Assembly (NCBI GenBank): GCA_013822345.1
Contig: PNKH01000025.1
Coordinates: 1-64,000, forward strand
Direction: 5' to 3'
Length of the DNA: 64,000 nt
Origin: Isosphaera sp.
GTDB lineage: Bacteria > Planctomycetota > Planctomycetia > Gemmatales > Gemmataceae
The notes beneath the pieces were generated by a model. It had not been told where the DNA came from and searched no databases. It was given only the letters and a program-made list of their open reading frames with translations. The translations under genes and the position numbers were made by a program. Positions 1 through 64,000 of this stretch are shown one piece after another (the stretch's first letter is position 1; every line of letters begins with the position of its first letter).

Positions 1-1
1 G

Positions 2-103
2 GGGGTGCCTGTGATCCCGGCCCCGGCCGGGCTGATCCTGGTGGCGACGGCCCTGCCGTTCGCCGGGCTGGTCCGCCGCCGGCTCCGCCGGGCGACCGTC
101 TGA
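2..103 (+). CDS. C-terminal end of an exported protein with a PEP-CTERM-like tail (5' truncated)
   Basis: Only the last 33 codons lie in the window. They read as a Pro-rich turn (VPVIPAPAG), about 15 hydrophobic residues, then an Arg-rich end (LVRRRLRRATV). That tripartite layout matches PEP-CTERM sorting tails, which anchor exported proteins until an exosortase cleaves them. The usual Pro-Glu-Pro is replaced by Pro-Ala-Pro, so a plain C-terminal membrane anchor is also possible. A strong terminator follows 36 nt after the stop. The body of the protein is outside the window, so no function can be given. Confidence 0.6.
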   Translation, partial: GVPVIPAPAGLILVATALPFAGLVRRRLRRATV

Positions 104-139
104 CCACCTGACCCGGCCGAAGTGATTCGCGCCGAACCT

Positions 140-185
140 GTCGCCCGGAGCGGTCGTAACGACCCTCCGGGCGACTTTTCGTTTT
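140..185 (+). terminator. Rho-independent terminator
   Basis: A perfect 10-bp outer stem (GTCGCCCGGA at 140-149 with TCCGGGCGAC at 166-175) encloses a 5-bp inner stem GGTCG/CGACC (152-156/160-164) with a TAA loop. The T-rich stretch TTTTCGTTTT follows. It ends the upstream exported-protein gene and is one of the few classical U-tract terminators in the window. Confidence 0.9.
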
Positions 186-236
186 CTGCATGATACAGTA
201 CACCACCGCCGACCCCGCCGCCACGGAGCCCGCGCC

Positions 237-3200
237 ATGAAGTACAAGATCAAGTGGTGGTTCCTCCTCAAGTTCACCGTCCTGCTGGTGGCGCTGGGGG
301 TCGCCGTCCACCTCGTCCACGCCCGGCAGGTGAAGAAGCAGTTCGGGGCGTACCTCGACCAGGCGAAGAAGGCCAAGGACGCCGACGACCCCGGGCGCGA
401 GGCCGAGTACCTCGACCGGTACCTGAAGGCCGTCCCGGACGACATCGACGCCCGGGAGCGGCTGGCCCGGCTGTACTGCCGGACCGCCACCCGCCCGCGC
501 GACCTGGAGAACGCCTACTACGCCCTGGAGGACGTCCTCCGCCGCGACCCGAACCGGGACGAGCTGCGGAAGTACGCCGTCGAGTTCGCCACCGGGCCGA
601 AGGTCGGGCTGTTCAAGGAGGCCCGCGGGCACGTCGAGGTGCTCCTGGCCAAGGGGCCCGACGCCGACCTGGAGGCGACCCGCGGCAAGTGCCTGCTGGC
701 CGAGGGGAAGTTCGCCGACGCGGCCGAGGCGTACCGGAAGTCGTACGAGCTGAAGCCGACCCTGGTCGACTCGTACGCCGCCCGGGCGGTGGTCCTGCGC
801 CGGCACCTGAACCAGCCGACCCAGGCCGACCGGGTGATCGATGACATGCGGGCGGCGAACGAGAAGGACTTCCGCGCCCACCTGGTGGCCGCCGAGTACT
901 GGCAGACGTTCGCCCCGCTCGACCGCGGGGCGGACGCCGCGGCGGCCGTCGCCAAGGCCTTCGGGATCGCCCCGAAGGAGCGGGACGTCCTCCTCATGTC
1001 CGCCGACTTCGCCCGGTTCCGGGCCCGGAACCTGTTCCGGGACGGGAAGCCGACCGAGGCGGCCGCGGCCCTCGACGAGGCCCGCAACCTGCTCGACGTG
1101 TGCACCCGGGAGCACCCGAAGACGGTCGAGGCGTACCGGGCCCGGGCCGCCCTGGAGACCGACCCGAAGAAGGCGGTCGAGGTCGTCGACAGGGGGCTGA
1201 AGGCCGTCCCGGACTCGCCGGAGTTGACCCACGAGCTGTTCGAGTACCAGTTCCAGGCGAAGGACAAGGCCGGGGCGATCGCCACCGCCGAGAAGCTGTA
1301 CGCCCTGCCGGCGGTCCGGCCGGAGGTCGTCGAGTACGAGAAGGCCCGGGTCCTGTTCCTCCAGGGCAAGTGGACGGAGGCCGCCCCGGCCCTGGCCGCG
1401 GTCGTCCCGAAGCTGCCGCACGGCCCGGGCTCGGCCCGCCGCCGGGCGAACCTGCTGTTGGGCCAGGCGTACGAGCAGCTCGGGGAGCACCAGCGGCGGC
1501 TCGACGCCCTGACCCGGGCCGAGGGCGAGCCGGAGAGGCTGGGGGTCGACGACCCGCTGTGGGCCCCGGTGGCCTACGGGATCGCCGAGGCGAACGTCGC
1601 CCTCGGGCGGACCGCCGCGGCCCTGGACGCGTACCGCCGGCTGGCCGACCGGGCCCCGGCCGCGTGGGCCCAGATCGCCCGGCTGGAGATCGCCCGGGCC
1701 GTCCGCAACCCGGAGGGGATGCGGGACTGGGCCGCGGCCGAGGAGGCCCTGGCCAAGGCCGAGGAGGCGGTGCGGGAGAAGAGGATCCCGGACCTGCTCG
1801 ACATCCGCCTGCTCCGGGCCCACCTGCTCGACCAGAAGGGCGACCGGGCGGGCGCCCGGCAGAGGCTCGACGAGCTCAAGGCGAGCAACCCGAAGGACCC
1901 GGCCGTCTGGGTCGAGCTGGCGATGCTGTCGGCCCGGGCCAAGGACCTGGACGCCGCGTTCGCCACCCTGGACGAGGCCGAGAAGCGGGGCCCCGGGGAC
2001 GGGACCGAGCTGCGGGTCGCCCGGGCCCGGCTGCTGTTCGAGAAGTGGCGGGTGACCGACCGGAAGGACAAGACGATCGCCGCCCAGGTCGCCGACCTCG
2101 GGAAGGGGGCGGGGAAGTTCGACCCCGACCAGCAGGCCCGGATGTTCCGCGCCCTGTTCGAGATCGCCGCCCTGATGGGGGCCGACGCGGAGGCCACCCG
2201 GCTGGTCGACGCCGCCGCGCAGCTCCGGCCGGACGACCTGACGGTCCACGCCCTGCGGTTCGACCGGGCCGCCCGGAAGCCGGACCTCGGGGTGATGGAA
2301 CTGGTCCTCAAGGACATCGCCAAGATCGACGGGGAGAAGGGCCAGTCCACCCGGGCCGCCCAGGCCGCCGTCCTGCTCCAGCGGGCCAAGGAGAAGAAGG
2401 ACCCGGCCGAGGCCCGGGCCGTGCGGGACCAGGCCATGGACGTGCTGAACGGGCTGGAGGCGGAGAAGGTCGGGCCGCCGCTCGACGCCCGGGTGGCCCT
2501 GTCCCAGGGCCTGGTCCACGACCTCAACTTCATCGCCGCCGGGCCCGGCACGCCCGCCGCCCAGGCGTCCGCCGTCCTGGCCGCCGAGCGGTACCAGCGG
2601 GCGTTCGACCTCGGGGAGACCAACCCCCAGGCCCTGCTCCGGCTCGCCTTCATGTACTCCTTCACCCGCCAGTACGCCAAGGCGGTGGAGGTGTACAAGA
2701 AGCTGCCGGAGGCGCTGGCGAGCGACCCGAAGGTGCAGCGGATGGCGTCCGGGGCGACGCTCGGGGCCGGGCTCCCGCCGGAGGACGCCCTGGCCCTGGC
2801 GGTCAAGGCGATCCCGGAGACCAGCACCGACCCGCAGGCCCTCCTGTACCTCAGCCAGCTGTACCTCGCGACCGGGGACAAGAAGAAGCCCGAGGAGCTG
2901 ATGCGCCGGGCCACGGTGCTCCGGCCGGACGCGGCCGACGCCCACCTGCTGCTCATCCAGTTCTACGCCGGGACCGGGCGGCGGGAGGACGCCGAGAAGG
3001 CGTTCAAGGAGGCGGCCGACAAGGTGAAGGCGGCGGACAAGACGATGTTCGCCGCCGCCGGCCACGCCCTGCTCGGGCAGGTGGCGGACGCCCGGAAGGC
3101 GATGGCGAAGGCCCGGGAGGACAAGCCGGACGACCCGGCCACCCTGTTCGCCGAGGCCGACTACCTGCTCCAGCTCGGGCTGCTGGCCGAGGCCGGGGAG

Positions 3201-4568
3201 GCGTACACCCGGATCGGGAACCTGCCGTCCGCCCCGGCCGCGGTCAAGCGGACCGCCCTGCTCAAGCTGGCCATCGCCACCGCCATCAACCCGGACTACC
3301 GGGTGTCGAGCACCGCCCCCAAGCTGGTGGAGCAGGCCGGGCTGGGGAACACCCCGGAGGACAACCTCGCCCGGGTCATCGTCCTCGCCTTCCAGAAGGA
3401 CCGGTCCCGGAGGCTGGAGGCGGTCAAGCTGCTGGAGAAGATCCCCAAGCGGAGCAAGGTCGAGGCGTTCATGCTGGCCCAGCTGTACCACTCGGTCGGC
3501 GACCGGGTGAAGGGCCGGGGCGAGTTGCTGTCCGCCCTGTTGGACGAGAAGGACAAGAAGCAGTGGGCCCCGCTCCACGTCGCGTACCTGATCCAGTCGC
3601 TGCTCCGGGACGGGGACCTCGCCGCGGCCGAGAAGTGGGTCGCCCACCTCGCCGAGACCGACCCGGACTCGGTCCAGACGGCCGTCCTGAGGGCCCGGCT
3701 GTACGTCGCCCGGAAGGACCCGCGGCGGGCCCAGGAGGTGCTCCTCGCCAAGGAGAAGACGCCGAACCTCGCCCTCGGGCCGCTGGCCCGGCTGTACGAG
3801 GAGCTGGGGCTGTACGAGGACGCCGAGCGGGTGCTGAACCTGGCGATCGCGCAGGCCGAGAAGGTGCAGCCGGACGCGGTCCTGGCCCGGGCGGCGTTCT
3901 TCGGCCGGCGGGACCGGACGAAGGACGCCCTGGACGTGATCGAGAAGGAGAAGGGGCGGCTCCCGCCGACCTCGGTCGGGGGGATCCTGGTGGACGTCCT
4001 GTACAAGGCCAAGGCCCCGGCGCCGGAGGACATCAAGAAGGCCACCGACTGGCTGGACGGGGCGGTCGGTCGGGCGGTGCGGCCGCAGGAGAAGGCGACC
4101 CTGAACCAGCAACTGGGGTCGCTGTGGAACCTGCAGGGCGACTTCGTCAAGGCGGCCGAGTTCTACCGGAAGGCGCTGGAGGGGAACCCGCACGACCTGA
4201 TCGCGCTGAACAACCTCGCTTACCTGCTGTCGACGCACCCGAAGACGCCGGAGCACAACGAGGCGCTGGCGCTGATCACCCGGGCGAAGGCGGTGGTCGG
4301 GGAGAACCCGGACATCCGGGACACGGAGGCGACGATCCTGCTGAACAAGGGCGACGCCGGGACCGCGGCGGACATCCTGGAGGGGGTGATCGCCGAGAAC
4401 CCGACCGGGACGGGGTACTTCCACCTCGCCCAGGCGCAGCTGGCGAAGAAGAACGAGGGGGCGGCCCGGGACGCGTGGTCGGAGGCGCGGAAGCTCAACC
4501 TCCAGCGGACCGACCTGCACCCGAACGAGCGCACCAGCTACGACGACTTCGCCCGCCGGTTCCGGTGA
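237..4568 (+). CDS. Giant membrane-anchored TPR protein (1443 aa)
   Basis: The protein starts with a short basic stretch (MKYKIK) and one hydrophobic segment at about residues 7-27, which looks like an uncleaved signal anchor. The remaining ~1400 residues are almost wholly alpha-helical repeats with TPR spacing, for example around residues 55-90, 150-185, 800-840 and near the C-terminus (A.FYRKALE..P.....LNNLAYLL). TPR arrays are protein-binding scaffolds. The single N-terminal anchor suggests most of the chain lies outside the cytoplasmic membrane. No catalytic motif is visible. It stands alone, is preceded by the terminator at 140-185 and faces a convergent small gene. PEP-CTERM systems often include a large TPR lipoprotein, and the PEP-CTERM-like tail just upstream makes that link worth testing, but this protein has no lipobox. 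Confidence 0.9.
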   Translation: MKYKIKWWFLLKFTVLLVALGVAVHLVHARQVKKQFGAYLDQAKKAKDADDPGREAEYLDRYLKAVPDDIDARERLARLYCRTATRPRDLENAYYALEDVLRRDPNRDELRKYAVEFATGPKVGLFKEARGHVEVLLAKGPDADLEATRGKCLLAEGKFADAAEAYRKSYELKPTLVDSYAARAVVLRRHLNQPTQADRVIDDMRAANEKDFRAHLVAAEYWQTFAPLDRGADAAAAVAKAFGIAPKERDVLLMSADFARFRARNLFRDGKPTEAAAALDEARNLLDVCTREHPKTVEAYRARAALETDPKKAVEVVDRGLKAVPDSPELTHELFEYQFQAKDKAGAIATAEKLYALPAVRPEVVEYEKARVLFLQGKWTEAAPALAAVVPKLPHGPGSARRRANLLLGQAYEQLGEHQRRLDALTRAEGEPERLGVDDPLWAPVAYGIAEANVALGRTAAALDAYRRLADRAPAAWAQIARLEIARAVRNPEGMRDWAAAEEALAKAEEAVREKRIPDLLDIRLLRAHLLDQKGDRAGARQRLDELKASNPKDPAVWVELAMLSARAKDLDAAFATLDEAEKRGPGDGTELRVARARLLFEKWRVTDRKDKTIAAQVADLGKGAGKFDPDQQARMFRALFEIAALMGADAEATRLVDAAAQLRPDDLTVHALRFDRAARKPDLGVMELVLKDIAKIDGEKGQSTRAAQAAVLLQRAKEKKDPAEARAVRDQAMDVLNGLEAEKVGPPLDARVALSQGLVHDLNFIAAGPGTPAAQASAVLAAERYQRAFDLGETNPQALLRLAFMYSFTRQYAKAVEVYKKLPEALASDPKVQRMASGATLGAGLPPEDALALAVKAIPETSTDPQALLYLSQLYLATGDKKKPEELMRRATVLRPDAADAHLLLIQFYAGTGRREDAEKAFKEAADKVKAADKTMFAAAGHALLGQVADARKAMAKAREDKPDDPATLFAEADYLLQLGLLAEAGEAYTRIGNLPSAPAAVKRTALLKLAIATAINPDYRVSSTAPKLVEQAGLGNTPEDNLARVIVLAFQKDRSRRLEAVKLLEKIPKRSKVEAFMLAQLYHSVGDRVKGRGELLSALLDEKDKKQWAPLHVAYLIQSLLRDGDLAAAEKWVAHLAETDPDSVQTAVLRARLYVARKDPRRAQEVLLAKEKTPNLALGPLARLYEELGLYEDAERVLNLAIAQAEKVQPDAVLARAAFFGRRDRTKDALDVIEKEKGRLPPTSVGGILVDVLYKAKAPAPEDIKKATDWLDGAVGRAVRPQEKATLNQQLGSLWNLQGDFVKAAEFYRKALEGNPHDLIALNNLAYLLSTHPKTPEHNEALALITRAKAVVGENPDIRDTEATILLNKGDAGTAADILEGVIAENPTGTGYFHLAQAQLAKKNEGAARDAWSEARKLNLQRTDLHPNERTSYDDFARRFR

Positions 4569-4586
4569 CCCGGGGCTGAGGGCTCG

Positions 4587-4628
4587 CCGCTTGCGGCGTT
4601 GCGGCCCCGCCCGCAACGCCGCAAGCGG
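4587..4628. repeat. Family A stem-loop between convergent genes
   Basis: Perfect 18-bp inverted repeat: CCGCTTGCGGCGTTGCGG (4587-4604) and its complement (4611-4628) with a 6-nt loop. It lies 19 nt after the stop of the giant TPR gene and 8 nt after the stop of the convergent small gene. It is the first of seven family A copies, all beside stop codons. There is no U-tract. A role as bidirectional terminator or RNA 3'-end stabiliser is inferred. Confidence 0.9.
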
Positions 4629-4635
4629 CTACGTG

Positions 4636-4908
4636 TCACAGCCGGTACCACTTCCCGCACCGCGCGCACCGGGCGCCGCCGACGGTCCCCCACGGGGCCC
4701 GGTCGGCGTCGTCCGCGTGGGTGTGGTAGTCGTGCCGCCCGAGCGGGGCGGACATCTCGCACACCGCCGACGGGCTGAGCCGGGTGAGGGCCAGGAACCG
4801 CCGCCACGCCCGGGCGACCGGGTGCCAGGCGGCGCGGGCGGCGGCCGTCAGCCGGCGGGCGGCGGGGGACAGGTCGGCCGGGTGCGGCCGGGGGTCCACG
4901 CGGGTCAT
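4636..4908 (-). CDS. Small hypothetical protein with Cys/His C-terminus (90 aa)
   Basis: The N-terminal half is Ala/Arg-rich and helical. The C-terminal half carries C-x8-HDYHTH and ends CARCGKWYRL, so two close Cys plus upstream Cys and His residues could bind a metal. I know similar short proteins ending in C..CG[KR].[FY] from planctomycete genomes, all uncharacterised. The start at 4908 is chosen because GGAGG precedes it by about 7 nt and upstream in-frame sequence is Arg/Pro-rich filler. The gene lies between a family A stem-loop and a family A half-site. Coding status is likely but not proven. Confidence 0.65.
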   Translation of the reverse strand: MTRVDPRPHPADLSPAARRLTAAARAAWHPVARAWRRFLALTRLSPSAVCEMSAPLGRHDYHTHADDADRAPWGTVGGARCARCGKWYRL

Positions 4909-5015
4909 GGGAGGGCCTCCGGGAGCCAGCCCGAACGGGTGGCCGGAGCGGCGGAACGTGGCGAGGGCGGGCGGACAGTACGCCCGGCGGGCGGGCGTGT
5001 CAAGTCCGGGCGGGG

Positions 5016-5032
5016 CGCAACGCCGCAAGCGG
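5016..5032. repeat. Family A half-site
   Basis: One arm of the family A element (CGCAACGCCGCAAGCGG) without a partner arm nearby. It sits 13 nt downstream of the stop codon of the minus-strand FHA gene, the position where full stem-loops occur in other copies. It is probably a decayed element. Confidence 0.75.
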
Positions 5033-5044
5033 CGGAAGTGCGGG

Positions 5045-6226
5045 TCAGCCGGCGGGCGGGGGCGGCTCGCGGTTGGCGAGCCGGTCCAGGAACCATTCGT
5101 GGGCGTCGAACAGCTTGGCGTCCGGCGGGGCCTTCCCGCCGGCGCCGTTGGCCGTCCCGGGGGTCGGGGTGCCGGGGGGCCGCGGCCGGGGCGGGGCCGG
5201 GCGGGGGGCCGACTTCCCGGTCGCCGGCTTGGGGGCGGGCGGGGCGGCCGCGGCCCGGTCCTCGGCCCGCAGCTCCCGCAGCTCGGCGGCCAGGTCCTGG
5301 ATCTGCCGGAGCTGCTCGGCGACCTGGGCCGCCTGGTCGCGCTGCATGGTCGCCAGCATCTGGGCCATGGTCAGGAAGCACTGCTGGAACTGCCGGGCCA
5401 TCTCGGCCATCGGGGCCAGCGCCCCGGACACCGACTCGGCCAGGGCCCCGCCGGGGAACGCCGGGACGGTGTCCAGGGCGGCCGGCGGGGGGGCGGCCGC
5501 CGGGCGGACCACCCGGCTGCCGTGGTGGGCCCCGATCCGCAAGAGCAGGGACACCCGCCCGAGCTCCAGCAGGTCCCCGTCCCGGACCCGGGACAGGCGG
5601 GTGCCGCGGCCGTTCACCACCCCGCCGTTGCGGGTCATGGTGTCGACGAACCACACCCCGTCCCGGGTGTTCACCAGGGCGCACTGGAAGTACGCGATCG
5701 AGTCGTCGAGCAGCCGCAGGTCGCAGGCCGGGTTCCGCCCGACCAGGGTGACCGGGCGGTCGAGCGGGTGCGGGGCGGGGGTCTGGTTGGGGGCGTGGAC
5801 CTCGACCGCGGCCGGGGTCCGGGGCGAGACCTCGTCCGGGTCCGGGTAGTCGGCCGACCCGGGGGCGGCCCCGTCGACCCGGACGTCGAACGCCCCGAGG
5901 CGGAGGGTCTGGTCGGCCCCGACCCACCCGCGGTTCTGGGTCCCGTCCTCCCACACCACCCCGGTCCGGCTCCCCAGGTCGGCGCAGAACACCGCCCCCT
6001 CGATCACCTGCAGGTAGGCGTGGCACTGGCTGACGGACGGGTCGTTCAGCCGCACCCCGGCCGACACCGACCGGCCGAGGAAGACGAACGGGGCCGGGAC
6101 GGCGTACTCCTCCTCGACCCCGGTCGGGCGGTGCAGGGTCCGGACCCGGAGCGGGCCGGGGGCCTGGCAGGCCAGCGCGAACGCCTCGGGCAGGCTGAGC
6201 GGCAGCGACGAGTCGGGCGTCCGCAT
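5045..6226 (-). CDS. Double FHA-domain protein with coiled coil
   Basis: Two forkhead-associated domains are visible, at about residues 48-118 and 158-232. FHA domains bind phosphothreonine peptides. The first keeps the GR start, SxxxH-like SVSQCH and SRTG. The second has LVGRNPACDL and TRNGGVVNG but lacks the His after its Ser (SIAYFQC), so it may bind weakly. A Gln-rich coiled coil follows at about 265-325, then a Pro/Ala-rich basic tail. There is no membrane segment or kinase domain, so this is a likely cytoplasmic adaptor reading Ser/Thr-kinase output, an inference from the family. No kinase lies in the window. A -10-like TAGGCT lies 46 nt upstream. Confidence 0.9.
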   Translation of the reverse strand: MRTPDSSLPLSLPEAFALACQAPGPLRVRTLHRPTGVEEEYAVPAPFVFLGRSVSAGVRLNDPSVSQCHAYLQVIEGAVFCADLGSRTGVVWEDGTQNRGWVGADQTLRLGAFDVRVDGAAPGSADYPDPDEVSPRTPAAVEVHAPNQTPAPHPLDRPVTLVGRNPACDLRLLDDSIAYFQCALVNTRDGVWFVDTMTRNGGVVNGRGTRLSRVRDGDLLELGRVSLLLRIGAHHGSRVVRPAAAPPPAALDTVPAFPGGALAESVSGALAPMAEMARQFQQCFLTMAQMLATMQRDQAAQVAEQLRQIQDLAAELRELRAEDRAAAAPPAPKPATGKSAPRPAPPRPRPPGTPTPGTANGAGGKAPPDAKLFDAHEWFLDRLANREPPPPAG

Positions 6227-6271
6227 GGTGGTGCGCGCGGGTTGGGGGGCGCCACGGGCCGGGGTCCCGAA

Positions 6272-6277
6272 AGCCTA
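6272..6277 (-). promoter_or_regulatory. Candidate -10 box for the FHA gene
   Basis: On the minus strand the context is GCTCTAGGCTTTCGG, with TAGGCT 46 nt before the start. The same motif (TTCTAGGCTTCGG) lies 36 nt before the CpaF-like gene at 17033. The shared core and position support a promoter element. No clear -35 is seen. Confidence 0.4.
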
Positions 6278-6315
6278 GAGCGCGGGCGGCGGGGGCGCCG
6301 GCCGCCCGCCGGGCA

Positions 6316-6864
6316 TCACGGCCGCGGGGCGCCCGCCGGCCGGCTGAGGGTGTTCACCGGCCGGAGCAGCCGCCCCCCGGCCCCGGGGACGGACCCGGCG
6401 CCGACCAGCGGTCCGGCCACCGTGTTCACCGGCTGGACCGCCGGCCCCCGCCCGGCCGCGAGCCCGCCGACCGGCCCGCCGCTGCCCGGGCCGGTCGAGA
6501 AGTACGGGCCGCCGCCGGTCGAGAACGGGCCCCGCGCCCCGAACTGGGGGACGAACCCGGTCTGCGGCAGCTCACTCAGCCCGGTGATGCTGTCGTCCAG
6601 GCTCTGGATCATCTCCTGGTTCATCAGCACGTTCCGGTTCAGGTCCTGGATCGCCTGCCGGGCCTGGATCTCGGGGCGGACGAGCCCGAAGTAGTTCTGG
6701 GTGACGGACGCGCCGGGGCGGAACAGGTTGAGGTACGGGCTGAAGGCCGGCCGCTGCGGCTGGCGGGGCCCGCCCGGGATCGGCGGCTGGGCGGCCGCCG
6801 GGCCGGCCAGGACCGCCAGCAACACCACGCCGACCGACCCGCCCCAGAACCGCGTCATGGTCAC
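6316..6864 (-). CDS. Exported protein of unknown function (182 aa)
   Basis: An N-terminal signal peptide ending near AGPAAAQ (residues 1-25) is followed by a conserved-looking stretch, YLNLFRPGASVTQNYFGLV, then a helical segment and a long Gly/Pro-rich tail. The core reminds me of short exported proteins found in other planctomycetes with no known role. The gene lies 56 nt upstream of the Wza-like gene's 3' end, on the same strand, which hints at an envelope function but does not show it. No enzyme motif is present. Confidence 0.75.
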   Translation of the reverse strand: MTMTRFWGGSVGVVLLAVLAGPAAAQPPIPGGPRQPQRPAFSPYLNLFRPGASVTQNYFGLVRPEIQARQAIQDLNRNVLMNQEMIQSLDDSITGLSELPQTGFVPQFGARGPFSTGGGPYFSTGPGSGGPVGGLAAGRGPAVQPVNTVAGPLVGAGSVPGAGGRLLRPVNTLSRPAGAPRP

Positions 6865-6920
6865 CCCTCCGACCGGGCGGGGGCGGTGCGCCCCCTACCC
6901 GGTAGTATATCGGCCCGCCG

Positions 6921-7988
6921 TCAGGGGACGAAGAAGTTGTTGTTGAACCCGTTGTTGAACCCGTTGTTGAACCCTCCGTTCGACAGGCTCTGGAAGACGC
7001 TCTGCCCGAACAGGATGATCCCGAACAGCCGCTCGACCGGGGCGACGACCCGCGACAGGACGTTCTCCGCGGCGGTCGCCGGGTACCCGCCGACGAACAC
7101 CCGGTCGCCCGGCAGGATCTGGTAGTTGGTCGCCGGGTCGGCCTTCATCACGATCGAGTTCCAGTCGACCGGGAGGATCTGGCACCCGGCCCCCTCGGGG
7201 GCCGGGCGGGCGAGCCAGATGCGGCGCGGGCTGGACACGGCGGTCAGCCCGCCGGCCTGGGAGATCGCGTCGAGCACCGTCTCGTTCCCGGTGATCGGGA
7301 ACCGCTGGACGGTCTGCCCGGCCCCGGCCCCGCCGAGGACGACGTAGAAGATCTTGCTGTTGTAGCTCTGCACGTCGAGCGCGATCTCCGGTTCTTGCAG
7401 GAACTGCGACAGGTGCTCCTCGATCGCCCGCCGGGCCTCGGTCAGGGTCAGCCCGCTGACCCGGACGCTCCCGTACGTGCTCAGCGCCACCGTCCCGTCC
7501 GGGCGGACGAGGTGCGGCCCGGCGACCCGCTGGGCCCCGCGGCCCTGGACCAGCTGGACGGTCACCTTCGGGTCCTTCAGCCCGACCGCCACCGCGAGGT
7601 GCTTCTCCAGCGTCGCCCGGATCTCCACCAGGGTCTGCCCGACCACCTTGACCGACCCCCCGTACGTCGCCCCCAGGTTGATCGTCCCGTCCGGCTCGAC
7701 GCTCACCTGCCCTTCCAGCGGCTCCCCGGGGATCGGGTTCGCGAGGCGGACGAACAGGACGTCCAGCGACTCCGCCTTGTACGGCGGCTTCGGGACCGTC
7801 CGGATGGCCTCGATCACTAGGACATCCGGCGGCTCGATCCGGTACTCCGGCATGTTCGCCTTGTTCAGCTCCTTCGGCACCGCCGGCGGCTCGAACCGCC
7901 CGCCGAGCAGCCCCCGGCACCCGGACGACAGGGCGGCCGCCAGCACGGCCGCCCCCACCAGTGACCGCCGGGCCCTGATTCCGTTCAT
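6921..7988 (-). CDS. Wza-like polysaccharide export lipoprotein
   Basis: The 355-aa protein has a lipoprotein signal with lipobox ALSSGC (Cys24), a polysaccharide-export domain starting at YRIEPPDVLVIE (residues 49-60), and two SLBB-type segments (around GPHLVRPDGTV and FPITGNETVLDAISQAGGL). Such proteins form the outer-membrane channel for capsule or exopolysaccharide, working with a Wzc-type chain-length protein. A Wzc-like gene is present at 29396-31537, though not adjacent. The start at 7988 is supported by GGAGGAG and by the lipobox position; the open frame extends 37 codons further without homology. The C-terminus carries an odd GFNNGFNNGFNN repeat encoded by a 15-bp tandem repeat. Confidence 0.92.
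   Translation of the reverse strand: MNGIRARRSLVGAAVLAAALSSGCRGLLGGRFEPPAVPKELNKANMPEYRIEPPDVLVIEAIRTVPKPPYKAESLDVLFVRLANPIPGEPLEGQVSVEPDGTINLGATYGGSVKVVGQTLVEIRATLEKHLAVAVGLKDPKVTVQLVQGRGAQRVAGPHLVRPDGTVALSTYGSVRVSGLTLTEARRAIEEHLSQFLQEPEIALDVQSYNSKIFYVVLGGAGAGQTVQRFPITGNETVLDAISQAGGLTAVSSPRRIWLARPAPEGAGCQILPVDWNSIVMKADPATNYQILPGDRVFVGGYPATAAENVLSRVVAPVERLFGIILFGQSVFQSLSNGGFNNGFNNGFNNNFFVP
6929..6975. repeat. 15-bp tandem repeat in the Wza-like gene 3' end
   Basis: The unit TTGTTGAACCCGT occurs about three times in register, giving the Phe-Asn-Asn-Gly repeats at the protein C-terminus. A whole number of codons per unit means copy changes would keep the frame. Confidence 0.75.
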
Positions 7989-8111
7989 GGGAACTCCTCC
8001 AGGCCGCGCGTGACGGCGTGGTAGGAGGATCGGCACGACCGGCACCCCGCGCTGAACCCGAATGACCGATTCCGCCGGCCGAACCCGCCCGCCCGGCACA
8101 GCCCGCCCGGG

Positions 8112-8747
8112 TTACCCGGCCGGCGGCCGCGGGATGACCCCGGCGGCGGCCAGCCCGTTCAGCACGAACTGGACCGCGATCCCGGCCAGCACCAGCCCGA
8201 GCACCCGGCCGAGGATGTGGATCCCGGTCCGCCCGAGCCGCCGCTGGATCGGGTCGGCGAGGCGGAGGGTGACCAGGCAAATGAGGCCGGTCAGGGCGAT
8301 GGCGGCGAACACCAGGGACGCCTCGGCCGGGTCCTTCGCCTGGGCGGTGAGGACGGCGACGGTGGACAGGGCGGCCGGGCCGGCGAGCATCGGGATGGCC
8401 AACGGGGCGACGGCCACGTCCGCGGCCGCCTCGCCCTCGCTCATCTCGGCCGGACTCTCCTGGGTCGACCGCCGGGCCCGGATCATGTCCAGGGCGACGA
8501 CGAACAGGATCAGCCCGCCGGCGATCTGGAACGCCGGGAGGGTGAGGCCGAGGGCCTTGAACACGACGTTCCCGACGGCGGCGAACGCGGCGAGGGTGAG
8601 GGTGGCGGTGACGCTGGCGACCAGCGCGGTGCGGCGCCGCTTCTCGGGGGTGTACCCGGCGGTCAGGGCGATGAACGCCGGGACGGTCCCCGGCGGGTCG
8701 ACCAGGAACAGGATCGAGACGAACGCCGTGGTGGCGAAGTCGAGCAT
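8112..8747 (-). CDS. MarC-family integral membrane protein
   Basis: The 211-aa protein has about six hydrophobic helices and the MarC/UPF0056 signatures FLVDPPGTVPAFIALT near the N-terminus and P.AIPMLAGPAALSTV in the middle. The family is named after a gene next to the E. coli mar locus, but its transport role is unresolved, so no substrate is proposed. The start at 8747 puts the first helix at the extreme N-terminus, as in other members. A perfect palindrome of family A lies just upstream, between this gene and the ADP-ribosylglycohydrolase gene. Confidence 0.92.
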   Translation of the reverse strand: MLDFATTAFVSILFLVDPPGTVPAFIALTAGYTPEKRRRTALVASVTATLTLAAFAAVGNVVFKALGLTLPAFQIAGGLILFVVALDMIRARRSTQESPAEMSEGEAAADVAVAPLAIPMLAGPAALSTVAVLTAQAKDPAEASLVFAAIALTGLICLVTLRLADPIQRRLGRTGIHILGRVLGLVLAGIAVQFVLNGLAAAGVIPRPPAG

Positions 8748-8766
8748 GCCGGTGTTGTAGGGGGTC

Positions 8767-8804
8767 CGCCGCTTGCGGCGTCGCGCGCGACGCCGCAAGC
8801 GGCG
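8767..8804. repeat. Family A perfect palindrome
   Basis: A 38-bp perfect palindrome (two 19-nt arms, CGCCGCTTGCGGCGTCGCG, no loop) ends 12 nt from the stop of the ADP-ribosylglycohydrolase gene and 20 nt upstream of the MarC start. In RNA it would form a hairpin at the 3' end of the former and could isolate the two genes. Confidence 0.9.
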
Positions 8805-8815
8805 ACCCCACACCC

Positions 8816-9799
8816 TCACACCACCAGCTCCTCGCGGTCGGCCCGCCACTCCTTCGGGATGCCGCCGGCCCCGACCGCCAGCGCCACGATCCCGCCGACG
8901 ATCGCGCAGTTCGTGTCGATGTCCCCGCGGGCGCGGATGGTGGTCACGATCGCGGCCTGGTAGTCGTCGAGGTGGCGGGCGGCTGCCCAGACGCAGAACG
9001 GCACCGTGTCCTGGCACGAGATCCGGCTGCCGTTGCCGAGTTGCCGCACGATCGGCGTCATCGACGTGTTGAACGGCTGCACCGACATCCCGTGGTCGAG
9101 CAACCGGACAGCGGGTTCGGGCAACTCGAACGGGATCGCCGCGGCGCGTGCGACCCCCGTCCGCACCTCACTTACCGGCGTGTGGGCCAACACCGCGTCG
9201 AACAGGCCGCGCTTGGTCGCGGGGTCGGCCGGGGTGGCGCGGTGCTTCCAGGCGCACGCCCCGGCGACGGCCGCCGCGATCGCGCCGGCGACCCCCTCCG
9301 GGTGGGCGTGCTTCACCTCCGCCGACAGCCGGGCCTGTTGCGCGACCGCCGCGTAGTCGTCGTCCGCGAAGTACCCGGCGAGCGGGGCGATCCGCATCGC
9401 CGACCCGTTCCCGTACGACCCGCCGCGGAACACGCCGTCGGCCGCGACCCGCCAGTCGCCCCCGGCCGCCACTTCCGCGAGCAGCCGGATCGCGCCCGGG
9501 CCGTACCCGCGCCACGGCTCGGCCTCGAACCGGGTCGCGAACCGCCGGGCGAGAACGTCCTGGTCGACCCGGCCGTGCTCGTGAAGGACTTCGTAGATGC
9601 CGAGGGCCATGGCAGTGTCGTCGGTCCACGACCACGGGCCGCGGGTGGTGGCGAACGGGTCGTCGAGGATGGCCTCGAAGTTCTCGTCCCGGAAGCAGGT
9701 CTCGCCGAGGGCGTCGCCGACGGACAGGCCGTCGAGGGCGAGGGCGGCCCGGGCGATCCGGGCGGGGTGATCGGCGGGGAGGGTGGGGGTCATGGTCAT
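8816..9799 (-). CDS. ADP-ribosylglycohydrolase (DraG) family protein
   Basis: The 327-aa protein has the two metal-binding signatures of the family: WTDDTAMALG (residues 58-67), preceded by GDALG near residue 28, and RGDIDTNCAIVGGIVAL near the C-terminus. The second reads GDIDT instead of the common GDTDT but keeps the acidic ligands. Members remove ADP-ribose from arginine or other targets using a di-Mg centre. No partner ADP-ribosyltransferase is visible in the window, so the substrate is unknown. The start MTMT at 9799 is possible; the second Met two codons later is equally good. Confidence 0.92.
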   Translation of the reverse strand: MTMTPTLPADHPARIARAALALDGLSVGDALGETCFRDENFEAILDDPFATTRGPWSWTDDTAMALGIYEVLHEHGRVDQDVLARRFATRFEAEPWRGYGPGAIRLLAEVAAGGDWRVAADGVFRGGSYGNGSAMRIAPLAGYFADDDYAAVAQQARLSAEVKHAHPEGVAGAIAAAVAGACAWKHRATPADPATKRGLFDAVLAHTPVSEVRTGVARAAAIPFELPEPAVRLLDHGMSVQPFNTSMTPIVRQLGNGSRISCQDTVPFCVWAAARHLDDYQAAIVTTIRARGDIDTNCAIVGGIVALAVGAGGIPKEWRADREELVV

Positions 9800-9841
9800 A
9801 CGCTAACCGACGGCGGACGGTCGGGGAAGGTTCGCGTTCGT

Positions 9842-9906
9842 GGCGAGCCGGGAGCGTGAGCGACCGGAGGTTGCCCTTCTCCGGTCGCTCACGCTCCCGG
9901 CTCGCC
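9842..9906. repeat. Family B inverted repeat between divergent genes
   Basis: Perfect 27-bp arms (9842-9868 and 9880-9906, core GGCGAGCCGGGAGCGTGAGC) with an 11-nt loop. Unlike most copies it lies upstream of both flanking genes. Other family B copies are at 21800-21869, 37543-37604 (variant) and inside coding sequence at 58418-58500. Confidence 0.9.
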
Positions 9907-9947
9907 GAAGCCGCCGCAGTTCCGTTGCCCCGCCGCCCGCCCCCGGT

Positions 9948-9953
9948 TACACT
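9948..9953 (+). promoter_or_regulatory. Candidate -10 box for the ACT gene
   Basis: TACACT lies 27 nt before the ATG at 9980. It fits the TACAAT-like boxes before other plus-strand genes here. No convincing -35 is seen. Confidence 0.35.
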
Positions 9954-9979
9954 TCACGCACACCCAACCGAGGACGGAC

Positions 9980-10471
9980 ATGAGTTTCGGCGACGAGGCC
10001 GGGGTCGGGTACGACACCGCGCGCGGGCGGGACTGGCCGAGCGTCCGCCAGTTCAACGTGTTCCTGGCGAACCGGATGGGGGCGCTGCTCGACCTGGTCC
10101 GGAAGTTCGAGACGACCGACGTCCGGGTGGTGTCGCTGACGGTGGTCGAGACGGCCGACTGCGCCATCATCCGGCTGGTCCCGAGCGACTACGAGCGGGG
10201 GTACGAGATCCTGACCGCGGCGAAGTTCGCGTTCACCGAGAGCGACCTGCTGGTGGTGAAGCTGCCGGACGACGACCGCCCGCTGCTGACCATCACCAAG
10301 GCGATGCTCGGGGCCGAGATCAACATCTGCTACATGTACCCGCTGCTGACCGGGGTCGGGCCGATGGGGAACACGGCGGTGGCGGTGTACGTCGACGACT
10401 TCGAGGCGGCCGCCGCGGCCCTGGAGAACCAGGGGTTCACCCTGTTCACCGAGAACGACCTGCGGGACTGA
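9980..10471 (+). CDS. ACT-domain protein (163 aa)
   Basis: Two tandem ACT-like beta-alpha-beta units are visible: one starting near FNVFLANRMGALLDLVRKFE (residues 23-42) and one near NICYMYPLLTGVGPMGNTAV. ACT domains bind amino acids or other small ligands and usually regulate enzymes, but no catalytic domain is attached. Stand-alone double-ACT proteins of this type occur in planctomycetes. The gene is single, flanked by inverted repeats on both sides (9842-9906 and 10490-10542), so it is probably transcribed alone. Its target cannot be told from the sequence. Confidence 0.85.
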   Translation: MSFGDEAGVGYDTARGRDWPSVRQFNVFLANRMGALLDLVRKFETTDVRVVSLTVVETADCAIIRLVPSDYERGYEILTAAKFAFTESDLLVVKLPDDDRPLLTITKAMLGAEINICYMYPLLTGVGPMGNTAVAVYVDDFEAAAAALENQGFTLFTENDLRD

Positions 10472-10489
10472 CGACCGGAGCCAGCCCCG

Positions 10490-10542
10490 GATGAAACACG
10501 GATCAGACGAAATCCGTGGTTCTGTCTGATCCGTGTTTCATC
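10490..10542. repeat. Inverted repeat after the ACT gene
   Basis: Perfect 19-bp arms (GATGAAACACGGATCAGAC at 10490-10508 and complement at 10524-10542) begin 19 nt after the ACT stop codon. The low GC of the arms contrasts with the surroundings. Related 'ATCCGTG.TTCATCCGTG' repeats are dispersed in many bacterial genomes. A few T's occur downstream but there is no clean U-tract. Confidence 0.85.
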
Positions 10543-10581
10543 CGTGTTCATCCGTGGCTCTCTTCGTCCCGGCCGGCCGCC

Positions 10582-10587
10582 TACAAT
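10582..10587 (+). promoter_or_regulatory. Candidate -10 box for the acyl-CoA dehydrogenase
   Basis: TACAAT, one base from the TATAAT consensus, lies 49 nt before the ATG at 10636, between the inverted repeat and the gene. Confidence 0.5.
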
Positions 10588-10635
10588 ACCTCATCTCTCC
10601 CTCTCCCCACGGTCCCGTTAGCGGGGGCTCTCCCG

Positions 10636-12438
10636 ATGGCACTGACCGCGCAGCAGATCGCCGAGCAGCGTAAGGACGTCGAGGAGCTGATCGCCGGCCC
10701 GGACGTCGGGTTCGCCAAGGCCCTGTTCTACGGCCGGTTCAAGGGCGAGCTGCTGTTCCCGTACCCGGTCCTGCCGCCGGACAAGCAGGCGGCGGCGGAC
10801 GAGGTCGCGGCGAAGGTGAAGGCGTTCGCCGACGCCAAGATCGACCACATGCGGATCGACCGGGAGGCCCGCATCCCGGACGCGGTGGTGCAGGGCCTGG
10901 CCGACCTCGGGGTGTACAAGCTGACGATCCCGCCGGAGTTCGGCGGCCTCGGCTTCGGCCAGCAGCAGTACCTGAAGACGATGGAGATCCTCGGCGGGCA
11001 CGACGCGAGCGTCGCCGTGTTCGTGAACGCCCACCACTCGATCGGGGTGCGGGCGCTGTGCCTGTTCGGCAGCAAGGAGCAGCAGGCGAAGTGGCTGCCC
11101 GGGCTGTTCGACGGGTCGAAGCTGTGCGCGTTCGCGCTGACCGAGCCGGAGGCCGGGTCCGACGCCGCGAACGTCCGGACGACCGCCACCCCGACCGAGG
11201 ACGGGTCGGCGTACATCCTGAACGGCACCAAGCACTACATCACCAACGGCGGGATCGCCCACATCCTGACGGTGATGGCCCGGACGCCGGACCCGAAGAA
11301 CCCGAAGGGGAAGGTGACGGCGTTCCTGGTGACGCCGGACATGGCCGGGTTCGAGGTGGTGGAGGCCCGGGCGGAGAAGTGCGGGATCCGCGGGACGGCG
11401 ACCGGGAAGATCCAGTTCAAGGACATGCGGGTGCCGAAGGAGAACGTCCTCGGCGAGATCGGGCGCGGGCTGCAGGCGGCGCTGACGGTGCTGAACTACG
11501 GGCGGGTGACGTTCGGGGCGACGTGCACCGGGCACGCCAAGGTGTGCATCAAGGCGATGACGGAGCACGCGAAGAGGCGGGTCCAGTTCCAGCAGCCGCT
11601 GGCCGAGTTCCACCTGGTGCAGAAGAAGATCGCGTTCGCGGCGGCGCACTGCTTCGCGATGGAGGCGGCGACGGCCGAGTGCGCCGCGTTCATCGACCGC
11701 GGGGCGCCGGACTACATGCTGGAGACCGCCATCCTGAAGGTGTTCGCGACGGAACACCTGTGGACGGTCGTGAACGACACGCTCCAGGTGTGGGGCGGGA
11801 AGGGGTACTTCTCGGACCAGCCGGTCGAGCGGTGGATGCGGGACGCCCGGATCAACACGATCGGGGAGGGCGCGAACGACGTGCTGAAGGCGTTCATCGC
11901 GGTGGTCGGGTGCAAGGGGCCGGGGGAGTACCTGAAGGGTCTGCGGGACGAGGCGCTGGGCGGGGTGATGGGGTTCTTCCGCCGGCTGCCGGCGGCGCTC
12001 GGGGTGGGGGCGAAGCTGGTCGCCCCGTGGCTGACGACCGGGACGCCGGAAGTGCCGGTGAAGAGCGGGGAGCTGCGGAACGACGCCTACACCCTGGCCC
12101 GGCTGACGCGGGAGTTCGGGCTGAAGCTGCCGCACGTGTTCATGAAGGCGAAGACGGAGGAGAACTTCGCGCAGGCGGAGCTGGTGCACGAGCGGATCGC
12201 GGACGTGGCAATCGACCTGTACGTGTCGGCGTGCGTGCTGGCCCGGCTGGACCACCTGGCGGGGCACGCGGCGGGGAACGGGTCGGCGCGGCCGGCCGAC
12301 CCGCACGCCGACCCGGCGGCCGGGCGGTACTTCTTGCAGCTGGCGTTCCGGCGGATCCGGGAGCGGTTCGCGGCGCTGGACGACAACGACGACGCCGGGC
12401 TGCTGACCGCCGCGAAGAGCACGATCGCGAAGTTCTGA
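10636..12438 (+). CDS. Acyl-CoA dehydrogenase, long VLCAD/ACAD9-like form (600 aa)
   Basis: All three acyl-CoA dehydrogenase domains are present: the N-terminal helical domain (to about residue 165), the beta domain with CAFALTEPEAGSDA and YILNGTKHYITNGG, and the C-terminal helical domain. The IGEGANDVLKAF motif supplies the expected catalytic glutamate. A further ~180 residues after about 425 form a second helical domain, as in VLCAD- and ACAD9-type enzymes. It should oxidise acyl-CoA to 2-enoyl-CoA with FAD and pass electrons to an electron-transfer flavoprotein. Chain-length preference cannot be read off. The ATG at 10636 is chosen because homology begins there. With lpdA and the 2-oxoacid dehydrogenase genes it may serve branched-chain or fatty-acid catabolism. 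Confidence 0.93.
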   Translation: MALTAQQIAEQRKDVEELIAGPDVGFAKALFYGRFKGELLFPYPVLPPDKQAAADEVAAKVKAFADAKIDHMRIDREARIPDAVVQGLADLGVYKLTIPPEFGGLGFGQQQYLKTMEILGGHDASVAVFVNAHHSIGVRALCLFGSKEQQAKWLPGLFDGSKLCAFALTEPEAGSDAANVRTTATPTEDGSAYILNGTKHYITNGGIAHILTVMARTPDPKNPKGKVTAFLVTPDMAGFEVVEARAEKCGIRGTATGKIQFKDMRVPKENVLGEIGRGLQAALTVLNYGRVTFGATCTGHAKVCIKAMTEHAKRRVQFQQPLAEFHLVQKKIAFAAAHCFAMEAATAECAAFIDRGAPDYMLETAILKVFATEHLWTVVNDTLQVWGGKGYFSDQPVERWMRDARINTIGEGANDVLKAFIAVVGCKGPGEYLKGLRDEALGGVMGFFRRLPAALGVGAKLVAPWLTTGTPEVPVKSGELRNDAYTLARLTREFGLKLPHVFMKAKTEENFAQAELVHERIADVAIDLYVSACVLARLDHLAGHAAGNGSARPADPHADPAAGRYFLQLAFRRIRERFAALDDNDDAGLLTAAKSTIAKF

Positions 12439-12465
12439 CGTGTCTTGGCGAGCCGGGGGTCGCCC

Positions 12466-13182
12466 ATGACCGAGGCGGAATGGCAGTCCCGCCCGAGTTG
12501 CCACCCGGTCCGCCACCTGCTGAGTGAGCGGGTCAGGCGCCTGTACGGCGTGGCGTGCGCACGGCTCACCCCGCGCTCCGCCGAGTGCGGGGTGCTGGAC
12601 GAGGCGGCGGAGGTGGTGGAGCGGGCCGCCGACGGGCTCGCCGACGCGGACGCGGTCGCGGCCGTCGCCCGGAAGTCCGAAGCCGCCGGGCTCCGGGCGC
12701 GTGCCGACGTGGGGTGGTGGACGCCGCCCCACTTCCTCGCCATCGCGGCCGAGCGCCTGGCGTGCCCGCCCGGCTGGGAGCACGTTTTCGGCGTGCCGCA
12801 CTTCCTGTTCGAGGCACTCGGCGGCCGGCACGACAAGACCTACCCCCCGGACGACGTCCGCGAGGCGGCCTGCCGGCTCCACGGCTCGGTTCTCCGTGAC
12901 GTCCTTTACAACCCCTACCGCGACGTCCGCGGGAAGCCGCTGGTCGGCGTGCGGCGGGCCAAGAGACCGCCCGAGATCTTGAAGCCGGCCTGGCGTACCT
13001 CCACCGTTCTCGCGCTCGCACAGGGGATCTACGGGGAGCGGGCGTTCGACCGGTTGCCGATCCTCGCCGACGCGCTGCAGGACGCCGGGTGCGAGGACGC
13101 TGACATCCTCGCCCACTGCCGCGGGCCGGGGCCGCACGCCCGCGGGTGCTGGGTGGTGGACCTCGTCCTCGGCAAGGCGTAG
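12466..13182 (+). CDS. Gemmata-type paralogous family protein, copy 1
   Basis: The 238-aa protein begins MTEAEWQ and ends with AFDRLPILADALQDAGC and ARGCWVVDLVLGKA. Those N- and C-terminal signatures belong to an expanded, uncharacterised family that I associate with Gemmata-like genomes. The middle is divergent and Ala-rich. A second copy lies at 15275-16000, on the other side of lpdA. No catalytic motif, signal peptide or membrane segment is visible. The start at 12466 aligns with the family N-terminus. The 27 nt before it contain a half-copy of the family B repeat. Confidence 0.85.
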   Translation: MTEAEWQSRPSCHPVRHLLSERVRRLYGVACARLTPRSAECGVLDEAAEVVERAADGLADADAVAAVARKSEAAGLRARADVGWWTPPHFLAIAAERLACPPGWEHVFGVPHFLFEALGGRHDKTYPPDDVREAACRLHGSVLRDVLYNPYRDVRGKPLVGVRRAKRPPEILKPAWRTSTVLALAQGIYGERAFDRLPILADALQDAGCEDADILAHCRGPGPHARGCWVVDLVLGKA

Positions 13183-13224
13183 CGGTTCGCGGCACTCGCG
13201 CTTCCCCGGGCGGGGCGGATCGGG

Positions 13225-13230
13225 TACAAG
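13225..13230 (+). promoter_or_regulatory. Candidate -10 box for the zinc-ribbon gene
   Basis: TACAAG lies 37 nt before the ATG at 13267, in the same relative position as other TACAAT-like boxes of the window. Confidence 0.35.
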
Positions 13231-13266
13231 GGACGGACCCCGGATCCGACCGCCCACGGGTGCCGC

Positions 13267-13743
13267 ATGCCGATCGCCTTCGCCTGCGACTGCGGGAGAG
13301 CATTCTCCGTCGCCGACGCCCACGCCGGGAAGCGAACGAAGTGCCCCGCCTGCGGGGCCGCCCTGACCGTCCCGGCCGCCCCGGCGGACGAGGACGAGGC
13401 GTACCGCCTCCTCGCCGACGGCCCGGACCCCGAACCCCCGCCGGCCTCCCGCCGCGACCCCGACCCCGCGGTCCTCGCCCCCGCGCCGCCCAAGAAGGCC
13501 CCGCCCGCCCCGAAGCCGCAGCGGCTCCACCGCTCCCGCCCGGCGGAGGAGCGGGAGCACTACCAGCGGCCGCGGATCTACATTTCCCCCGGCGTCCTCG
13601 GCGGGCTGGCGTCGATGGTGTTCGGGGCCGGCTGGTTCTTCGTCGGGCTGGCCGCCGACACCATCTACCTGTACGCCCCGGTGGTGTTCTTCCTCGGCCT
13701 GGTGGCGGTCGTCCGCGGGGTCCTCGGCCACCCCGAGGACTGA
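13267..13743 (+). CDS. Zinc-ribbon membrane protein (158 aa)
   Basis: The N-terminus carries C7-x-C9 and CPAC (residues 28-31), a four-Cys zinc ribbon of the kind common in planctomycete membrane proteins. A Pro-rich linker (about 40-95) follows, then two hydrophobic helices at about 108-128 and 132-150. The ribbon probably faces the cytoplasm. No enzymatic function is suggested. The zinc-ribbon, low-complexity linker, membrane layout recurs in the 40961-41935 protein, which lies in a sigma-factor operon. Confidence 0.8.
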   Translation: MPIAFACDCGRAFSVADAHAGKRTKCPACGAALTVPAAPADEDEAYRLLADGPDPEPPPASRRDPDPAVLAPAPPKKAPPAPKPQRLHRSRPAEEREHYQRPRIYISPGVLGGLASMVFGAGWFFVGLAADTIYLYAPVVFFLGLVAVVRGVLGHPED

Positions 13744-13752
13744 ACCGGCCCC

Positions 13753-13758
13753 TACAAT
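13753..13758 (+). promoter_or_regulatory. Candidate -10 box for lpdA
   Basis: TACAAT lies 57 nt before the lpdA start. A strong hairpin (13769-13792) sits between it and the gene, so transcripts from here would begin with a structured leader. Confidence 0.5.
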
Positions 13759-13768
13759 TCCTCCAGCG

Positions 13769-13792
13769 AGCGGCCGGCGGCAGCCGGCCGCT
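13769..13792 (+). terminator. GC-rich hairpin, terminator or lpdA leader stem
   Basis: A perfect 10-bp stem AGCGGCCGGC/GCCGGCCGCT with GGCA loop is followed by TTTCCGTTC. It lies 26 nt after the zinc-ribbon stop and 23 nt before the lpdA ATG. It could end the upstream transcript weakly or be a 5' leader hairpin if the TACAAT at 13753 is the lpdA promoter. Confidence 0.6.
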
Positions 13793-13814
13793 TTCCGTTC
13801 CCGGAGGTTCACCC

Positions 13815-15239
13815 ATGTCCGACGCGCGCGAGACGCAACTGCTGGTGATCGGCGGCGGCCCCGGCGGGTACCCGGCCGCCCTCCACGCCGCCGACCACGG
13901 CCTCAAGGTCACCCTCGTGGACGAGGACCCGAAGCTCGGCGGGGTGTGCCTGAACCGCGGGTGCATCCCGTCGAAGGCCCTGCTGCACACGGCGAAGGTC
14001 ATCCGCGAGGCCCGCGAGATGGCCGAGCACGGGGTCGCGTTCGGCGAGCCGAAGGTCGACCTCGACAAGCTCCGGAACTTCGTCCAGCAGAAGGTGGTCG
14101 GCAAGCTGACCGGCGGGATCGGCCAGCTCACCAGGGGCCGCGGGGTGGAGGTGGTGAAGGGCCACGCGACCTTCACCGGCCCGAACGAGGTGGCGGTGAG
14201 CGGCGAGACGACGGCGACGATCCGCTTCCAGAACTGCATCATCTCGACCGGGTCGCTGCCGGTGGTGCCGAAGGCGTGGCAGTTGGACGACCCGCGGGTG
14301 ATGGACAGCACCGCCGCCCTGCTGATGCCGGACGTGCCGAAGACGCTGCTGGTGATCGGCGGCGGGTACATCGGGCTGGAGATCGGCAGCGTGTACGCGG
14401 CGCTCGGGTCGAAGGTCACGGTGGTGGAGGCGCTGGACGCGATCCTCGCGCAGGCCGACCGCGACCTGGTCGCCCCGCTGGAGAAGAAGCTGCGGGCGGA
14501 GTTCGCGGCGATCCACACCAGCACGAAGGTGGCGTCGCTGACGGCAAGGCCGGACGGGATCGTCGTCGCGCTGGAGGGGAAGGACGTGCCGGCGGAGCTG
14601 ACGTTCGACCGGGTGCTGGTGTCGGTCGGCCGCCGGCCGAACTCGGCGAACCTGGGGTTGGACAAGGCGGGGGTGCGGGCGACGGAGCGGGGGTACATCC
14701 CGATCGACCGGCAGCGGCGGACGAACGTGCCGCACGTCTTCGCGATCGGGGACGTGGGGGAGGAGCCGGGCCTGGCGCACAAGGCGACGGCGGAGGCGCG
14801 GGTGGCGGTGGACGTGATCCTGGGTGAGCCGGCGGAGTGGAGCCCGCGGGCGATCCCGGCGGTGATCTTCACCGACCCGGAGATCGCGTGGGCCGGGCTG
14901 ACGCAGAAGGACGCGGAGGCGCAGGGGGTGCCGCACGAGGTGCTGAAGTTCCCGTGGGCGGCGTCGGGGCGGGCGGTGTCGATCGCCCGGACGGAGGGGC
15001 TGACGAAGATGCTGGTGGACCCGGAGAGCAAGCGGGTGCTGGGGGTGGGGATCGTGGGGGCGGGTGCGGGGGAGATGATCTCGGAGGGGGTGCTGGCGAT
15101 CGAGATGGGGGCGGTCGCCCGGGACGTGATGGAGAGCATCCACCCGCACCCGACGCTGAGCGAGACGGTGATGGAGAGCGCGGAGCTGGCGTACGGCGGG
15201 GCGACGCACGTGGCCAGGCCGCGTAAGGTGGCGAAGTAG
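13815..15239 (+). CDS. lpdA: Dihydrolipoamide dehydrogenase (E3)
   Basis: The 474-aa flavoprotein has the FAD-binding motif VIGGGPGGY at residues 11-19, the redox-active disulfide GGVCLNRGCIPSK, the NAD-binding motif VIGGGYIGLEIG, the second FAD motif (FAIGDV) and the C-terminal HPHPTLSE with the catalytic His-Glu pair. It reoxidises lipoyl groups of 2-oxoacid dehydrogenase complexes and of the glycine cleavage system with NAD+. It could be the E3 for the E1/E2 genes at 57.5-61.2 kb, but it is not in their operon. One Ala is replaced by Pro after the first motif (GGGPGGYPAA), a small oddity. The start at 13815 follows GGAGG by 8 nt. Confidence 0.95.
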   Translation: MSDARETQLLVIGGGPGGYPAALHAADHGLKVTLVDEDPKLGGVCLNRGCIPSKALLHTAKVIREAREMAEHGVAFGEPKVDLDKLRNFVQQKVVGKLTGGIGQLTRGRGVEVVKGHATFTGPNEVAVSGETTATIRFQNCIISTGSLPVVPKAWQLDDPRVMDSTAALLMPDVPKTLLVIGGGYIGLEIGSVYAALGSKVTVVEALDAILAQADRDLVAPLEKKLRAEFAAIHTSTKVASLTARPDGIVVALEGKDVPAELTFDRVLVSVGRRPNSANLGLDKAGVRATERGYIPIDRQRRTNVPHVFAIGDVGEEPGLAHKATAEARVAVDVILGEPAEWSPRAIPAVIFTDPEIAWAGLTQKDAEAQGVPHEVLKFPWAASGRAVSIARTEGLTKMLVDPESKRVLGVGIVGAGAGEMISEGVLAIEMGAVARDVMESIHPHPTLSETVMESAELAYGGATHVARPRKVAK

Positions 15240-15274
15240 TGTGAGTGCGAGTGTGGGTGTGAGTGGGGGCGGCC

Positions 15275-16000
15275 ATGAGCGAAGCCGAGTGGTCGGCGGC
15301 GACCGACCCGGACAAGCTGATCGACTGGTTGTTCTTCGACGCCCGCGCGACCGACCGCAAGCTGCGGCTGTTCTCCGTGGCCTGCTGCGAGCCGGTCCGG
15401 CCGCTGGTCAACGACCCCGCGTTCCTTGCGGTGATCGACCTCGCCGAAGCGTTCGCCGACGGCCGGACCGCCGCCGCCGCCCTTGAGGTCGCTGTGGCGG
15501 ACGGCTGGCGCGGGTACCACGCCCGGCCGGTCCCGGAGGACACCGACGCCGCAGTCATGGCGTGCCTGACCGCGGCCGACGAGCCCGATCCGGACCGTGA
15601 CCGGGACCAGTACGAGACGGACGACACCGTCCCGTCCGCCCAGTGGGCCAGTTGGCGCGTCGCGGACGCAGTCGGCCCGAGCCGCCTTCCGGACGTGTAC
15701 ACGGTCCGCAAGGCGGAATTCGCGCGTCACGCCCGCCTGCTCCACGACATCTTCGGGCCGCTGCCGTTCCGCGACGTCCTGATCGACCCCACGTGGCTCA
15801 CGTCCGACGTGGTGGCGCTGGCCCGCGGCGCCCACGACGAGAAGGCGTTCGACCGGCTGCCGGTCCTCGCCGACGCCCTCCAGGACGCCGGGTGCGACCA
15901 CGACGAGGTGCTGAACCACTGCCGCGCCGCGAACTGGGAGCACGTCCGCGGGTGCTGGGTGCTCGACCTCCTCCTCGGCCGCCCGTGGCGCGACGGGTGA
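15275..16000 (+). CDS. Gemmata-type paralogous family protein, copy 2
   Basis: The 241-aa protein begins MSEAEW, continues with a Lys/Arg-Leu motif DRKLRLFSVACC and ends with AFDRLPVLADALQDAGC and HVRGCWVLDLLLGR. It is a clearer family member than copy 1 at 12466. The two flank the zinc-ribbon and lpdA genes. Function is unknown; no active-site pattern or signal is seen. The start at 15275 is chosen because MSEAEW matches the family start; an ATG four codons upstream is also open. The 35 nt before it are a GT-rich run (GTGTGAGTGCGAGTG) of no obvious role. Confidence 0.88.
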   Translation: MSEAEWSAATDPDKLIDWLFFDARATDRKLRLFSVACCEPVRPLVNDPAFLAVIDLAEAFADGRTAAAALEVAVADGWRGYHARPVPEDTDAAVMACLTAADEPDPDRDRDQYETDDTVPSAQWASWRVADAVGPSRLPDVYTVRKAEFARHARLLHDIFGPLPFRDVLIDPTWLTSDVVALARGAHDEKAFDRLPVLADALQDAGCDHDEVLNHCRAANWEHVRGCWVLDLLLGRPWRDG

Positions 16001-16082
16001 CGGGGTCCGGACGCTTCTGCGAAGCGTCGCTAACCGGGGGCGGGTTTCAACTCCACGTTCCGCACTCCGCGTTCCGCGCTTC

Positions 16083-16997
16083 CTACCGCTCCATCGCCGT
16101 CAGCACCTCCAGGATCAGCCGGCCCTGGTCCGCGTCGCTCAGGTACAGGTTCTCCGCCGCCACGTACTCCGCCACGTACGCCGCCACCACCCGCCGCCGC
16201 TCCCCCACCTCCAGCCGCCGCAGGTCGTACACCCCCAGGCTCGCCAGCCGCGACGCCAGCCGCTCCATCACCCGGTTCCGGTGCCGCGTCAGCCCGTCCG
16301 CCGGCCCGGCCGGCGCCGCCCCCGGCCGCGGCGACGCGGTCGGCGACCCCGGCCCCGCCGCGGCCGCCGGCACCGGGTGCCGGCCGGACGCCGGGCCGGC
16401 CAGGTCCGCGGCCGGCTCCGCCCGGATGAACCCGACCATCGGCGGCAGCCCCAGGGCCGGCGGCGGCGCCACCCCGACCGCCCGGAACCCGTTCGGCAGC
16501 CTCAGGTCGAACAGGTTCACGCTCGTCGTCACCCCGCCGACCGGGTCGGCGTGCGTCGCCAGCCGGTCCATCGCCGTCCGCAGGTGCTCCTCGTCCCGGA
16601 ACCGCACCGGGGTCGGGGTCCACGCCCCCATCTCCCGCCGGGCGATCACCACCTGCGGCCCGGCCACCATCACCTCCCGCACCGCCGGGTCGGCGAACAG
16701 CTCCCCGAGCGGGCCGTACCCCAGCAGCTCCGCCAGCACCTCCTCCACCAGCCGGTCCCGGTCCGCCCGCGACAGCCCCCGCCCGTCCTGGTCGGCGAAC
16801 CCCTCCGCCGCCCCCCGCAGGGTCTGCCGCAGCAGCGACGGCGGCATCCGCTTCGACGCCCCGGCGTCCATCCGGTCTTCCAGCTTCGCCAGCACCCGGG
16901 CCTTGATCCCGTCGAACGACAGGGCGGCGTTGGGGTACGGGACCGGGCCGGACGGGCGGGCGGGCGACGACCCGGGCGGGCGGTTCGGCGGCGGCAT
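16083..16997 (-). CDS. CpaF/TadA-like N-terminal domain protein without ATPase domain
   Basis: Residues ~80-180 of this 304-aa protein match the N-terminal domain of CpaF/TadA secretion ATPases: LLGYGPLGELFADPAVREVM, then a VRFRDE-type strand, then DLRLPNGFRAVGV...P. The Walker A, Walker B and His-box region that should follow is absent. Instead there is an Ala/Pro linker and a helical C-terminal domain with an ILEVL element, which itself resembles the helical part of CpaF N-domains. It therefore cannot hydrolyse ATP by that fold and may be a regulatory or structural partner of a CpaF. No tad genes are nearby. The start at 16997 has a TAGGCT box 36 nt upstream. Confidence 0.8.
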   Translation of the reverse strand: MPPPNRPPGSSPARPSGPVPYPNAALSFDGIKARVLAKLEDRMDAGASKRMPPSLLRQTLRGAAEGFADQDGRGLSRADRDRLVEEVLAELLGYGPLGELFADPAVREVMVAGPQVVIARREMGAWTPTPVRFRDEEHLRTAMDRLATHADPVGGVTTSVNLFDLRLPNGFRAVGVAPPPALGLPPMVGFIRAEPAADLAGPASGRHPVPAAAAGPGSPTASPRPGAAPAGPADGLTRHRNRVMERLASRLASLGVYDLRRLEVGERRRVVAAYVAEYVAAENLYLSDADQGRLILEVLTAMER

Positions 16998-17032
16998 GCG
17001 CGGGGTCCTGACGGGCGGGCGGTCGGCCCCGA

Positions 17033-17038
17033 AGCCTA
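17033..17038 (-). promoter_or_regulatory. Candidate -10 box for the CpaF-like gene
   Basis: Minus-strand TTCTAGGCTTCGG, TAGGCT 36 nt before the start, matching the element before the FHA gene at 6272. Confidence 0.4.
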
Positions 17039-17249
17039 GAACGCGAACCGCCACCGGGAGGGCACGTCGGGCTGACGCCCCGACGCTCGCCGGGCACACC
17101 CGCGCGGATTTCCCGGATACCCCTTGACCCGACCCGCGGCGTCGGATAACGTCCGCGTTCAGATCTTCATCCGGCCGCCCGGAACGACTCCGAGTCAGCA
17201 CCCACGGACGGGACGCTCCCCTCACGGCGGGCCGCCCCAGCCTCGCACC

Positions 17250-18191
17250 ATGACCCGCCCCGGACCCCCGGACCCGCTCGCGGTCTACCCGTGCCTCCCC
17301 GCCGGCGCGGCCGGACTCGTCGCCGCCGCCCCCGCCAAGCTCAACCTGTTCCTCGAAGTCCTCGGCAAGCGGCCCGACGGGTTCCACGCCCTCGAGTCGC
17401 TGATGGTCGCCGTCGACCTGTTCGACACCCTCGAAGTCCAACCCGGGCCGGCCGGCCGGGTCCGCCTGGACTGCGACCCGCCCGGCCTCCCGACCGGCCC
17501 CGACAACCTGGTGGTGAAGGCCGCCGTCGCCCTCCGCACCCACGTCCGCCGGCCGCAGCTCGGGGCCGATGTCCGCTTGACCAAGCGCATCCCGACGCAG
17601 GCCGGACTCGCCGGCGGGTCGGCCGACGCCGCCCTCGCCCTGCTGGCCCTGAACCGGGTCTGGAAACTGGGGCTGACACCGGCGGAACTCGCGGGTATCG
17701 CCGCGGGTGTCGGGTCGGACGTGGCCTTCTTCCTGTCCCCGCCGGCCGGGTGGTGCACCGGGCGCGGCGAGGTGGTGACCCCGGAACCGGCCGCCCGGCC
17801 CCTCGACTTCGTCCTGGTCTGCCCGCCGGTCGGGCTGGCGACGGCCGACGTGTACCGCCGCCTCGCCCCGCCGGCGGAGCCGGTCGGCGGCGACGCCCTG
17901 CGGGCGGCGGTCCGGGCGGGCGACCCGGAGGCCGTCGGCCGGCTGCTGTTCAACCGGCTGGAGGAGCCGGCGTTCGCCCTCGCCCCGGTCGTCGGCCGGA
18001 TCTGCGACCGCCTGGCCGCCGCCGGCCCGTGCGGCGCCCGGATGTCCGGCAGCGGGTCGGCGGTGTTCGCCGTCTGCCGGTCCCGCGAGCACGCACAGGC
18101 GGTGGCCGCGGCGTTCCGCGCCGCCCGCCCGGCCGACGAGCCCGTGTCCCGTGTCCTGGTCGTCCGCAGTCTTACCTCGGATCCCGCCTGA
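17250..18191 (+). CDS. ispE: 4-diphosphocytidyl-2-C-methyl-D-erythritol kinase
   Basis: The 313-aa protein is a GHMP kinase with the IspE signatures APAKLNLFLEV (residues 28-37), the ATP-binding PTQAGLAGGSADAA at 115-128 and the C-terminal MSGSGSAVFAV. It phosphorylates CDP-methylerythritol at the 2-hydroxyl in the MEP route to isoprenoids. The start at 17250 gives a 20-residue N-terminal extension before the usual start region; no ribosome-binding site decides it clearly. spoVG follows 12 nt after the stop with its own AAGGAG, so the two are probably one operon. Confidence 0.93.
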   Translation: MTRPGPPDPLAVYPCLPAGAAGLVAAAPAKLNLFLEVLGKRPDGFHALESLMVAVDLFDTLEVQPGPAGRVRLDCDPPGLPTGPDNLVVKAAVALRTHVRRPQLGADVRLTKRIPTQAGLAGGSADAALALLALNRVWKLGLTPAELAGIAAGVGSDVAFFLSPPAGWCTGRGEVVTPEPAARPLDFVLVCPPVGLATADVYRRLAPPAEPVGGDALRAAVRAGDPEAVGRLLFNRLEEPAFALAPVVGRICDRLAAAGPCGARMSGSGSAVFAVCRSREHAQAVAAAFRAARPADEPVSRVLVVRSLTSDPA

Positions 18192-18203
18192 AGGAGAACA
18201 GCG

Positions 18204-18776
18204 GTGGTCATCACGGAAGTCCGCATCAAGCTGTGCGAGGCGAACAGCGAGCGGCTGCTCGCGTTCTGCTCGGTCACCTTCGACAACGCCTTCGTCGTCC
18301 GGGACCTGAAGATCATCGAGGGGACGAAGGGGGTGTTCGTGGCGATGCCGAGCCGGAAGCTGACCGACCGGTGCGGGAAGTGCTCGAGCAAGAACCACCT
18401 GCGGGCCCGGTTCTGTAACTCGTGCGGGGCCCGGCTGGACGAGCACCGGGCGGTCCGGGACACCGACGGGCGGGCGAAGCTGCACGCCGACATCGCCCAC
18501 CCGATCCACTCCGGGGCCCGGGAGCTGGTCCAGGGGGCGGTGGTCCGGGCGTACGGGGAGGAGCGGGAGCGGTCGAAGCAGCCGGGGTACGTCTGCACCT
18601 ACGACGACTACGACTACGACACCGACGACGTGCCGGCGAGCTACGGGGCGGTGGTGGCCGAGATGGGCCGCGGGGTGAAGGCGCACGGCGGGCACCCGGC
18701 CCCGAAGGGGACCCACTTCCACACCGAGGCCCGGGCCGCCACGACCGGCGACGACTTCGCCAGCGGGCTGCGCTGA
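18204..18776 (+). CDS. spoVG: SpoVG-family protein with inserted zinc ribbon
   Basis: Residues 1-60 are a clear SpoVG fold ([42 protein letters not shown]). Between that strand and the C-terminal helix ([16 protein letters not shown]) lies an insert with two CxxC pairs (CGKC and CNSC, about 15 residues apart), a four-Cys zinc ribbon absent from the ~100-residue Firmicute proteins. A ~70-residue tail with Asp/Tyr repeats ([10 protein letters not shown]) follows. SpoVG proteins are site-specific nucleic-acid binders in Bacillus and relatives. The start is GTG at 18204, preceded 7 nt by AAGGAG. It forms a likely operon with ispE. Confidence 0.9.
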
Positions 18777-18890
18777 CCTGGACCGCGGGCGTCCCGCCCG
18801 CTCCCGCTCCGGCGCGCCGGTGGCAACCGGACGAACCGTGGGGCACCCGGCGTCGGACAGGTGGAGCGGGCGGGACGCCCGCGGTCCAGG
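18777..18890. repeat. Inverted repeat directly after spoVG
   Basis: Perfect 26-bp arms at 18777-18802 (starting CCTGGACCGCGGGCGTCCCG) and 18865-18890, enclosing 62 nt. The left arm starts at the first base after the spoVG stop codon. The central part carries no obvious gene. A run of A's follows on the plus strand, so a U-tract would exist only for minus-strand transcripts. Confidence 0.85.
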
Positions 18891-18984
18891 AAAACAGAAC
18901 GCCCCGGGGTCACCCCCGGGGCCTCTGTGCGCGTCGCAGCCGGTCTACTTCCCATCCTGGGGCGCGGAAGGCTCACGGCACCGC

Positions 18985-19069
18985 CGGGCAGGGCCTGCCC
19001 AAGCATGCTGCGGAACCACGACCCGCGGGGTTGAGCCAGGCCGCAGCATGCTTGGGCAGGCCCTGCCCG
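18985..19069. repeat. 29-bp inverted repeat (GGGCAGGGCCTGCCCAAGC)
   Basis: Perfect 29-nt arms (18985-19013 and 19041-19069) around a 27-nt centre. Each arm also contains an internal short palindrome (GGGCAGGCCCTGCCC-like), so a cruciform or branched hairpin is possible. It lies mid-gap rather than beside a stop codon, unlike most repeats of the window. Confidence 0.88.
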
Positions 19070-19211
19070 TTAGCGGTGCTGGAACAGCCTTCCCCGCGGC
19101 GGATCGCTGGGCATTCGCTCGGACGACGCAACATCGTCCGGTCGCAGAGCGACGAGCTAGACCCACAACGCCGCGACGAGCGGTGTCGTTCTACCCCGCC
19201 CCGGCCGGCGG

Positions 19212-19217
19212 TACAAT
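19212..19217 (+). promoter_or_regulatory. Candidate -10 box for the HAD gene
   Basis: TACAAT lies 26 nt upstream of the ATG at 19243. Confidence 0.45.
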
Positions 19218-19242
19218 ACCCCGCACCCCGGGGGCCAGGCCG

Positions 19243-19878
19243 ATGCCGTACCGGCTCGTCGTGTTCGACTTCGACGGCACCCTCGCCGACTCCCTCCCGG
19301 CCACCGTCGAGATCTTCAACCGGCTCGCCGCCGACCTCGGGCACCGGCCGGTCGAGGACGTGGCCGCCGCCCGGGCCATGACCACCCGCCAGTTCCTCCG
19401 CCACCACCGCATCTCCCTGTGGCGGCTGCCGCGCCTCGTCCGCCGGTTCCACGCCGCGGCCGCCGAGCGGGCCGACCACCTCCGCCTCTTCCCCGGCCTC
19501 CCCGACGCCCTCGCCGCCCTCCGCGCCGGCGGGGCGCGACTCGGCATTCTCTCCTCGAACCGCGAGGACACCATCCGCCGGTGCCTGCGGGCGAACGGGG
19601 TCGAGGGGCTGTTCGGGTTCGTGGTCGGGTACCCGAAGCTGTTCGGCAAGGGGAAGGCGCTGCGGCGGCTGGTCCGGGCGGAGCGGGTGCCGGCGGCCGA
19701 GGTGGTGTACGTCGGGGACGAGGTGCGGGACGTGGAGGCGGCCCGGAAGGCCGGGGTTGCGGCGGCCGCAGTCACCTGGGGGTTCCACGCCGACGGCATC
19801 CTCCGCGACAGCCGGCCGGACCTGGTCGTGGCCGCAGCGGGCGAGCTGGCGGCGGCCCTCACGTCGCGGGCTTCTTGA
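19243..19878 (+). CDS. HAD-superfamily phosphatase (Gph-like)
   Basis: The 211-aa protein has the four HAD motifs: DFDGTLADS (residues 9-17), LSSN in motif II, a Lys in FGKGKALRR, and [14 protein letters not shown] as motif III/IV. The cap is a small helical insertion after motif I. It resembles phosphoglycolate-phosphatase/PpaX-type proteins, but the substrate cannot be deduced. The start follows the TACAAT box closely. Its last 20 bp overlap the 3' end of the convergent pdxJ gene, an unusual arrangement in a window where other convergent pairs are separated by stem-loops. Confidence 0.9.
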
Positions 19879-20605
19879 CCAACGGGTAATGTTCCGTCAT
19901 CGCCGCCTTCATCTCCCGGACGGCCCGCTCCATCCCGACCAGCACCGCCCGCGACACGATGCTGTGCCCGATGTTCAACTCCTCCACCCCGGCGATCCGC
20001 ACCACCGGCTGGACGTTCCAGTAGTTCAGCCCGTGCCCCATGTGAACGTGCAACCCGAGTCCGACCGCGTGGGCGGTCGCCGCCCGCAGCTTCTCCAACT
20101 CCCGCCCGACCGCGTCGGCCCCGACCGCCTCGGAATAGCTCGCCGTCTGGAACTCGACCGCGTCGGCCCCGGCCGCCCGGCTCGCGTCCGCCTGGCCGGG
20201 GTCCGGGTCGATGAACAGCGAGACGTGAATCCCCGCGGCCTTCAGCCGCCCGACCGCCGGCCGGACCGTCGCCGCGTTCCCGGCCACGTCGAGGCCGCCC
20301 TCGGTGGTCAGCTCCTGCCGCTTCTCCGGGACGAGCGTGGCCTCGTCCGGCTTCACCTTCAGGGCGATCGCGAGGATCTCGTCGGCGGTCGCCATCTCCA
20401 GGTTCAGCCGGGTGGTGACCGTCTCGCGGAGGACGTACACGTCCCGGTCCTGGATGTGCCGGCGGTCCTCGCGGAGGTGGACGGTGATCCCGTCGGCCCC
20501 GCCGAGGGTGGCCAGGACGGCGGCCGCGACCGGGTCCGGCTCGTTCGCCCGGCGGGCCTGGCGGACGGTCGCGACGTGGTCGACGTTCACCCCGAGGCGG
20601 ATCAT
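19859..20605 (-). CDS. pdxJ: Pyridoxine 5'-phosphate synthase
   Basis: The 248-aa TIM-barrel protein has the PdxJ signatures [16 protein letters not shown] at the N-terminus, [16 protein letters not shown] (residues 36-51), EFQT and the C-terminal [15 protein letters not shown]. It condenses 1-deoxyxylulose 5-phosphate with 3-amino-2-oxopropyl phosphate in the de novo vitamin B6 pathway. His, Glu and Arg residues of the active site are all present. The start at 20605 matches the family N-terminus. Its 3' end overlaps the convergent HAD gene by 20 bp, and an imperfect inverted repeat lies just upstream. Confidence 0.96.
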
Positions 20606-20612
20606 GGGCGCT

Positions 20613-20729
20613 CCGTAGGGTGGGCCGAGCCGGCGTTTCGCCGGCGAGTCCCACCTCCTTCGCCGGGCGGTGGGACTATCAGGGCGGTGGGACTCGGCCG
20701 CAGAGCCGGCCTCGGCCCCCACCCTACGG
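20613..20729. repeat. Inverted repeat, GTAGGGTGGGCCGAGC family
   Basis: Imperfect arms at 20613-20634 and 20705-20729 (CCGTAGGGTGGGCCGAG... and complement) with an internal GGTGGGACT direct repeat. It ends 5 nt from the stop of the minus-strand membrane gene. The same family occurs at 54743-54837. Confidence 0.8.
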
Positions 20730-20733
20730 CCGG

Positions 20734-21333
20734 TCACCGGGCGTACCGGTTCATGTAGTCGAGGACCTCGCGGTACCGGACGGTCTCGCGGGTCAGGACC
20801 TTGTACCCGACGACCCCGAGGACGACGGCCAGGACCCGCTCCAGGACCGGGCCGACGAACCAGAACGGCATCCAGACCGAGAACAGGAAGTAGTTGAACA
20901 CGAGCAGCCCGAGGATCGCCGGGATCACGAACTGGGCGGTCCGGGTGAGGCGGTAGCGGGGGTCGAGGTACATCCGGGCGATGAGCCGGACCTCGGCGAA
21001 GAACTGGGTCAGGAACCACCGGCGGGTGGCGGGGTCGGCCGGCGGCTTGGGCGGGTGGAGGACGGCCCCGTTCGGCGGCGGCGGGGGGACCGGGGCGGAT
21101 GGGGCGGGGGTGTCCAGGACCAGCACGCGGTCGGCTCCGGGTTGGGCCAGCGGGCGGGGGTCGTCGGCGTAGGCGGTGAGCTTCGCGATCACCCGGTCGG
21201 CGACCGCGTCCTCGTCCGGCGGCGGGGGCGGCCGCTCGGCGACCGCGGTCTCGAGCCGGCGGACGCGGACCTCCAGGTCCGCGAGGCGGTCCGGGGCCGG
21301 GTCGGCGGGCGGGGCGTCGGTCGGGCCGGTCAT
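20734..21333 (-). CDS. Membrane protein with N-terminal coiled coil (199 aa)
   Basis: The N-terminus is hydrophilic with a short coiled-coil segment ([15 protein letters not shown], residues 17-31) and Pro-rich linkers. Residues ~105-130 hold an amphipathic stretch ([19 protein letters not shown]), and two hydrophobic helices follow at about 135-155 and 160-178. I do not recognise a family. The topology suggests a cytoplasmic domain tethered to the membrane. It has no obvious operon partner. Confidence 0.7.
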
Positions 21334-21418
21334 GCCCGGTCCTCGGGGCGGCGGTCTCCCACAGGTTAACTAGCAACGGGAATGCCACAAGCCCAGCCGG
21401 GCCCGCGGCCGGTCGTAC

Positions 21419-21467
21419 CACAACCGTCCCCGGTTGTGCACAGGGGGCACAACCGGGGACGGTTGTG
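21419..21467. repeat. 20-bp inverted repeat (CACAACCGTCCCCGGTTGTG)
   Basis: Arms at 21419-21438 and 21448-21467 are perfect complements, and each arm is itself nearly palindromic (CACAACCG..CGGTTGTG). It lies in the divergent gap between the membrane gene and the DUF2007 gene, upstream of both, so it could hold an operator as well as a structural repeat. Confidence 0.8.
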
Positions 21468-21487
21468 CTACGGACGGACGGGCCGGA

Positions 21488-21493
21488 TAGAAT
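21488..21493 (+). promoter_or_regulatory. Candidate -10 box for the DUF2007 gene
   Basis: TAGAAT lies 35 nt before the ATG at 21528, just downstream of the inverted repeat. Confidence 0.4.
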
Positions 21494-21527
21494 GGGCGAC
21501 ACCTCGCCCCCCGACGGAGGACAGCCG

Positions 21528-21794
21528 ATGACCCGCGACCCGGACGACGTGGTGAGGGTGTACGCCGGCCCGCTGGTGGAGGTGGAGGCGTACCAGCAGG
21601 TGCTGACCGAGGCCGGGATCGAGAGCAAGGTGGTCGGGACGGACCTGGGGGCGAGCTTCGGCAGCGCGATCCCGGACTCGATCGAGCTGTGGGTCCACCA
21701 GGGGGACCTGGAGAAGGCGGTGGCGGCCGTCAAGGCCCACGACGAGGAGCGGGCCCGGCGGCACCACGGGCACGGTCACCCGCCGGGCGGGTGA
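21528..21794 (+). CDS. DUF2007-like small protein (88 aa)
   Basis: The pattern [20 protein letters not shown], then [11 protein letters not shown] and a late [18 protein letters not shown] matches the DUF2007 family, a small alpha/beta fold of unknown, possibly signalling, function. A His-rich tail (RRHHGHGH) ends the protein and might bind metal. The start at 21528 follows CGGAGG. The gene is convergent with HU and separated from it by a family B hairpin. Confidence 0.75.
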
Positions 21795-21799
21795 GGCGG

Positions 21800-21869
21800 C
21801 CGGCGAGCCGGGAGCGTGAGCGACCGGAGGGGTGGACGCCTCCGGTCGCTCACGCTCCCGGCTCGCCGG
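21800..21869. repeat. Family B inverted repeat between convergent genes
   Basis: Perfect 31-bp arms (21800-21830, 21839-21869) with an 8-nt loop, between the stop of the DUF2007 gene (6 nt) and the stop of HU (7 nt). It is well placed as a bidirectional 3' structure. Confidence 0.92.
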
Positions 21870-21875
21870 GTCTGG

Positions 21876-22226
21876 TCACTTCAGGGCGTCCTTCAGGGCC
21901 TTGACCGGCCGCAGCTTGACCTGGTTGTACGCCGGCTTGTCCTTGGTCAGGTACTCGGCCCCGGTCAGCCGGTTGATCTTCTTCTCCCCGCCCTTGACCG
22001 CCGGCTTGCGGGTGACGGTGACCCGGCACAGCCCGGGGATCACGAACTTCCCCGGCCCCTTCGTGCTGACCTCCTGCTGGACCACCGCGATCAACTCCTC
22101 CATGACGGCGTCCACCTGCTTCTTGGTGACGCCGGCCTTCTCGGCCAGGTGGGCGACGAGGGCGGACTTGGTCATCGCCTTCTTGCTGCCGGCCTTCTTC
22201 GCCGGCGCCTTAGCGGCCTTGGCCAT
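21876..22226 (-). CDS. hup: HU-family DNA-binding protein with Lys/Ala-rich N-terminus
   Basis: Residues 18-116 form the HU/IHF fold: MTKSALVAHLAEKAGVTKKQ, the KGPGKFVIPGLCRVTVT beta region and a basic arm. The arm is longer than usual and lacks the standard RNP tip, as in HU variants of planctomycetes. A 17-residue N-terminal extension is made of Lys and Ala (AKAAKAPAKKAGSKKA), reminiscent of histone H1-like tails. It should compact or bend DNA. Expression is probably strong: a TTGACA-18-TAGTTT promoter lies upstream and GGAG precedes the start. Confidence 0.93.
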   Translation of the reverse strand: MAKAAKAPAKKAGSKKAMTKSALVAHLAEKAGVTKKQVDAVMEELIAVVQQEVSTKGPGKFVIPGLCRVTVTRKPAVKGGEKKINRLTGAEYLTKDKPAYNQVKLRPVKALKDALK

Positions 22227-22265
22227 GAGCGGGACTCCGGGTGGGTGGGGTGCGGAACTGCCAGA

Positions 22266-22295
22266 AAACTAAGGAGTTTCCGGGGCGGTTGTCAA
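22266..22295 (-). promoter_or_regulatory. Sigma70-type promoter of the HU gene
   Basis: On the minus strand TTGACA (22295-22290) is followed after 18 nt by TAGTTT (22271-22266), about 40 nt before the HU start. It is the only full consensus -35 seen in the window, fitting a highly expressed nucleoid protein. Confidence 0.75.
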
Positions 22296-22445
22296 CGCGA
22301 CAACGTCGTTTCCCTGGAAATATCACGCTTTTCCCGCCCCGCGGGCCCCGGTCAAGTCGTTTCCCCCCCGGTTTCCAGGGGTTTCCGCCGGCACACGCGG
22401 CACACCCGGCACCCCCGCGCGGTGCCGGCCGCCCGGCCGACTTCG

Positions 22446-22451
22446 TATCAT
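22446..22451 (+). promoter_or_regulatory. Candidate -10 box for transketolase
   Basis: TATCAT lies 42 nt before the ATG at 22493, in the divergent region shared with HU. Confidence 0.4.
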
Positions 22452-22492
22452 CGTCCGGGACCGGCACCCCACACCTTCCGAGGCACCACGTC

Positions 22493-24553
22493 ATGGGCGA
22501 AGCCGCGCACCCGTTCACCCCGACCGACGCCCTGTGCGTCAACACCATCCGCACCCTGGCGATGGACGCGGTCCAGAAGGCCAACTCCGGCCACCCCGGG
22601 GCCCCGATGGGCCTCGCCCCGGTCGCGTACACCCTCTGGAACCGGTTCCTCACCTACGACCCGGCCGACCCGATGTGGCCGAACCGCGACCGGTTCGTCC
22701 TGTCCAACGGCCACGCGTCGATGCTCCTCTACTCCCTCATCCACCTCGCCGGCATCCGGAACGTCGACCACCACGGGAAGGTCCTGGACGAGCCGTCCCT
22801 GCCGATGGACGAGCTGAAGCGGTTCCGCCAGCTCCACAGCAAGACCCCCGGCCACCCGGAGAACGAGCTGACCGCCGGGGTGGAGACGACCACCGGCCCG
22901 CTCGGCCAGGGGATCGGCAACGCCGTCGGCATGGCCATCGCCCAGAAGTGGCGGGCCGCCCACTACGGCCGGCCCGGGTTCGAGGCCCTGTTCGACCACC
23001 GGGTGTACGTGATCTGCGGCGACGGGTGCATGATGGAGGGGGTGGCGAGCGAGGCGGCGTCGCTCGCCGGGCACCTCCGGCTGAACAACCTGTGCCTGAT
23101 CTACGACGACAACACCATCACCATCGACGGGCACACCGACCTGGCGTTCTCCGAGGACGTGGCCGCCCGGTACGCCGCCTACGGGTGGCACATCCTGCGG
23201 GTGGACGACGGGAACGACACGGCCGGGATGGCGAAGGCGCTCGAAACCGCGAAGGCGGTCACCGACCGGCCGACGCTGGTCGTCCAGAAGACGGTGATCG
23301 GGTACGGGGCGCCGAACAAGGCGAACACCCACAGCGCGCACGGGGAGCCGCTCGGGGCCGACGAGATCAAGCTGGCGAAGAAGGCCTACGGGTGGCCGGA
23401 GGACGCCCAGTTCCTGGTCCCGGACGGCGTCTACGACCACTTCAAGGGCGGCATCGGGAAGCGCGGGGCGGACGCCCGTGCGGCGTGGCAGAAGCGGTAC
23501 GACGAGTACCGGAAGACGTTCCCGGAGCTGGCCGCCGAGCTGGACGCGATGGAGCGGCGGGAGCTGCCGGCCGGGTGGGAGAAGGCGGTCCCGACGTTCC
23601 CGGCGGACGCCAAGGGCCTGGCCACCCGGGACAGCTCCGGGCAGGTGCTGAACGCGATCGCCAAGGCGGTCCCGTGGGTCGTCGGCGGGGCGGCCGACCT
23701 GAACCCGAGCACCAAGACGTTCCTGAAGGGCGAGGGGGTGTTCAAGGCCGGCAACCCGGGCGGGCGGAACATCCACTTCGGGGTCCGGGAGCACGGGATG
23801 GGGGCGGCCCTGAACGGGATGGTGCTGTCCAAGCTCCGCGGGTACGCGTCCGGGTTCCTGATCTTCTCCGACTACGGCCGGCCGTCGATCCGGCTGGCGG
23901 CGGTGATGCACGTCCCGCCGCTGTACGTGTTCACCCACGACTCGATCGGGGTCGGGGAGGACGGGCCGACGCACCAGCCGGTCGAGCAGATCATGTCTCT
24001 GCGGGCGATCCCGGGGGCGGTGGTGATCCGCCCGGCCGACGCGAACGAGGTGGCCGAGGCGTACAAGGTGGCCCTGACCGAGAAGCACGCCCCGGTCATC
24101 CTGGCGATGACCCGGCAGGCGGTGCCGACGCTCGACCGGACCAGGTTCGCCCCGGCGTCGAACCTGGCGAAGGGCGGGTACGCGCTGAACGACGTACCGA
24201 GCCCGGACATCATCCTGATCGGCACCGGGAGCGAGGTGTCGCTGTGCGTGGAGGCGGCGGAGAAGCTGGCCGCCGACGGGGTGAGGGCCCGGGTGGTGAG
24301 CCTGCCGAGCTGGGAGCTGTTCGACCGGCAGCCGCCGGAGTACCGGGAGTCGGTGCTGCCGGCGAGGGTGACGGCCCGGGTGTGCGTGGAGGCGGGGGCG
24401 GCGTTCGGGTGGGAGCGGTTCGCCGGGCCGACCGGCGCGGTCATCGGGATGCGGTCGTTCGGGGCGTCGGCCCCGATCAAGGACGTGTACAAGCACTTCG
24501 GGTTCACGACCGACGCGGTCCTCACCGCGGCGCGGAAGCAGCTCGGGAAGTGA
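22493..24553 (+). CDS. tkt: Transketolase
   Basis: The 686-aa enzyme carries the transketolase motifs in order: [17 protein letters not shown] near residue 23, the TPP motif [19 protein letters not shown]...[15 protein letters not shown] and [15 protein letters not shown] in the second domain, and a C-terminal domain with [15 protein letters not shown]. It transfers two-carbon ketol units in the non-oxidative pentose phosphate pathway; rpiB at 33.6 kb supplies another step. The start at 22493 is chosen because the family N-terminus begins there. A family A stem-loop follows the stop by 14 nt. Confidence 0.96.
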
Positions 24554-24566
24554 GACCCGCTCGGGT

Positions 24567-24613
24567 CGCCGCTTGCGGCGTTGCGGGCGCCGCCCGCAAC
24601 GCCGCAAGCGGCG
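24567..24613. repeat. Family A stem-loop between convergent genes
   Basis: Perfect 23-bp arms (24567-24589, 24591-24613) with a 1-nt loop, 14 nt after the transketolase stop and 8 nt from the stop of the convergent cytochrome-like gene. Confidence 0.92.
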
Positions 24614-24620
24614 AAGGGTG

Positions 24621-25043
24621 TCACTTGTGGGCCTTGTGGCACCCGCCGCAGGACCCGCTGATCGCCCCGAGGGCCTTGTTGGCGGCGGCCGCGTCCTTCT
24701 TCTCGACCGCGGCGAGCACCGCCTTGGTGTTGGACGCGTACTTCTCGCACAGCTCCTTCCACGACTTGTCGTCGCCCTTCGGCGGCTTGTTCTTGCCGAG
24801 GGCCTCGCCGAACGCGTTCAGCAGCTTCGCGTGGGTGCCGGCGTCCTCCCACTTCTCGCCCTTCACCTCGGCCTTGATCTGGGCCAGGTAGTTGTCCGTC
24901 GCCTTGTGCCCCTTCTGCATGATCTCCTTGATGTCGGGGAGCTTCTCGTCCTTCTTGTCCTGCCCGCCCGCCCCGGAGGCGGTCAGCACCGCCGCCACCC
25001 CGAGGGCGGCCGTCAGGCCCCGCCGGATCGTCTTCCGCGCCAT
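24621..25043 (-). CDS. Exported cytochrome c-like protein with C-terminal haem motif
   Basis: The 140-aa protein has a signal peptide (residues 1-27), a helical body and a single CxxCH haem motif (CGGCHKAHK) at the very C-terminus. Haem attachment close to the end of a four-helix protein is typical of class II cytochromes such as cytochrome c'. It would sit in the periplasm and carry electrons or bind small ligands. The start at 25043 gives a normal signal peptide with twin Arg (RKTIRRG). No maturation genes are nearby. Confidence 0.85.
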   Translation of the reverse strand: MARKTIRRGLTAALGVAAVLTASGAGGQDKKDEKLPDIKEIMQKGHKATDNYLAQIKAEVKGEKWEDAGTHAKLLNAFGEALGKNKPPKGDDKSWKELCEKYASNTKAVLAAVEKKDAAAANKALGAISGSCGGCHKAHK

Positions 25044-25223
25044 CGCAGCGTTCTCCCTTCCACAACACGCCCCGGCCCGCGCGGACGACCGTCGTCCGCC
25101 GGGCACGGGGTTCGGTTCGGGTTCGGTTCCGGCGGGATGCGCCCCGCCGCCGGTGGAGACGCGGGCCGTCCGGTGGGTATTCAACGGAAACCGGACCGGC
25201 GGCCGGGGCACGGTCCGACGCCC

Positions 25224-25979
25224 TCACCCGCGGCCGACGAACGGCATCCGGGTGGCCATCACCGTCAGGAACAGGACGTTCGCGCCCGGCGGCAGGCCGG
25301 CCATGTAGACCACCGCATTGGCGACGCACTCCACGTCCATCGTCGGCTCGGGGGCGACCGACCCGTCCGCCTGAGGAACCCCGCCGGCCATCCGGGCGGT
25401 CATCTCGGTCGCCGCGTTCCCGATGTCGATCTGCCCGCAGGCGATGTCGTACCCCCGGCCGTCGAGGGCGGTGGCCTTGGTCAGCCCGGTGACCGCGTGC
25501 TTGGCGGCGGTGTACGGGGCCGAGTTCGGCCGCGGGGCGTGGGCCGAGATCGACCCGTTGTTGATGATCCGACCGCCGCGCGGGGCCTGGCCCTTCATCT
25601 GCCGGAACGCCGCCTGGGTGCAGAGGAACGCCCCGGTCAGGTTCACGTCGACGACCGCCCGCCACTGTTCGAACGTCAGGTCTTCGAGCGGCACCGGCGG
25701 GGCGCCGACCCCGGCGTTGTTGAACAGGAGGTCGAGCCGGCCAAAGGTGCTGACGGTGCGGTCGAACAGTTGGCGGACGGAGTCGGGGTCGGTCACGTCG
25801 GCGGGGACCGGCAGGACCGGCGAGCCGGGCGGGGCGAGGGCGGTGGTGGCCGCGAGGGCATCGGGGCGGCGGCCGGCGAGGGCGACCGCCCACCCGTCGC
25901 GGACCAGGGCCAGGGCGACCGCCCGGCCGATGCCGGACCCGGCCCCGGTGACCAGCGCGACCTTCGGGGCGGGCGGCAT
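25224..25979 (-). CDS. Short-chain dehydrogenase/reductase
   Basis: The 251-aa protein shows the classical SDR pattern: nucleotide-binding TGAGSGIG (residues 12-19), NNAG in [11 protein letters not shown], catalytic Ser in NNGSIS and YTAAK for the Tyr-Lys pair. An Arg after the first strand (AGRRPD) suggests NADP preference. The substrate is unknown. The start at 25979 places the Rossmann motif at the usual distance; the frame is open 19 codons further but that part lies in repeat-like sequence. The composite repeat at 26020-26190 lies directly upstream. Confidence 0.93.
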
Positions 25980-26019
25980 GCGGGGCTCTCGGGATGGATG
26001 ACGCTGCCGACGGTCTCGG

Positions 26020-26190
26020 CAGGTGGTGCCCCTCACCCGCCGGCGAAGCGCCGGCGACCTCTCCCCAGCGGGGAGAGGTGGGGGTGGTTGACCGACCGGG
26101 TCGCTGAGGGGGAGCGCCGAGGCCCCACCTCTCCCCGCTGGGGAGAGGTCGGTCCGGCGCTTCGCCGGGCCGGGTGAGGGGCACCACCTG
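26020..26190. repeat. Composite inverted element H, copy 1
   Basis: Outer arms CAGGTGGTGCCCCTCACCCG (26020-26039) and complement (26171-26190) are perfect. Inside are two oppositely oriented blocks CGACCTCTCCCCAGCGGGGA and complement, each with its own GGGGAGAGG palindrome. Two further copies share this plan at 31782-31933 and 47340-47528. No gene is carried; it looks like a non-autonomous dispersed element. Confidence 0.85.
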
Positions 26191-26223
26191 CGGAGGAACC
26201 CGGCGGCGTCGCCCCGACCCGTC

Positions 26224-27555
26224 TCACCCGAACAGGTCCAGCACCGGCCTCCCGGCGCTGACCGGCAGGGTGAACCCGTCGGCCCCGAGGCGGGTCTCCG
26301 GCGGCACCCCCAGGGCGTGGAACAGCGTCGCCCCGAAGTCCTCCGGCCGGACCGGGGCGTCCTTCACGTACCCGGCCGTCTTGTCACTCGCCCCGTACAC
26401 CGCCCCGCCGCGGACCCCGCCGCCGGCCAGCAGCGCGGTGTAGCACTGCGGCCAGTGGTCGCGGCCCTCGCCGGACACCTTCGGCGACCGCCCGAACTCG
26501 CCGACCATCACCACCAGCGTCGTCTCCAACAGCCCGCGGTCGGACAGGTCGTCGAGCAGCGCCGACACCGCCTCGTCGACCCGCGGCAGCGCCCACCCCA
26601 GGCCGAAGTGGCCGGTGCCGAAGATGCTGCCGAGCCCGGCCCCGGTCCCGTGCATGTCCCACGTCTGCACGTTGCGGAACTTCTCGCCCGGCGGCAGCCC
26701 GGTCCACGCGGTCACGCTGACCAGGCGGGTGCCGGCCTCGATCAGCCGGCGGGCGAGCAGCAGGTTCTGGCCGAGCGGGTGCCGGCCGTACCGGTCGCGG
26801 AGTCGTTCGGGTTCGCGGTCGAGGTCGAACGCGGCGCGGGCGGCCGGGCCGGTCAGCAGGTCGAACGCCTTCTCGCGGTGCGTCTGCAGGTCGGCGGCGC
26901 CGGGCGGGGTGCGGCCGGCCGACTCGACGCGGGTCAGCAGGTCGGCGCGGCCGAGGAGGCGCGGGGCCGGCACGTCCGGGGCGGGGTCGAACGCCCGGAC
27001 GCGGAACCCGGGTGCGGAGGGCGTGTCCTGGTCGGTGCCGACCCGGAACGGGGCGTACCGCGGGCCGAGGAACCCGCCGGTCAGGTACCGCGGCTGGACG
27101 TCCCCGGCGAGGTTCTGGACCCAGACGTACGGCGGCACGTCGCGGCCCGGCGGCAGCAACTTCGCCGCGACCGCCCCGAAGTACGGCGTGTTCTCGGCCG
27201 GCTGCGAGTGGCCGGTCATGGCGACGTGCATGCCGCCGTCGTGCCCGGGGTTGCCGTGGGTCATCGACCGGACCAGGCAGTACCGGTCGGCGATCCGGGC
27301 GAGGTGCGGCAGGTGCTCGCAGACGCGGGTGCCGGGGACGCTCGTCGCGATCGGGCGGAACGGCCCGCGGACCTCTTCCGGGGCGTCCGGCTTCGGGTCG
27401 AAGCTGTCGATCTGGCTGCACCCGCCGTACTGGACGATGAACACGCACGACTTCGGCCGGGCGGCGCGGCGGTCGGCGGCGAACAGCTGCGGCAGGCCGA
27501 GGCCCAGCGCCCCGAGTCCCCCGAGCTGCAGGAGTTGGCGGCGGGTGGGCTTCAC
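26224..27555 (-). CDS. DUF1501 exported protein
   Basis: The 443-aa protein starts [19 protein letters not shown], a Tat-like twin-Arg leader, and continues with the DUF1501 pattern ([67 protein letters not shown]). DUF1501 belongs to the alkaline phosphatase/sulfatase-like superfamily and is highly expanded in planctomycetes, usually paired with DUF1549/DUF1553 cytochrome proteins; here no such partner is adjacent. Function is unknown. The start is GTG at 27555, which places the twin Arg at residues 5-6; the ATG upstream at 27651 would bury the leader. Confidence 0.92.
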
Positions 27556-27635
27556 GGCGGGCCCTCGGGCGGGGCGGCGGGGCGGGAGCGCCGAGCATAC
27601 CGCGCTCGCACGCGCGGGGCACGCGGAATCTGACT

Positions 27636-27701
27636 CCGGTGGGGCAGGCATTCCTGCCTGCCCGAGCCTCAGCCGGCAGGCAGGAATGCCTGCCCCACCG
27701 G
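27636..27701. repeat. Inverted repeat GGTGGGGCAGGCATTCC
   Basis: Perfect 25-bp arms (27636-27660, 27677-27701), ending 8 nt from the stop of the DUF1080 gene. A related, less perfect copy lies at 36060-36111. Confidence 0.9.
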
Positions 27702-27708
27702 GGCGCCG

Positions 27709-28428
27709 TCACTTCACCGTCAGGAGCTTGTCCTCCTTCGGGAACGTCTCGAGCACCAGGCCCTTGAACCGGACCTCTTGCGGCACCTTGTTCGAGTGCA
27801 GCTGCAGCCCGATCGGGCCCTCCTTGATCCGGGTCGGCTCCGGGTCGCGCCAGTCGACCACCTGCGCCCCGTTGATCGCCACCCGGATCCGGTTCCCCTG
27901 GGCCAGGACCTCGATGTCGTTCCAGTCGTGCTGCTTCCCGACCTTCTTCGCCGGGGCGGTGTCGACCGGCAGCCCGTTCCGCCCGAACAGGTCGTACAGC
28001 CCGTACCCGGACGGGAACATCACCAGGTGCCCGGCGTAGGTGTGCTTCGTCCGGTCCTTCTCCGGGTCCTTGCTCACGTCCGGCTTGACCACGCCCCAGA
28101 ACGCGACGCCCGAGTGCATCTCGCTCTCCACCAGCTTCGCCGCGAACGTCAGCCGGAAGTCGGTGTACTTGTTCTTGGTCAAGAGGTAGGTGCTGAACTT
28201 CAGCGGCTCGGTGTTCTTGGCGACGATCACCCCGTCCTTGACGGACCACAGGTCGGAGTACCCCTCCCACCCGTCGAGAGACTTGCCGTCGAACAGCTTG
28301 ACGGTCTCGCTCTTCCCCTTGAGGGGGGCGACGACCGGGGCGTCCTTCTTGGCGGGCGGGTCCTTCTTGTCCTGGGCGGCGGCCGACGCGACGAGGGCGG
28401 CGGCGAGGAGGAGCGCGGCGGGGCGCAT
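27709..28428 (-). CDS. DUF1080 / 3-keto-disaccharide hydrolase-like exported protein
   Basis: The 239-aa protein has a signal peptide ending at ASAAA (residues 1-18) and a concanavalin-like beta-sandwich with the DUF1080 start LFDGKSLDGWEG and the end GPIGLQLH. Family members include 3-keto-glycoside hydrolases acting on oxidised sugars, and the family is greatly expanded in planctomycetes. The specific sugar is unknown. It follows the DUF1501 gene on the same strand with a strong hairpin between them, so separate transcription is likely. TATCAT lies 40 nt upstream of the start. Confidence 0.9.
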   Translation of the reverse strand: MRPAALLLAAALVASAAAQDKKDPPAKKDAPVVAPLKGKSETVKLFDGKSLDGWEGYSDLWSVKDGVIVAKNTEPLKFSTYLLTKNKYTDFRLTFAAKLVESEMHSGVAFWGVVKPDVSKDPEKDRTKHTYAGHLVMFPSGYGLYDLFGRNGLPVDTAPAKKVGKQHDWNDIEVLAQGNRIRVAINGAQVVDWRDPEPTRIKEGPIGLQLHSNKVPQEVRFKGLVLETFPKEDKLLTVK

Positions 28429-28467
28429 GGGTGGGGGTCCGGTGGGGAGGGCGGGCGATGCGGGGAG

Positions 28468-28473
28468 ATGATA
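28468..28473 (-). promoter_or_regulatory. Candidate -10 box for the DUF1080 gene
   Basis: Minus-strand TATCAT 40 nt before the start. It lies in the gap of about 50 nt between this gene and the stop of the PHP phosphatase gene. Confidence 0.4.
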
Positions 28474-28481
28474 CCGCGCCG

Positions 28482-29264
28482 CTACCCGCCGAACAGCCGG
28501 CGGAACCAACTCCGGGGCGGCGGGGCCGGCGGCGGTACCGCGACCGGCAGCCCCTGCAGCACCGCCGCCCCCCACTCCGCGCCGACCCGGTCGGCGGCCG
28601 CCCGCCCGGCCCACTCCGCGAGCCGCCGGTACCCGTCGGCGAGGCGCGGCCGGCGGCGGTCGATGCCGTGCCCGTCGGACCCGAGGAGGTGGACGAACCC
28701 GCCCCGGGCCCACCCCCGCAGCGCCTGCTCGGCGAGCGGGTTGGGCGGGTCGGCCAGGGCCCGGGCGGTCACCTGGATCAGGCACCCGGCGGCCACCCAG
28801 TCGGCCGCCAGCCCGGGGTTGTACAGCAGGTCCGGGTACCGCTCGGCGTGGGCGACGACCAGCCCCACCCCGGACGGGCGGAGGGCGTCGGCGAACGGCC
28901 GGACGTCGACGAACTCCCCGTGCGGCATCTCGACCAGCAGCCACCGCCCGCGGTCCCCGACGGTCAAGAGCCGGCCGGCCCGCCAGTCGTCCAGGGTGGT
29001 CGGGGAGAGCATCACCTCGCCGGTCGGGTAGACGGCCAGCGGGACCCCGTCCGCCGCCAGGTCCGCGGCGAGGTCGGCGGCGGCCGCCCGGAGCCGGTCG
29101 GCGGTGTTGTCCGGGTAGTCGGCGTTCTGGTGGGCGACGGCGGCCGCGTGCCCGGCCCCCTCGGCCGTCAGCATCCGGCACATGGCCAGCGCGACCTCCC
29201 GGTCCGGGGGGCCGTCGTCGAGGCCGGCGAGGAGGTGGACGTGGGTATCGGCCAGGGGGGGCAT
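28482..29264 (-). CDS. CpsB/YwqE-type PHP protein-tyrosine phosphatase
   Basis: The 260-aa protein is a PHP-fold phosphatase with DTHVHLLAGLDDGP (residues 6-19), VAHQNADYP, GEVMLSP, VVAHAERYP and GSDGHGIDRR, supplying the usual metal-binding His, Asp and Glu. CpsB-type enzymes dephosphorylate tyrosine-rich tails of chain-length kinases and so tune capsule synthesis. The gene lies 131 nt downstream of the Wzc-like gene on the same strand, the classical pairing. A Pro/Arg-rich end (PPRSWFRRLFGG) is extra. Since the partner's P-loop Lys is missing, what it dephosphorylates is open. Confidence 0.9.
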   Translation of the reverse strand: MPPLADTHVHLLAGLDDGPPDREVALAMCRMLTAEGAGHAAAVAHQNADYPDNTADRLRAAAADLAADLAADGVPLAVYPTGEVMLSPTTLDDWRAGRLLTVGDRGRWLLVEMPHGEFVDVRPFADALRPSGVGLVVAHAERYPDLLYNPGLAADWVAAGCLIQVTARALADPPNPLAEQALRGWARGGFVHLLGSDGHGIDRRRPRLADGYRRLAEWAGRAAADRVGAEWGAAVLQGLPVAVPPPAPPPRSWFRRLFGG

Positions 29265-29309
29265 GGGCGGGGCCGCCGGGTCGCGGGTCCGACGCGTCCC
29301 CGCCGCTGA

Positions 29310-29315
29310 ACTGTA
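29310..29315 (-). promoter_or_regulatory. Candidate -10 box for the PHP phosphatase gene
   Basis: Minus-strand TACAGT 46 nt before the start, between the family A hairpin and the gene. With it the gene could be expressed independently of the Wzc-like gene. Confidence 0.35.
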
Positions 29316-29331
29316 GAACGGGTTTCCCGGG

Positions 29332-29371
29332 CCGCCGCTCGCGGCGTTGCCCGCAACGCCGCGAGCGGCGG
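29332..29371. repeat. Family A stem-loop after the Wzc-like gene
   Basis: Perfect 19-bp arms (29332-29350, 29353-29371; variant core CCGCTCGCGGCGTTGC) with a 2-nt loop, 25 nt from the stop of the Wzc-like gene. It separates that gene from the phosphatase gene. Confidence 0.92.
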
Positions 29372-29395
29372 ACGCCACACCAACGGCAAGTCGGC

Positions 29396-31537
29396 TCACC
29401 CCTCGGCGTCGGACGGGTAGTCGTACCGCGACCCGTCCCCCGCGTCCCGCCCGGCCGACGCGTTCACCACCACCCCGAGCAGCTTCCCGCCGGCGCCCGC
29501 CAGCTCGTCCTTCGCCCGGGCGGCGGCCGGCCCGGCGTCGGGCGTCGCCCGGAACACTAGCACCACCCCGTCGACCTGCGGGGCGACGGCCGCCGGGTCG
29601 CCGACCGACAGGACCGGCGGGGTGTCGAGGACGACGAGGTCGTACGTCGCCTTCAGCTCGGCCAGCACCTCCGCGAGCCGCGGCGAGGTGAGCAACTCGG
29701 CCGGGCCGCCGGGCCGCGGGCCGGCCGGGAGGAGCGACAGGTTGGCGACCTCGCACGGGTAGACGGCGTCGGCGAGGTCGGCCTTGTCGGCGAGGACGGC
29801 GGCGAGCCCGACCGGCGGGTCGGCCAGGCCGAACGTGGCGTGGACCCGCGGGCGGCGGAAGTCGCCGTCGACCAGAATCACCCGCTTGTCGGCCCGGGCG
29901 AGGGCGGCGGCCAGGTTCGCGGCCACCGTCGTCGCCCCGTCCCCCGGCCCGGGGCCGGTCACCTGGACGACCTGCGACCCCTTGTTCCGGGTGGCGAACA
30001 GGAGCTGGGTGCGGACCCCGCGGACCGCCTCCGCGTCGGCCGACCGGGGCCGCAGGACGACGGCCAGCGCCGGGTCGAGGGCGGCGGCCGGCTTGACCTC
30101 CGGCGGGTCGGCGGTCCGGAGGACCGGGACGTGGCCGAGGACCGGCAGCCCGAGCCGGCGCGGGTCGAGTGCCGGCCGCGGCACCCCCGGCGGGGTGACG
30201 GTCGGCCCGGGCCGGAAGAGGGCGAGGCCGGCCCCGAGGAGCAGCCCGAGCGCCGCCCCGGGGAGTAGCGACGCGGCCAGGTTCGGGCCGACCTTCATCC
30301 CGGTCCCGGGCCGGGACAGCTCGCGGACCTCGTACCCGCCGGCCGCCCGCGGGCCGTCCGCCCGCACCCGGGCGCGGGCCGCCTGTCGGTCCGCCTCCGC
30401 CGCCCGCAGCTTGTCCTCCGCGGCCCGGACCTCGGACTGCAGCAGCGCGAGCCGACCGGCCAGGGCCTCGTCCGCCTCGACCTGCTTCGCCAGCGGCGCG
30501 AGATCGGCGGTGACCCGGGCCAGGTCGGCTTCCAGCTTCTTCCGGTACTGGTCGAACCGGTCCTCGGCCGACGGCCCGCCCTGTCCGAGTTCCGCCTCCA
30601 GCGCCGCGATCTGCTTGTCGAGGGCGATCATCTCCGGGTGACCCGGGCCGAGGCCGCGGCGGTCGACGAGCCGGGCCTTCTCCGCCCGCAACTGCCCGAG
30701 GAGGGCGCCCGGGTCGGAGCCGCCGCCGGCCGGGCGGTCGGCCGGCTGGAGCTTCTGAAGGATCGCCGCCCGGGCCGCCGGGGAGGTGCCGGCGTCGCGA
30801 ACCTGCTTCAGCTCGGCCTGGATCGCGTCGCGGCGGCGCTCGAGGCCGAGCCGGGCGGCCCGGCCGTCGCTGACCCGCTGCCGCACCCGGGCGAGGTCTT
30901 CCGGGCCGGCCTCGCGGAGCTTCGCCTCGGCGGCGCGCAGCTCGGCCCGGGCGGCGTCCTCGGCCTCGCGGAGCCGGTCCGGCTTGTCGCCCGGGGCCGG
31001 GGTCGGCGGGGCGGGCGGCTCGCCGTACAGCTCCTTGACCGTCTCCCGGTACGCGGCGACGACGGCCCGGAGGTACTTCGGGGCGTCGGCCGGGCTGGCG
31101 GCGCGGAACGACAGCCCGATGACGCTGCTCGGGGCGTCGGACCCGGGTTCGCGCTCCCGGGCGGCGGACAGTCCGGCCTTCAGGAATCCGACCCGGTTCT
31201 CGACCCCGTCGGGGGGGGGCGATTCGAACGGCTTCTCCTTGTCGACGTGTCGCTCGGCCGCGGCCCTCAGCACCGTCTCCGACCCGATCAGGATGACCTG
31301 CGGGCCGACCTCGTCCCCGGCGTTCGCGGTGACGAGGAGCTGGGCGGTCGACTCGTACACCGCCGGCTGGAGGAGGTGGTAGATGCCGCCGAGGATGAGG
31401 CCGACGGCCAGGCCGAGGGCGAGCCACGGCCAGCGGCGGAGGAACCCGGGGGCCGGGGTCCGCGTCGGGGCGTCGGTGGGGATGTCGGCCGGGCGCGGGG
31501 TGGCGGCCGGCGGGGGCGGGAGGGTGGCGGTGGACAC
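29396..31537 (-). CDS. Wzc-like polysaccharide chain-length protein with altered P-loop
   Basis: The 713-aa protein has a Pro-rich start, one membrane segment at about residues 25-45, a Wzz-type periplasmic region with a long coiled coil (about 150-390), a second membrane segment near 410 and a C-terminal CpsD-like domain. That domain keeps the Walker A' VILVDGDFRRP and Walker B YDLVVLDTPPVLSVGD, but the P-loop reads GPGPGDGATT where kinases have G-K-[ST]: the Lys is Ala (codon GCG). The tail ends GSRYDYPSDAEG with only two Tyr. It should set chain length with the Wza-like lipoprotein, but kinase activity is doubtful. The start is GTG at 31537; the open frame upstream is repeat and low-complexity DNA. 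Confidence 0.9.
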   Translation of the reverse strand: MSTATLPPPPAATPRPADIPTDAPTRTPAPGFLRRWPWLALGLAVGLILGGIYHLLQPAVYESTAQLLVTANAGDEVGPQVILIGSETVLRAAAERHVDKEKPFESPPPDGVENRVGFLKAGLSAAREREPGSDAPSSVIGLSFRAASPADAPKYLRAVVAAYRETVKELYGEPPAPPTPAPGDKPDRLREAEDAARAELRAAEAKLREAGPEDLARVRQRVSDGRAARLGLERRRDAIQAELKQVRDAGTSPAARAAILQKLQPADRPAGGGSDPGALLGQLRAEKARLVDRRGLGPGHPEMIALDKQIAALEAELGQGGPSAEDRFDQYRKKLEADLARVTADLAPLAKQVEADEALAGRLALLQSEVRAAEDKLRAAEADRQAARARVRADGPRAAGGYEVRELSRPGTGMKVGPNLAASLLPGAALGLLLGAGLALFRPGPTVTPPGVPRPALDPRRLGLPVLGHVPVLRTADPPEVKPAAALDPALAVVLRPRSADAEAVRGVRTQLLFATRNKGSQVVQVTGPGPGDGATTVAANLAAALARADKRVILVDGDFRRPRVHATFGLADPPVGLAAVLADKADLADAVYPCEVANLSLLPAGPRPGGPAELLTSPRLAEVLAELKATYDLVVLDTPPVLSVGDPAAVAPQVDGVVLVFRATPDAGPAAARAKDELAGAGGKLLGVVVNASAGRDAGDGSRYDYPSDAEG

Positions 31538-32016
31538 GGTGCGGCTCCGGGGCGCGGGGGCGGCCCGCACCCTATTGTCCCGCGCCCCGGCGGGGAGCCA
31601 AGGGGTTTCCGCGCCGCCGCCGGGGCGGGCGGGTCGGGCCGGGGCGGTGGGGGGAGAAAGTCCGCGGGTGAGCCGGCCGGGCGGGCGGGTCGGCGGAAGT
31701 CGGGGCATTCGGCTCAAGCACTCCGGGCCGGGCGCGTGGGCGACGGATCGGGGTCGGCCGCCGGGGTCCGTCGACGCAGCGCCCCTCACCCGCCGCTCCG
31801 CGGCGACCTCTCCCCAGCGGGGAGAGGTGGGGGTCGTGCGGCCCCTCGTCCAGCTTTACGGAACGGCCAACCGCCCCCACCTCTCCCCGCTGGGGAGAGG
31901 TCGGCCCGGCGCCTCGCCGGGCCGGGTGAGGGGAAACCACCTCCCGAGTCACCCGGTCCGCCGACGGGTCTCAGACGCGGCCGTCGCTCACGCGTCCGGC
32001 TCGGACGGACCCGCCG
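31538..32016. other. 479-bp gene-free stretch with repeat elements
   Basis: It holds a possible -10 (TAGGGT, minus, 31569-31574) for the Wzc-like gene, the composite element H copy 2 (31782-31933) and, near its end, an orphan half of the family B variant (GTCGCTCACGCGTCCGGCTC at about 31981-32000) placed 13 nt from the stop of the TPR gene. I see no gene in it. Confidence 0.7.
31782..31933. repeat. Composite inverted element H, copy 2
   Basis: Begins CCCCTCACCCGCCGC and ends CGGGCCGGGTGAGGGG with the two internal CCTCTCCCC/GGGGAGAGG blocks in opposite orientation, as in copy 1. The middle (about 50 nt) is unrelated to the other copies. Confidence 0.82.
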
Positions 32017-33477
32017 TCACGGCCCCTCGCCGAGCAGCGACCGCGCGGCCGCCAACTCCGACTCCCGCGCCGACCGGTCCGCCGCGAGTTCCGCCCGCCG
32101 CAGCGCGAACCGGGCCGCGGCCGGCTGGCCGGTCCGGTGGTACGCGACGGCGAGCGCCGCCAGGCAACCGGCCGACGGCCGCGGGAACCCGGCCGCCCGC
32201 TCCAGCACCCGGACGGCGTCGGCCGGGCGGCCGTTCCCGGCCAGGACCGCCCCCAACACCTCCAACGGCCCCGCGGACAGCGTCGGTTCCTCCGCCAGCA
32301 GCGGCACCGCCGCCCGCAGCGCCCCGGCCGCGTCCCCCGACCCCCGCAGCCGGAGCGCGGCGGCCGCGGCCGCGACCTCCGGTTCGGCCCGGTCGGCACG
32401 GGGCAGGGCGTCGAGCGCCGCGAGCGCCGCGGACGGGTCGGCGAACCGAGACAGGGCGAGTGCCCGGACCCGGTCCGCTGACAGCCGCCCGGCCCGGTCG
32501 GCGACCCACGCGGACCGGTCGGCGTCCGGTGGGGCGTCGAGGACGCCGAGCAGGAACCCCACCGCCGGGTCACCCCGGAGCCGGCCGAACTCCTCGTCGC
32601 GCGCCGCCCACCGTCCGGAACCGACCACGACGCGGGCGTGGAGGCGGGCCAGGTCGGGGTCGAGGAGCGCGGCGTCGCCGAGGGCGGCGAGGGCGTCCCG
32701 GGCGGCCCGGAAGTCGCCGGCCCGGACCCTGACCCGGGCCTCGGCGGCGCACGCCCACCGGTGACCCGGGTCGACCTCGCGGGCCTTCCCGCAGGCGGCG
32801 AGGGCCACGTCCGGGTCGTCCGACACCAGGGCGACCTCCGCCGCCACACACCACTTCACCGGGTCGGTCCGCGCGTCCGCGGCCGGGTGGAGGACGGAGT
32901 CCGCGAGCGACCGCCGGGACTCGTCCCCGAGCCGGGCGACGGCGACGGCGAGCACCTCGCGCAGCTCCGGGCGGTCGCCGCACGCGGCGAGGCCGGCGAC
33001 CGCCCGGCCCGCGGCCTCGTCCGGGTCGGCGGCGCGGAGGGCGAGTCGGGCCAGCCCGCGGTACGCCGCGGGGCGGTCCGGCGCCGCCTCCCGGACCGCC
33101 GACCACGCCCGCCGGCCGCGGCCGTCGATCGCGTCCAGGAACGAGGTGAATCGGTCGTCCGGGAGGTGGGCCGGGTCACGGGCGCGGAGGTCGAACAGGG
33201 CGACCCGCATCCGGTCCCCGAGGTCGGCGAGGCGGGTCAGGGTGTCGGGGTCGGCGGCGTCCGCCGCCGCGGCCACCGCGTCCTCGGCCAGGTCGTCGGC
33301 GGCCCGGTACGCCGCGAGGTCGAGGGGCGCGTCCAGGGCGGCGGCGAGGAGGTCGGCCTTGGCCCCGGGCGGGACGGGGCGGCGGTCGGTCGGGCGGACG
33401 ACGAGCCCGACGGCGACGGCGGCGAGGGCCAGGAGCCCGAGGCGGGCGCGGCGGGACCGGGGCGGGGCGGGTTCCAC
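32017..33477 (-). CDS. Membrane-anchored TPR-like helical repeat protein (486 aa)
   Basis: An Arg-rich start followed by a hydrophobic segment (LGLLALAAVAVGLVV, residues 13-27) forms a signal anchor. The rest is Ala/Asp/Arg-rich helical repeats with TPR-like periodicity, e.g. around WACAAEARVRVRAGDFRAARDAL and LAVAYHRTGQPAAARFALR. No catalytic motif is present. Such proteins usually assemble envelope complexes, but the partner is unknown. The start is GTG at 33477. Codon content is extremely GC-rich, like the neighbours, so there is no sign of transfer. Confidence 0.82.
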   Translation of the reverse strand: MEPAPPRSRRARLGLLALAAVAVGLVVRPTDRRPVPPGAKADLLAAALDAPLDLAAYRAADDLAEDAVAAAADAADPDTLTRLADLGDRMRVALFDLRARDPAHLPDDRFTSFLDAIDGRGRRAWSAVREAAPDRPAAYRGLARLALRAADPDEAAGRAVAGLAACGDRPELREVLAVAVARLGDESRRSLADSVLHPAADARTDPVKWCVAAEVALVSDDPDVALAACGKAREVDPGHRWACAAEARVRVRAGDFRAARDALAALGDAALLDPDLARLHARVVVGSGRWAARDEEFGRLRGDPAVGFLLGVLDAPPDADRSAWVADRAGRLSADRVRALALSRFADPSAALAALDALPRADRAEPEVAAAAAALRLRGSGDAAGALRAAVPLLAEEPTLSAGPLEVLGAVLAGNGRPADAVRVLERAAGFPRPSAGCLAALAVAYHRTGQPAAARFALRRAELAADRSARESELAAARSLLGEGP

Positions 33478-33507
33478 GGCACACCCGTGGCGGACATCGG
33501 GGTGTGG

Positions 33508-33559
33508 GTCCGCCGCTTGCGGCGTTGCGCCCGCGCCCGCAACGCCGCGAGCGGCGGAC
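33508..33559. repeat. Family A stem-loop after rpiB
   Basis: 22-bp arms (33508-33529, 33538-33559) with one G-T pair and an 8-nt loop. It ends 4 nt from the rpiB stop codon and lies 31 nt upstream of the TPR gene start. Confidence 0.9.
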
Positions 33560-33562
33560 GGG

Positions 33563-34024
33563 TCACCCGGGCGGGGCGGCGGCGTGGTCCTTCTCGTAGG
33601 CGGTCAGCTTCTCCAGCCGGCGGGCGTGCCGACCGCCCTCGAACTCGGTCGCCAGCCACGTCCGCACCATCTTCTCGATCTGGTCCTCGCCGATCAGGTC
33701 GGCCGACAGGCACATCACGTTCGCGTCGTTGTGCCGCCGGCTCAGCTCGGCGTCCACCATGTCCCGGCAGTTCGCCGCCCGCACCCCGGCCACCTTGTTC
33801 GCGGTGATGCACATCCCGTGGCCGGTCGCGCAGATCAGCACCCCGCGGTCGGCCCGGGCGGCGCTCACCGCCTCGGCCACCGGGATCGCGTAGTCCGGGT
33901 AGTCGACGCTCGCCGGCCCGGCCGCCCCCAGGTCGGCCACCTCGTGCCCGAGCTCGGCGAACAGCCCGAGCAGCCGCACCTTCACCGCCACCCCGCGGTG
34001 GTCGTTGCCGACGGCGATCTTCAT
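33563..34024 (-). CDS. rpiB: Ribose-5-phosphate isomerase B family protein
   Basis: The 153-aa protein shows the RpiB/LacAB pattern: GNDHRG (residues 6-11), DYPDYA, the active-site Cys in ICATGHGMCITANK, HNDANVM and a C-terminal EFEGGRHARRLEKL. It interconverts ribose 5-phosphate and ribulose 5-phosphate. The Cys loop reads ATGHGM in place of the common GTGIGM. Its ATG overlaps the stop of the upstream phosphatase gene by 4 bp (ATGA), so the two are translationally coupled. A family A stem-loop closes the operon 4 nt after the stop. Confidence 0.95.
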   Translation of the reverse strand: MKIAVGNDHRGVAVKVRLLGLFAELGHEVADLGAAGPASVDYPDYAIPVAEAVSAARADRGVLICATGHGMCITANKVAGVRAANCRDMVDAELSRRHNDANVMCLSADLIGEDQIEKMVRTWLATEFEGGRHARRLEKLTAYEKDHAAAPPG

Positions 34025-35112
34025 GGTCCGGTCCACTCCGGAAGGAACCGCTCCAGGTGCCCGGCGATCGCCCGGGCGCACTCCCGGTACACGTCCAGCC
34101 CGGCCCCGATCGGGTCGTTCAGGTCTTCCTCGCCGCCCAGCAGCCGCGGCTCCGGCCCGACCCCGGGATACCGGTCCGCCAGCGCCCGGGCGTGGCCCCG
34201 GGTCATCGCCACCACCGCGTCCGCGGCCGCCAACAGCTGCGGGTTCACCGGCCGGCTCCGGTGGGCCGCCAGGTCCGCCCCCCACTCGGCCGCCACCGCC
34301 GCCGCCTCGTCCGTCGCCGGCCCCCCGCCGTACGCCGCCACCCCGGCCGACAGCACCCACACCCCGCGCCGCGGCAGGTCGCCCACCCCGCACCCGAGCC
34401 GGTCGGCCAGCAGCTTCTTCGCCAGCCCCTCGGCCAGCGGGCTGCGGCAGGTGTTCCCGGTGCACACGAACAGCACGATCCGGGCCGCGAACTTCGCCAC
34501 CTCGTCGGCCGGGAACAGCCCGTCCCGTTCGATGGCGTACCCGTCCGCGTCCGCCCGCACCACCGTCGGCCGGCCGTCCACCGGCAGTTCCCCGGCCGAG
34601 ACGGCGAAGGCGTCCGGGTCGGCGACGAGGTCGAGCACCGCCTCGGGCGTCGGGAGGAAGGTGTCGACGGCCAGGGCGGGTTGGTCGAGGGCCGGGACGG
34701 CGGCCTCGGCGAGCGGGTGCTCGGGGCAGCGGAACCGGACCGCCCCGGCCGCGGCCAGGGCGGCGCGGACCTCGGCCGGCCAGGCGGCCGGCCAGTCGGG
34801 GATACCGGGGACGGCCACCGCCAGCGGGGCCGGCCACGCCCGGACCATGAGCCGGCGGGCGGCCGGCCCGGCGGCCAGGCCCAGCCCGGCCGGGTCGTCC
34901 GACCCCCACGCCAGGACCGCCGGCGGGTCGGCCCCGCCCGCCGCCAGCGCGGCGAGGCGGTCCGCCGCGCCCGGGGCGGCCGGGTTCACCAGGCCGACGT
35001 ACCCGCAGTCCCCGGGGAGTACCGCCACCGCCCCGGCCGCCAGCGCCTCCCGAACGGCCCGGACGAGTTCCGACGGATCGACGGCCGGGCTCCAGTCCAG
35101 GACCGTCGGCAT
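34021..35112 (-). CDS. Fusion of a degenerate Sua5/YrdC-like domain and a YwlE-like low-MW phosphatase
   Basis: Residues ~1-205 resemble Sua5/YrdC/TsaC threonylcarbamoyl-AMP synthase in layout (GAVAVLPGDCGYVGLV where the family has PTDTVYGL; late RPTVVR), but key motif residues are altered, so activity is doubtful. Residues 212-363 are a low-molecular-weight phosphatase with P-loop C217-T-G-N-T-C-R-S224 and DP motif at 333-334. Thr221 in place of the usual Ile/Val is the residue that gives Bacillus YwlE its preference for phospho-arginine. In Bacillus, sua5 (ywlC), ywlE and rpiB also lie together. Here the first two are fused and rpiB overlaps by 4 bp. The start is the ATG at 35112. Confidence 0.85.
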   Translation of the reverse strand: MPTVLDWSPAVDPSELVRAVREALAAGAVAVLPGDCGYVGLVNPAAPGAADRLAALAAGGADPPAVLAWGSDDPAGLGLAAGPAARRLMVRAWPAPLAVAVPGIPDWPAAWPAEVRAALAAAGAVRFRCPEHPLAEAAVPALDQPALAVDTFLPTPEAVLDLVADPDAFAVSAGELPVDGRPTVVRADADGYAIERDGLFPADEVAKFAARIVLFVCTGNTCRSPLAEGLAKKLLADRLGCGVGDLPRRGVWVLSAGVAAYGGGPATDEAAAVAAEWGADLAAHRSRPVNPQLLAAADAVVAMTRGHARALADRYPGVGPEPRLLGGEEDLNDPIGAGLDVYRECARAIAGHLERFLPEWTGP

Positions 35113-35289
35113 GGAGACGCGTCTCCCGGTCTTCGGGGAAAGCGGACGGACCACTCCGTAACTTATGAGTCCGGGCGCGAAAGGCCACTCGGGCGAGAAG
35201 GATGCGTCGAGGGGTCCCGTCCCACGCCGGCACCCGTAAGTCGGCGCGAATGCGTCAAATCCTTCTAGCCGCCGGGCCGTCTCGTCGGG

Positions 35290-35295
35290 TAGGAT
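35290..35295 (+). promoter_or_regulatory. Candidate -10 box for the exported Gly-rich protein
   Basis: TAGGAT 40 nt before the ATG at 35335. The 222-bp divergent gap 35113-35334 otherwise shows no repeat, in contrast to most gaps here. Confidence 0.35.
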
Positions 35296-35334
35296 AACCG
35301 TCCCAAGGTCCACCCCCCTCCTCAGGGACCGGCC

Positions 35335-36045
35335 ATGTCTCGCGCCACACCCCTGCTCTCCGCCGCCCTCGCGCTCCTCCTCGCCGGGCCCGCCGCCGCC
35401 CGGGACGCCAAACCCGCCGACCTGGCCGACCTCCGCGACGCGGTGAAGGCCGCGGCGAAGAAGGGGAACAACGTCGGCGAGATCGCCAAGGCCGTCGACG
35501 CGGTCGGGCAACTGCTGGCGAAGGGGTGGGCCGCCCCGAAGCCGGGCGACGCCCCGCCGCCCGAGTTGGCCGCGCTGCGGGACGCGGTCGAGGCGGCCGC
35601 CCGCAAGGGCGAGAACGTCGACGGCATCCGCACGGAGCTGGAGGCGGTCGAGAAGGCGCTGGTCGGCCGGACGCTGACCGCGGCCAAGCCGGAGGTGACC
35701 CCGCTCGGCGAGCCGAAGGTCGAACCGGACCTGCCGCGGTTCGGGCGGGGCGGGGTGATCGTCCGCGGCGGCGGGGTGGTGATCGGCGGCGGCCGCCGGG
35801 TGGTGATCGGCGGGGGCGACGCCGGGTTCCGGTCGGTCACCATCTCGAACGACGCGTTCACCATCAAGGCGTCGCAGGGCGGGATCGAGTACGTGATCAG
35901 CGGCCGGCTCGCCGACGACGACGCGGACGCGGTCAAGGTGGTCATCACCGACGGCGAGAAGAAGGTCGAGGCCGAGTCGCTGAAGAAGGTGCCCGAGCAG
36001 TACCGCGAGGGCGTGGACAAGCTGCTCAAGTCGATCCGCCGCTGA
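35335..36045 (+). CDS. Exported protein with Gly-rich central repeats (236 aa)
   Basis: A signal peptide (residues 1-22, cleavage after PAAA) precedes two similar helical units (ADLRDAVKAAAKKGNNVGEI and AALRDAVEAAARKGENVDGI, about 54 residues apart), an internal duplication. Then comes a Gly/Val segment (GRGGVIVRGGGVVIGGG), a small beta region and a charged C-terminal helix. I recognise no family. It stands alone and is probably periplasmic or surface-located. Confidence 0.8.
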   Translation: MSRATPLLSAALALLLAGPAAARDAKPADLADLRDAVKAAAKKGNNVGEIAKAVDAVGQLLAKGWAAPKPGDAPPPELAALRDAVEAAARKGENVDGIRTELEAVEKALVGRTLTAAKPEVTPLGEPKVEPDLPRFGRGGVIVRGGGVVIGGGRRVVIGGGDAGFRSVTISNDAFTIKASQGGIEYVISGRLADDDADAVKVVITDGEKKVEAESLKKVPEQYREGVDKLLKSIRR

Positions 36046-36059
36046 CGGGTGTCGGGACC

Positions 36060-36111
36060 GGTGGGGCAGACATTCTTGTCTGCCCCGGCAGGCAGGAATG
36101 TCTGCCCCACC
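36060..36111. repeat. Inverted repeat GGTGGGGCAGACATTC, after the Gly-rich gene
   Basis: Arms GGTGGGGCAGACATTCTTG (from 36060) and its partner ending at 36111 pair with a few mismatches. It belongs to the same family as 27636-27701 and begins 15 nt after the stop codon. Confidence 0.8.
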
Positions 36112-36144
36112 CAGGGATCGATCGGTTGTCGCGCCCCCGGCCCC

Positions 36145-36177
36145 GGCGGTTCCCGCCTACAATGGGTGGGAACCGCC
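36145..36177 (+). promoter_or_regulatory. Dyad flanking a -10 box before the cytochrome gene
   Basis: GGCGGTTCCC (36145-36154) and GGGAACCGCC (36168-36177) are perfect 10-bp complements separated by 13 nt that contain TACAAT (36158-36163). A dyad centred on a -10 box is what a repressor operator would look like. It could also fold as a 5' hairpin if transcription starts upstream. Confidence 0.5.
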
Positions 36178-36190
36178 CGGGGGGTGCATG

Positions 36191-37534
36191 ATGCGTCACG
36201 TCTTCGCGGTTGTTCTTCTCTCCGCCACCGTCACCCCGTCACCCGCCGCCGACCCGACACCCGCCGGGCGCGGGTACAAGGCCCTGACCGAGACCGCCTT
36301 CATCCCGGCGTTCTGGAGCACCAAGGCGTTGCCGAACGCCTGGCGGCACTGGGACGGCGTCGCCGAGAAGCCGGCCGACTACGACGCCGCGGTCCGCGAC
36401 CGGTACGGCCTCCACCCGGCCCCGTACCCGAACGGCGGGCTGCCGATGGGGCTGCGGGCCGCGAACCTGGTCCTCGGCCGCGGGGTCGGGCTCGACTGCA
36501 TGCTCTGCCACGGCGGGTCCGTCCTCGGCACGAGTTACGTCGGCCTCGGGAACAGCACGCTGGACGTGCAGGCGCTGTTCGAGGACCTGGCGAAGGCCGA
36601 CGGGCGGGACCCGAAGCTGCCGTTCACGTTCGCCAACGTCCGCGGTACGAACGAGGCGGACGGGTTCGGCGTCTACCTGCTCGGGCTCCGCAACCCGGAC
36701 CTGTCGGTCCGCGGCGACTGGAAGGACCTCGGGCTGCACGACGACACCTGCGCCGACGTGCCGGCGTGGTGGCTGTTGCGGAAGAAGAAGACGATCTACC
36801 ACACCGGGGCGACGGACGCGCGGAGCGTCCGCACCCTGATGCAGTTCATGATGCACCCGCTGAACCCGCCCGAGGCGTTCCACAAGGCCGAGCCGGCGTT
36901 CCGCGACGTCCAGCAGTACCTCCTGAGCCTGGAGCCGCCGAAGTACCCGTTCCCGGTCGACCGGGCGAAGGCGGCGCGGGGGAAGGAACTGTTCGCGGAC
37001 AACTGCGCGAAGTGCCACGGCACCTACGGCGAGGAGTGGACGTACCCGAACAGGGTGATCCCGCTGGACGAGATCGGGACCGACCCGAAGCGGCACGCCG
37101 GGATCGAGGTCGCCTACGGGGCGGCGTACTCGGAGTCGTGGTTCGGGAAGGAGCGGGCCGGGTGGTTCGTGGACGGGAAGGCGCTGCGGTGGACGGCCGG
37201 GTACCAGGCCCCGCCGCTGGACGGCGTCTGGGCGACCGCCCCGTACCTGCACAACGGCAGCGTCCCGACGCTCGACGGGGTGTTGAACTCGAAGGCGCGG
37301 CCGAAGCTGTTCACCCGGAGCTACCGGACCGGCGAGGCGGACTACGACAAGGAACGGGTCGGGTGGAAGGTGACGGAGTTGCGCGAGCCGCCGTCGGAGA
37401 AGGTGCCGGCGGTCGAGCGGCGGAAGGTGTACGACACGTCGAAGCCGGGCCGCGGGAACGGCGGCCACACCTACGGCGACCACCTGACGGACGCGGAGCG
37501 GGCCGCGGTGGTGGAGTACCTGAAGACGCTGTGA
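36191..37534 (+). CDS. Di-haem c-type cytochrome (peroxidase/RoxA-like superfamily)
   Basis: The 447-aa protein has a signal peptide (to about residue 20) and two CxxCH haem motifs, MLCHGG near residue 100 and CAKCHG near 275. The C-terminal signature TAPYLHNGSVPTLDGVL is typical of di-haem cytochrome c peroxidases and related RoxA-like oxygenases. It would act in the periplasm on a peroxide or organic substrate. The substrate is not predictable. Two Met codons lie together at 36188 and 36191; 36191 gives better spacing to the GGGGGG run. The dyad/-10 at 36145-36177 lies directly upstream, suggesting regulation. Confidence 0.9.
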   Translation: MRHVFAVVLLSATVTPSPAADPTPAGRGYKALTETAFIPAFWSTKALPNAWRHWDGVAEKPADYDAAVRDRYGLHPAPYPNGGLPMGLRAANLVLGRGVGLDCMLCHGGSVLGTSYVGLGNSTLDVQALFEDLAKADGRDPKLPFTFANVRGTNEADGFGVYLLGLRNPDLSVRGDWKDLGLHDDTCADVPAWWLLRKKKTIYHTGATDARSVRTLMQFMMHPLNPPEAFHKAEPAFRDVQQYLLSLEPPKYPFPVDRAKAARGKELFADNCAKCHGTYGEEWTYPNRVIPLDEIGTDPKRHAGIEVAYGAAYSESWFGKERAGWFVDGKALRWTAGYQAPPLDGVWATAPYLHNGSVPTLDGVLNSKARPKLFTRSYRTGEADYDKERVGWKVTELREPPSEKVPAVERRKVYDTSKPGRGNGGHTYGDHLTDAERAAVVEYLKTL

Positions 37535-37542
37535 CCCCGACC

Positions 37543-37604
37543 GTCCGAGCCGGAAGCGTGAGCGACGGCCACCTGCATCCGTCGCTCACGCTTCCGGCTC
37601 GGAC
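37543..37604. repeat. Inverted repeat between convergent cytochrome and cupin genes
   Basis: Perfect 25-bp arms (37543-37567, 37580-37604; GTCCGAGCCGGAAGCGTGAG core, a variant of family B) with a 12-nt loop. It starts 9 nt after the cytochrome stop and ends 3 nt from the cupin stop. Confidence 0.92.
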
Positions 37605-37606
37605 GA

Positions 37607-38095
37607 TCACCCCCGCGGCGTCAGCCGCGCGATCTCGTCCGCGAACGCGGTCCACTTCGCCGTCAGCTCCGCCCGCGACCCGCCGGTGTAGTCGGCGTAG
37701 TCGAACCCCGGCGCCACGGTGCAGCCGAGCAGCGCGAACCCCTCACCGCCGACGAGCCGCGTCCCCTGCCACACGCCGCCCGGCACCACCAGTTGCGGCA
37801 CCTGGCCGGCGGCCACGTCCGACCCCAGCACCACCTCCCGCCCCGCCCCGTCCGGCCACAGTTGCAGCATCCGCACCGGCGCCCCGAGGTAGAAGTGGAA
37901 CACCTCGTCGCCGGGCAGGACGTGCAGTTCCGAGACGTGCCCGGGCTTGAGCAGGTAGTAGATGGCGGTCGACGCGCTGCGGGTGCCGCCGTGCGCCGGG
38001 ACGGCGGCCGCCGACCGGTACGTCTCGCGGAAGAACCCGCCCTCGACCGGGTGCGGCTGAAGGTTCAGCAGGCGGATCACGTCGTCGGCGGTCAT
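37607..38095 (-). CDS. Cupin_5 / DUF985-family protein
   Basis: The 162-aa protein matches the DUF985 (Cupin_5) family: an N-terminal LNLQPHPVEGGFFRETYRS, IYYLLKPGHVSELHVLPGDE with cupin-type residues, and a late WQGTRLVGGEGFALLGCTVAPGF. The family is a single-domain cupin of unknown substrate; some members are annotated as sugar epimerase-like. All core residues appear intact. It lies between two strong inverted repeats, so it is probably monocistronic. Confidence 0.93.
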   Translation of the reverse strand: MTADDVIRLLNLQPHPVEGGFFRETYRSAAAVPAHGGTRSASTAIYYLLKPGHVSELHVLPGDEVFHFYLGAPVRMLQLWPDGAGREVVLGSDVAAGQVPQLVVPGGVWQGTRLVGGEGFALLGCTVAPGFDYADYTGGSRAELTAKWTAFADEIARLTPRG

Positions 38096-38105
38096 GTCGC
38101 CTCCT

Positions 38106-38174
38106 GGCGAACCGCGACCGTCAGGGAGCGGGTGTTCGTGGGCGCTACCCGCTCCCTGACGGTCGCGGTTCGCC
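38106..38174. repeat. 27-bp inverted repeat after the methyltransferase gene
   Basis: Perfect arms GGCGAACCGCGACCGTCAGG... (38106-38132) and 38148-38174, loop 15 nt, ending 3 nt from the stop of the methyltransferase gene. Confidence 0.92.
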
Positions 38175-38176
38175 GG

Positions 38177-39214
38177 TCACACGTTTGCCAGCACCACCGA
38201 GTACCCGCGGTTCTCGATCACCGAGCAGTCGCCGTACGTGTCGAAGATCAGCGGCACCACCGCGGTCGGCATCTTGGTCACGATCGCGTACCGCCCGCCG
38301 GGCTTCAAGAGGTCGCGCGTCCCCTCCACGAACAGCGCCGTGATCTCCGACTTCGCGTAGTACGGCGGGTTCGCCAGGATCGCGTCGAACGAGCCCGGCT
38401 GCAGCCCCTCCAGCCGGGTGGCGGCGACGAACCGCGGGTCGGGGGTGTTGTTCGCCTTCGCGTTCAGCTCCGCCAGCGCCACCGCCCGCAGGCTGCTGTC
38501 GACGAACGTCACCCCGCCGGTCGGCCCGGCCTTCGCCCCGGCCAGGCACCCGACCGCCCCGTTCCCGCACCCCAGGTCGAGCACCCGGTCGCCGGCCCGC
38601 ACCTCCGCCACCTCCAGCATCGCCCGCGACCCGTTGTCGAACCGCCCGTACCCGAACGTCCCGGGCCGGGACACGAACTCCAGCCCCGGCCCGTCGCCGA
38701 CCTTCGCGTGGAACGTCACCTCGTGCCGCCGCCGCTTCACGTCCTCGGCCGGCCGGGTGCTCCAGAACGCCATCCCGTGCTCGCTCGCCGGCGTCTCGCC
38801 GCACTTCCCGTACACCTTCTTGTGCCACTTTGCGAACCGGTTGTCCTTCTCGTACTCGGAGAGTGTGAGGAACAGCCCGCCCGGGGCGAGGACGTGGTAC
38901 GCCTGCTCGACCACGTCGAGCTTGAGTTCGCGGTCGGCGTGGGCGGACGCCGGGAAGATGACGGTGTGGAACCGGGCCGGCAGGTCCCACAGGTCCGGGA
39001 CGGTGACCACCTCGGCGGCCGCCCCGACCTCGGCCAGGCACTCCCGGACGCGGGCCGTCTGGTGCAGGTCGAACTGGGCGCAGGTGACTTCGGCCTCGGG
39101 CAGGTTCAGGGCCTTGACGAGGTTGGCGACCGGCCACGGCGGGCCGAGGGCGAACAGGACCGGCGGCTTGACCCGGCGGGCGACCGTCGCGAACAGGTCG
39201 GTGACGTGCTTCAT
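38177..39214 (-). CDS. RlmG/RsmC-like class I methyltransferase
   Basis: The 345-aa protein has two related halves as in RsmC/RlmG rRNA guanine-N2 methyltransferases. The C-terminal half is catalytic, with the SAM motif VLDLGCGNGAVG (around residue 211) and the target-base motif NPPYY (around 285). The N-terminal half is a degenerate copy. A ribosomal RNA target is inferred from that architecture. A -10-like TAGAAT ends only 6 nt before the ATG, so the mRNA may be leaderless or nearly so. Confidence 0.9.
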   Translation of the reverse strand: MKHVTDLFATVARRVKPPVLFALGPPWPVANLVKALNLPEAEVTCAQFDLHQTARVRECLAEVGAAAEVVTVPDLWDLPARFHTVIFPASAHADRELKLDVVEQAYHVLAPGGLFLTLSEYEKDNRFAKWHKKVYGKCGETPASEHGMAFWSTRPAEDVKRRRHEVTFHAKVGDGPGLEFVSRPGTFGYGRFDNGSRAMLEVAEVRAGDRVLDLGCGNGAVGCLAGAKAGPTGGVTFVDSSLRAVALAELNAKANNTPDPRFVAATRLEGLQPGSFDAILANPPYYAKSEITALFVEGTRDLLKPGGRYAIVTKMPTAVVPLIFDTYGDCSVIENRGYSVVLANV

Positions 39215-39220
39215 GCGGGC

Positions 39221-39226
39221 ATTCTA
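39221..39226 (-). promoter_or_regulatory. Candidate -10 box immediately before the methyltransferase ATG
   Basis: Minus-strand TAGAAT ends 6 nt before the start codon, which would place the transcription start at or next to the ATG. Confidence 0.4.
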
Positions 39227-39234
39227 CCGCCCGC

Positions 39235-39768
39235 CTACGGCTTCTTCTTGCGGGCCTTCTCGACCAGCGACTCGTACCGGTCCTTCACCGCCCGGTCGAG
39301 GTTGTCGCGGAACTTCGCCAGGTCGTCCTTCGCCAGGGTGAGCTCGGTCCGCAGCAGCTCCACCCGGTGTTCCAACCCCTGCAGCTCCAGCTCCACCAAC
39401 TCCTTCGCCAGCGCCTGCAACTGCTCCTCCGCTTTCTTCCGGTCGTCCTCCTTCGGCGTCGCCAGCCGGGCGACCAGCACCAGCGCCTTGTTCTCCGCCT
39501 TCCAGACGCTCAACTCCAGGTCGTGCCGCTTCGGGTCGTCCTGCAGGTCGGCCAGCAGCTCGGTCACCTGGAACGTCTCCCGCACCTGCAACTCGTAGGC
39601 GGGGCGGTTCGCCTTCTTCAGCTCGTCGAGCAGCGGGACGAGTTCCGGGCAGTGCTTGCGGACGAAGTGGAGGGCGGCGGCCTCCCGCTCCTCGGTGAAC
39701 CGCGGGAGCGGTTCGGCCGCCCCGGCGGGGGCGGCGGCCAGCACGGCGGCCAGGGCCAGGCGGGACAT
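39235..39768 (-). CDS. Exported coiled-coil protein (177 aa)
   Basis: A short signal peptide (residues 1-17, cleavage after AGA) is followed by a helical, charged protein with a coiled coil over about 105-170 (EEQLQALAKELVELELQGLE..). I recognise no family. It lies downstream of the ECF sigma/anti-sigma pair on the same strand, separated by a 27-bp inverted repeat, so it may be a distal member of that operon with reduced expression or an independent gene. Confidence 0.8.
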   Translation of the reverse strand: MSRLALAAVLAAAPAGAAEPLPRFTEEREAAALHFVRKHCPELVPLLDELKKANRPAYELQVRETFQVTELLADLQDDPKRHDLELSVWKAENKALVLVARLATPKEDDRKKAEEQLQALAKELVELELQGLEHRVELLRTELTLAKDDLAKFRDNLDRAVKDRYESLVEKARKKKP

Positions 39769-39782
39769 CGGCTACCTCGTGG

Positions 39783-39863
39783 CGGGAGGGCGAGGCTCCT
39801 GCCGAGCCGGAAGCGCAACGGGATCGGCTCCGCCCGCGGCTCGGCAGGAGCCTCGCCCTCCCG
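39783..39863. repeat. 27-bp inverted repeat after the anti-sigma gene
   Basis: Perfect arms (39783-39809, 39837-39863; CGGGAGGGCGAGGCTCCTGC core) with a 27-nt centre, ending 3 nt from the anti-sigma stop codon. Confidence 0.92.
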
Positions 39864-39865
39864 GG

Positions 39866-40429
39866 CTACGGCTCGCGGCCGTCCGCCGGGCGGGCCGGGA
39901 AGGCGGCCGCGTCCCGGAACTTCTGCCGCCACCGCATCTCGTCGTCGTGGGTCTTCTCGACGTGCTCCGGGGTGCTCAGCGCCGCCCACACCTCGGCCAC
40001 CGACGGCTCGTCCCCGCCCGCCTCCTCGACCTCCCGCGGGGCCGGCGCCACGGCGACCACCGGGACCGGGGCGGCGACCGGCGTCGCGGTCGGCACCGGT
40101 TCGGCGAGCGACAGCCCGACCACCGCACACGCGGCGACCGCGGCCGCACCCAGCCCGGCCCACACCAGCGGGTGCCCGCGGTACGCCCGCCGGGCCAGCC
40201 ACCCCGGGCAGCACCCGGTCAGCCGCTCCCGGATCAGCGCCCGGTACGACCGGTGCGGCGACGGCGGGGCCTGGCCGAGGGCCGCGGCCGACAGCCGGAC
40301 CGCCTCGCCCAGCGCCTCCCGGGCGGCCTGGTCGGCGGCCAGCCGGCCCTCGAACGCGGCCGCCTCGGCCGGCGGCAGGTCGCCGGCCGCGTACCGCAGG
40401 GCGGTCGTCTGGAGGGCGGGGTCAGGCAC
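39866..40429 (-). CDS. Probable anti-sigma factor, single-pass membrane protein
   Basis: The N-terminal ~80 residues are helical with the pattern RYAAGDLPPAEAAAFEGRLA, typical of planctomycete anti-sigma domains that lack zinc-binding His/Cys. One membrane helix lies at about residues 90-108, then a Pro-rich extracytoplasmic linker and a charged tail. It should hold the ECF sigma factor encoded directly upstream until an envelope signal arrives. Its start overlaps the sigma gene by 8 bp, showing translational coupling. Assignment rests on context and topology more than on strong motifs. Confidence 0.82.
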   Translation of the reverse strand: MPDPALQTTALRYAAGDLPPAEAAAFEGRLAADQAAREALGEAVRLSAAALGQAPPSPHRSYRALIRERLTGCCPGWLARRAYRGHPLVWAGLGAAAVAACAVVGLSLAEPVPTATPVAAPVPVVAVAPAPREVEEAGGDEPSVAEVWAALSTPEHVEKTHDDEMRWRQKFRDAAAFPARPADGREP

Positions 40430-40964
40430 CGCGGGCCTCCCACAAGAGTCGGAGCCGCTTCAGCCCCTCGTGCATCCGCGACAGGGCGGTGTTCAGCGGG
40501 CAGCCGAGCGCCGCCGCCACCTCCCGGAACGTCTTCCCCTCGAACACCCGGGCGGCGATCACCGCCCGCTGCGAGTCCGGCAACAGCCCCAGCAATTCCC
40601 GCACCGCCCGGGCGTCGTCCGCCCGCCCGGCCCGGGCGTCCGACCCGTCGTCCCCGACCAGCCCGAGCAGCACCAACTCGTCCGCCTGGGTCGGCACCCG
40701 CCTGGCCCGCCGCTTCAGGAGCATCGCCTGCCGGTGGGCGACGGTGAACAGCCACCCGCGGAACGTCTCCCCGTCCACCGCGTCGGCGTACCGGACCGCC
40801 TGGACGAACGTCTCCTGCAGGGCGTCCTCGGCCGCGTGGTGGTCGCGGAGCACCCCGAACAGGAACCGGAACACCGGCCCCTCGTACCGGGCCACTAGGT
40901 CCTCGAGGGCGGCCGCGTCCCCGCCGCGGAACCGGGCCAGCAGTTCGGCGTCGGACGGGGTCAT
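40422..40964 (-). CDS. ECF-type RNA polymerase sigma factor
   Basis: The 180-aa protein has sigma region 2 (VARYEGPVFRFLFGVLRDHH, AEDALQETFVQAVRY, RGWLFTVAHRQAMLLKRR) and region 4 (LPDSQRAVIAARVFEGKTFR, AALGCPLNTALSRMHEGLKR). A ~25-residue Asp/Ala-rich linker connects them. It would direct transcription of an unknown regulon and is probably controlled by the coupled anti-sigma factor. It also overlaps the upstream zinc-ribbon gene by 4 bp (ATGA), forming a three-gene operon. Confidence 0.94.
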   Translation of the reverse strand: MTPSDAELLARFRGGDAAALEDLVARYEGPVFRFLFGVLRDHHAAEDALQETFVQAVRYADAVDGETFRGWLFTVAHRQAMLLKRRARRVPTQADELVLLGLVGDDGSDARAGRADDARAVRELLGLLPDSQRAVIAARVFEGKTFREVAAALGCPLNTALSRMHEGLKRLRLLWEARGA

Positions 40965-41935
40965 TCCTCGTCCTCGTCGGCCGGCTTCTTCCGCCGCTTC
41001 TTCGGCTTCTCCTCCTCCTCTTCCTCCTCGCCCCCGTCGCCGTCCTCGTCATCCCCGCCCTTGCCCGTCAGCCCGCCGAGCAGCTTGCGGCCGATCTTCC
41101 CCGCGGCCCGCTTCGCCGCCCGCTTGGCGGCCCGCGTCACCATGTCGTCCCCGTCCTCGTCCTCCTCGTCCCCGTCCTCGTCGTCTTCCTCCTCGTCGTC
41201 GTCGTCGCCGTCCTCGTCGCCCTCCTCGTCGTCCTCCGGGCCGCCCTCCGACTCTTCAAACCCCGCCTTCACCTTCGGGTTCTGCAGCATCACGATCCCG
41301 TAGATCCCGACCAGGAGCGGGACGCACCCCATCACCGACCCGACGTACGCCCACGGGTACGAGTCGAGCTCCTGCATCTTGCTCGCCCCCCAGCAGACCA
41401 GGCCGCCCCAGAGGAAGCAGCAGCACCCGACGACCATCGTCAAGAGCGCCTCCTCCAGCTCCTCGTCCCCGGGCGGGGCGTCGTTGAACACCAGCGGCCA
41501 CATCCCGATGACGAAGATGACGATCCCGGCGGCCAGGGTGAGCAGCCCCTCGGCGGTCAGGAGGTTGGCCGGCATCACCAGCAGGGCCTGGGCCGGGCCG
41601 CGGGCGCTCTTCTTGAACTTGTCCTTCGGGCTCACGAACTTCGGCTTGTTCTTCTCCGCCGCCTTCAGCTCCTCCTCCGTCTCCCGCACCACCCCGTACC
41701 CCTTCTTGACCGACTCGTCCGACTCGTCGTCGTCGTCGGCGAACGGCCGCTTCACCCCCCCGGCCGCGGCGGCCGCCGGCTCCGGGATGGGGGCCGGGAC
41801 CTCGGCCGCCGCCGGCTCCGGGACGAACGGCTTGCCGCACTTCGGGCACTTGACCGTCTTCCCGGTCGCCACCCGCGCGGCCGTCTTCAGGGGAACCCCG
41901 CAGTCGGGGTTCGGACAGGTGTACGAGACGGACAT
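40961..41935 (-). CDS. Zinc-ribbon membrane protein with highly acidic domain
   Basis: The 324-aa protein begins with a CxxxxC/CPKC zinc ribbon (residues 7-34), then a Pro/Ala linker, an acidic patch and three to four membrane helices between about 115 and 220. A stretch of about 60 residues that is almost only Asp and Glu follows, then a basic Lys/Arg segment (AAKRAAKRAAGKIGRK) and another Glu run. Very acidic segments can mimic nucleic acid or bind cations. It is the first gene of the sigma-factor operon, coupled by ATGA overlap, so it may act as sensor or accessory regulator. No family is recognised. Confidence 0.82.
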   Translation of the reverse strand: MSVSYTCPNPDCGVPLKTAARVATGKTVKCPKCGKPFVPEPAAAEVPAPIPEPAAAAAGGVKRPFADDDDESDESVKKGYGVVRETEEELKAAEKNKPKFVSPKDKFKKSARGPAQALLVMPANLLTAEGLLTLAAGIVIFVIGMWPLVFNDAPPGDEELEEALLTMVVGCCCFLWGGLVCWGASKMQELDSYPWAYVGSVMGCVPLLVGIYGIVMLQNPKVKAGFEESEGGPEDDEEGDEDGDDDDEEEDDEDGDEEDEDGDDMVTRAAKRAAKRAAGKIGRKLLGGLTGKGGDDEDGDGGEEEEEEEKPKKRRKKPADEDEE

Positions 41936-42045
41936 CGACAGCTCCGGGGGCCGGCCGGCGGCGACCGGGGTTGACGGGCTTACGGGGAATGGTAACCGAC
42001 CGCGGGGCGGTCCGCCAGCGACCGCCCCCGTTTCGGGCGCGCCGC

Positions 42046-42088
42046 CGCCGCTTGCGGCGTTGCGGCGGTCGCAACGCCGCGAGCGGCG
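42046..42088. repeat. Family A stem-loop after the Dabb gene
   Basis: 19-bp arms (42046-42064, 42070-42088) with one T/C variation and a 5-nt loop, 11 nt from the stop of the Dabb-domain gene and upstream of the acidic zinc-ribbon gene. Confidence 0.9.
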
Positions 42089-42098
42089 GACCGGGGAC

Positions 42099-42539
42099 TC
42101 ACTTGTCCTTCTTCCCGGCCTTGAAGTCGGCGAACTCGGAGTCGAACACCCGGACCTTCGCCCACCCGGCCTTGTTCTCCTCGATGAACTTCAGGTGTTC
42201 GGGGTGGTCCTGGTACTTGTCGTGGGCGGCCTGGTCGGCGAACACGAGGTGCAGGGCCACGTCCCAGTCCCGGTCGTTCACCTCCCGCTTCAGCCCGTCC
42301 GCCAGCACCCCCGCCGAGAAGAACACCACCCCGTCGTGGTCCGCCAGGTACTTCTTGCACGCGTCCACCAGCTTCTGCCGGTTCGCCGCCGTCGGGTCCT
42401 TCAGCTTGAAGTACACCATGTGCCCGATCAGCGGGCCGGCGGCCTTGGCCGGCTTCGCCGCCGCGGTCGTCGGGTCCTGGGCCGGGGCGGAGACGGTCGT
42501 CAGGGCGGCCAGCGCGGCGGCGAGCGCGAGGCGGGTCAT
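42099..42539 (-). CDS. Exported Dabb (stress-responsive A/B barrel) protein
   Basis: After a signal peptide (residues 1-20) the protein has the Dabb pattern: GHMVYFKLKDPTAANRQKLV, a central FFSAG, then DWDVALHLVFADQAAHDKYQ and a late HLKFI. Dabb proteins are small ferredoxin-like dimeric barrels; most have no assigned reaction, and exported versions are common in planctomycetes. The start at 42539 gives the signal peptide. It diverges from the GAF/membrane-fusion gene. Confidence 0.9.
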   Translation of the reverse strand: MTRLALAAALAALTTVSAPAQDPTTAAAKPAKAAGPLIGHMVYFKLKDPTAANRQKLVDACKKYLADHDGVVFFSAGVLADGLKREVNDRDWDVALHLVFADQAAHDKYQDHPEHLKFIEENKAGWAKVRVFDSEFADFKAGKKDK

Positions 42540-42672
42540 GTGAATTCCCCTGAATGTGGCCGGTCGGGAGGCCCGGGGGACATATACAGAATGGCGAAGA
42601 AGTTTCGAGCACCGCCGGCCCGCCGGCGGCCACGTCGTCCCGACCCGCACCGCCCGCACGACCGGCTCAACT

Positions 42673-42702
42673 TGCCCCGCCGGCCGTCCGCGCGGTATGC
42701 TC
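42673..42702 (+). promoter_or_regulatory. Candidate promoter of the GAF/membrane-fusion gene
   Basis: TTGCCC (42673-42678), 18 nt, TATGCT (42697-42702), placed 39 nt before the GTG start at 42741. It is the likely promoter for the plus-strand export cluster. Confidence 0.5.
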
Positions 42703-42740
42703 GTGCCACCGTCCCCCGTGCCGCCCACGAGGAACCCGCC

Positions 42741-44915
42741 GTGAGCCCCCCGACCACCGGCCAGACCGAAGACCGCAACCGCTACGGCCGACAGATCGAG
42801 GAGGCGTTCGAGCACGCGGCGAAGCTCGCCGGGTCGAACCTCGCCCCGACCGAGTTCTACGAGCAGTTCCTCAACCGCGCCCTCACCGCCATCGACGCCC
42901 CGGCCGGGGCCGTCTGGCTCCGCACCCCCCAGGGGTTCCTCCAGGTCGCCTGCCAGCTCAACCTCGACAAGGTCGGGCTGGACAGCCGCAACGGCGGCCG
43001 GCAGTGCCACAACGAGGTCCTCCGCCAGGTCTTCCAGGCCGCCCCGCCCCGGCCGATCATCCTGGAGCCGAACGGCCGGATGGCCCCCGGCCCCGGCGAG
43101 CCCGGCCCGGTCCCGCCCGCGAACCTCACGAACCACTTCGCCCTGTTCGCCCCGATCGTCACCGCCGAGAAGCAGGCGCTCGGCGTCCTGGAGGTGTTCC
43201 AGGACCCGACCCACGACCCGCGCCTGTACCCGGCGTTCCTGAACTACGCGTTCCAGATGGCCGGGTACGCCAGCCAGTACCACCAGTTCATCAGCGCCCG
43301 CAGCGGGTCCGGGGCGGAGCGGACGTTCGTCCAGGTCGAGGCGTTCGCCCGGGCGGTCCACGCCAGCCTCGACCCGACCGCCGTCGCCTACGTCGTCGCC
43401 AACGAGGGCCGGAAGCTGGTCGAGTGCGACCGGCTGTGCGTCGGGGTCCGGCACGCCCGCCGGAAGGTCACGGTCGAGGCGGTCAGCGGGGCGGACGTGG
43501 TGGAGAAGGCGAGCACGCACGTGGTCCGGCTGCGGCACCTGATGGAGGCGGTGCTGCAGTGGGGCGACCCGCTCATCTTCAAGGGGGCGAAGGACGCCGG
43601 GATGCCGCCGGCCGTCGCCGCGGCGCTGGACGAGTACCTGCACGAGAGCCAGCCGAAGTTGCTGGTGGTGAAGCCGTTCCGGGACGCCCGGGAGAAGGAC
43701 GCGGCGAAGCCGGCCCGGTCGGTGCTGGTGCTGGAGAGCTTCAACCCGCCCGAGAACCCGGACCCGCTCGTCCAGCGGCTCGACGTGGTCGGGGCGCACG
43801 CCGCCCCGGCCCTGTACAACGCCGCCGAGCTGAAGCGCGTCCCGCTGAAGTTCCTGTGGTGGCCGCTGGCGAAGCTGCAGGAGGGGGTCGGCGGGAAGAC
43901 GAAGTTCTTCACCCTGCTGGCCCTGCTGCTGGTGGCCGGACTGGTCGGCTGCCTGGCGGCCGTCCCGTACCCCTTGCGGATGGAGGCGAAGGGCCAATTG
44001 GTGCCGGTCGAGACGGCCCAACTGTTCCCGAAGCGGGAGGCGATCATCCGGGACATCCACGCCAAGCCCGGGGCGCAGGTGCCGCCGGACTTCGCCGCCG
44101 TCACCCTGTTCAGCGAGCGGTTGGAGCGGGAGATCCGGGACGCCCAGGCGAAGCTGAACCAGGCCAACGGGCGGGTGGTGTCGGCCCGGCTGAACCTGGA
44201 CGGGCTGCCGAAGGACCAGCAGTTCGAGGAGTCCCGGAGCAACTTCCGGAGCCAGTTGGCGGTGGCCGAGTTGGACGCCGTCGCGGCCGACAAGGAGTTG
44301 AACGCGATCCTGGCCCAGTACCGGGCTGACGTGCGGCAGCCGGGGGTGTTCTACGCGACCGCCCCGGCGTTCGACCTGAAGCGGGCCCGGCCGGGCGGGG
44401 TGCCGGCCCGGTGGACGGTGGTGAGCGAGGACCGGAGCGAGCTGCGGAACAAGGCCGTCCAGCCGGACCAGGAGCTGATCCGGGTCGGGAACCTGGAGGG
44501 CGAGTGGCACGTCGAGCTGAAGATCCCGCAGCGGAACATCGGCCAGGTCCTGCGGGCGTTCGCCGACCCGAAGTACTACAAGGAGGAGCCGAACACCCGC
44601 CGGAAGTACCTCGACGTCGACATCCTGCTGGCCAGCCGGCCGGACAGCAGCTACCTCGGCCGGCTGTACGCCGACGACGTGGTCCCGCAGGCCGTCCCGA
44701 ACAAGACGGACCACGACGAGACGGAGCCGGTGGTGACCGCGTACGTGAAGCTGTCGGCGGCCGACCTGCCGGAGGCCGCCCGGATCCCGCCCGACCAGTT
44801 CGTCACCGGGCTGGAGGTCCGCACCCGCGTCCGGTGCGGCGACCACTCCCTCGGGTACTCCCTGTTCCACGGCGTCTGGGAGTGGTTCTACGAGACGGTG
44901 GTGTTCTTCTTCTAG
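42741..44915 (+). CDS. GAF-domain membrane-fusion (HlyD-like) protein
   Basis: The 724-aa protein has two GAF-like sensor domains (about residues 35-175 and 200-360), then one membrane helix (about 393-412, FTLLALLLVAGLVGCLAAV), then a HlyD-like part (PYPLRMEAKGQLVPVETAQL, a coiled coil near 460-490 and a beta-barrel end). The layout puts ligand-sensing GAF domains in the cytoplasm and the adaptor part outside. The start is GTG at 42741; upstream in-frame sequence is not conserved-looking. The gene heads a plus-strand series with two further HlyD-containing proteins (45131, 47601), so the three probably build one envelope complex. Substrate unknown. Confidence 0.85.
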   Translation: MSPPTTGQTEDRNRYGRQIEEAFEHAAKLAGSNLAPTEFYEQFLNRALTAIDAPAGAVWLRTPQGFLQVACQLNLDKVGLDSRNGGRQCHNEVLRQVFQAAPPRPIILEPNGRMAPGPGEPGPVPPANLTNHFALFAPIVTAEKQALGVLEVFQDPTHDPRLYPAFLNYAFQMAGYASQYHQFISARSGSGAERTFVQVEAFARAVHASLDPTAVAYVVANEGRKLVECDRLCVGVRHARRKVTVEAVSGADVVEKASTHVVRLRHLMEAVLQWGDPLIFKGAKDAGMPPAVAAALDEYLHESQPKLLVVKPFRDAREKDAAKPARSVLVLESFNPPENPDPLVQRLDVVGAHAAPALYNAAELKRVPLKFLWWPLAKLQEGVGGKTKFFTLLALLLVAGLVGCLAAVPYPLRMEAKGQLVPVETAQLFPKREAIIRDIHAKPGAQVPPDFAAVTLFSERLEREIRDAQAKLNQANGRVVSARLNLDGLPKDQQFEESRSNFRSQLAVAELDAVAADKELNAILAQYRADVRQPGVFYATAPAFDLKRARPGGVPARWTVVSEDRSELRNKAVQPDQELIRVGNLEGEWHVELKIPQRNIGQVLRAFADPKYYKEEPNTRRKYLDVDILLASRPDSSYLGRLYADDVVPQAVPNKTDHDETEPVVTAYVKLSAADLPEAARIPPDQFVTGLEVRTRVRCGDHSLGYSLFHGVWEWFYETVVFFF

Positions 44916-44972
44916 TTGGTCATTAGTCCTTGGTCGTTAGTCCCTGGTCCCTGGGTGCTCACCGAAGCGGGT

Positions 44973-45042
44973 GGACCAAGGACCAAGGACCAAGGACCAA
45001 GGACCAAGGACCAAGGACCAAGGACCAAGGACCAAGGACCAA
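44973..45042. repeat. Tandem heptamer (GGACCAA)10
   Basis: Ten perfect copies of GGACCAA in the gap between the GAF/HlyD gene and the WD40/HlyD gene. The preceding 35 nt (44917-44951) hold degenerate complementary TTGGTC/TTAGTC units, so a large hairpin can form. It is intergenic, not a CRISPR: the unit is 7 bp with no spacers. Confidence 0.95.
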
Positions 45043-45098
45043 GGACAACCCGCCGCCCGGCCGGGCGAGTCCGTCTCGCACCCCGGCGGCAACCGTGC

Positions 45099-45104
45099 TA
45101 CAAC
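45099..45104 (+). promoter_or_regulatory. Candidate -10 box for the WD40/membrane-fusion lipoprotein
   Basis: TACAAC 27 nt before the ATG at 45131, downstream of the heptamer array. Confidence 0.35.
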
Positions 45105-45130
45105 CCCGCAACCTCCCCGGAGGACCTGTC

Positions 45131-47314
45131 ATGCGTGCCCGCTCCGCCCTCCCGCTCCTCGTCCCGGCCGCCCTGGCCGCCGCCCTCGTCGGGTGCGGCC
45201 GACCGACCCCCCCGCCGAACCCGGCCCAGGCCAAGGGGCCGGCCGACGCCGGCCCGCCGGACCGGGCCGGCCGGACCGACGACCCGAACGCGGACGTCGG
45301 CCGCCCGCTGTTCGCGCCGGGGGCCGCCGCCAAGGCCCCGCCGCCCGGCCCGGCCGGGGCCGAGCCGATCGTGGTGAACGTGACCGTCCAGTACGAGGAC
45401 CGGCAGGTGGTGTCGGCCGAGGTGGACGGGACGGTCGACCTGGTCGCCACCCCGTTCAAGCTCCGCCGCGGGCCGGACGGGAAGCCGGACGGGAGTGGGG
45501 TGTTCGAGCACCGGCTGCCCGACGGGACGGTGGTCACCCACGACCCGCGGACGTTCGACCCGAAGAAGGCCGACCCGAACCTGGAGTTCATCGAGCGGGA
45601 GAAGCAGGCGTTCCTGGGCAACCCGGAGAAGTGGGTGCCGTACTGGCGGGTGCGGGAGGGGGACGCGGTCGCCCGCGGGCAGATCCTGTGCCTGCTCGAC
45701 GACTCGCTCATCACCGGCAAGATCGAGGCGGCCGAGAAGCAGCGGGCGCTCGGGGTGGAGGGGTACAAGTACGCCAAGCAGGGGGTCGAGTTCACCCTGG
45801 AGAAGCTGGAGCTGTTCAAGAAGAGCCCGGGGTCGTTCTCCAAGGCGGAGGAGCTGAACGACCGCACCACCCTGGCCCGGTTCCAGGAGAACATGACCCA
45901 GAACGGGCAGTCCCTGGCCAAGGCCGAGGCGGACCTGAAGGAGGCCCAGGTGATGCTCTCCCGGCACCGGGTCGCCAGCCGGGTCGACGGGGTGCTCCGG
46001 AGCGTCGCCAAGCGGGCCGGGGAGTACGTCCGGGCCGGGGAGAAGATCTTCGAGGTCCAGTCGACCGAGAAGGTGCGGCTGGAGGGGAACCTGGACGTCC
46101 AGTACTACGGGCTGGTGAGGCGGGGGATGGCGGTGACCATCGAGCCGGCGGTCCCGAGCGCCCCGGTCCGGTCCCACGCCGGGCACCGGCAGGAGGTGGC
46201 CGGGGTGGCGGTGACCGGGGACCCGGCCCGCCCGCGGGTGGTGTCCGCCGGGCTGGACGGGGCGGTCCTGGTGTGGGAGCCGAACCTGGCCGACCCGGCC
46301 GGGCGGGCGGTCGCCCCGCGGCCGCTGCCGCACCCGGCCCCGGTCCGGTGCGTCGCCTGCACCCCGCCCGGGGCCAGGACCGTCCTCGCCGTCACCGGGG
46401 CGGACGACGGGCGGGTCCGGGTGTGGGACCTCGGCGACCCGGACAAGCTGCCGCCCGCCCCGGCCCGGGAGCCGGCCGACTTCCACCTGTCGGCGGTGGC
46501 GGCGGCCGCCGTCAGCCCGGACGGGAGGTTCGCCGCCACCGCCGCCGGGCGGGAGGTGTTCGTCTGGGACCTGGCGGCCGGGAAGAAGCTGTACGCCCTG
46601 CCGCCGGAGCACCGGGACGGGGTGACGTCGGTGGCGTTCACCCCGCAGTGCGAGCTGGTGACCGCGAGCAAGGACCGGACGCTGAAGAAGTGGAAGCTCG
46701 GGGCGGACAAGGCGGCGTGCGCCAAGACCCTGGACCACCGGGCCGGGGCGGTGGACGCGGTCGGGGTCAGCCCGGACGGCGGGAAGGTGCTGTTCGACCA
46801 GGACAAGGCCCGGGTCGACCTCGTCGACCTGGCGACCGGGCAGACGACCGGGCAGTTGGCGAACGTCGGCCCGGGGCTGGCGTTCGCGACCCTGGCGGCG
46901 TTCGCCCCGGACCCGGCGGAGGAGGCGGCGCACCACACGGTGGTGACGGCCGGCGGGGAGGGGGACCTGAAGGGCGGGGTGCAGGTGTGGCACGCCCCGC
47001 GGGCCGGCGGGCGGGGGAGCGAGGTGGCCCGGTTCTTCACCCCGAACAAGCAGGCCGGGGTGACGTGCGCGGCGTTCGGCCCCGGGGAGGGGGCGCCGTT
47101 CCTGGCGGTCGGGACGGACAAGGGGACGGTCCACGTGTGGGCGCTGCCGGCCGGCCCGGCCCGGCGGCTGGAGGGGCGGGTCGCGAACCTGGACTCGACC
47201 GACCCGCGGTACGTGACCGTCCGGGTGGAGATGGACAACAAGGGGGCGAAGCTGCTCGACCGCAGCGCCGCCGCGGTCATCATCCCGGTCCCCGGCCGGG
47301 GGAAGGCGGACTGA
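45131..47314 (+). CDS. Lipoprotein membrane-fusion protein with nested WD40 propeller
   Basis: The 727-aa protein has a lipobox (ALVGC, Cys20), a biotinyl-lipoyl/HlyD region with a coiled coil (about residues 85-320, ending in GLVRRGMAVTIEPAV), then about six WD40-like repeats (VSAGLDGAVLVWEP, VTGADDGRVRVWDLG, VTASKDRTLKKWKL, VGTDKGTVHVWAL) and finally GRVANLDSTDPRYVTVRVEM plus VIIPVPG, which is the missing second part of the HlyD beta-barrel. The propeller is thus inserted into the adaptor domain. It should be a lipid-anchored adaptor in the periplasm. The start at 45131 follows GGAGG. It lies between two other HlyD-type genes. Confidence 0.87.
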   Translation: MRARSALPLLVPAALAAALVGCGRPTPPPNPAQAKGPADAGPPDRAGRTDDPNADVGRPLFAPGAAAKAPPPGPAGAEPIVVNVTVQYEDRQVVSAEVDGTVDLVATPFKLRRGPDGKPDGSGVFEHRLPDGTVVTHDPRTFDPKKADPNLEFIEREKQAFLGNPEKWVPYWRVREGDAVARGQILCLLDDSLITGKIEAAEKQRALGVEGYKYAKQGVEFTLEKLELFKKSPGSFSKAEELNDRTTLARFQENMTQNGQSLAKAEADLKEAQVMLSRHRVASRVDGVLRSVAKRAGEYVRAGEKIFEVQSTEKVRLEGNLDVQYYGLVRRGMAVTIEPAVPSAPVRSHAGHRQEVAGVAVTGDPARPRVVSAGLDGAVLVWEPNLADPAGRAVAPRPLPHPAPVRCVACTPPGARTVLAVTGADDGRVRVWDLGDPDKLPPAPAREPADFHLSAVAAAAVSPDGRFAATAAGREVFVWDLAAGKKLYALPPEHRDGVTSVAFTPQCELVTASKDRTLKKWKLGADKAACAKTLDHRAGAVDAVGVSPDGGKVLFDQDKARVDLVDLATGQTTGQLANVGPGLAFATLAAFAPDPAEEAAHHTVVTAGGEGDLKGGVQVWHAPRAGGRGSEVARFFTPNKQAGVTCAAFGPGEGAPFLAVGTDKGTVHVWALPAGPARRLEGRVANLDSTDPRYVTVRVEMDNKGAKLLDRSAAAVIIPVPGRGKAD

Positions 47315-47339
47315 CCGGCGGCGCGGCCGGGGTACTCGG

Positions 47340-47528
47340 TCGGTGGCGCCCCTCACCCGGCTCCGGCGGAGCGCCGGAGCCGACCTCTCCCCAGCGGGGA
47401 GAGGTGGGGCTTGAGGCGCCCCTCGCCGGCGCTCCGACCGGTGTCGCTGCCGAGGCGGCCGGTGTCTTCCACCTCTCCCCGCTGGGGAGAGGTCGCCGGC
47501 GCAGCCGGCGGGTGAGGGGCGCCACCGA
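47340..47528. repeat. Composite inverted element H, copy 3
   Basis: Outer arms TCGGTGGCGCCCCTCACCC (47340-47358) and complement (47510-47528) with the internal CCTCTCCCC/GGGGAGAGG blocks of copies 1 and 2. It lies 26 nt after the WD40 gene stop and 73 nt before the M50 gene start. Confidence 0.85.
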
Positions 47529-47600
47529 CACGGTCACCCGAGCCGCGTGCCCCTCGCGGCGCCAGGTCTTCCAACCCCCACCCACGACCCCACCCGCCGC

Positions 47601-49868
47601 ATGAACGCGGAGACCGAGAACCTGAACGACCCGGCCGAGCGGCGGAAGTCGCTCCGGCTGAAGGTCCGCCCGGACCTCCAGTTCTTCGACCAGAGGTACG
47701 AGGGGAAGACGTTCCACGTCGTCAAGGACCCGGTCTGCCTCCGGTACTACCGGTTCAACAAGCAGGAGTACTTCGTCTTCCGCCTGTTCGACGGCGAGCA
47801 CACGCTGGAGGCGATCCGGGACCGGTTCGAGGACGAGTTCCGGCCGATGCGGCTGGAGTACCAGGACCTGGAGGTGTTCGCCCGCCAGCTGGTGACGGCG
47901 GGGCTGGTGCAGCACGAGCAGCACGGGGCCGGGAGGCACCTGTTCGAGCGGCGGAAGAAGCAGCGGCGGACCCGCCGGCTGATGGCCGCCGTGAACATCA
48001 TGTACCTGAAGATCCCGGTGTTCGACCCGGACCGCATCCTGAACCGGATGTACCGGCACCTGTCCTGGATCTTCACCTGGTGGTTCCTGGCCCTGAGCGT
48101 CGGCCTGATGCTCGCGGCCGTCGCCCACGTCACCCTGCACTTCGACACGTTCTACGCCAAGCTGCCGGCGTACCAGGAGTTCTTCTCCCTCAACACCGCC
48201 CTGTACATGTGGCTGTCGCTGGGGGTGGTGAAGATCATCCACGAGTTCGGGCACGGCCTGTCGTGCAAGGCGTTCGGCGGCGAGAGCCACGAGATGGGCG
48301 TGTTGTTGATGTGTCTCAGTCCGGCGCTGTACTGCAACGTGACGGACGCGTGGACGCTGGCCGACAAGTGGAAGCGGATCGTCATCAGCTTCGCCGGCAT
48401 CTACGTGGAACTCGTCATCGCGGCCATCGCCACGTTCGTGTGGTGGTACACCCCGCAGTACCCGGTGACGAACAACATCGCGCTGTGCGTGATGGTGCTG
48501 TGCTCGGTCTCGACGGTGGTGTTCAACGCCAACCCGCTGATGAAGTTCGACGGGTACTACATCCTGGCCGACTGGCTGGAGGTGCCGAACCTGCGGGAGA
48601 AGTCGAACCGGTACGTGAACAACCTGTTCCTGACCAAGGCGCTGGGGGTGGAGACGCCGCCGGAGCCGTACATGGCCCCGTGGCGGCGGTGGCTGTTCGT
48701 CGGCTACGCGGTGCTGAGCTGGGTGTACCGGTGGGTGGTGATGTTCGGCATCCTGTGGTTCCTGTCCGACTTCCTGGGGCCGAAGCTGAAGGTGCTGAGC
48801 CAGATGCTGGCCCTGTTCTGCCTGGCGTCGATGTTCGTGATGCCGGCGTTCAAGGTGGTGAAGAACATCCGTCAACGGGGGCGGCTGCCCGACATGAAAG
48901 CCACGCGCGTCTACGTCACGCTGGGGGTGCTGGGGTCGCTGGTGCTCGGCTTCTTCCTGCTGCCGCTGCCGGTCAGCCGGGTGCGGGAGACCGGGCTGGT
49001 GGCGGTCGACCCGCGGGCGGCCGAGGGGGTGACGCTGCCGAAGCCGGCCCGGCTGGTGTCGCTGGAGGTGCGGCCCGGGCAGCAGGTCCGGGCCGGGCAG
49101 GTGCTCGGGCGGTTCGACAGCCCGCTGTTGAACGTCGAGCTGGTGAAGGCGACGGTCGAGGAGGACACCCAGCGGCGGGCGGCGGAGCGGCTGGAGGCGG
49201 ACGAGCGGGAGGCCGCCCGGGCCGGGAACACGGCGGCCGCCGCCCGGTACAAGTTCGACGCCCGGCAGGCCCGGGACCGGGCGGCGAAGGCCGAGACGGA
49301 CCGGAACCTGGCCCTGGCGATGCTGGCCCGGGTGGAGGTGCTCCGGGCCCCGCGGGACGGGACGGTGCTGGCCGGCCCGACCCCGGCCGACCTGGACAAG
49401 CCGTTCGGCCGGGAGACCGGGGAGTCGGCCCCGGTGTTCCTGATCGGGGACCCGGCCCGGCTGACCGTCCGGGTGCCGGTCGACCCGCCGGACTACCGGC
49501 TGCTGCGGGAGGACCTGGCCGGGCGGGAGTACCTGGACGTGTCGGTGCTGGTGAAGGGGCGGAGCGACCGGGTGTTCGCCGGGCGGGTGTGGGGCCCGGC
49601 CGACCGGCTGCCGCAGCAGAACGCGGCGACGGTCCCGGTGCAGTTGACCCAGCGGGGCGGCGGGCCGCTGGCGGTGAAGCCGGGCGGCGACCCGAACGTG
49701 CTGCAGCCGCTGACCCAGGTGTACCTGGTGGAGGTGGAGGTGCTGGACCCGGACGCGGCGGTCGACCCCGGGCAGCTGGCGGCGGTGAAGATCCACACCC
49801 GGTGGCGGAGCGCGTCGTGGTGGGTCGGCCGGACCCTGTCGAACGCCCTGGACATCGGGCTGTACTGA
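47601..49868 (+). CDS. PqqD-like / M50 site-2 protease / HlyD fusion protein
   Basis: The 755-aa protein has three parts. Residues ~35-108 form a PqqD-like winged helix (FHVVKDPVCLRYYRFNKQEY, FRLFDGEHTLEAIRDRF, QLVTAGLVQHE); PqqD-like domains are leader-peptide recognition elements in RiPP pathways. Residues ~150-430 are an integral membrane M50 protease with zinc motif HEFGH (214-218) and NPLMKFDGYY (311-320, third ligand Asp317). Residues ~445-755 are a HlyD-type adaptor. This order resembles peptide zinc metalloproteases associated with peptide maturation. It is followed by the candidate peptide-modifying operon at 50031-51313. The start at 47601 is the first ATG near the homology start. 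Confidence 0.88.
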   Translation: MNAETENLNDPAERRKSLRLKVRPDLQFFDQRYEGKTFHVVKDPVCLRYYRFNKQEYFVFRLFDGEHTLEAIRDRFEDEFRPMRLEYQDLEVFARQLVTAGLVQHEQHGAGRHLFERRKKQRRTRRLMAAVNIMYLKIPVFDPDRILNRMYRHLSWIFTWWFLALSVGLMLAAVAHVTLHFDTFYAKLPAYQEFFSLNTALYMWLSLGVVKIIHEFGHGLSCKAFGGESHEMGVLLMCLSPALYCNVTDAWTLADKWKRIVISFAGIYVELVIAAIATFVWWYTPQYPVTNNIALCVMVLCSVSTVVFNANPLMKFDGYYILADWLEVPNLREKSNRYVNNLFLTKALGVETPPEPYMAPWRRWLFVGYAVLSWVYRWVVMFGILWFLSDFLGPKLKVLSQMLALFCLASMFVMPAFKVVKNIRQRGRLPDMKATRVYVTLGVLGSLVLGFFLLPLPVSRVRETGLVAVDPRAAEGVTLPKPARLVSLEVRPGQQVRAGQVLGRFDSPLLNVELVKATVEEDTQRRAAERLEADEREAARAGNTAAAARYKFDARQARDRAAKAETDRNLALAMLARVEVLRAPRDGTVLAGPTPADLDKPFGRETGESAPVFLIGDPARLTVRVPVDPPDYRLLREDLAGREYLDVSVLVKGRSDRVFAGRVWGPADRLPQQNAATVPVQLTQRGGGPLAVKPGGDPNVLQPLTQVYLVEVEVLDPDAAVDPGQLAAVKIHTRWRSASWWVGRTLSNALDIGLY

Positions 49869-49890
49869 TCGGGGGTGCCGCGGCGCAAGC

Positions 49891-49950
49891 CACAAGCCCG
49901 GGGGGCGAGCAAGGGCCGGCCAACGCCCTTGCTCGCCCCCCGGGCTTGTG
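49891..49950. repeat. 25-bp inverted repeat after the M50 gene
   Basis: Perfect arms CACAAGCCCGGGGGGCGAGC... (49891-49915) and 49926-49950, loop 10 nt, starting 23 nt after the M50 stop. If it terminates transcription, the DUF692 operon has its own promoter. Confidence 0.92.
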
Positions 49951-50030
49951 ACGCGGAATCCGAAACCCCGGGGCCACGCCGCTCGTCTGAAGGGTGCGGC
50001 GGTCCCTCCCGATGCTCCCGGGCTACGTCC

Positions 50031-50237
50031 ATGAACCTCCCGGCCAACCTCCTCCGCACCCTGGCCGCGGCCGTCGCCGCCGCCGGCCTGTCCGGCTGCG
50101 CCGCCAACGGGTTGTCCGACCCGCAGCCCGGCGGGCCGGCGCCGTCCGACCCGCCCCAACCCCCGGCCGTCTGCCCGGTGGAGCAACCGGGCGAGTTCCG
50201 CCACCCCGACGGTTGCCCGGCCTGTGGACAGGGCTGA
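50031..50237 (+). CDS. Small lipoprotein-like peptide, candidate MNIO substrate (68 aa)
   Basis: The peptide has a signal-like N-terminus with lipobox AGLSGC (Cys23), a Pro-rich middle and a C-terminal part with three Cys (AVCPVE and DGCPACGQG). Its last 14 bp overlap the start of the DUF692 gene, so the two are translationally coupled. MNIO enzymes of the DUF692 family modify Cys or C-terminal residues of short precursor peptides encoded next to them, and some precursors carry Sec signals. That makes this the natural substrate candidate, by position and Cys content only. It may instead be an unrelated lipoprotein. The ATG at 50031 has no strong ribosome-binding site. Confidence 0.6.
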   Translation: MNLPANLLRTLAAAVAAAGLSGCAANGLSDPQPGGPAPSDPPQPPAVCPVEQPGEFRHPDGCPACGQG

Positions 50238-51090
50238 CCCCGCGGCCCGGCCGCGGGTCGGCCTGTCGCTGATGCCGGAGCCCGACTTCCTCCGCGCCGC
50301 GGCCCCGCTCTTCGCCGCCGGCGCCGTCGAGGTCGTCGAGTGGAGCTTCGACACCGGCTGGCCGCCGGCCGCCGTCCCGGGGTGGATCGACGAGTTACTC
50401 CGGCACTACGGCGACGCCGGCCGACTCCTCGGCCACGGCGTCTCGTTCTCGCCGCTGTCCGCCGGCACCGGCGACGCCCAGCGGCGGTGGCTCGGGCGGC
50501 TGACGGAGGAGGTCGCACGGCGCAACTACCGGCACGTCTCCGAACACTTCGGCTTCTCCGCCGCCGGCGACTTCCACCGGTCGGCCCCGCTGCCGGTGCC
50601 GCTGACCGGCCCCGCCCTGCGGCTCGGCCGGGACCGGCTGCGGCGGCTCGCCGACGCCGCCGGGGTGCCGGTCGGGCTGGAGAACCTCGCCTTCGCGTTC
50701 GGCCGCCGCGACGTGGACGAGCAGGGGCACTTCCTCGACGCCCTGCTCGACCCGGTCGACGGGTTCCTTCTGCTCGACCTGCACAACGTCCACTGCCAGG
50801 CGGTGAACTTCGCCGTCCCGTTCGACGACCTGCTCGACCGCTACCCGCTGCACCGGGTGCGCGAACTCCACCTGTCCGGCGGCTCCTGGAGCGACGGCGT
50901 CCGCCGCGACACCCACGACGGCCCGGTTCCGGAGGAGCTGTTCGCGGCGCTGCCGGGGGTGCTGCGGCGGTGCCCGCGGGTCGAGGCGGTGGTCCTGGAG
51001 CGGCTCGGCGGCACTCTCGCGGAGGCGGACGACGAGCCGTTCCGCCGCGACTTCCTCCGACTCGCGGGGTGCGTCCGTGGCGCCGGATGA
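50224..51090 (+). CDS. DUF692-family (MNIO) multinuclear iron oxidase
   Basis: The 288-aa TIM-barrel protein shows the DUF692 pattern: VGLSLMPE (residues 12-19), LGHGVSFSPLS with His71, SEHFGF with Glu107/His108, GLENLAF with Glu153/Asn154, LLLDLHNVHCQAVNF (Asp185, Asn188, Asn195), RELHLSGG with His216, DTHDGPVPEEL (Asp229, His231) and ERLGG with Glu260. These are the positions that hold the two or three irons in characterised members such as MbnB and TglH, which modify Cys-containing or C-terminal residues of ribosomal peptides. The start is GTG at 50224, inside the end of the small peptide gene. The partner gene overlaps its 3' end by 14 bp. Confidence 0.87.
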   Translation: MDRADPAARPRVGLSLMPEPDFLRAAAPLFAAGAVEVVEWSFDTGWPPAAVPGWIDELLRHYGDAGRLLGHGVSFSPLSAGTGDAQRRWLGRLTEEVARRNYRHVSEHFGFSAAGDFHRSAPLPVPLTGPALRLGRDRLRRLADAAGVPVGLENLAFAFGRRDVDEQGHFLDALLDPVDGFLLLDLHNVHCQAVNFAVPFDDLLDRYPLHRVRELHLSGGSWSDGVRRDTHDGPVPEELFAALPGVLRRCPRVEAVVLERLGGTLAEADDEPFRRDFLRLAGCVRGAG

Positions 51091-51313
51091 CGACGACCTG
51101 GCCGCGTTCCAGGCGGCGCTCCTCGACCTGCTCGACCGGAACCTCCCGGCCGAGGAGTTGCGGCGCCGCCTCCGGGACGACCCGGCGTTCGCCGCGTTCC
51201 GCGGGTACGTGGAGACGTTCGAGCCGCGGATGCTGGCGGTCGCCGCGGACCTGGTCAAGAAGTGGGGCCGGCGGTCCGGGAGCGGCGAAGACCAGGGTGG
51301 CCGGCCGGGGTGA
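51077..51313 (+). CDS. Small helical protein, probable partner of the DUF692 enzyme (78 aa)
   Basis: Two to three amphipathic helices are predicted: AFQAALLDLLDRNLPAEELR, RDDPAFAAFRGYVETFEPRM and LAVAADLVKKWGRR. The gene starts with GTG inside the last codons of the DUF692 gene (14-bp overlap), so it is translationally coupled. DUF692 enzymes often need a small companion that binds the precursor (MbnC- or BufC-type). This protein does not clearly match those families and is shorter, so the role is inferred from coupling alone. A terminator follows 28 nt after the stop. Confidence 0.7.
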   Translation: MAPDDDDLAAFQAALLDLLDRNLPAEELRRRLRDDPAFAAFRGYVETFEPRMLAVAADLVKKWGRRSGSGEDQGGRPG

Positions 51314-51340
51314 CGTGGCCGGGTCGACCGTGCCGGTGGT

Positions 51341-51365
51341 ACCCAGGCCACCGGCCTGGGTTTTA
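51341..51365 (+). terminator. Terminator of the DUF692 operon
   Basis: Perfect 9-bp stem ACCCAGGCC/GGCCTGGGT (51341-51349, 51353-51361), 3-nt loop, followed by TTTTA. It lies 28 nt after the small partner gene and 36 nt before the IS element. Confidence 0.85.
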
Positions 51366-51400
51366 CCGCGGCGGTCTGATGAGTAACCTCTGAGAAACGG

Positions 51401-52278
51401 TTCCAAAAGGGTCAGGTATCATAACCTGTCGGGATGACGCGGCGACCATACCCGAGCGACCTGACCAACACCCAGTGGGAGCTGGTCGCCCCCTTGATCC
51501 CGCCGGTGAAGCCCGGCGGCCGGCCCCGCAAGTACGACATGCGGGAGGTGGTCAACGGCATCCTGTACGTCAACCACGAGGGCTGCCGGTGGCGGGCCCT
51601 GCCCCACGACCTGCCGCACTGGAAGACGTGCTACAACTTCTTCCGGGCGTTCGCCGCCGACGGCACCTGGGACAAGCTCGTCACCGCCCCGCGGGTCGCA
51701 ATCCGGACCAAGCTCGGCCGCGACCCGACCCCGAGCGGGGCGCGCATCGACAGCCGGTCGGCCAAGACCGCCCACGGCGGGGCCGAGGTCGGGACGGACG
51801 GCGGGAAGATGGTCCGGGGTCGCAAGCGGCACATCGTGACGGACACGCTGGGCCTGCTGCTGGTGGTGCTGGTGACGGCGGCCAACCGGGACGACGGGAC
51901 GACCGCCCCGAAGCTGCTGACGGAGCTGCGGGCCGAGGCGTTCCCCCGGCTGTCGGTCGTCTGGGCGGACTCGAAGTACCACAACGACACGCTCGCCGCC
52001 TGGCTCCGGGGGCAGGACCGGCTTACGGTCGAGGTGACGAGTCGGCCGGAGGGGCAGAAGGGGTTCCACCCGCTGCCCAAGCGGTGGGTGGTGGAGCAGA
52101 CGTTCGCCGGGCTGATCCGGTCCCGCCGACTGGCGAGGGACTTCGAGCGGCTGCCGGAGACGAGCGCGGCGATGGTCAAGCTGAGCGGGGTTCATCGGAT
52201 GGCCCGGCGTGCCCGCCCCCCGCGGGGGCGGCGAAAGTTCCGCTACAAACCCGAGGCGGCTGCCTGACCCTTTTGGAA
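51401..52278 (+). mobile_element. IS5-family insertion sequence, intact
   Basis: Terminal inverted repeats TTCCAAAAGGGTCAGG (51401-51416) and complement (52263-52278) are perfect over 16 bp and may extend as CG[GA]TTCC outward. The element is about 878 bp with one uninterrupted transposase frame. I see no clear target duplication. It lies between the DUF692 operon terminator and a TPR gene, without breaking either. Confidence 0.9.
51434..52267 (+). CDS. IS5-family DDE transposase
   Basis: The 277-aa protein carries the N-terminal DUF4096-type domain (YPSDLTNTQWELVAPLIPP, GCRWRALPHDLP) and a DDE catalytic domain with IDSRSAK for the first Asp, GRKRHIVTDTLGLLLVV, VVWADSKYHN for the second Asp and the C-terminal KRWVVEQTFAGLIRSRRLARDFE with the Glu. 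Length and motifs are complete and there is no frameshift, so it should be functional. The TGA lies inside the right terminal repeat. It is the only transposase in the window. Confidence 0.95.
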   Translation: MTRRPYPSDLTNTQWELVAPLIPPVKPGGRPRKYDMREVVNGILYVNHEGCRWRALPHDLPHWKTCYNFFRAFAADGTWDKLVTAPRVAIRTKLGRDPTPSGARIDSRSAKTAHGGAEVGTDGGKMVRGRKRHIVTDTLGLLLVVLVTAANRDDGTTAPKLLTELRAEAFPRLSVVWADSKYHNDTLAAWLRGQDRLTVEVTSRPEGQKGFHPLPKRWVVEQTFAGLIRSRRLARDFERLPETSAAMVKLSGVHRMARRARPPRGRRKFRYKPEAAA

Positions 52279-52327
52279 TCGATTCTGAATCCGCCGGCAG
52301 GCACTACCGTTAACATCACCCGCCGGG

Positions 52328-52333
52328 TAGACT
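52328..52333 (+). promoter_or_regulatory. Candidate -10 box for the TPR gene
   Basis: TAGACT 41 nt before the ATG at 52374 and 50 nt beyond the IS right end, so the IS did not remove it. Confidence 0.35.
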
Positions 52334-52373
52334 TTCCGGTACGCCATCCGCGCCTGCCGGAGTCGTCCCACCC

Positions 52374-54089
52374 ATGACCCGCCCCCTCGCCTGTTCCGCC
52401 GCGCTTCTGCTCGCCGCCGGCGCCCTCACCTCGGCCGCCGACACCCCCGAAGCCCCGGCCCCGCGGCCGAAGACTCCGGTCGCTTACGCTCCCGGCTCGC
52501 CCGGCCCGGGGAAGATGCCGCTCACCGGGCTCGCCCCGGCCAAGCCGATGTTCGACGCCTGCGTCTACCGGTACGGGGTCGGGACCACCAACCCGCAGTG
52601 CCAGGCGTTCGTGAACCAGGCGCTCGGCATGTACTACTCCTACGTCTGGATCGAGGCCGCCCGCGCCGCCGAGACGGCCCTGACCCACGACCCGGAGTGC
52701 GCCTACGCGTGGCTGGTGCTGCACCGGTCGCTGGAGAAGTGGGGGAGGGGGTCGGCGGCCCCGAAGGCCGCCGGCCTGGCCGGGGCGCTCGGCGGCCCCG
52801 GGGTCGCCACCCTGCCGGACCGGCTCACCAAGTCGGCCCTCGACGCCAGCCTCGAGACGGCCCGCAAGCTGATGCCGAGGGCCAGCGACCGCGAGCAACT
52901 CCTGATCCGGTCGCGGCTGGAGGAGAAGGGGATGTGGCCGGGGGTCGGGCCGGACGACCGGAAGAAGAAGGCGGCCCAGACGCTGGACGAGCTGCTGACG
53001 CTGTACGACGACGAGGAGGGGCTGTTCTGGCGGGCGCAGCTGGCCGACGGGCCGAACGGCAAGGCCCCGTTCTTCCGGGCGCTGTTGCGGGTGAACCCGC
53101 TCCACCCCGGGGCGAACCACGAGTTGGTCCACTTCTTCGAGAACATCCGCCGGCCGGCGCTCGGGTGGCCCTTCGCCGAGGGGTACGTGAAGTCGTCCCC
53201 GGGCATCCCGCACGCGCTCCACATGCAGGCCCACCTCGGGATGCGGATCGGGAAGTGGGGCGTGACCACCGACTGGAGCCGGAAGGCGGTCGAACTGCAG
53301 GTCGAGTACCACCGGTACCAGGGGGTGACCCCGGGCGAGGACCACCAGTTCAACCACCACCTGGAGACGCTGACCCGCAGCCTGGTGCACGACGGCCGGT
53401 TCGCCGAGGCGGCCGACCTGAAGGCGAAGGCCGAGGGGTACAAGTACAGCTTCCGGCCGGAGTGGTTCCGGATGGCGGTGGCCCGGAAGGACTGGGCCGC
53501 CGCCCGGGCGGCGGTCGACCAGTTCCGCCGGACGGACAAGGCCGGCGGGGCGTACTACGGGGCGGTGCTGTGCCTGGAGAAGGGGGAGACGGAGCAGGCC
53601 GGGCGGGAGGTGGACACGCTCCGGCAGCTGCAGCAGTCGAAGAAGGGGGACAAGAAGCTGGAGCAGCGGCTGTGGGAGGTGCAGGGCCGGCACCTGTGCC
53701 AGAAGGGGGACGGCGAGGCCGGGCTGAAGCTGTTGCGGAAACTGGTGGACGCGACGAAGAACGACTTCGGGCACCACGCCTGGGGGAACGGGGCGGTTCA
53801 CATGGAGGCGTGGGGCGTCGGGGCCTTGGAGGCGGGGCACGCCCGCGACGCCGAGGAGGCGTTCCAGGAGGCGCTGGCCCACGACGCCGGGAGCGTCCGC
53901 GGGGCGCTCGGGCTGTGGGCGCTGTGCGGTCGGCTCGGCAGGGCGGAGGAGGCGGAGCGGTACCTGAAGGTGGCCCGGCGGGTGTGGGCGAAGGCCGACC
54001 CGGCGGACTTCGCCGCCCTGCAGTCGGACATGACCCGGCGGGCCGCGAACGTCCCGCGACCGGCGACCACCGCCGCCGGCGGGGAGTAA
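52374..54089 (+). CDS. Exported TPR-repeat protein (571 aa)
   Basis: A signal peptide (residues 1-21) precedes a Pro-rich stretch and then TPR-like helical repeats across the whole chain, for example AARAAETALTHDPECAYAWL near residue 98 and the C-terminal RDAEEAFQEALAHDAGSV. Conserved-looking His residues (NPLHPGANHELVHFFEN, IPHALHMQAHLGMRIG) suggest a metal or haem-related role, but no known motif is complete. Residues ~34-43 (PVAYAPGSP) are encoded by half of a family B repeat that has been read through. I recognise similar exported TPR proteins in bacteria without a defined function. Confidence 0.85.
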   Translation: MTRPLACSAALLLAAGALTSAADTPEAPAPRPKTPVAYAPGSPGPGKMPLTGLAPAKPMFDACVYRYGVGTTNPQCQAFVNQALGMYYSYVWIEAARAAETALTHDPECAYAWLVLHRSLEKWGRGSAAPKAAGLAGALGGPGVATLPDRLTKSALDASLETARKLMPRASDREQLLIRSRLEEKGMWPGVGPDDRKKKAAQTLDELLTLYDDEEGLFWRAQLADGPNGKAPFFRALLRVNPLHPGANHELVHFFENIRRPALGWPFAEGYVKSSPGIPHALHMQAHLGMRIGKWGVTTDWSRKAVELQVEYHRYQGVTPGEDHQFNHHLETLTRSLVHDGRFAEAADLKAKAEGYKYSFRPEWFRMAVARKDWAAARAAVDQFRRTDKAGGAYYGAVLCLEKGETEQAGREVDTLRQLQQSKKGDKKLEQRLWEVQGRHLCQKGDGEAGLKLLRKLVDATKNDFGHHAWGNGAVHMEAWGVGALEAGHARDAEEAFQEALAHDAGSVRGALGLWALCGRLGRAEEAERYLKVARRVWAKADPADFAALQSDMTRRAANVPRPATTAAGGE

Positions 54090-54096
54090 GCACCCT

Positions 54097-54157
54097 GTCC
54101 GAGCCCGAGCGCGAGCGAGGGTCGGACGTAGACCCTCGCTCGCACTCGGGCTCGGAC
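54097..54157. repeat. 27-bp inverted repeat after the TPR gene
   Basis: Arms GTCCGAGCCCGAGCGCGAGC... (54097-54123) and 54131-54157 with one mismatch and a 7-nt loop, 8 nt after the TPR stop codon. Confidence 0.9.
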
Positions 54158-54199
54158 CCGGTCCGCCGCCCGTCGTTCCACACCACGACACCCACCACC

Positions 54200-54745
54200 A
54201 TGACGCACGCCTCGCTCTGTCTCCTCCTCGCCCTCCCCGCCGCCGAACCGGTCGAGTCCGGGGTGCCGGTCGGGAAGCGGCCGGGGCCGTACAGCTTCCT
54301 GGTCGCGACCGGCCCGCAGCGCGGCCAGCAGACGTGCTACGTCTGCCAGCAGCACGAGAAGGACCGGCCGGCGGCGGTGGTGTTCGCCCGGACGCTGTCG
54401 GACCCGGTCGGGAAGCTGCTCGGGCGGCTGGAGGCGGCGGGGGCCGGCCCGGCGGCGAAGGACACCGGGTACAAGGTGTGGATGACGCAGCTCGCCGAGA
54501 AGGCCGACCTCGACGGCCTGGCGCGGTGGTCGCAGAAGCACGGGCTGAAGGCGGCGCCGGTGGGGGCGTTCGAGGACGCGGACGGCCCGCCGTCCTACAA
54601 GCTGAGCGCCGCCGCAGACGTGACGGTGCTGCTGTTCGCCCGGCAGAAGGTGGTGGCGAACTTCGCGGTGCGGGCCGGCGACCTGACGGACGGGAAGATC
54701 GACGAGGTGCTGAAGGCGGTGCCGCAGCTGTTCGAGAAGAAGTAG
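54200..54745 (+). CDS. Exported thioredoxin-like protein with CxxC motif
   Basis: The 181-aa protein begins with a short hydrophobic leader (residues 1-14) and then shows QQTCYVCQQHEKDRPAAVVF, a CYVC pair at the place of a thioredoxin active site. The remaining beta-alpha pattern with a Pro near residue 120 (KAAPVGAF) and DVTVLLFARQKVVANFAVRA fits the thioredoxin fold. Similar proteins occur in planctomycetes with no assigned partner. It would act in the periplasm if the leader is cleaved. The start at 54200 is the only ATG close to the homology. Confidence 0.82.
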   Translation: MTHASLCLLLALPAAEPVESGVPVGKRPGPYSFLVATGPQRGQQTCYVCQQHEKDRPAAVVFARTLSDPVGKLLGRLEAAGAGPAAKDTGYKVWMTQLAEKADLDGLARWSQKHGLKAAPVGAFEDADGPPSYKLSAAADVTVLLFARQKVVANFAVRAGDLTDGKIDEVLKAVPQLFEKK

Positions 54746-54837
54746 GGTGGGCCGAGCCCGGCGAAGCGCCGGGCTCGGCCCACCGGGCGTAGGCGGTGGT
54801 GGGACTCGCCCGCACAGCCGGGCTCGGCCCACCCTAC
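54743..54837. repeat. Inverted repeat, GTAGGGTGGGCCGAGC family, copy 2
   Basis: The left arm (TAGGGTGGGCCGAGCCCGGC) starts on the stop codon TAG of the thioredoxin-like gene, so the repeat supplies the stop. The right arm ends at 54837 (GGGCTCGGCCCACCCTAC). An internal hairpin GCCCGGCGAAGCGCCGGGC is also present. Compare 20613-20729. Confidence 0.88.
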
Positions 54838-54917
54838 CTCTACCACGACCGCCCGCCCGGAAACGAAAACAGCCGGCTCTTGCCGGCCGACGCCACTCCG
54901 TGATGTGATCGCCCGCT

Positions 54918-56165
54918 TCAGCTCACCCGGCGGTCGAAGTCCGGGATGCGGGTGAACGCGACCCGGGTCGGGGCGGACGACTCGTACCCGTGCATCGACC
55001 CGAGGTGCACCACGCTTGCCCCGAACTCCGCGTTCACCTGGTCCATCGCCCGCGACAGCTCCGCCGCCCGCCGGTCGTCCGGGAACAGCGACGGCGTCGC
55101 GCACCGGGCCGGCTTCAGGTCCGACAGCACCATCCCGACCTTCTTCGGCACCCCCGCCGGCCGGCCCGCCCACAGCCGCGCCACCGCCCGCACCAGCGCC
55201 GGCGTGTCCTGGCAGTGCGGCACCCGGCACCCCGCGTCCCACCCCCGGTACCCCCGCGCCCCCGCCTCCGGCGGGCCGTCGTCCCGGAAGCTCACCCCGA
55301 CCGACACCGCCCCCGCCCAGTACCCGATCCGCCGCAGCCGCGCCGCCGCCTTGTGCGTCAGCCGGACCAGCACGCCGCACGCCCCGGCGTCCGTCCGCAG
55401 CTCCGGCGGCAGGACGTGCGAGTGGCTGACCGACTGCCGCCGGGTCGGCGGGTCGGCCTCGTCCCCGCCGCGCAGGAGCCGGTGCCACCGCCCGCCGAGC
55501 ACCCGGCTCCCCCACACCGCGCACAGCGTCGCCAGCGGCAGCTCGCACAGCTGGCGGGCGGCGAACACCCCGTGCAGGTTCAGCCGCCGCTCCATCCGCG
55601 GCCCGACCCCCGGGAAGTCCTGCAGCCTCAGCCCGTACAGCGCCCCCGGCAGGTCCTCGTCCGCGAGCACCGTCAGCCCGTCCGGCTTCTTCATGTCCGC
55701 CGCCACCTTCGCCAGGAGGACGTTCGGCCCGGCCCCGACCGAGCACCGCATGCGGTCCCCGGCCCGGGCGAGGATCGCCGCCTTGACCGCCCGCCCGAGG
55801 TCGGCCGCCCGGGCCGGGTCGCGGTCGGCCCCGGCCAGCCGGCACGACACCTCGTCGATCGACCGGACCTGGTCGACCGGCAGGACCGACCCGACGGCGT
55901 CGAGGACGCGGTGGTGCATGACCACGTACCGCCGGTGGTCGGCGACCACGCAGGCGATCCCGGGGCAGAGCCTCCGGGCCTCCCACACCGGGGTCCCGGT
56001 CCTCACCCCGAACGCCTTCGCCTCGTAGCTCGCGGCGATGCACGAGGTCGTCTCGGCGTCGGTCGGGATGACCGCCACCGGCCGGCCGCGGAGGTGCGGG
56101 TTGTCCTGCTGCTCGACCGAGGCGAAGAAGGCGTTCATGTCGACGAACAGGTGGCGGACGGGCAC
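54918..56165 (-). CDS. Y-family DNA polymerase (DinB/UmuC type)
   Basis: The 415-aa protein has the Y-family palm motifs LFVDMNAFFASVEQ (residues 6-19, first catalytic Asp) and SIDEVSC (second Asp-Glu pair), the finger segment SYEAKAFGVRTG, the helix-hairpin-helix LQDFPGVGPRMERRL and a little-finger domain. It performs translesion synthesis. No beta-clamp-binding end of the common QxxLF type is obvious at the C-terminus. The start is GTG at 56165, with AAGGGGAG 7 nt upstream; the extra 104 open codons upstream are non-homologous. A LexA-like box lies 25-38 nt upstream, consistent with SOS control. Confidence 0.92.
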   Translation of the reverse strand: MPVRHLFVDMNAFFASVEQQDNPHLRGRPVAVIPTDAETTSCIAASYEAKAFGVRTGTPVWEARRLCPGIACVVADHRRYVVMHHRVLDAVGSVLPVDQVRSIDEVSCRLAGADRDPARAADLGRAVKAAILARAGDRMRCSVGAGPNVLLAKVAADMKKPDGLTVLADEDLPGALYGLRLQDFPGVGPRMERRLNLHGVFAARQLCELPLATLCAVWGSRVLGGRWHRLLRGGDEADPPTRRQSVSHSHVLPPELRTDAGACGVLVRLTHKAAARLRRIGYWAGAVSVGVSFRDDGPPEAGARGYRGWDAGCRVPHCQDTPALVRAVARLWAGRPAGVPKKVGMVLSDLKPARCATPSLFPDDRRAAELSRAMDQVNAEFGASVVHLGSMHGYESSAPTRVAFTRIPDFDRRVS

Positions 56166-56189
56166 GGGGCAACTCCCCTTGACGGGTGG

Positions 56190-56203
56190 TGAACATTTGT
56201 CCC
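56190..56203. promoter_or_regulatory. LexA-like box upstream of the Y-family polymerase
   Basis: TGAACATTTGTCCC has the GAAC-N4-GTTC layout of Gram-positive-type LexA sites with one core mismatch (GTCC). Its position 25-38 nt before the start of a translesion polymerase supports an SOS operator, but it is a single imperfect site. Confidence 0.4.
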
Positions 56204-56268
56204 TCGACGGGATATGCCCGACGATCCGCCGGCGGGCAAGCGAATCGGCGGGGATTGTGCCGGAAAGG

Positions 56269-57480
56269 TCAGCCGACGGGGCGGGCCGGGAGGGGCCGGG
56301 GCGGGCCGGCGAGCACCAGCAGGGCGAACAGCGCCACCCCGAGCGGGCGGTGGAAGTCGAACCCGACCGCGTGCAGCGGCGCGAACCGAACCGCCTGCAG
56401 CGCCAGCAGCAGGACCGCGGCGGCCGCCCACCCGCGGCGGCCGGCGGCGACCAGGTCGCGGACCCACGGCACCGCAAGCACCAGGACGAACGCCTCGTAC
56501 CCGAGCACCTGCGGGCACCACACCGCCCCCGCGGCCGCCGCCGCCAGCGCCCACGCCGCCGACGGCCACACCCCCGCCGCCCGGCACCGCCCCGCCACCA
56601 GCCCGAACCACACCAGGTACGCGGCCACCGCCGTCGCCGCCGTCTGCTCGACCAGCACCCCGGTCGCCACGAACAGCAGCCGGTTCCAGCTCGTGATCTC
56701 GGGGTTCAGCCCGGCCCGGTTGTACACCACCGCCCCGAACCCGGTCCCGAGGTACGCGAGGTAGTCGCGGAGGAACAGCGGGGAGCCGCCGATCAGCGTC
56801 GCCCCGGCCAGGTTCAAGGCCGCGACCACGCCGACCAGGGCCGCCGCCCGCCGCCACCCGCCGAGGTACCACGCCAGCGGGACCAGCGGCAGCGCCACGT
56901 GCGGCTTCACGAACGCGACCGCCCACAGCAGCACGCTGACCCAGGCCCACCGCCCGCCGCGCTCGAAGCACCACAGCCCGGCCGACACGCACCCGACGAA
57001 CACCACCGTGAACTGCCCGACCGTCACCACGTCGAGCGGCAGCCAGTTCAGCAGGAGCAGCAGCGGCACCAGCAGCGGCAGCGGGCCGGCGAAGGCGGGG
57101 TCGCCGGGGCGGCGGAGCCGCCGCGGCAGCGTCGCGATCGCCACCGCGGCCAGGCCCTGGAGCAGCGCCCACGCCACCTTCGCCTCCCGCCACGGCAGCG
57201 CCGCGAACGGCAGGAACAGGACCGTCGCCGCCGGCGGGAGGAAGTACCCGCAGTTGTTGACGAAGCTGGTCGGCCCCGGGTCGGGGTCCGGGAACTGGGT
57301 GGCGACGTGAGCCCGCACCTGGGCGAGGTCGTACGGGTTCTCGCCGCGGGCCGTCAGCTCCGACCCGAGGCGGAAGATGAAGAAGTCGGGGAACGTGTGG
57401 GGGTTCGCCGCCCGGGCGACCGCGAACGCGGTGAACAGCCCGACGGCCGCGAGCACCGGGGCGCGGGTCGCGTCACCCAC
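56269..57480 (-). CDS. GT87/DUF2029-like integral membrane glycosyltransferase
   Basis: The 403-aa protein has about ten hydrophobic helices and the DUF2029/GT87 features: an early DFFIFRLGSELTARGENPYD (residues 32-51) with the Asp-Phe motif and GENPY, and a LLWAVAFVKPHVALPL helix. GT87 enzymes transfer mannose or other sugars from polyprenyl phosphates in the membrane. The sugar is unknown. Its start overlaps the end of the E2 gene by 8 bp, so it is co-translated with the 2-oxoacid dehydrogenase operon although the functions seem unrelated. Confidence 0.85.
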   Translation of the reverse strand: MGDATRAPVLAAVGLFTAFAVARAANPHTFPDFFIFRLGSELTARGENPYDLAQVRAHVATQFPDPDPGPTSFVNNCGYFLPPAATVLFLPFAALPWREAKVAWALLQGLAAVAIATLPRRLRRPGDPAFAGPLPLLVPLLLLLNWLPLDVVTVGQFTVVFVGCVSAGLWCFERGGRWAWVSVLLWAVAFVKPHVALPLVPLAWYLGGWRRAAALVGVVAALNLAGATLIGGSPLFLRDYLAYLGTGFGAVVYNRAGLNPEITSWNRLLFVATGVLVEQTAATAVAAYLVWFGLVAGRCRAAGVWPSAAWALAAAAAGAVWCPQVLGYEAFVLVLAVPWVRDLVAAGRRGWAAAAVLLLALQAVRFAPLHAVGFDFHRPLGVALFALLVLAGPPRPLPARPVG

Positions 57481-58747
57481 CGGCCTTCTCCGGCAGGAGC
57501 AGCAGGGCCGGGTTCTGCAGGTACCGGACGACGGCGTTCCCGAACGCCGCCCCGACCGCCCCGTCCACCACCCGGTGGTCGAACGAGAACGACAGGAAGA
57601 TGATGTCCGCCGGCCGCAGCGCCCCGTGGGCGTCGTACACCGGCCGCTTCACCACCTTCCCGACCCCCATGATCCCGACCTGCGGGTGGTTGATGATCGG
57701 GGTCGAGATCAGCCCGCCGATCCCGCCGACCGAGGTGACGGTGAACGTCCCGCCCTTCAGGTCGTCGAGCTTGCTCTTCCCGGCCTTGGCGTCGGTGCTC
57801 AGCCGGTCGATCTCGGCCGCGACCGCGGTCACGTCCTTCCGGTCCGCGTCCTTGACCACCGGGACGATCAGCCCGCCCGGGGCGGCCACCGCCACCCCGA
57901 TGTGGTACCGGTCGTGCAGCGTCACCTCCCCGGCCGCCTCGTCGAACGTGCTGTTCACCACCGGCACCTCCTTGAGTGCCCGGGCGGCGGCCATCACCAG
58001 GAACGACAGGTACGTGAGCTTCACCCCGGCGGCGGCGAGCGGGTCGCGGAGCTGGTTCCGGAGCCGGACCAGGTCGGTCAGGTCGCACTCGTCGATGTAC
58101 GAGTAGTGGGGGATCGACCGGGTCGACTCGACCATGTGCTCGGCGATCTTCCGCCGCAGCCCGACCAACTTCTGCCGCGTCCCGGCGACCCCGAAGTCGA
58201 GCTTCGACGTGTCCGTCTTCGACGGCGCCGGCGGGCGGTCGGCGTTCCCGGGGCGGGGCTTCAGCAGCGGGGCGAGGTCGTCGACCAGGACGCGGCCGCC
58301 GGGGCCGGTGCCGCGGACGCGGTTCAGGTCGACGCCGAGCTTGCGGGCGAGCATCCGGACCGACGGGGCGGCCGGCGGGAGCCGGGCGGGCGGGGCGGCG
58401 TGGCCGTTGGCGAGCTTCGGCGAGCCGGGGGCGTGAGCGACCGGAGCGGGTCCGGGCGCGGGGGCGGAAACCTCCGGCCGCTCACGCCCCCGGCTCGCCG
58501 GGGCCGCCAGCTCCCCGACCGGGTCGTAGGTGAGGATCAGTTGCCCGACCTTCACCTTGGTGCCGGGGGTGGCGGACAGGGCGGTGACGGTGCCGGCGAA
58601 CGGGGCCGGGACCTCCATGCTCGCCTTGTCCGACATCACCTCGGCCAGCCCCTGCCCGCGGGACACGGCTTCGCCGGGCCGGACCAGCCACCGGACCAGC
58701 TCGACCTCGAACAGCCCTTCGCCGACCGGCGGGAGAGGAAAGTCCAC
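57473..58747 (-). CDS. 2-oxoacid dehydrogenase E2 (dihydrolipoyl acyltransferase)
   Basis: The 424-aa protein has one lipoyl domain with the lipoylated Lys in MSDKASMEVPAPF (around residue 42), an E3/E1-binding domain (VRMLARKLGVDLNRVRGTGP, near 130-150), and the catalytic domain ending FDHRVVDGAVGAAF with the active-site His and Asp. It carries acyl groups between E1 and E3 in a branched-chain-type complex. The linker at about residues 82-110 is encoded by a full family B inverted repeat (58418-58500). The start GTG at 58747 follows GGAGG; the frame is open to an ATG 11 codons upstream within a repeat. Confidence 0.93.
   Translation of the reverse strand: MDFPLPPVGEGLFEVELVRWLVRPGEAVSRGQGLAEVMSDKASMEVPAPFAGTVTALSATPGTKVKVGQLILTYDPVGELAAPASRGRERPEVSAPAPGPAPVAHAPGSPKLANGHAAPPARLPPAAPSVRMLARKLGVDLNRVRGTGPGGRVLVDDLAPLLKPRPGNADRPPAPSKTDTSKLDFGVAGTRQKLVGLRRKIAEHMVESTRSIPHYSYIDECDLTDLVRLRNQLRDPLAAAGVKLTYLSFLVMAAARALKEVPVVNSTFDEAAGEVTLHDRYHIGVAVAAPGGLIVPVVKDADRKDVTAVAAEIDRLSTDAKAGKSKLDDLKGGTFTVTSVGGIGGLISTPIINHPQVGIMGVGKVVKRPVYDAHGALRPADIIFLSFSFDHRVVDGAVGAAFGNAVVRYLQNPALLLLPEKAGG
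58418..58500. repeat. Family B inverted repeat inside the E2 coding sequence
   Basis: 29-bp arms (58418-58446, 58472-58500) with one mismatch, the same core as 9842-9906 and 21800-21869. It lies between the lipoyl and E3-binding domains and is read as Pro/Ala-rich linker including PVAHAPGSP. Confidence 0.88.
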
Positions 58748-58751
58748 GGCT

Positions 58752-58846
58752 GTCGTCCTCCGTCCTTCGTCCCTCGTCATTCGGGAGCAGCCGGATCACC
58801 CCGGCCGCCGGACCGTCCGGATGTCTTACGGAGGACGAGGGACGAC
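58752..58846. repeat. Imperfect inverted repeat between E2 and E1-beta genes
   Basis: GTCGTCCTCCGTCCTTCGTC... (58752-58778) pairs with ACGGAGGACGAGGGACGAC (58828-58846) with a 7-8 nt indel. It fills the gap, the right arm lying next to the E1-beta stop codon and the left just before the E2 start. Confidence 0.75.
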
Positions 58847-59905
58847 CTAAGCCGGGTCCGTCGCCAGCTCCCGCAGGGCGGCCCGCACGTCCCCGAGCTG
58901 CGGCACGCTGTTCGTCTCGTACGCCTGGTTCATCCCGATCCCCGGGACGTGCTTCCCCATCAGCGCCCGCGGCCGGACGGCCAGGTCGTAGAAGTGCTCG
59001 TCCACCACCCGCCGGATCAGGTGCTCGCCGAAGTTCGTCACCTCGGTGTCCTCGTTCACCACCAGCACCCGGCCGGTCTTCTGCACGCTCCGGGAGATCA
59101 GGTCCCAGTCGTACGGGAAGATGCTCCGCAGGTCGATCACGTCGAACGAGTGGCCGTGGTCGCGGGCCAGCTCGTCCGCCGCCTGGACGCACAGCGGCAG
59201 CGGCCGGCCGTAGCTGATGACCGTCCCGTCCGTCCCCTCCCGCACCAACTCGCCCTTGCCGATCGGAACCACATACTCCTGCACGTCCGGCCACTGCGGC
59301 CGCCAGTCGGTCCGGTCGCCGATCGGGGCGTCGATCATCCGCGACAGCTCGTCCGGTTCGGCCGGCTCGCCGGGGATCAGCCGGGTGTCCTTCGCCCGCA
59401 ACAGCGCCTTCGGCAGCAGCACCAGGACCGGGTTCGGGTCCTTGATCGCGGCGATCATCAGGCCGTAGGCGTCGAGGGCGTTCGACGGCATCACCACCTT
59501 CCACCCCGGGAGCCGGCTGGCCCAGCTCTCGAAGCAGTGGGAGTGGTACAGGCTGCCGCGGATGCCGGCCCCGGTCGGGGTCATCACCACCACCGGCATC
59601 TCGTACTCGCCGGCGCTCGCCCACCGCTGGTTCCCGGCCACCTTCAGCAGGTCGATGACGTTGAACGCGTAGTCGCAGAACTGGATCTCGCACACCGGCC
59701 GGCCGCCGGCGTAGGCGATCCCCATCGCGGTGCCGACGATCCCGCGCTCGTCGAGCGGGGTGTTCCACGCGGTGCGCAAGCCCTGCGTGGCGGTGAACAC
59801 GCCGCCGAGCGGCGGCCCGACGTCCTCCCCGAACACGTCGGTGACGCCGAGGTGCTCCTCGCCGTAGTGCAGCGCCAGCCGCACCGCCTGTGCGATCGTC
59901 GCCAT
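58847..59905 (-). CDS. 2-oxoacid dehydrogenase E1 beta subunit (branched-chain type)
   Basis: The 352-aa protein matches the beta chain of heterotetrameric E1: FGEDVGPPLGGVFTATQGL (residues 25-43), DERGIVGTAMGIAYAGGRPV, EIQFCDYAFNVIDLLKVAG and the C-terminal transketolase-type domain (VISYGRPLPLCVQAA, VVNEDTEVTNFGEHL). With the alpha chain it decarboxylates a 2-oxoacid and acylates the lipoyl group of E2. The branched-chain class is favoured by overall motif match; pyruvate cannot be excluded. The start at 59905 is at the family N-terminus. Confidence 0.94.
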   Translation of the reverse strand: MATIAQAVRLALHYGEEHLGVTDVFGEDVGPPLGGVFTATQGLRTAWNTPLDERGIVGTAMGIAYAGGRPVCEIQFCDYAFNVIDLLKVAGNQRWASAGEYEMPVVVMTPTGAGIRGSLYHSHCFESWASRLPGWKVVMPSNALDAYGLMIAAIKDPNPVLVLLPKALLRAKDTRLIPGEPAEPDELSRMIDAPIGDRTDWRPQWPDVQEYVVPIGKGELVREGTDGTVISYGRPLPLCVQAADELARDHGHSFDVIDLRSIFPYDWDLISRSVQKTGRVLVVNEDTEVTNFGEHLIRRVVDEHFYDLAVRPRALMGKHVPGIGMNQAYETNSVPQLGDVRAALRELATDPA

Positions 59906-59930
59906 CGTGAACCTGGAGAGGAGATGAGAA

Positions 59931-60047
59931 TTAACCACAGAGGACACAGAGAGCACAGAGGAAGACACGAAGCAGAGGGAAAACAGTTCTTCAAACCCTG
60001 TTTCCTCTCCGCCTCTTCCTCTGTGTCCTCTGTGTCCTCTGTGGTTA
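59931..60047. repeat. AT-richer inverted repeat between E1 subunit genes
   Basis: Left arm TTAACCACAGAGGACACAGA (from 59931) and right arm ending CTGTGTCCTCTGTGGTTAA at 60047, with internal purine- and pyrimidine-rich stretches. 'Accacagaggacacagag' repeats are dispersed in many bacterial genomes. It is much lower in GC than its surroundings. Confidence 0.88.
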
Positions 60048-60061
60048 AGTTCTGCCGGCGC

Positions 60062-61198
60062 TCACTTCGCCGCGGGCAACCCGGTGTAATCGTTCGGGTA
60101 CACCGCGTCGACCTCACTGGGGGCGTAGCTGTCGCGGTACACGTCCTCGCGGGTCGGCTCCGGCTCCCGCATCGCCGCCACCACCGCCGCGTCCGCCTCC
60201 GCCTTCGCCTCGTCCCACAGCCCCTTCACCCCGGCCGGGTCGATCGCCCCGCCGTCGACCAGCCGCTGCTCGAACGCGGTCAGCGGGTCGGCCTGGCCCC
60301 ACTCCCGCTGCGCCCCGCTGCTCGACGAGTGCCCGTGCAGCCGGCTCACCATCGCCTCCAGCAGGAACGGCTTCCGCTCCCGCCGGCAGTACCGCATCGC
60401 CCGGTCCAGGGCGTTCCACACCGCCACCGGGTCGTTCCCGTCGACCGTCTCCGCCCGGATCCCGTAGGGGGCCGCCCGGTCCGCGATCCGCTGCTCGGCA
60501 CTGACCGCCTGGAAGTCGGTCGAGATCCCCCACCGGTTGTTCGTCACCGCCATCAGCACCGGCAGCTCCTGGCCCGGCCGGGTGCTCCAGTTCAGGCACG
60601 TCTCGAAGTCGCCCTCGGCGGTCCCCGCCTCCCCGCCGACCACCACCGAGATCCCCTCGGCCTGGTCCGGGTGCCGCTCCCCGTGCCGCTTCTGCACCAG
60701 GGCCGTCCCTGGGGCCATCGCGTACTGCACCTCGATCACGCTGGTCACCGGCACCACGTTCCACGCCTTCACCGCGTAGTGCCCGACGAAGTTCCGGCCG
60801 CGGGAGTGCGGGTCGGTCGCCCGCATCGCCAACTGCCGGACGTGGTCGATCATCGGCATGCCCATCGCGAGCATGACGCCGGCGTTGCGGTAGTGGAGGT
60901 GGAGGTAGTCGTGGGCCGGGCCGTGGCCCTTGTGGACTTGCAGCCCGAGGCAGACGTTGAACGCTTCTTCGCCGGGGCCGCCGATCCAGAAGTACGCCTC
61001 CCCGGACTTCGACATCTTGATGCTGCGCTCCTCCAGAGCGCGGGTCCGGATCATCTGCCGGAACACGGTCAGGGCCAGCTCGGCGGAGACCACCTCGCGG
61101 CCCGACCGGACGACCGCCGGGGCGACGGTCCGGACGGCCCGCCGCACCGCACCGCTCTCGTTGTCCGGAGGGTCCTCGCTCGTCCCGGGCATGGGCAC
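60062..61198 (-). CDS. 2-oxoacid dehydrogenase E1 alpha subunit (branched-chain type)
   Basis: The 378-aa protein has the E1-alpha layout: MIRTRALEERSIKMSKSGEA, LHYRNAGVMLAMGMPMIDHV, a phosphorylation-loop-like region RLHGHSSSSGAQREWG and the TPP region. The TPP motif, normally GDG...(~25)...NN, reads GEAGTAEGDF...TNNRWG: the Asp that binds the metal is Glu and the second Gly is Ala. The motif end is intact, so activity is likely but metal preference may differ. It begins the operon E1-alpha, E1-beta, E2, GT87. The start at 61198 is one of two Met codons (also 61192). Confidence 0.93.
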   Translation of the reverse strand: MPMPGTSEDPPDNESGAVRRAVRTVAPAVVRSGREVVSAELALTVFRQMIRTRALEERSIKMSKSGEAYFWIGGPGEEAFNVCLGLQVHKGHGPAHDYLHLHYRNAGVMLAMGMPMIDHVRQLAMRATDPHSRGRNFVGHYAVKAWNVVPVTSVIEVQYAMAPGTALVQKRHGERHPDQAEGISVVVGGEAGTAEGDFETCLNWSTRPGQELPVLMAVTNNRWGISTDFQAVSAEQRIADRAAPYGIRAETVDGNDPVAVWNALDRAMRYCRRERKPFLLEAMVSRLHGHSSSSGAQREWGQADPLTAFEQRLVDGGAIDPAGVKGLWDEAKAEADAAVVAAMREPEPTREDVYRDSYAPSEVDAVYPNDYTGLPAAK

Positions 61199-61407
61199 GT
61201 CCCCCGAGGAAGTGATCGGGAATTACTCCCCGGCCCGGACCGGGCCGGCTCACCCAAACTGACGGAATCGGACGGTCGGACGCGGAAGTACAAACCGGGT
61301 GCCGGACCCCCGCCGGGTCGGAAAATTCCTCGCCCGCAAAGTCCAGCGCCCCCGACGCCGACATTCTAGCCGGACGGCGTGTCGAATTGGAGGGCAAGTC
61401 CTGCGGT

Positions 61408-61466
61408 ACGGGCGGGCACCCGGGCCGGCTTCGCGCCGGGGCGAACACCGCCCGGTGCCCGCCCGT
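61408..61466. repeat. Inverted repeat after the spermidine-synthase-like gene
   Basis: 13-bp arms ACGGGCGGGCACC (61408-61420) and complement (61454-61466), with a further CCGGGCCGGC/GCGCCGGGGC inner pairing. It ends 6 nt from the stop of the membrane gene. A TAGAAT (minus, 61363-61368) nearby might start a long-leader transcript of the E1 operon. I see no other feature in 61199-61471. Confidence 0.75.
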
Positions 61467-61471
61467 CGACA

Positions 61472-63814
61472 TTATACGCGGTCCGGTGCCGCGCCGGCGG
61501 GCAGCCGGCGGTTTCCGAGCACCGCCGACAGCAGGTAGAACCCGACCGCCACGCACAACAGGTACTGGAACCCCAACAGGACCGAGGCGTTCTCCGACAG
61601 CCCGCCGACCAGCGCCCCGGCGATGTTCGCCCCGAACACCCGGTCCGGCTGGGCGGTCCGCCGGAAGGTGGTGGCGAAGATCACCCCGGCGAACGCCACC
61701 GGGGCGAACACCAGAGCACACACGCCGACGACTTGCAACGTCGGGTTCAGCCCCAGGAACGTGCTGACCGGCACCGCCAGCACCACCCCCAGCGCCACGA
61801 ACAGCCCGACGTAGTACGGCTCCAGCCGGGCCGGCTTCACCAGCCCGGCGTACAGGTTCCCGGCCAGGCTCATCACCAGGATGGCGGCGATCACCACCGT
61901 GTTCACCATCCAGGTGCCGCCGAACAACAGCGCCATCTCGACGATCGCCTTGGTCTCGACCAGCATGAACCCGGCCCCGAGGAAGAAGCTCCGGCCCATC
62001 GCCCCCCACTCCGGGGCGGTGCCGGCCTCCGCCCCCAGCGCCCGGTGCCCGCCGAACCCGAACCACAGCAGCACCGACAGCACCAGGGTCAGGGCGACGC
62101 CCCGCCAGGTGAGCGTCGGGACGGCCGGGGTGCGGGTGTACAGGAACGGCCAGTCGTCGGTCGCCTGGCGCATCCCGCCCGGCTCCTGGACCGCGGCCAG
62201 CCGCAGCCCCAGCCACTCCGGCCGCACCGGGTTGTTGGCGCCGTCCACGAACTCCCCGTAAGACCTCGGCGGCTCCGGCGGGGCGGCCGGGCCGAACCGG
62301 GCCGCCGAGTCCGGCCGGATGCCGACCTTCCACGGGTACCAGTACCGGGTGGCCGGGTCCCGGAACGCGTCCCGGATCGGGCCGACGACCTCCGGGGAGC
62401 CGGCGAAGAAGTTGACGAACCCGCCGGTCTTGTACAGCGGGTCGTCCAGCGGGACGGCGGCCGTGGGCGGGACGGTCAGGGCGACCGGGTCGGCCCCGAA
62501 CTCGGCCCGCAGTTGGTCGCGGATGCGGCACGCGATCCACCCCTGGCGGAGGAAGTTGTAGACCGCGTACACCCCGGTCGGCTTGAGCACCCGCCGCACG
62601 TCCCGGAACGACTCCCGGGTGAACAGGTAGCTCTCCAATCGGAGGTTCGAGTACCCGGACTGCAGCACCAGGGAGTCGATCAGGGCGAAGACGACCAGGT
62701 CGTACTCCCGGTCCGGGGCGTCGCGCAGGAAGTTCCGCCCGTCGTTCAGGAAGACGCGGACGCGCGGGTCCTGGAACGGCTCGTCCGGGTGGTGCTGCTC
62801 GCCCAGCTTCTGGATCACCGGGTCGATCTCGACCGCGTCGATCCGCGCGTCCTTCGGGAGCCACCGGCACGCCCGGGCCACGTCGTTGCCGCTCCCGGCC
62901 CCGATGATCAGCACCCGCTTGAACTCCGGCCACGCCTTGCCGTCCGGCCCGGCCAGGTCGCGCTGGAACAGGTACGGGAGGGCGTAGGTGGCGACCGCCG
63001 GGCTGTCGAGCGGCTCCATCAGTTGCTGGCTGATCAGGTTGGTGTTGATGAACAGGTTCCGCGGGTAGTAGTCGATCCGGTAGTACGGCGACCACGTCGT
63101 CTCCCGGCCGCCCTTGCCGGGGAAGAAGCCGGCGGTGAACACCGTCATCAGCACCGTCAGCCCGAGGCAGACGGCCGGCACGACCGGGCCCGGCCGCGGG
63201 GCGGCGGGGGCGTCCGGGTCGGGCCGGAAGAGGAGGTAGGCGAGGGCGACGGCGACGAGGCCGAACCAGACCGGCGGCGGGAGCCGGAGGTACGAGCAGG
63301 CGGCGAACATGCCGATCCCGAGGAGGCTGCCGAGGAGGTTGGCGGAGTAGGCGGCGGTCCGCCCGGGGACGCGGTTGAAGGCCCGGCCGAGCTCCTGCCC
63401 GGGGCCGACCATGACCGCCCCGACGAGGAGGAAGAACAGCCCGCCGACGACCTCGATCGGGATGGTGAACGGCGGCTCGTGGACGGCGGCCGTCTCGGTC
63501 CCGAAGTAGACGACGTCCGGGTTCGCCTGGTTGCCGACGGCGAAGTACAGGTTGAACTGGTCGGAGAACTGGTCGCACAGCAGCCCGGCGGCGACGGCGG
63601 CGGCGAGGAGGTACGGGGTCTGGTTGAGGAGCCGGCCGGGGCGGCGGGCGACGAGGCACCCGACCGACATGCCGACGAACGCGGCCAACAGGACGGTGTT
63701 GGTGAAGAACGTCAGGAACATGACGTGGGACGGGAACCAGCGGATGCAGGCGAGCTCGAGGAAGAGGACGACCCAGGAGACGAGGAACAGGTCGGACGCC
63801 GGTCGGTCGCGCAT
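61472..63814 (-). CDS. Integral membrane spermidine-synthase-like protein (780 aa)
   Basis: About eight helices at the N-terminus (to residue ~230) and six at the C-terminus (from ~555) flank a soluble domain of the spermidine synthase / class I methyltransferase fold: VLIIGAGSGNDVARACRWLP (around residue 297), DAVEIDPVIQKLGEQHHPDE, FLNDGRNFLRDAPDREYDLV and ALIDSLVLQSGYSNLRLESY. The catalytic Asp pattern of true spermidine synthases is not fully kept, so polyamine synthesis is not assured; such membrane fusions are widespread and mostly uncharacterised. The start at 63814 places the first helix correctly. Confidence 0.87.
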   Translation of the reverse strand: MRDRPASDLFLVSWVVLFLELACIRWFPSHVMFLTFFTNTVLLAAFVGMSVGCLVARRPGRLLNQTPYLLAAAVAAGLLCDQFSDQFNLYFAVGNQANPDVVYFGTETAAVHEPPFTIPIEVVGGLFFLLVGAVMVGPGQELGRAFNRVPGRTAAYSANLLGSLLGIGMFAACSYLRLPPPVWFGLVAVALAYLLFRPDPDAPAAPRPGPVVPAVCLGLTVLMTVFTAGFFPGKGGRETTWSPYYRIDYYPRNLFINTNLISQQLMEPLDSPAVATYALPYLFQRDLAGPDGKAWPEFKRVLIIGAGSGNDVARACRWLPKDARIDAVEIDPVIQKLGEQHHPDEPFQDPRVRVFLNDGRNFLRDAPDREYDLVVFALIDSLVLQSGYSNLRLESYLFTRESFRDVRRVLKPTGVYAVYNFLRQGWIACRIRDQLRAEFGADPVALTVPPTAAVPLDDPLYKTGGFVNFFAGSPEVVGPIRDAFRDPATRYWYPWKVGIRPDSAARFGPAAPPEPPRSYGEFVDGANNPVRPEWLGLRLAAVQEPGGMRQATDDWPFLYTRTPAVPTLTWRGVALTLVLSVLLWFGFGGHRALGAEAGTAPEWGAMGRSFFLGAGFMLVETKAIVEMALLFGGTWMVNTVVIAAILVMSLAGNLYAGLVKPARLEPYYVGLFVALGVVLAVPVSTFLGLNPTLQVVGVCALVFAPVAFAGVIFATTFRRTAQPDRVFGANIAGALVGGLSENASVLLGFQYLLCVAVGFYLLSAVLGNRRLPAGAAPDRV

Positions 63815-63887
63815 GGGTGCGGCTCGGGGGTCGGTCGGGGGGTCGCGGGGTCGGGTCGGGAACGGTGTACGGAATCGGGGGCCGGTG

Positions 63888-64000
63888 TCACCCGGCGAGG
63901 TGGGGGCGGAGGTGGACGGAGATCACCCGCGTGACCCGCTCCTCCTCGAGCACCTTGTAGTACACGACCAGGGGGCCGAAGAACCCGATCCGGCGGCCGC
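63888..64000 (-). CDS. C-terminal end of a RelE/ParE-like protein (5' truncated)
   Basis: The last 37 codons read GRRIGFFGPLVVYYKVLEEE followed by RVTRVISVHLRPHLAG. The beta-hairpin with VVYYKV.EE..V..I.VHLR is typical of the C-terminus of RelE/ParE-type proteins, toxins of type II toxin-antitoxin systems. The rest lies beyond the window edge, so whether an antitoxin gene accompanies it cannot be seen. Confidence 0.6.
   Translation of the reverse strand, partial: GRRIGFFGPLVVYYKVLEEERVTRVISVHLRPHLAG

Follow-up and report, generated by a model that had tools for sequence, protein, structure and literature searches.

Introduction

MNIO enzymes of the ChrH subfamily act on precursors with a C-terminal CPxCGxG, from which a macrocycle and a hydantoin are formed (PMC12636315). 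Several precursors of the subfamily have a lipobox, and DybA of Dyadobacter crusticola becomes a triacylated lipopeptide; the name DAG-RiPP was proposed (PMC12636315). In the sections of that paper covered here, a GFP experiment indicated that the C-terminal heptapeptide is enough for DybH, the non-motif Cys of DybA was left unmodified by the MNIO, and product was formed without ChrI. A separate C-terminal domain, MelHc, has also been described, and MelH without MelHc gave no modification (PMC12636315). Planctomycetota are named in the covered sections once, among small network clusters. Our literature search, mostly of freely accessible papers, returned PMC12636315 as the only source of the term DAG-RiPP and, among the matches listed, as the only one that combines MNIO and Planctomycetota; the motif CPACGMG occurred in four papers.

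Here we describe a three-gene set of the planctomycete Isosphaera sp. (assembly GCA_013822345.1), located in a stretch of 64,000 nucleotides that we call the window (contig PNKH01000025.1, positions 1 to 64,000). An earlier reading of the window, made from the sequence alone, had proposed a precursor, an MNIO and a partner, possibly of a new class. The set resembles DybA/DybH in its short lipobox precursor, C-terminal CPxCGxG, ChrH-type MNIO and minimal gene content, but DybH acts without a partner protein, whereas the window has a separate 78-aa domain, a precursor ending in CPACGQG and an extra core Cys (PMC12636315). The likeness to MelH/MelHc/MelA1 of a Melainabacterium lies in the MNIO with a separate domain, which is required in that system; MelA1, however, has a mass of 34 kDa and carries a signal for signal peptidase I, whereas the substrate in the window would be a 68-aa predicted lipoprotein (PMC12636315). 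With the chryseobasin system ChrA/ChrH/ChrI it shares a C-terminal CPACGxG and a ChrH-type enzyme. ChrH is one chain, about 80-100 residues longer than MbnB, whereas the enzyme in the window is split, and the chr cluster also encodes ChrI (DUF1772) together with an epimerase and a peptidase (PMC10214503), whereas PF08592 gave 0 matches in the window's genome (assembly 95% complete), so that the ChrI (DUF1772/Anthrone_oxy) of a chr cluster in the strict sense was not found there.

Results

Three overlapping genes

Neighbouring frames of the three share 14 bp, with the stop codons included, just as the sequence-only reading had it (Table 1). Their GC3 was 0.91, 0.96 and 0.95, in the order of the genes, compared with 0.95-0.99 in three neighbouring genes and 0.57 in the downstream spacer. 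The earlier question whether the small frame is coding and conserved is answered by its high GC3 and by ends that are kept across phyla; this conservation of the ends of the small proteins means that the frames are not due to chance. A more upstream start of the peptide, GTG at 49875, was rejected, since codon bias is weaker in the extension (GC3 0.75) and the relatives begin at an MKIP-like motif.

The set is followed by a terminator-like hairpin with a T-rich tail, in keeping with the terminator suggested earlier, but taken alone it is weak (chance would give 0.4 such hairpins over the scanned stretch). Upstream, a perfect inverted repeat is probably the transcription boundary between the M50-HlyD gene and the operon. 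The 14-base core of this repeat had one further copy in the genome, on contig C46, so it does not belong to a common repeat family.

Table 1. Features of the three-gene set and its boundaries in the window.
Feature	Position	Strand	Basis
Precursor gene, 68 aa, ChrA/DybA type	50031..50237	+	Frame; NF050125 below cut-off; C-terminal CPACGQG
ChrH-type MNIO gene (DUF692, 288 aa, GTG start), catalytic TIM-barrel part only	50224..51090	+	
Gene of 78-aa protein (GTG start), detached ChrH C-terminal helical domain (ChrHc/MelHc type)	51077..51313	+	
Cys23 codon, predicted lipidation site, lipobox LSGC	50097..50099	+	Pattern
C-terminal CPACGQG, predicted MNIO modification site	50214..50234	+	CxxCGxG ends in relatives
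Terminator-like hairpin 3' of the operon, then T-rich tail	51332..51355	+	
Perfect 26-bp inverted repeat, loop of 8 nt, flanked by M50-HlyD gene and operon	49891..49950	.	

The MNIO enzyme

The 288-aa protein matched PF05114 (DUF692) with 106 bits, which confirms the family assigned to it from sequence alone. Among the NCBIfam models of MNIOs, the best was MNIO_ChrH (NF050165) with 318.6 bits, followed by BufB (83.3 bits), HvfB (69.7 bits) and ApyH (43.2 bits). The ChrH match spans positions 1-279 of the 363 of the model, whose C-terminal part is absent from the protein. All eight residues of the pattern pointed out earlier (H71, H108, E153, D185, N188, H216, D229 and H231) were invariant in 24 aligned sequences, window included; we take them to be the iron ligands. 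The best-scoring model and the conserved site residues place the enzyme in the ChrH subfamily, with a score below the equivalog cut-off of 600.

Sequence identity was highest to ChrH-type MNIOs of Planctomycetota (up to 64%, L095). It was about 55-60% to five of the six Cyanobacteriota sequences and to the one of Omnitrophota (48% to the remaining cyanobacteriote, L091), and 44-50% to the 33 of Chryseobacterium. The closest sequences in the PDB were 8hci (TglH), 3bww and MbnB.

Conservation of the set

One contig scan with two peptide patterns, which favours close relatives, gave 58 related loci, of which 33 were from Chryseobacterium; none of the records was titled Dyadobacter, Chitinophaga or Hymenobacter. 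In 53 of these loci the fetched flank encodes a protein with CxxCGxG at its end, as does the window, mostly adjoining the MNIO gene (in L077 as a 26-residue frame only). No such precursor was found in the fetched DNA of the other five, L064, L067, L087, L098 and L099. The proposed set of precursor, enzyme and partner is thereby supported, with the CxxCGxG protein in 53/58 loci and the partner domain in 22/58 by profile, besides 35 Bacteroidota tails. On whether relatives have the DUF692 gene without the small frame, the answer is divided between the 53 loci with a precursor and the 5 in which none was found. Comparison of the C-terminal Cys residues, for which variable spacing had been anticipated, showed the motif to be conserved but its spacing fixed, as CxxCGxG.

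One locus, L094, comes from an Acidimicrobiales MAG and combines a ChrH-type MNIO, a split Hc domain and a precursor ending in CPACGLG; as an actinomycetote record it falls outside the gram-negative phyla named in the covered sections of PMC12636315, and a binning error is possible. Another observation concerns distant planctomycete MNIO loci, 4 of the 30 examined (L003, L021, L028 and L030), with proteins of 156-383 residues that have CP[PT]CG[MR] near the C terminus, then R-x-[FV]-L, and close with a short tail; DPCPPCGMAMPSIRARTFLGFF is an example. From their sequence, these proteins could possibly be large MNIO substrates, and they recall the embedded CPACGMMM motif of myxobacteria.

The 78-aa protein and the ChrH C-terminal domain

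We built a domain profile from the 78-aa protein and four relatives; the five seeds recur in L048, L096, L090, L097 and the window, which match the profile by construction. With this profile (E <= 1e-3) the domain was found adjoining or fused to the MNIO in 22 of the 58 loci and in the window, lying within the MNIO chain in L090 (Candidatus Obscuribacter) and L097 (Labilithrix). A long fused MNIO tail was present in 35 Bacteroidota loci: L051, L052 and the 33 of Chryseobacterium, where it measures 77-87 residues. With the split-domain profile these tails gave weak matches, the best at E 0.012, or none. When profile was compared with profile by hhalign, the split domain, represented by 23 sequences, aligned to a set of 12 of these tails with a probability of 95.2% and E 2.7e-8 over 55 columns; the other 23 tails were counted by their length.

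Altogether, 20 loci were split, as is the window, 37 were fused, and L098, a partial match, was neither. The split loci include L087, from Bacteroidota, and L099, where the domain lies in another frame than the MNIO although the frame length looked fused. On a tree of 58 MNIO sequences (the window and 57 loci, L098 being left out for its partial match), parsimony gave at least three changes between split and fused, in either direction; many deep branches are weak.

The AlphaFold2 model of the 78-aa protein (mean pLDDT 83.2) has four helices, in agreement with the small helical protein announced earlier, and these correspond in order to the last four helices of the model of fused L090 (mean pLDDT 90.9). 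The 78-aa protein was the sole match to the domain in the genome at E <= 1. A structure search of its model against the PDB gave no significant match, which says nothing against the assignment to the ChrH domain; with VIA-align the best Z was 4.1 among 24 chains. The homology of split and fused forms, together with the description of MelHc, leads to the conclusion that the 78-aa partner is, judging by profiles and models, a separately encoded ChrH C-terminal helical domain. The idea of a partner unlike the known types must thus be given up, since it is homologous to fused ChrH tails and MelHc-like, and the additional C-terminal helical domain of the subfamily, fused or separate, has its counterpart here.

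The precursor peptide

The 68-aa peptide begins with MNLP and continues with a signal peptide with LSGC, a proline-rich middle, a Cys in CPVE and the CPACGQG end. NF050125 (chryseobasin-related MNIO class RiPP peptide) matched it over its whole length with 25.8 bits (cut-off 40); neither this model nor NF050165 assigns the set formally. The precursor criterion of the subfamily, a CPxCGxG end, is represented by CPACGQG, in a gene that overlaps the MNIO gene. The penultimate residue, just ahead of the final Gly, is Gln, at a position most often taken by Met. The C-terminal Cys reported earlier are there, with the spacing fixed as CxxCGxG, and CPVE adds one further Cys besides that of the lipobox.

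By eye and with a simple pattern, LSGC closes the hydrophobic N-terminal stretch, and Cys23 is the predicted lipidation site. The Pfam model LPAM_1 scored 13.4 bits on the peptide, under its cut-off of 20. The genome encodes Lgt and LspA, so that both the lipobox (by pattern) and the lipoprotein machinery expected of a DAG-RiPP were found, and the small lipoprotein of the sequence-only reading stands with LPAM_1 under its cut-off. Outside Chryseobacterium, lipobox precursors were found in the window, L044, L045, L093, L096, both precursors of L097 and one of L052, with FLGC (L044) and SMAC (L052) deviating from the usual first residue. The combination with a split enzyme, as in the window, recurs in L044, L045, L093 and L096. 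The remaining precursors outside Chryseobacterium include other hydrophobic N termini, and two frames are long, that of L076 with 292 residues and a match to FAGC, that of L091 with 254 residues.

The precursors of L095 (5698-5988) and L101 (5609-5968) end in CxxCGxG and have a mid-chain hydrophobic helix and no lipobox match; from their sequence they are apparently anchored in the membrane by this helix, as an alternative to lipidation. An extra Cys, 21-39 residues from the C terminus and before CxxCGxG, was seen in the window peptide (the CPVE Cys, at 21 residues), and L096, L051 and L052 have one precursor each with such a Cys; most of the 29 precursors outside Chryseobacterium are without one near the motif.

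A possible second conserved end

The start of the peptide is also shared with part of the other precursors. We searched the 29 non-Chryseobacterium precursors, which come from 22 loci including the window, for [KNRT][ILVM]P directly after any start codon, at all positions except the last 30 residues of a frame. The pattern was found in 15 of the 29 (12 loci), 14 times as [KN][ILV]P, compared with 17 of 1648 background open frames (60-200 residues, both strands, many not genes, the 32 Chryseobacterium precursor loci excluded); as the precursors are related by descent, these counts are descriptive and no test. In Chryseobacterium, 31 of the 32 precursor-bearing loci showed the same pattern. M[KN][ILV]P was present in precursors of Planctomycetota, Omnitrophota, Melainabacteria, Myxococcota and Bacteroidota. 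The N-terminal motif is not universal: no precursor of L046-L051, L060, L076, L091 or L094 has the pattern, and in L052 only one of the two precursors has it. A stretch of about 25-30 residues separates it from the hydrophobic helix in L095 and L101, so that there it is not just a piece of a signal peptide. Neither PMC12636315 nor PMC10214503 has MKIP in its main text, although the figure logos may show it.

Distribution and neighbours

Across 392 genomes of the phylum, the ChrH model gave some match at E <= 0.001 in 87, none above the cut-off, and exceeded 300 bits in three (the window's genome, G084 and G121). Among 95 Gemmataceae genomes, the window MNIO had matches at E <= 1e-30 in 3, its own included, the two others with 38% identity (E 2.7e-37 and 9.5e-34); the operon is therefore sporadic, with 1/95 genomes at this similarity. 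MNIO matches in 4 of 18 genus relatives were rejected as counterparts, being more distant MNIOs (29-32% identity, E 5e-11 to 1e-14). In viral contigs, none of 83 pattern matches encoded a relative. The 69 plasmid records with matches were all below 60% identity; among the best 20 of these, a ChrH-like protein on a Hymenobacter volaticus plasmid reached 49% and the other 19 were at 27-37%.

An IS5-family transposase (51434-52267) lies downstream of the operon. The upstream M50-HlyD gene was present in all 19 genus genomes (the window's included), of which 16 have the TPR gene; since these are widespread and a ChrH-type gene at this similarity occurs in this genome alone, neither was counted to the operon. 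The neighbours (HlyD-WD40 frame, M50-HlyD, IS5 and TPR) were also rejected as parts of the system because no ORF of the 58 loci matched them at E <= 1e-4, in flanks of up to 6 kb, shorter at contig ends, with self-matches as positive control. The seven Planctomycetota sequences were scattered on the MNIO tree, where well-supported branches force only 2 changes; horizontal gain of the operon would be the simplest reading, if unproven. Finally, a tandem heptamer, GGACCAA (10.6 copies, 100% matches), was observed at 44973-45046, either 5' of the HlyD-WD40 frame or within its start region; it is possibly a regulatory or phase-variable tract.

Discussion

We conclude that the trio is very probably a chryseobasin/DybA-type RiPP operon with a split enzyme, whose product would be a lipid-anchored, ring-modified peptide. 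Family membership, the conserved set, the equivalence of split and fused forms, the C-terminal motif, and Lgt and LspA are the observations of this analysis from which we argue. A class of its own was not borne out, because the enzyme type, the motif, the lipoprotein variant and the split domain are all described in the covered sections of PMC12636315. One could still think of a divergent precursor modified by a different chemistry, e.g. through the third core Cys, given that this Cys at 21 residues from the end has comparable ones in L096, L051 and L052, and that the enzyme is only 44-50% identical to the ChrH-type enzymes of Chryseobacterium. We consider this unlikely: conservation extends to both the C-terminal motif and the site residues of the MNIO, most of the 29 non-Chryseobacterium precursors have no such Cys near the motif, and the MNIO left the non-motif Cys of DybA unmodified (PMC12636315, covered sections).

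The trio could also be read as a copper-binding system of the bufferin/oxazolin kind, whose third protein would be a reduced DUF2063/RRE partner; the enzyme superfamily is common, the BufB and HvfB models do match, and short DUF2063-like partners (PME-type 2) have been described (PMC12452194, in part). The ChrH model is far better, however, no DUF2063 match was found among 23 aligned partners at E <= 0.1, and the peptide has no EGKCG repeat, so that the set does not correspond to a BufB/HvfB-type MNIO with a DUF2063 partner, and this reading is extremely improbable. The sporadic occurrence (1/95 Gemmataceae genomes at this similarity) and the transposase that follows could instead suggest a decayed or fortuitous remnant, imported recently beside an IS element and non-functional; three intact frames, a strong codon bias and conserved ends make this very unlikely.

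For a chryseobasin/DybA-type operon, the characterised relatives DybAH and MelH/Hc allow us to infer how complex formation, chemistry, export and lipidation may proceed. The MNIO and the 78-aa domain would together make one enzyme, which would oxidise CPACGQG in the cytoplasm before export, joining the two Cys in a macrocycle and forming a hydantoin; the product would differ by -4 Da, or by +10 Da if S-methylated too. The modified peptide would then be exported by Sec, Lgt would add diacylglycerol to Cys23, and signal peptidase II (LspA) would cut before Cys23, giving a membrane-anchored lipopeptide of 46 residues (a DAG-RiPP). With low confidence, the likeliest role would be that of a modified tip held at the envelope, perhaps to handle metal or to bind a surface target.

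The precursors of ChrH-type enzymes may thus have two conserved ends, and we tentatively suggest that M[KN][ILV]P might serve as docking for Hc or hold back export until modification, a possibility to which we give less than even weight. Since DybH needs no more than the C-terminal heptapeptide, the N-terminal motif may have some other use, or reflect only common descent; if true, its docking or export-hold role would be invisible to the published result on C-terminal sufficiency.

A lipoprotein precursor and a split enzyme were known separately, from different phyla, and are combined here in a planctomycete. The class is already described, and a minimal, sporadic member is a useful test case for the function of these peptides. 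The planctomycete set would unite lipidated chryseobasin-like peptides with a two-chain enzyme, and its three compact genes are a place to test the role of the C-terminal domain.
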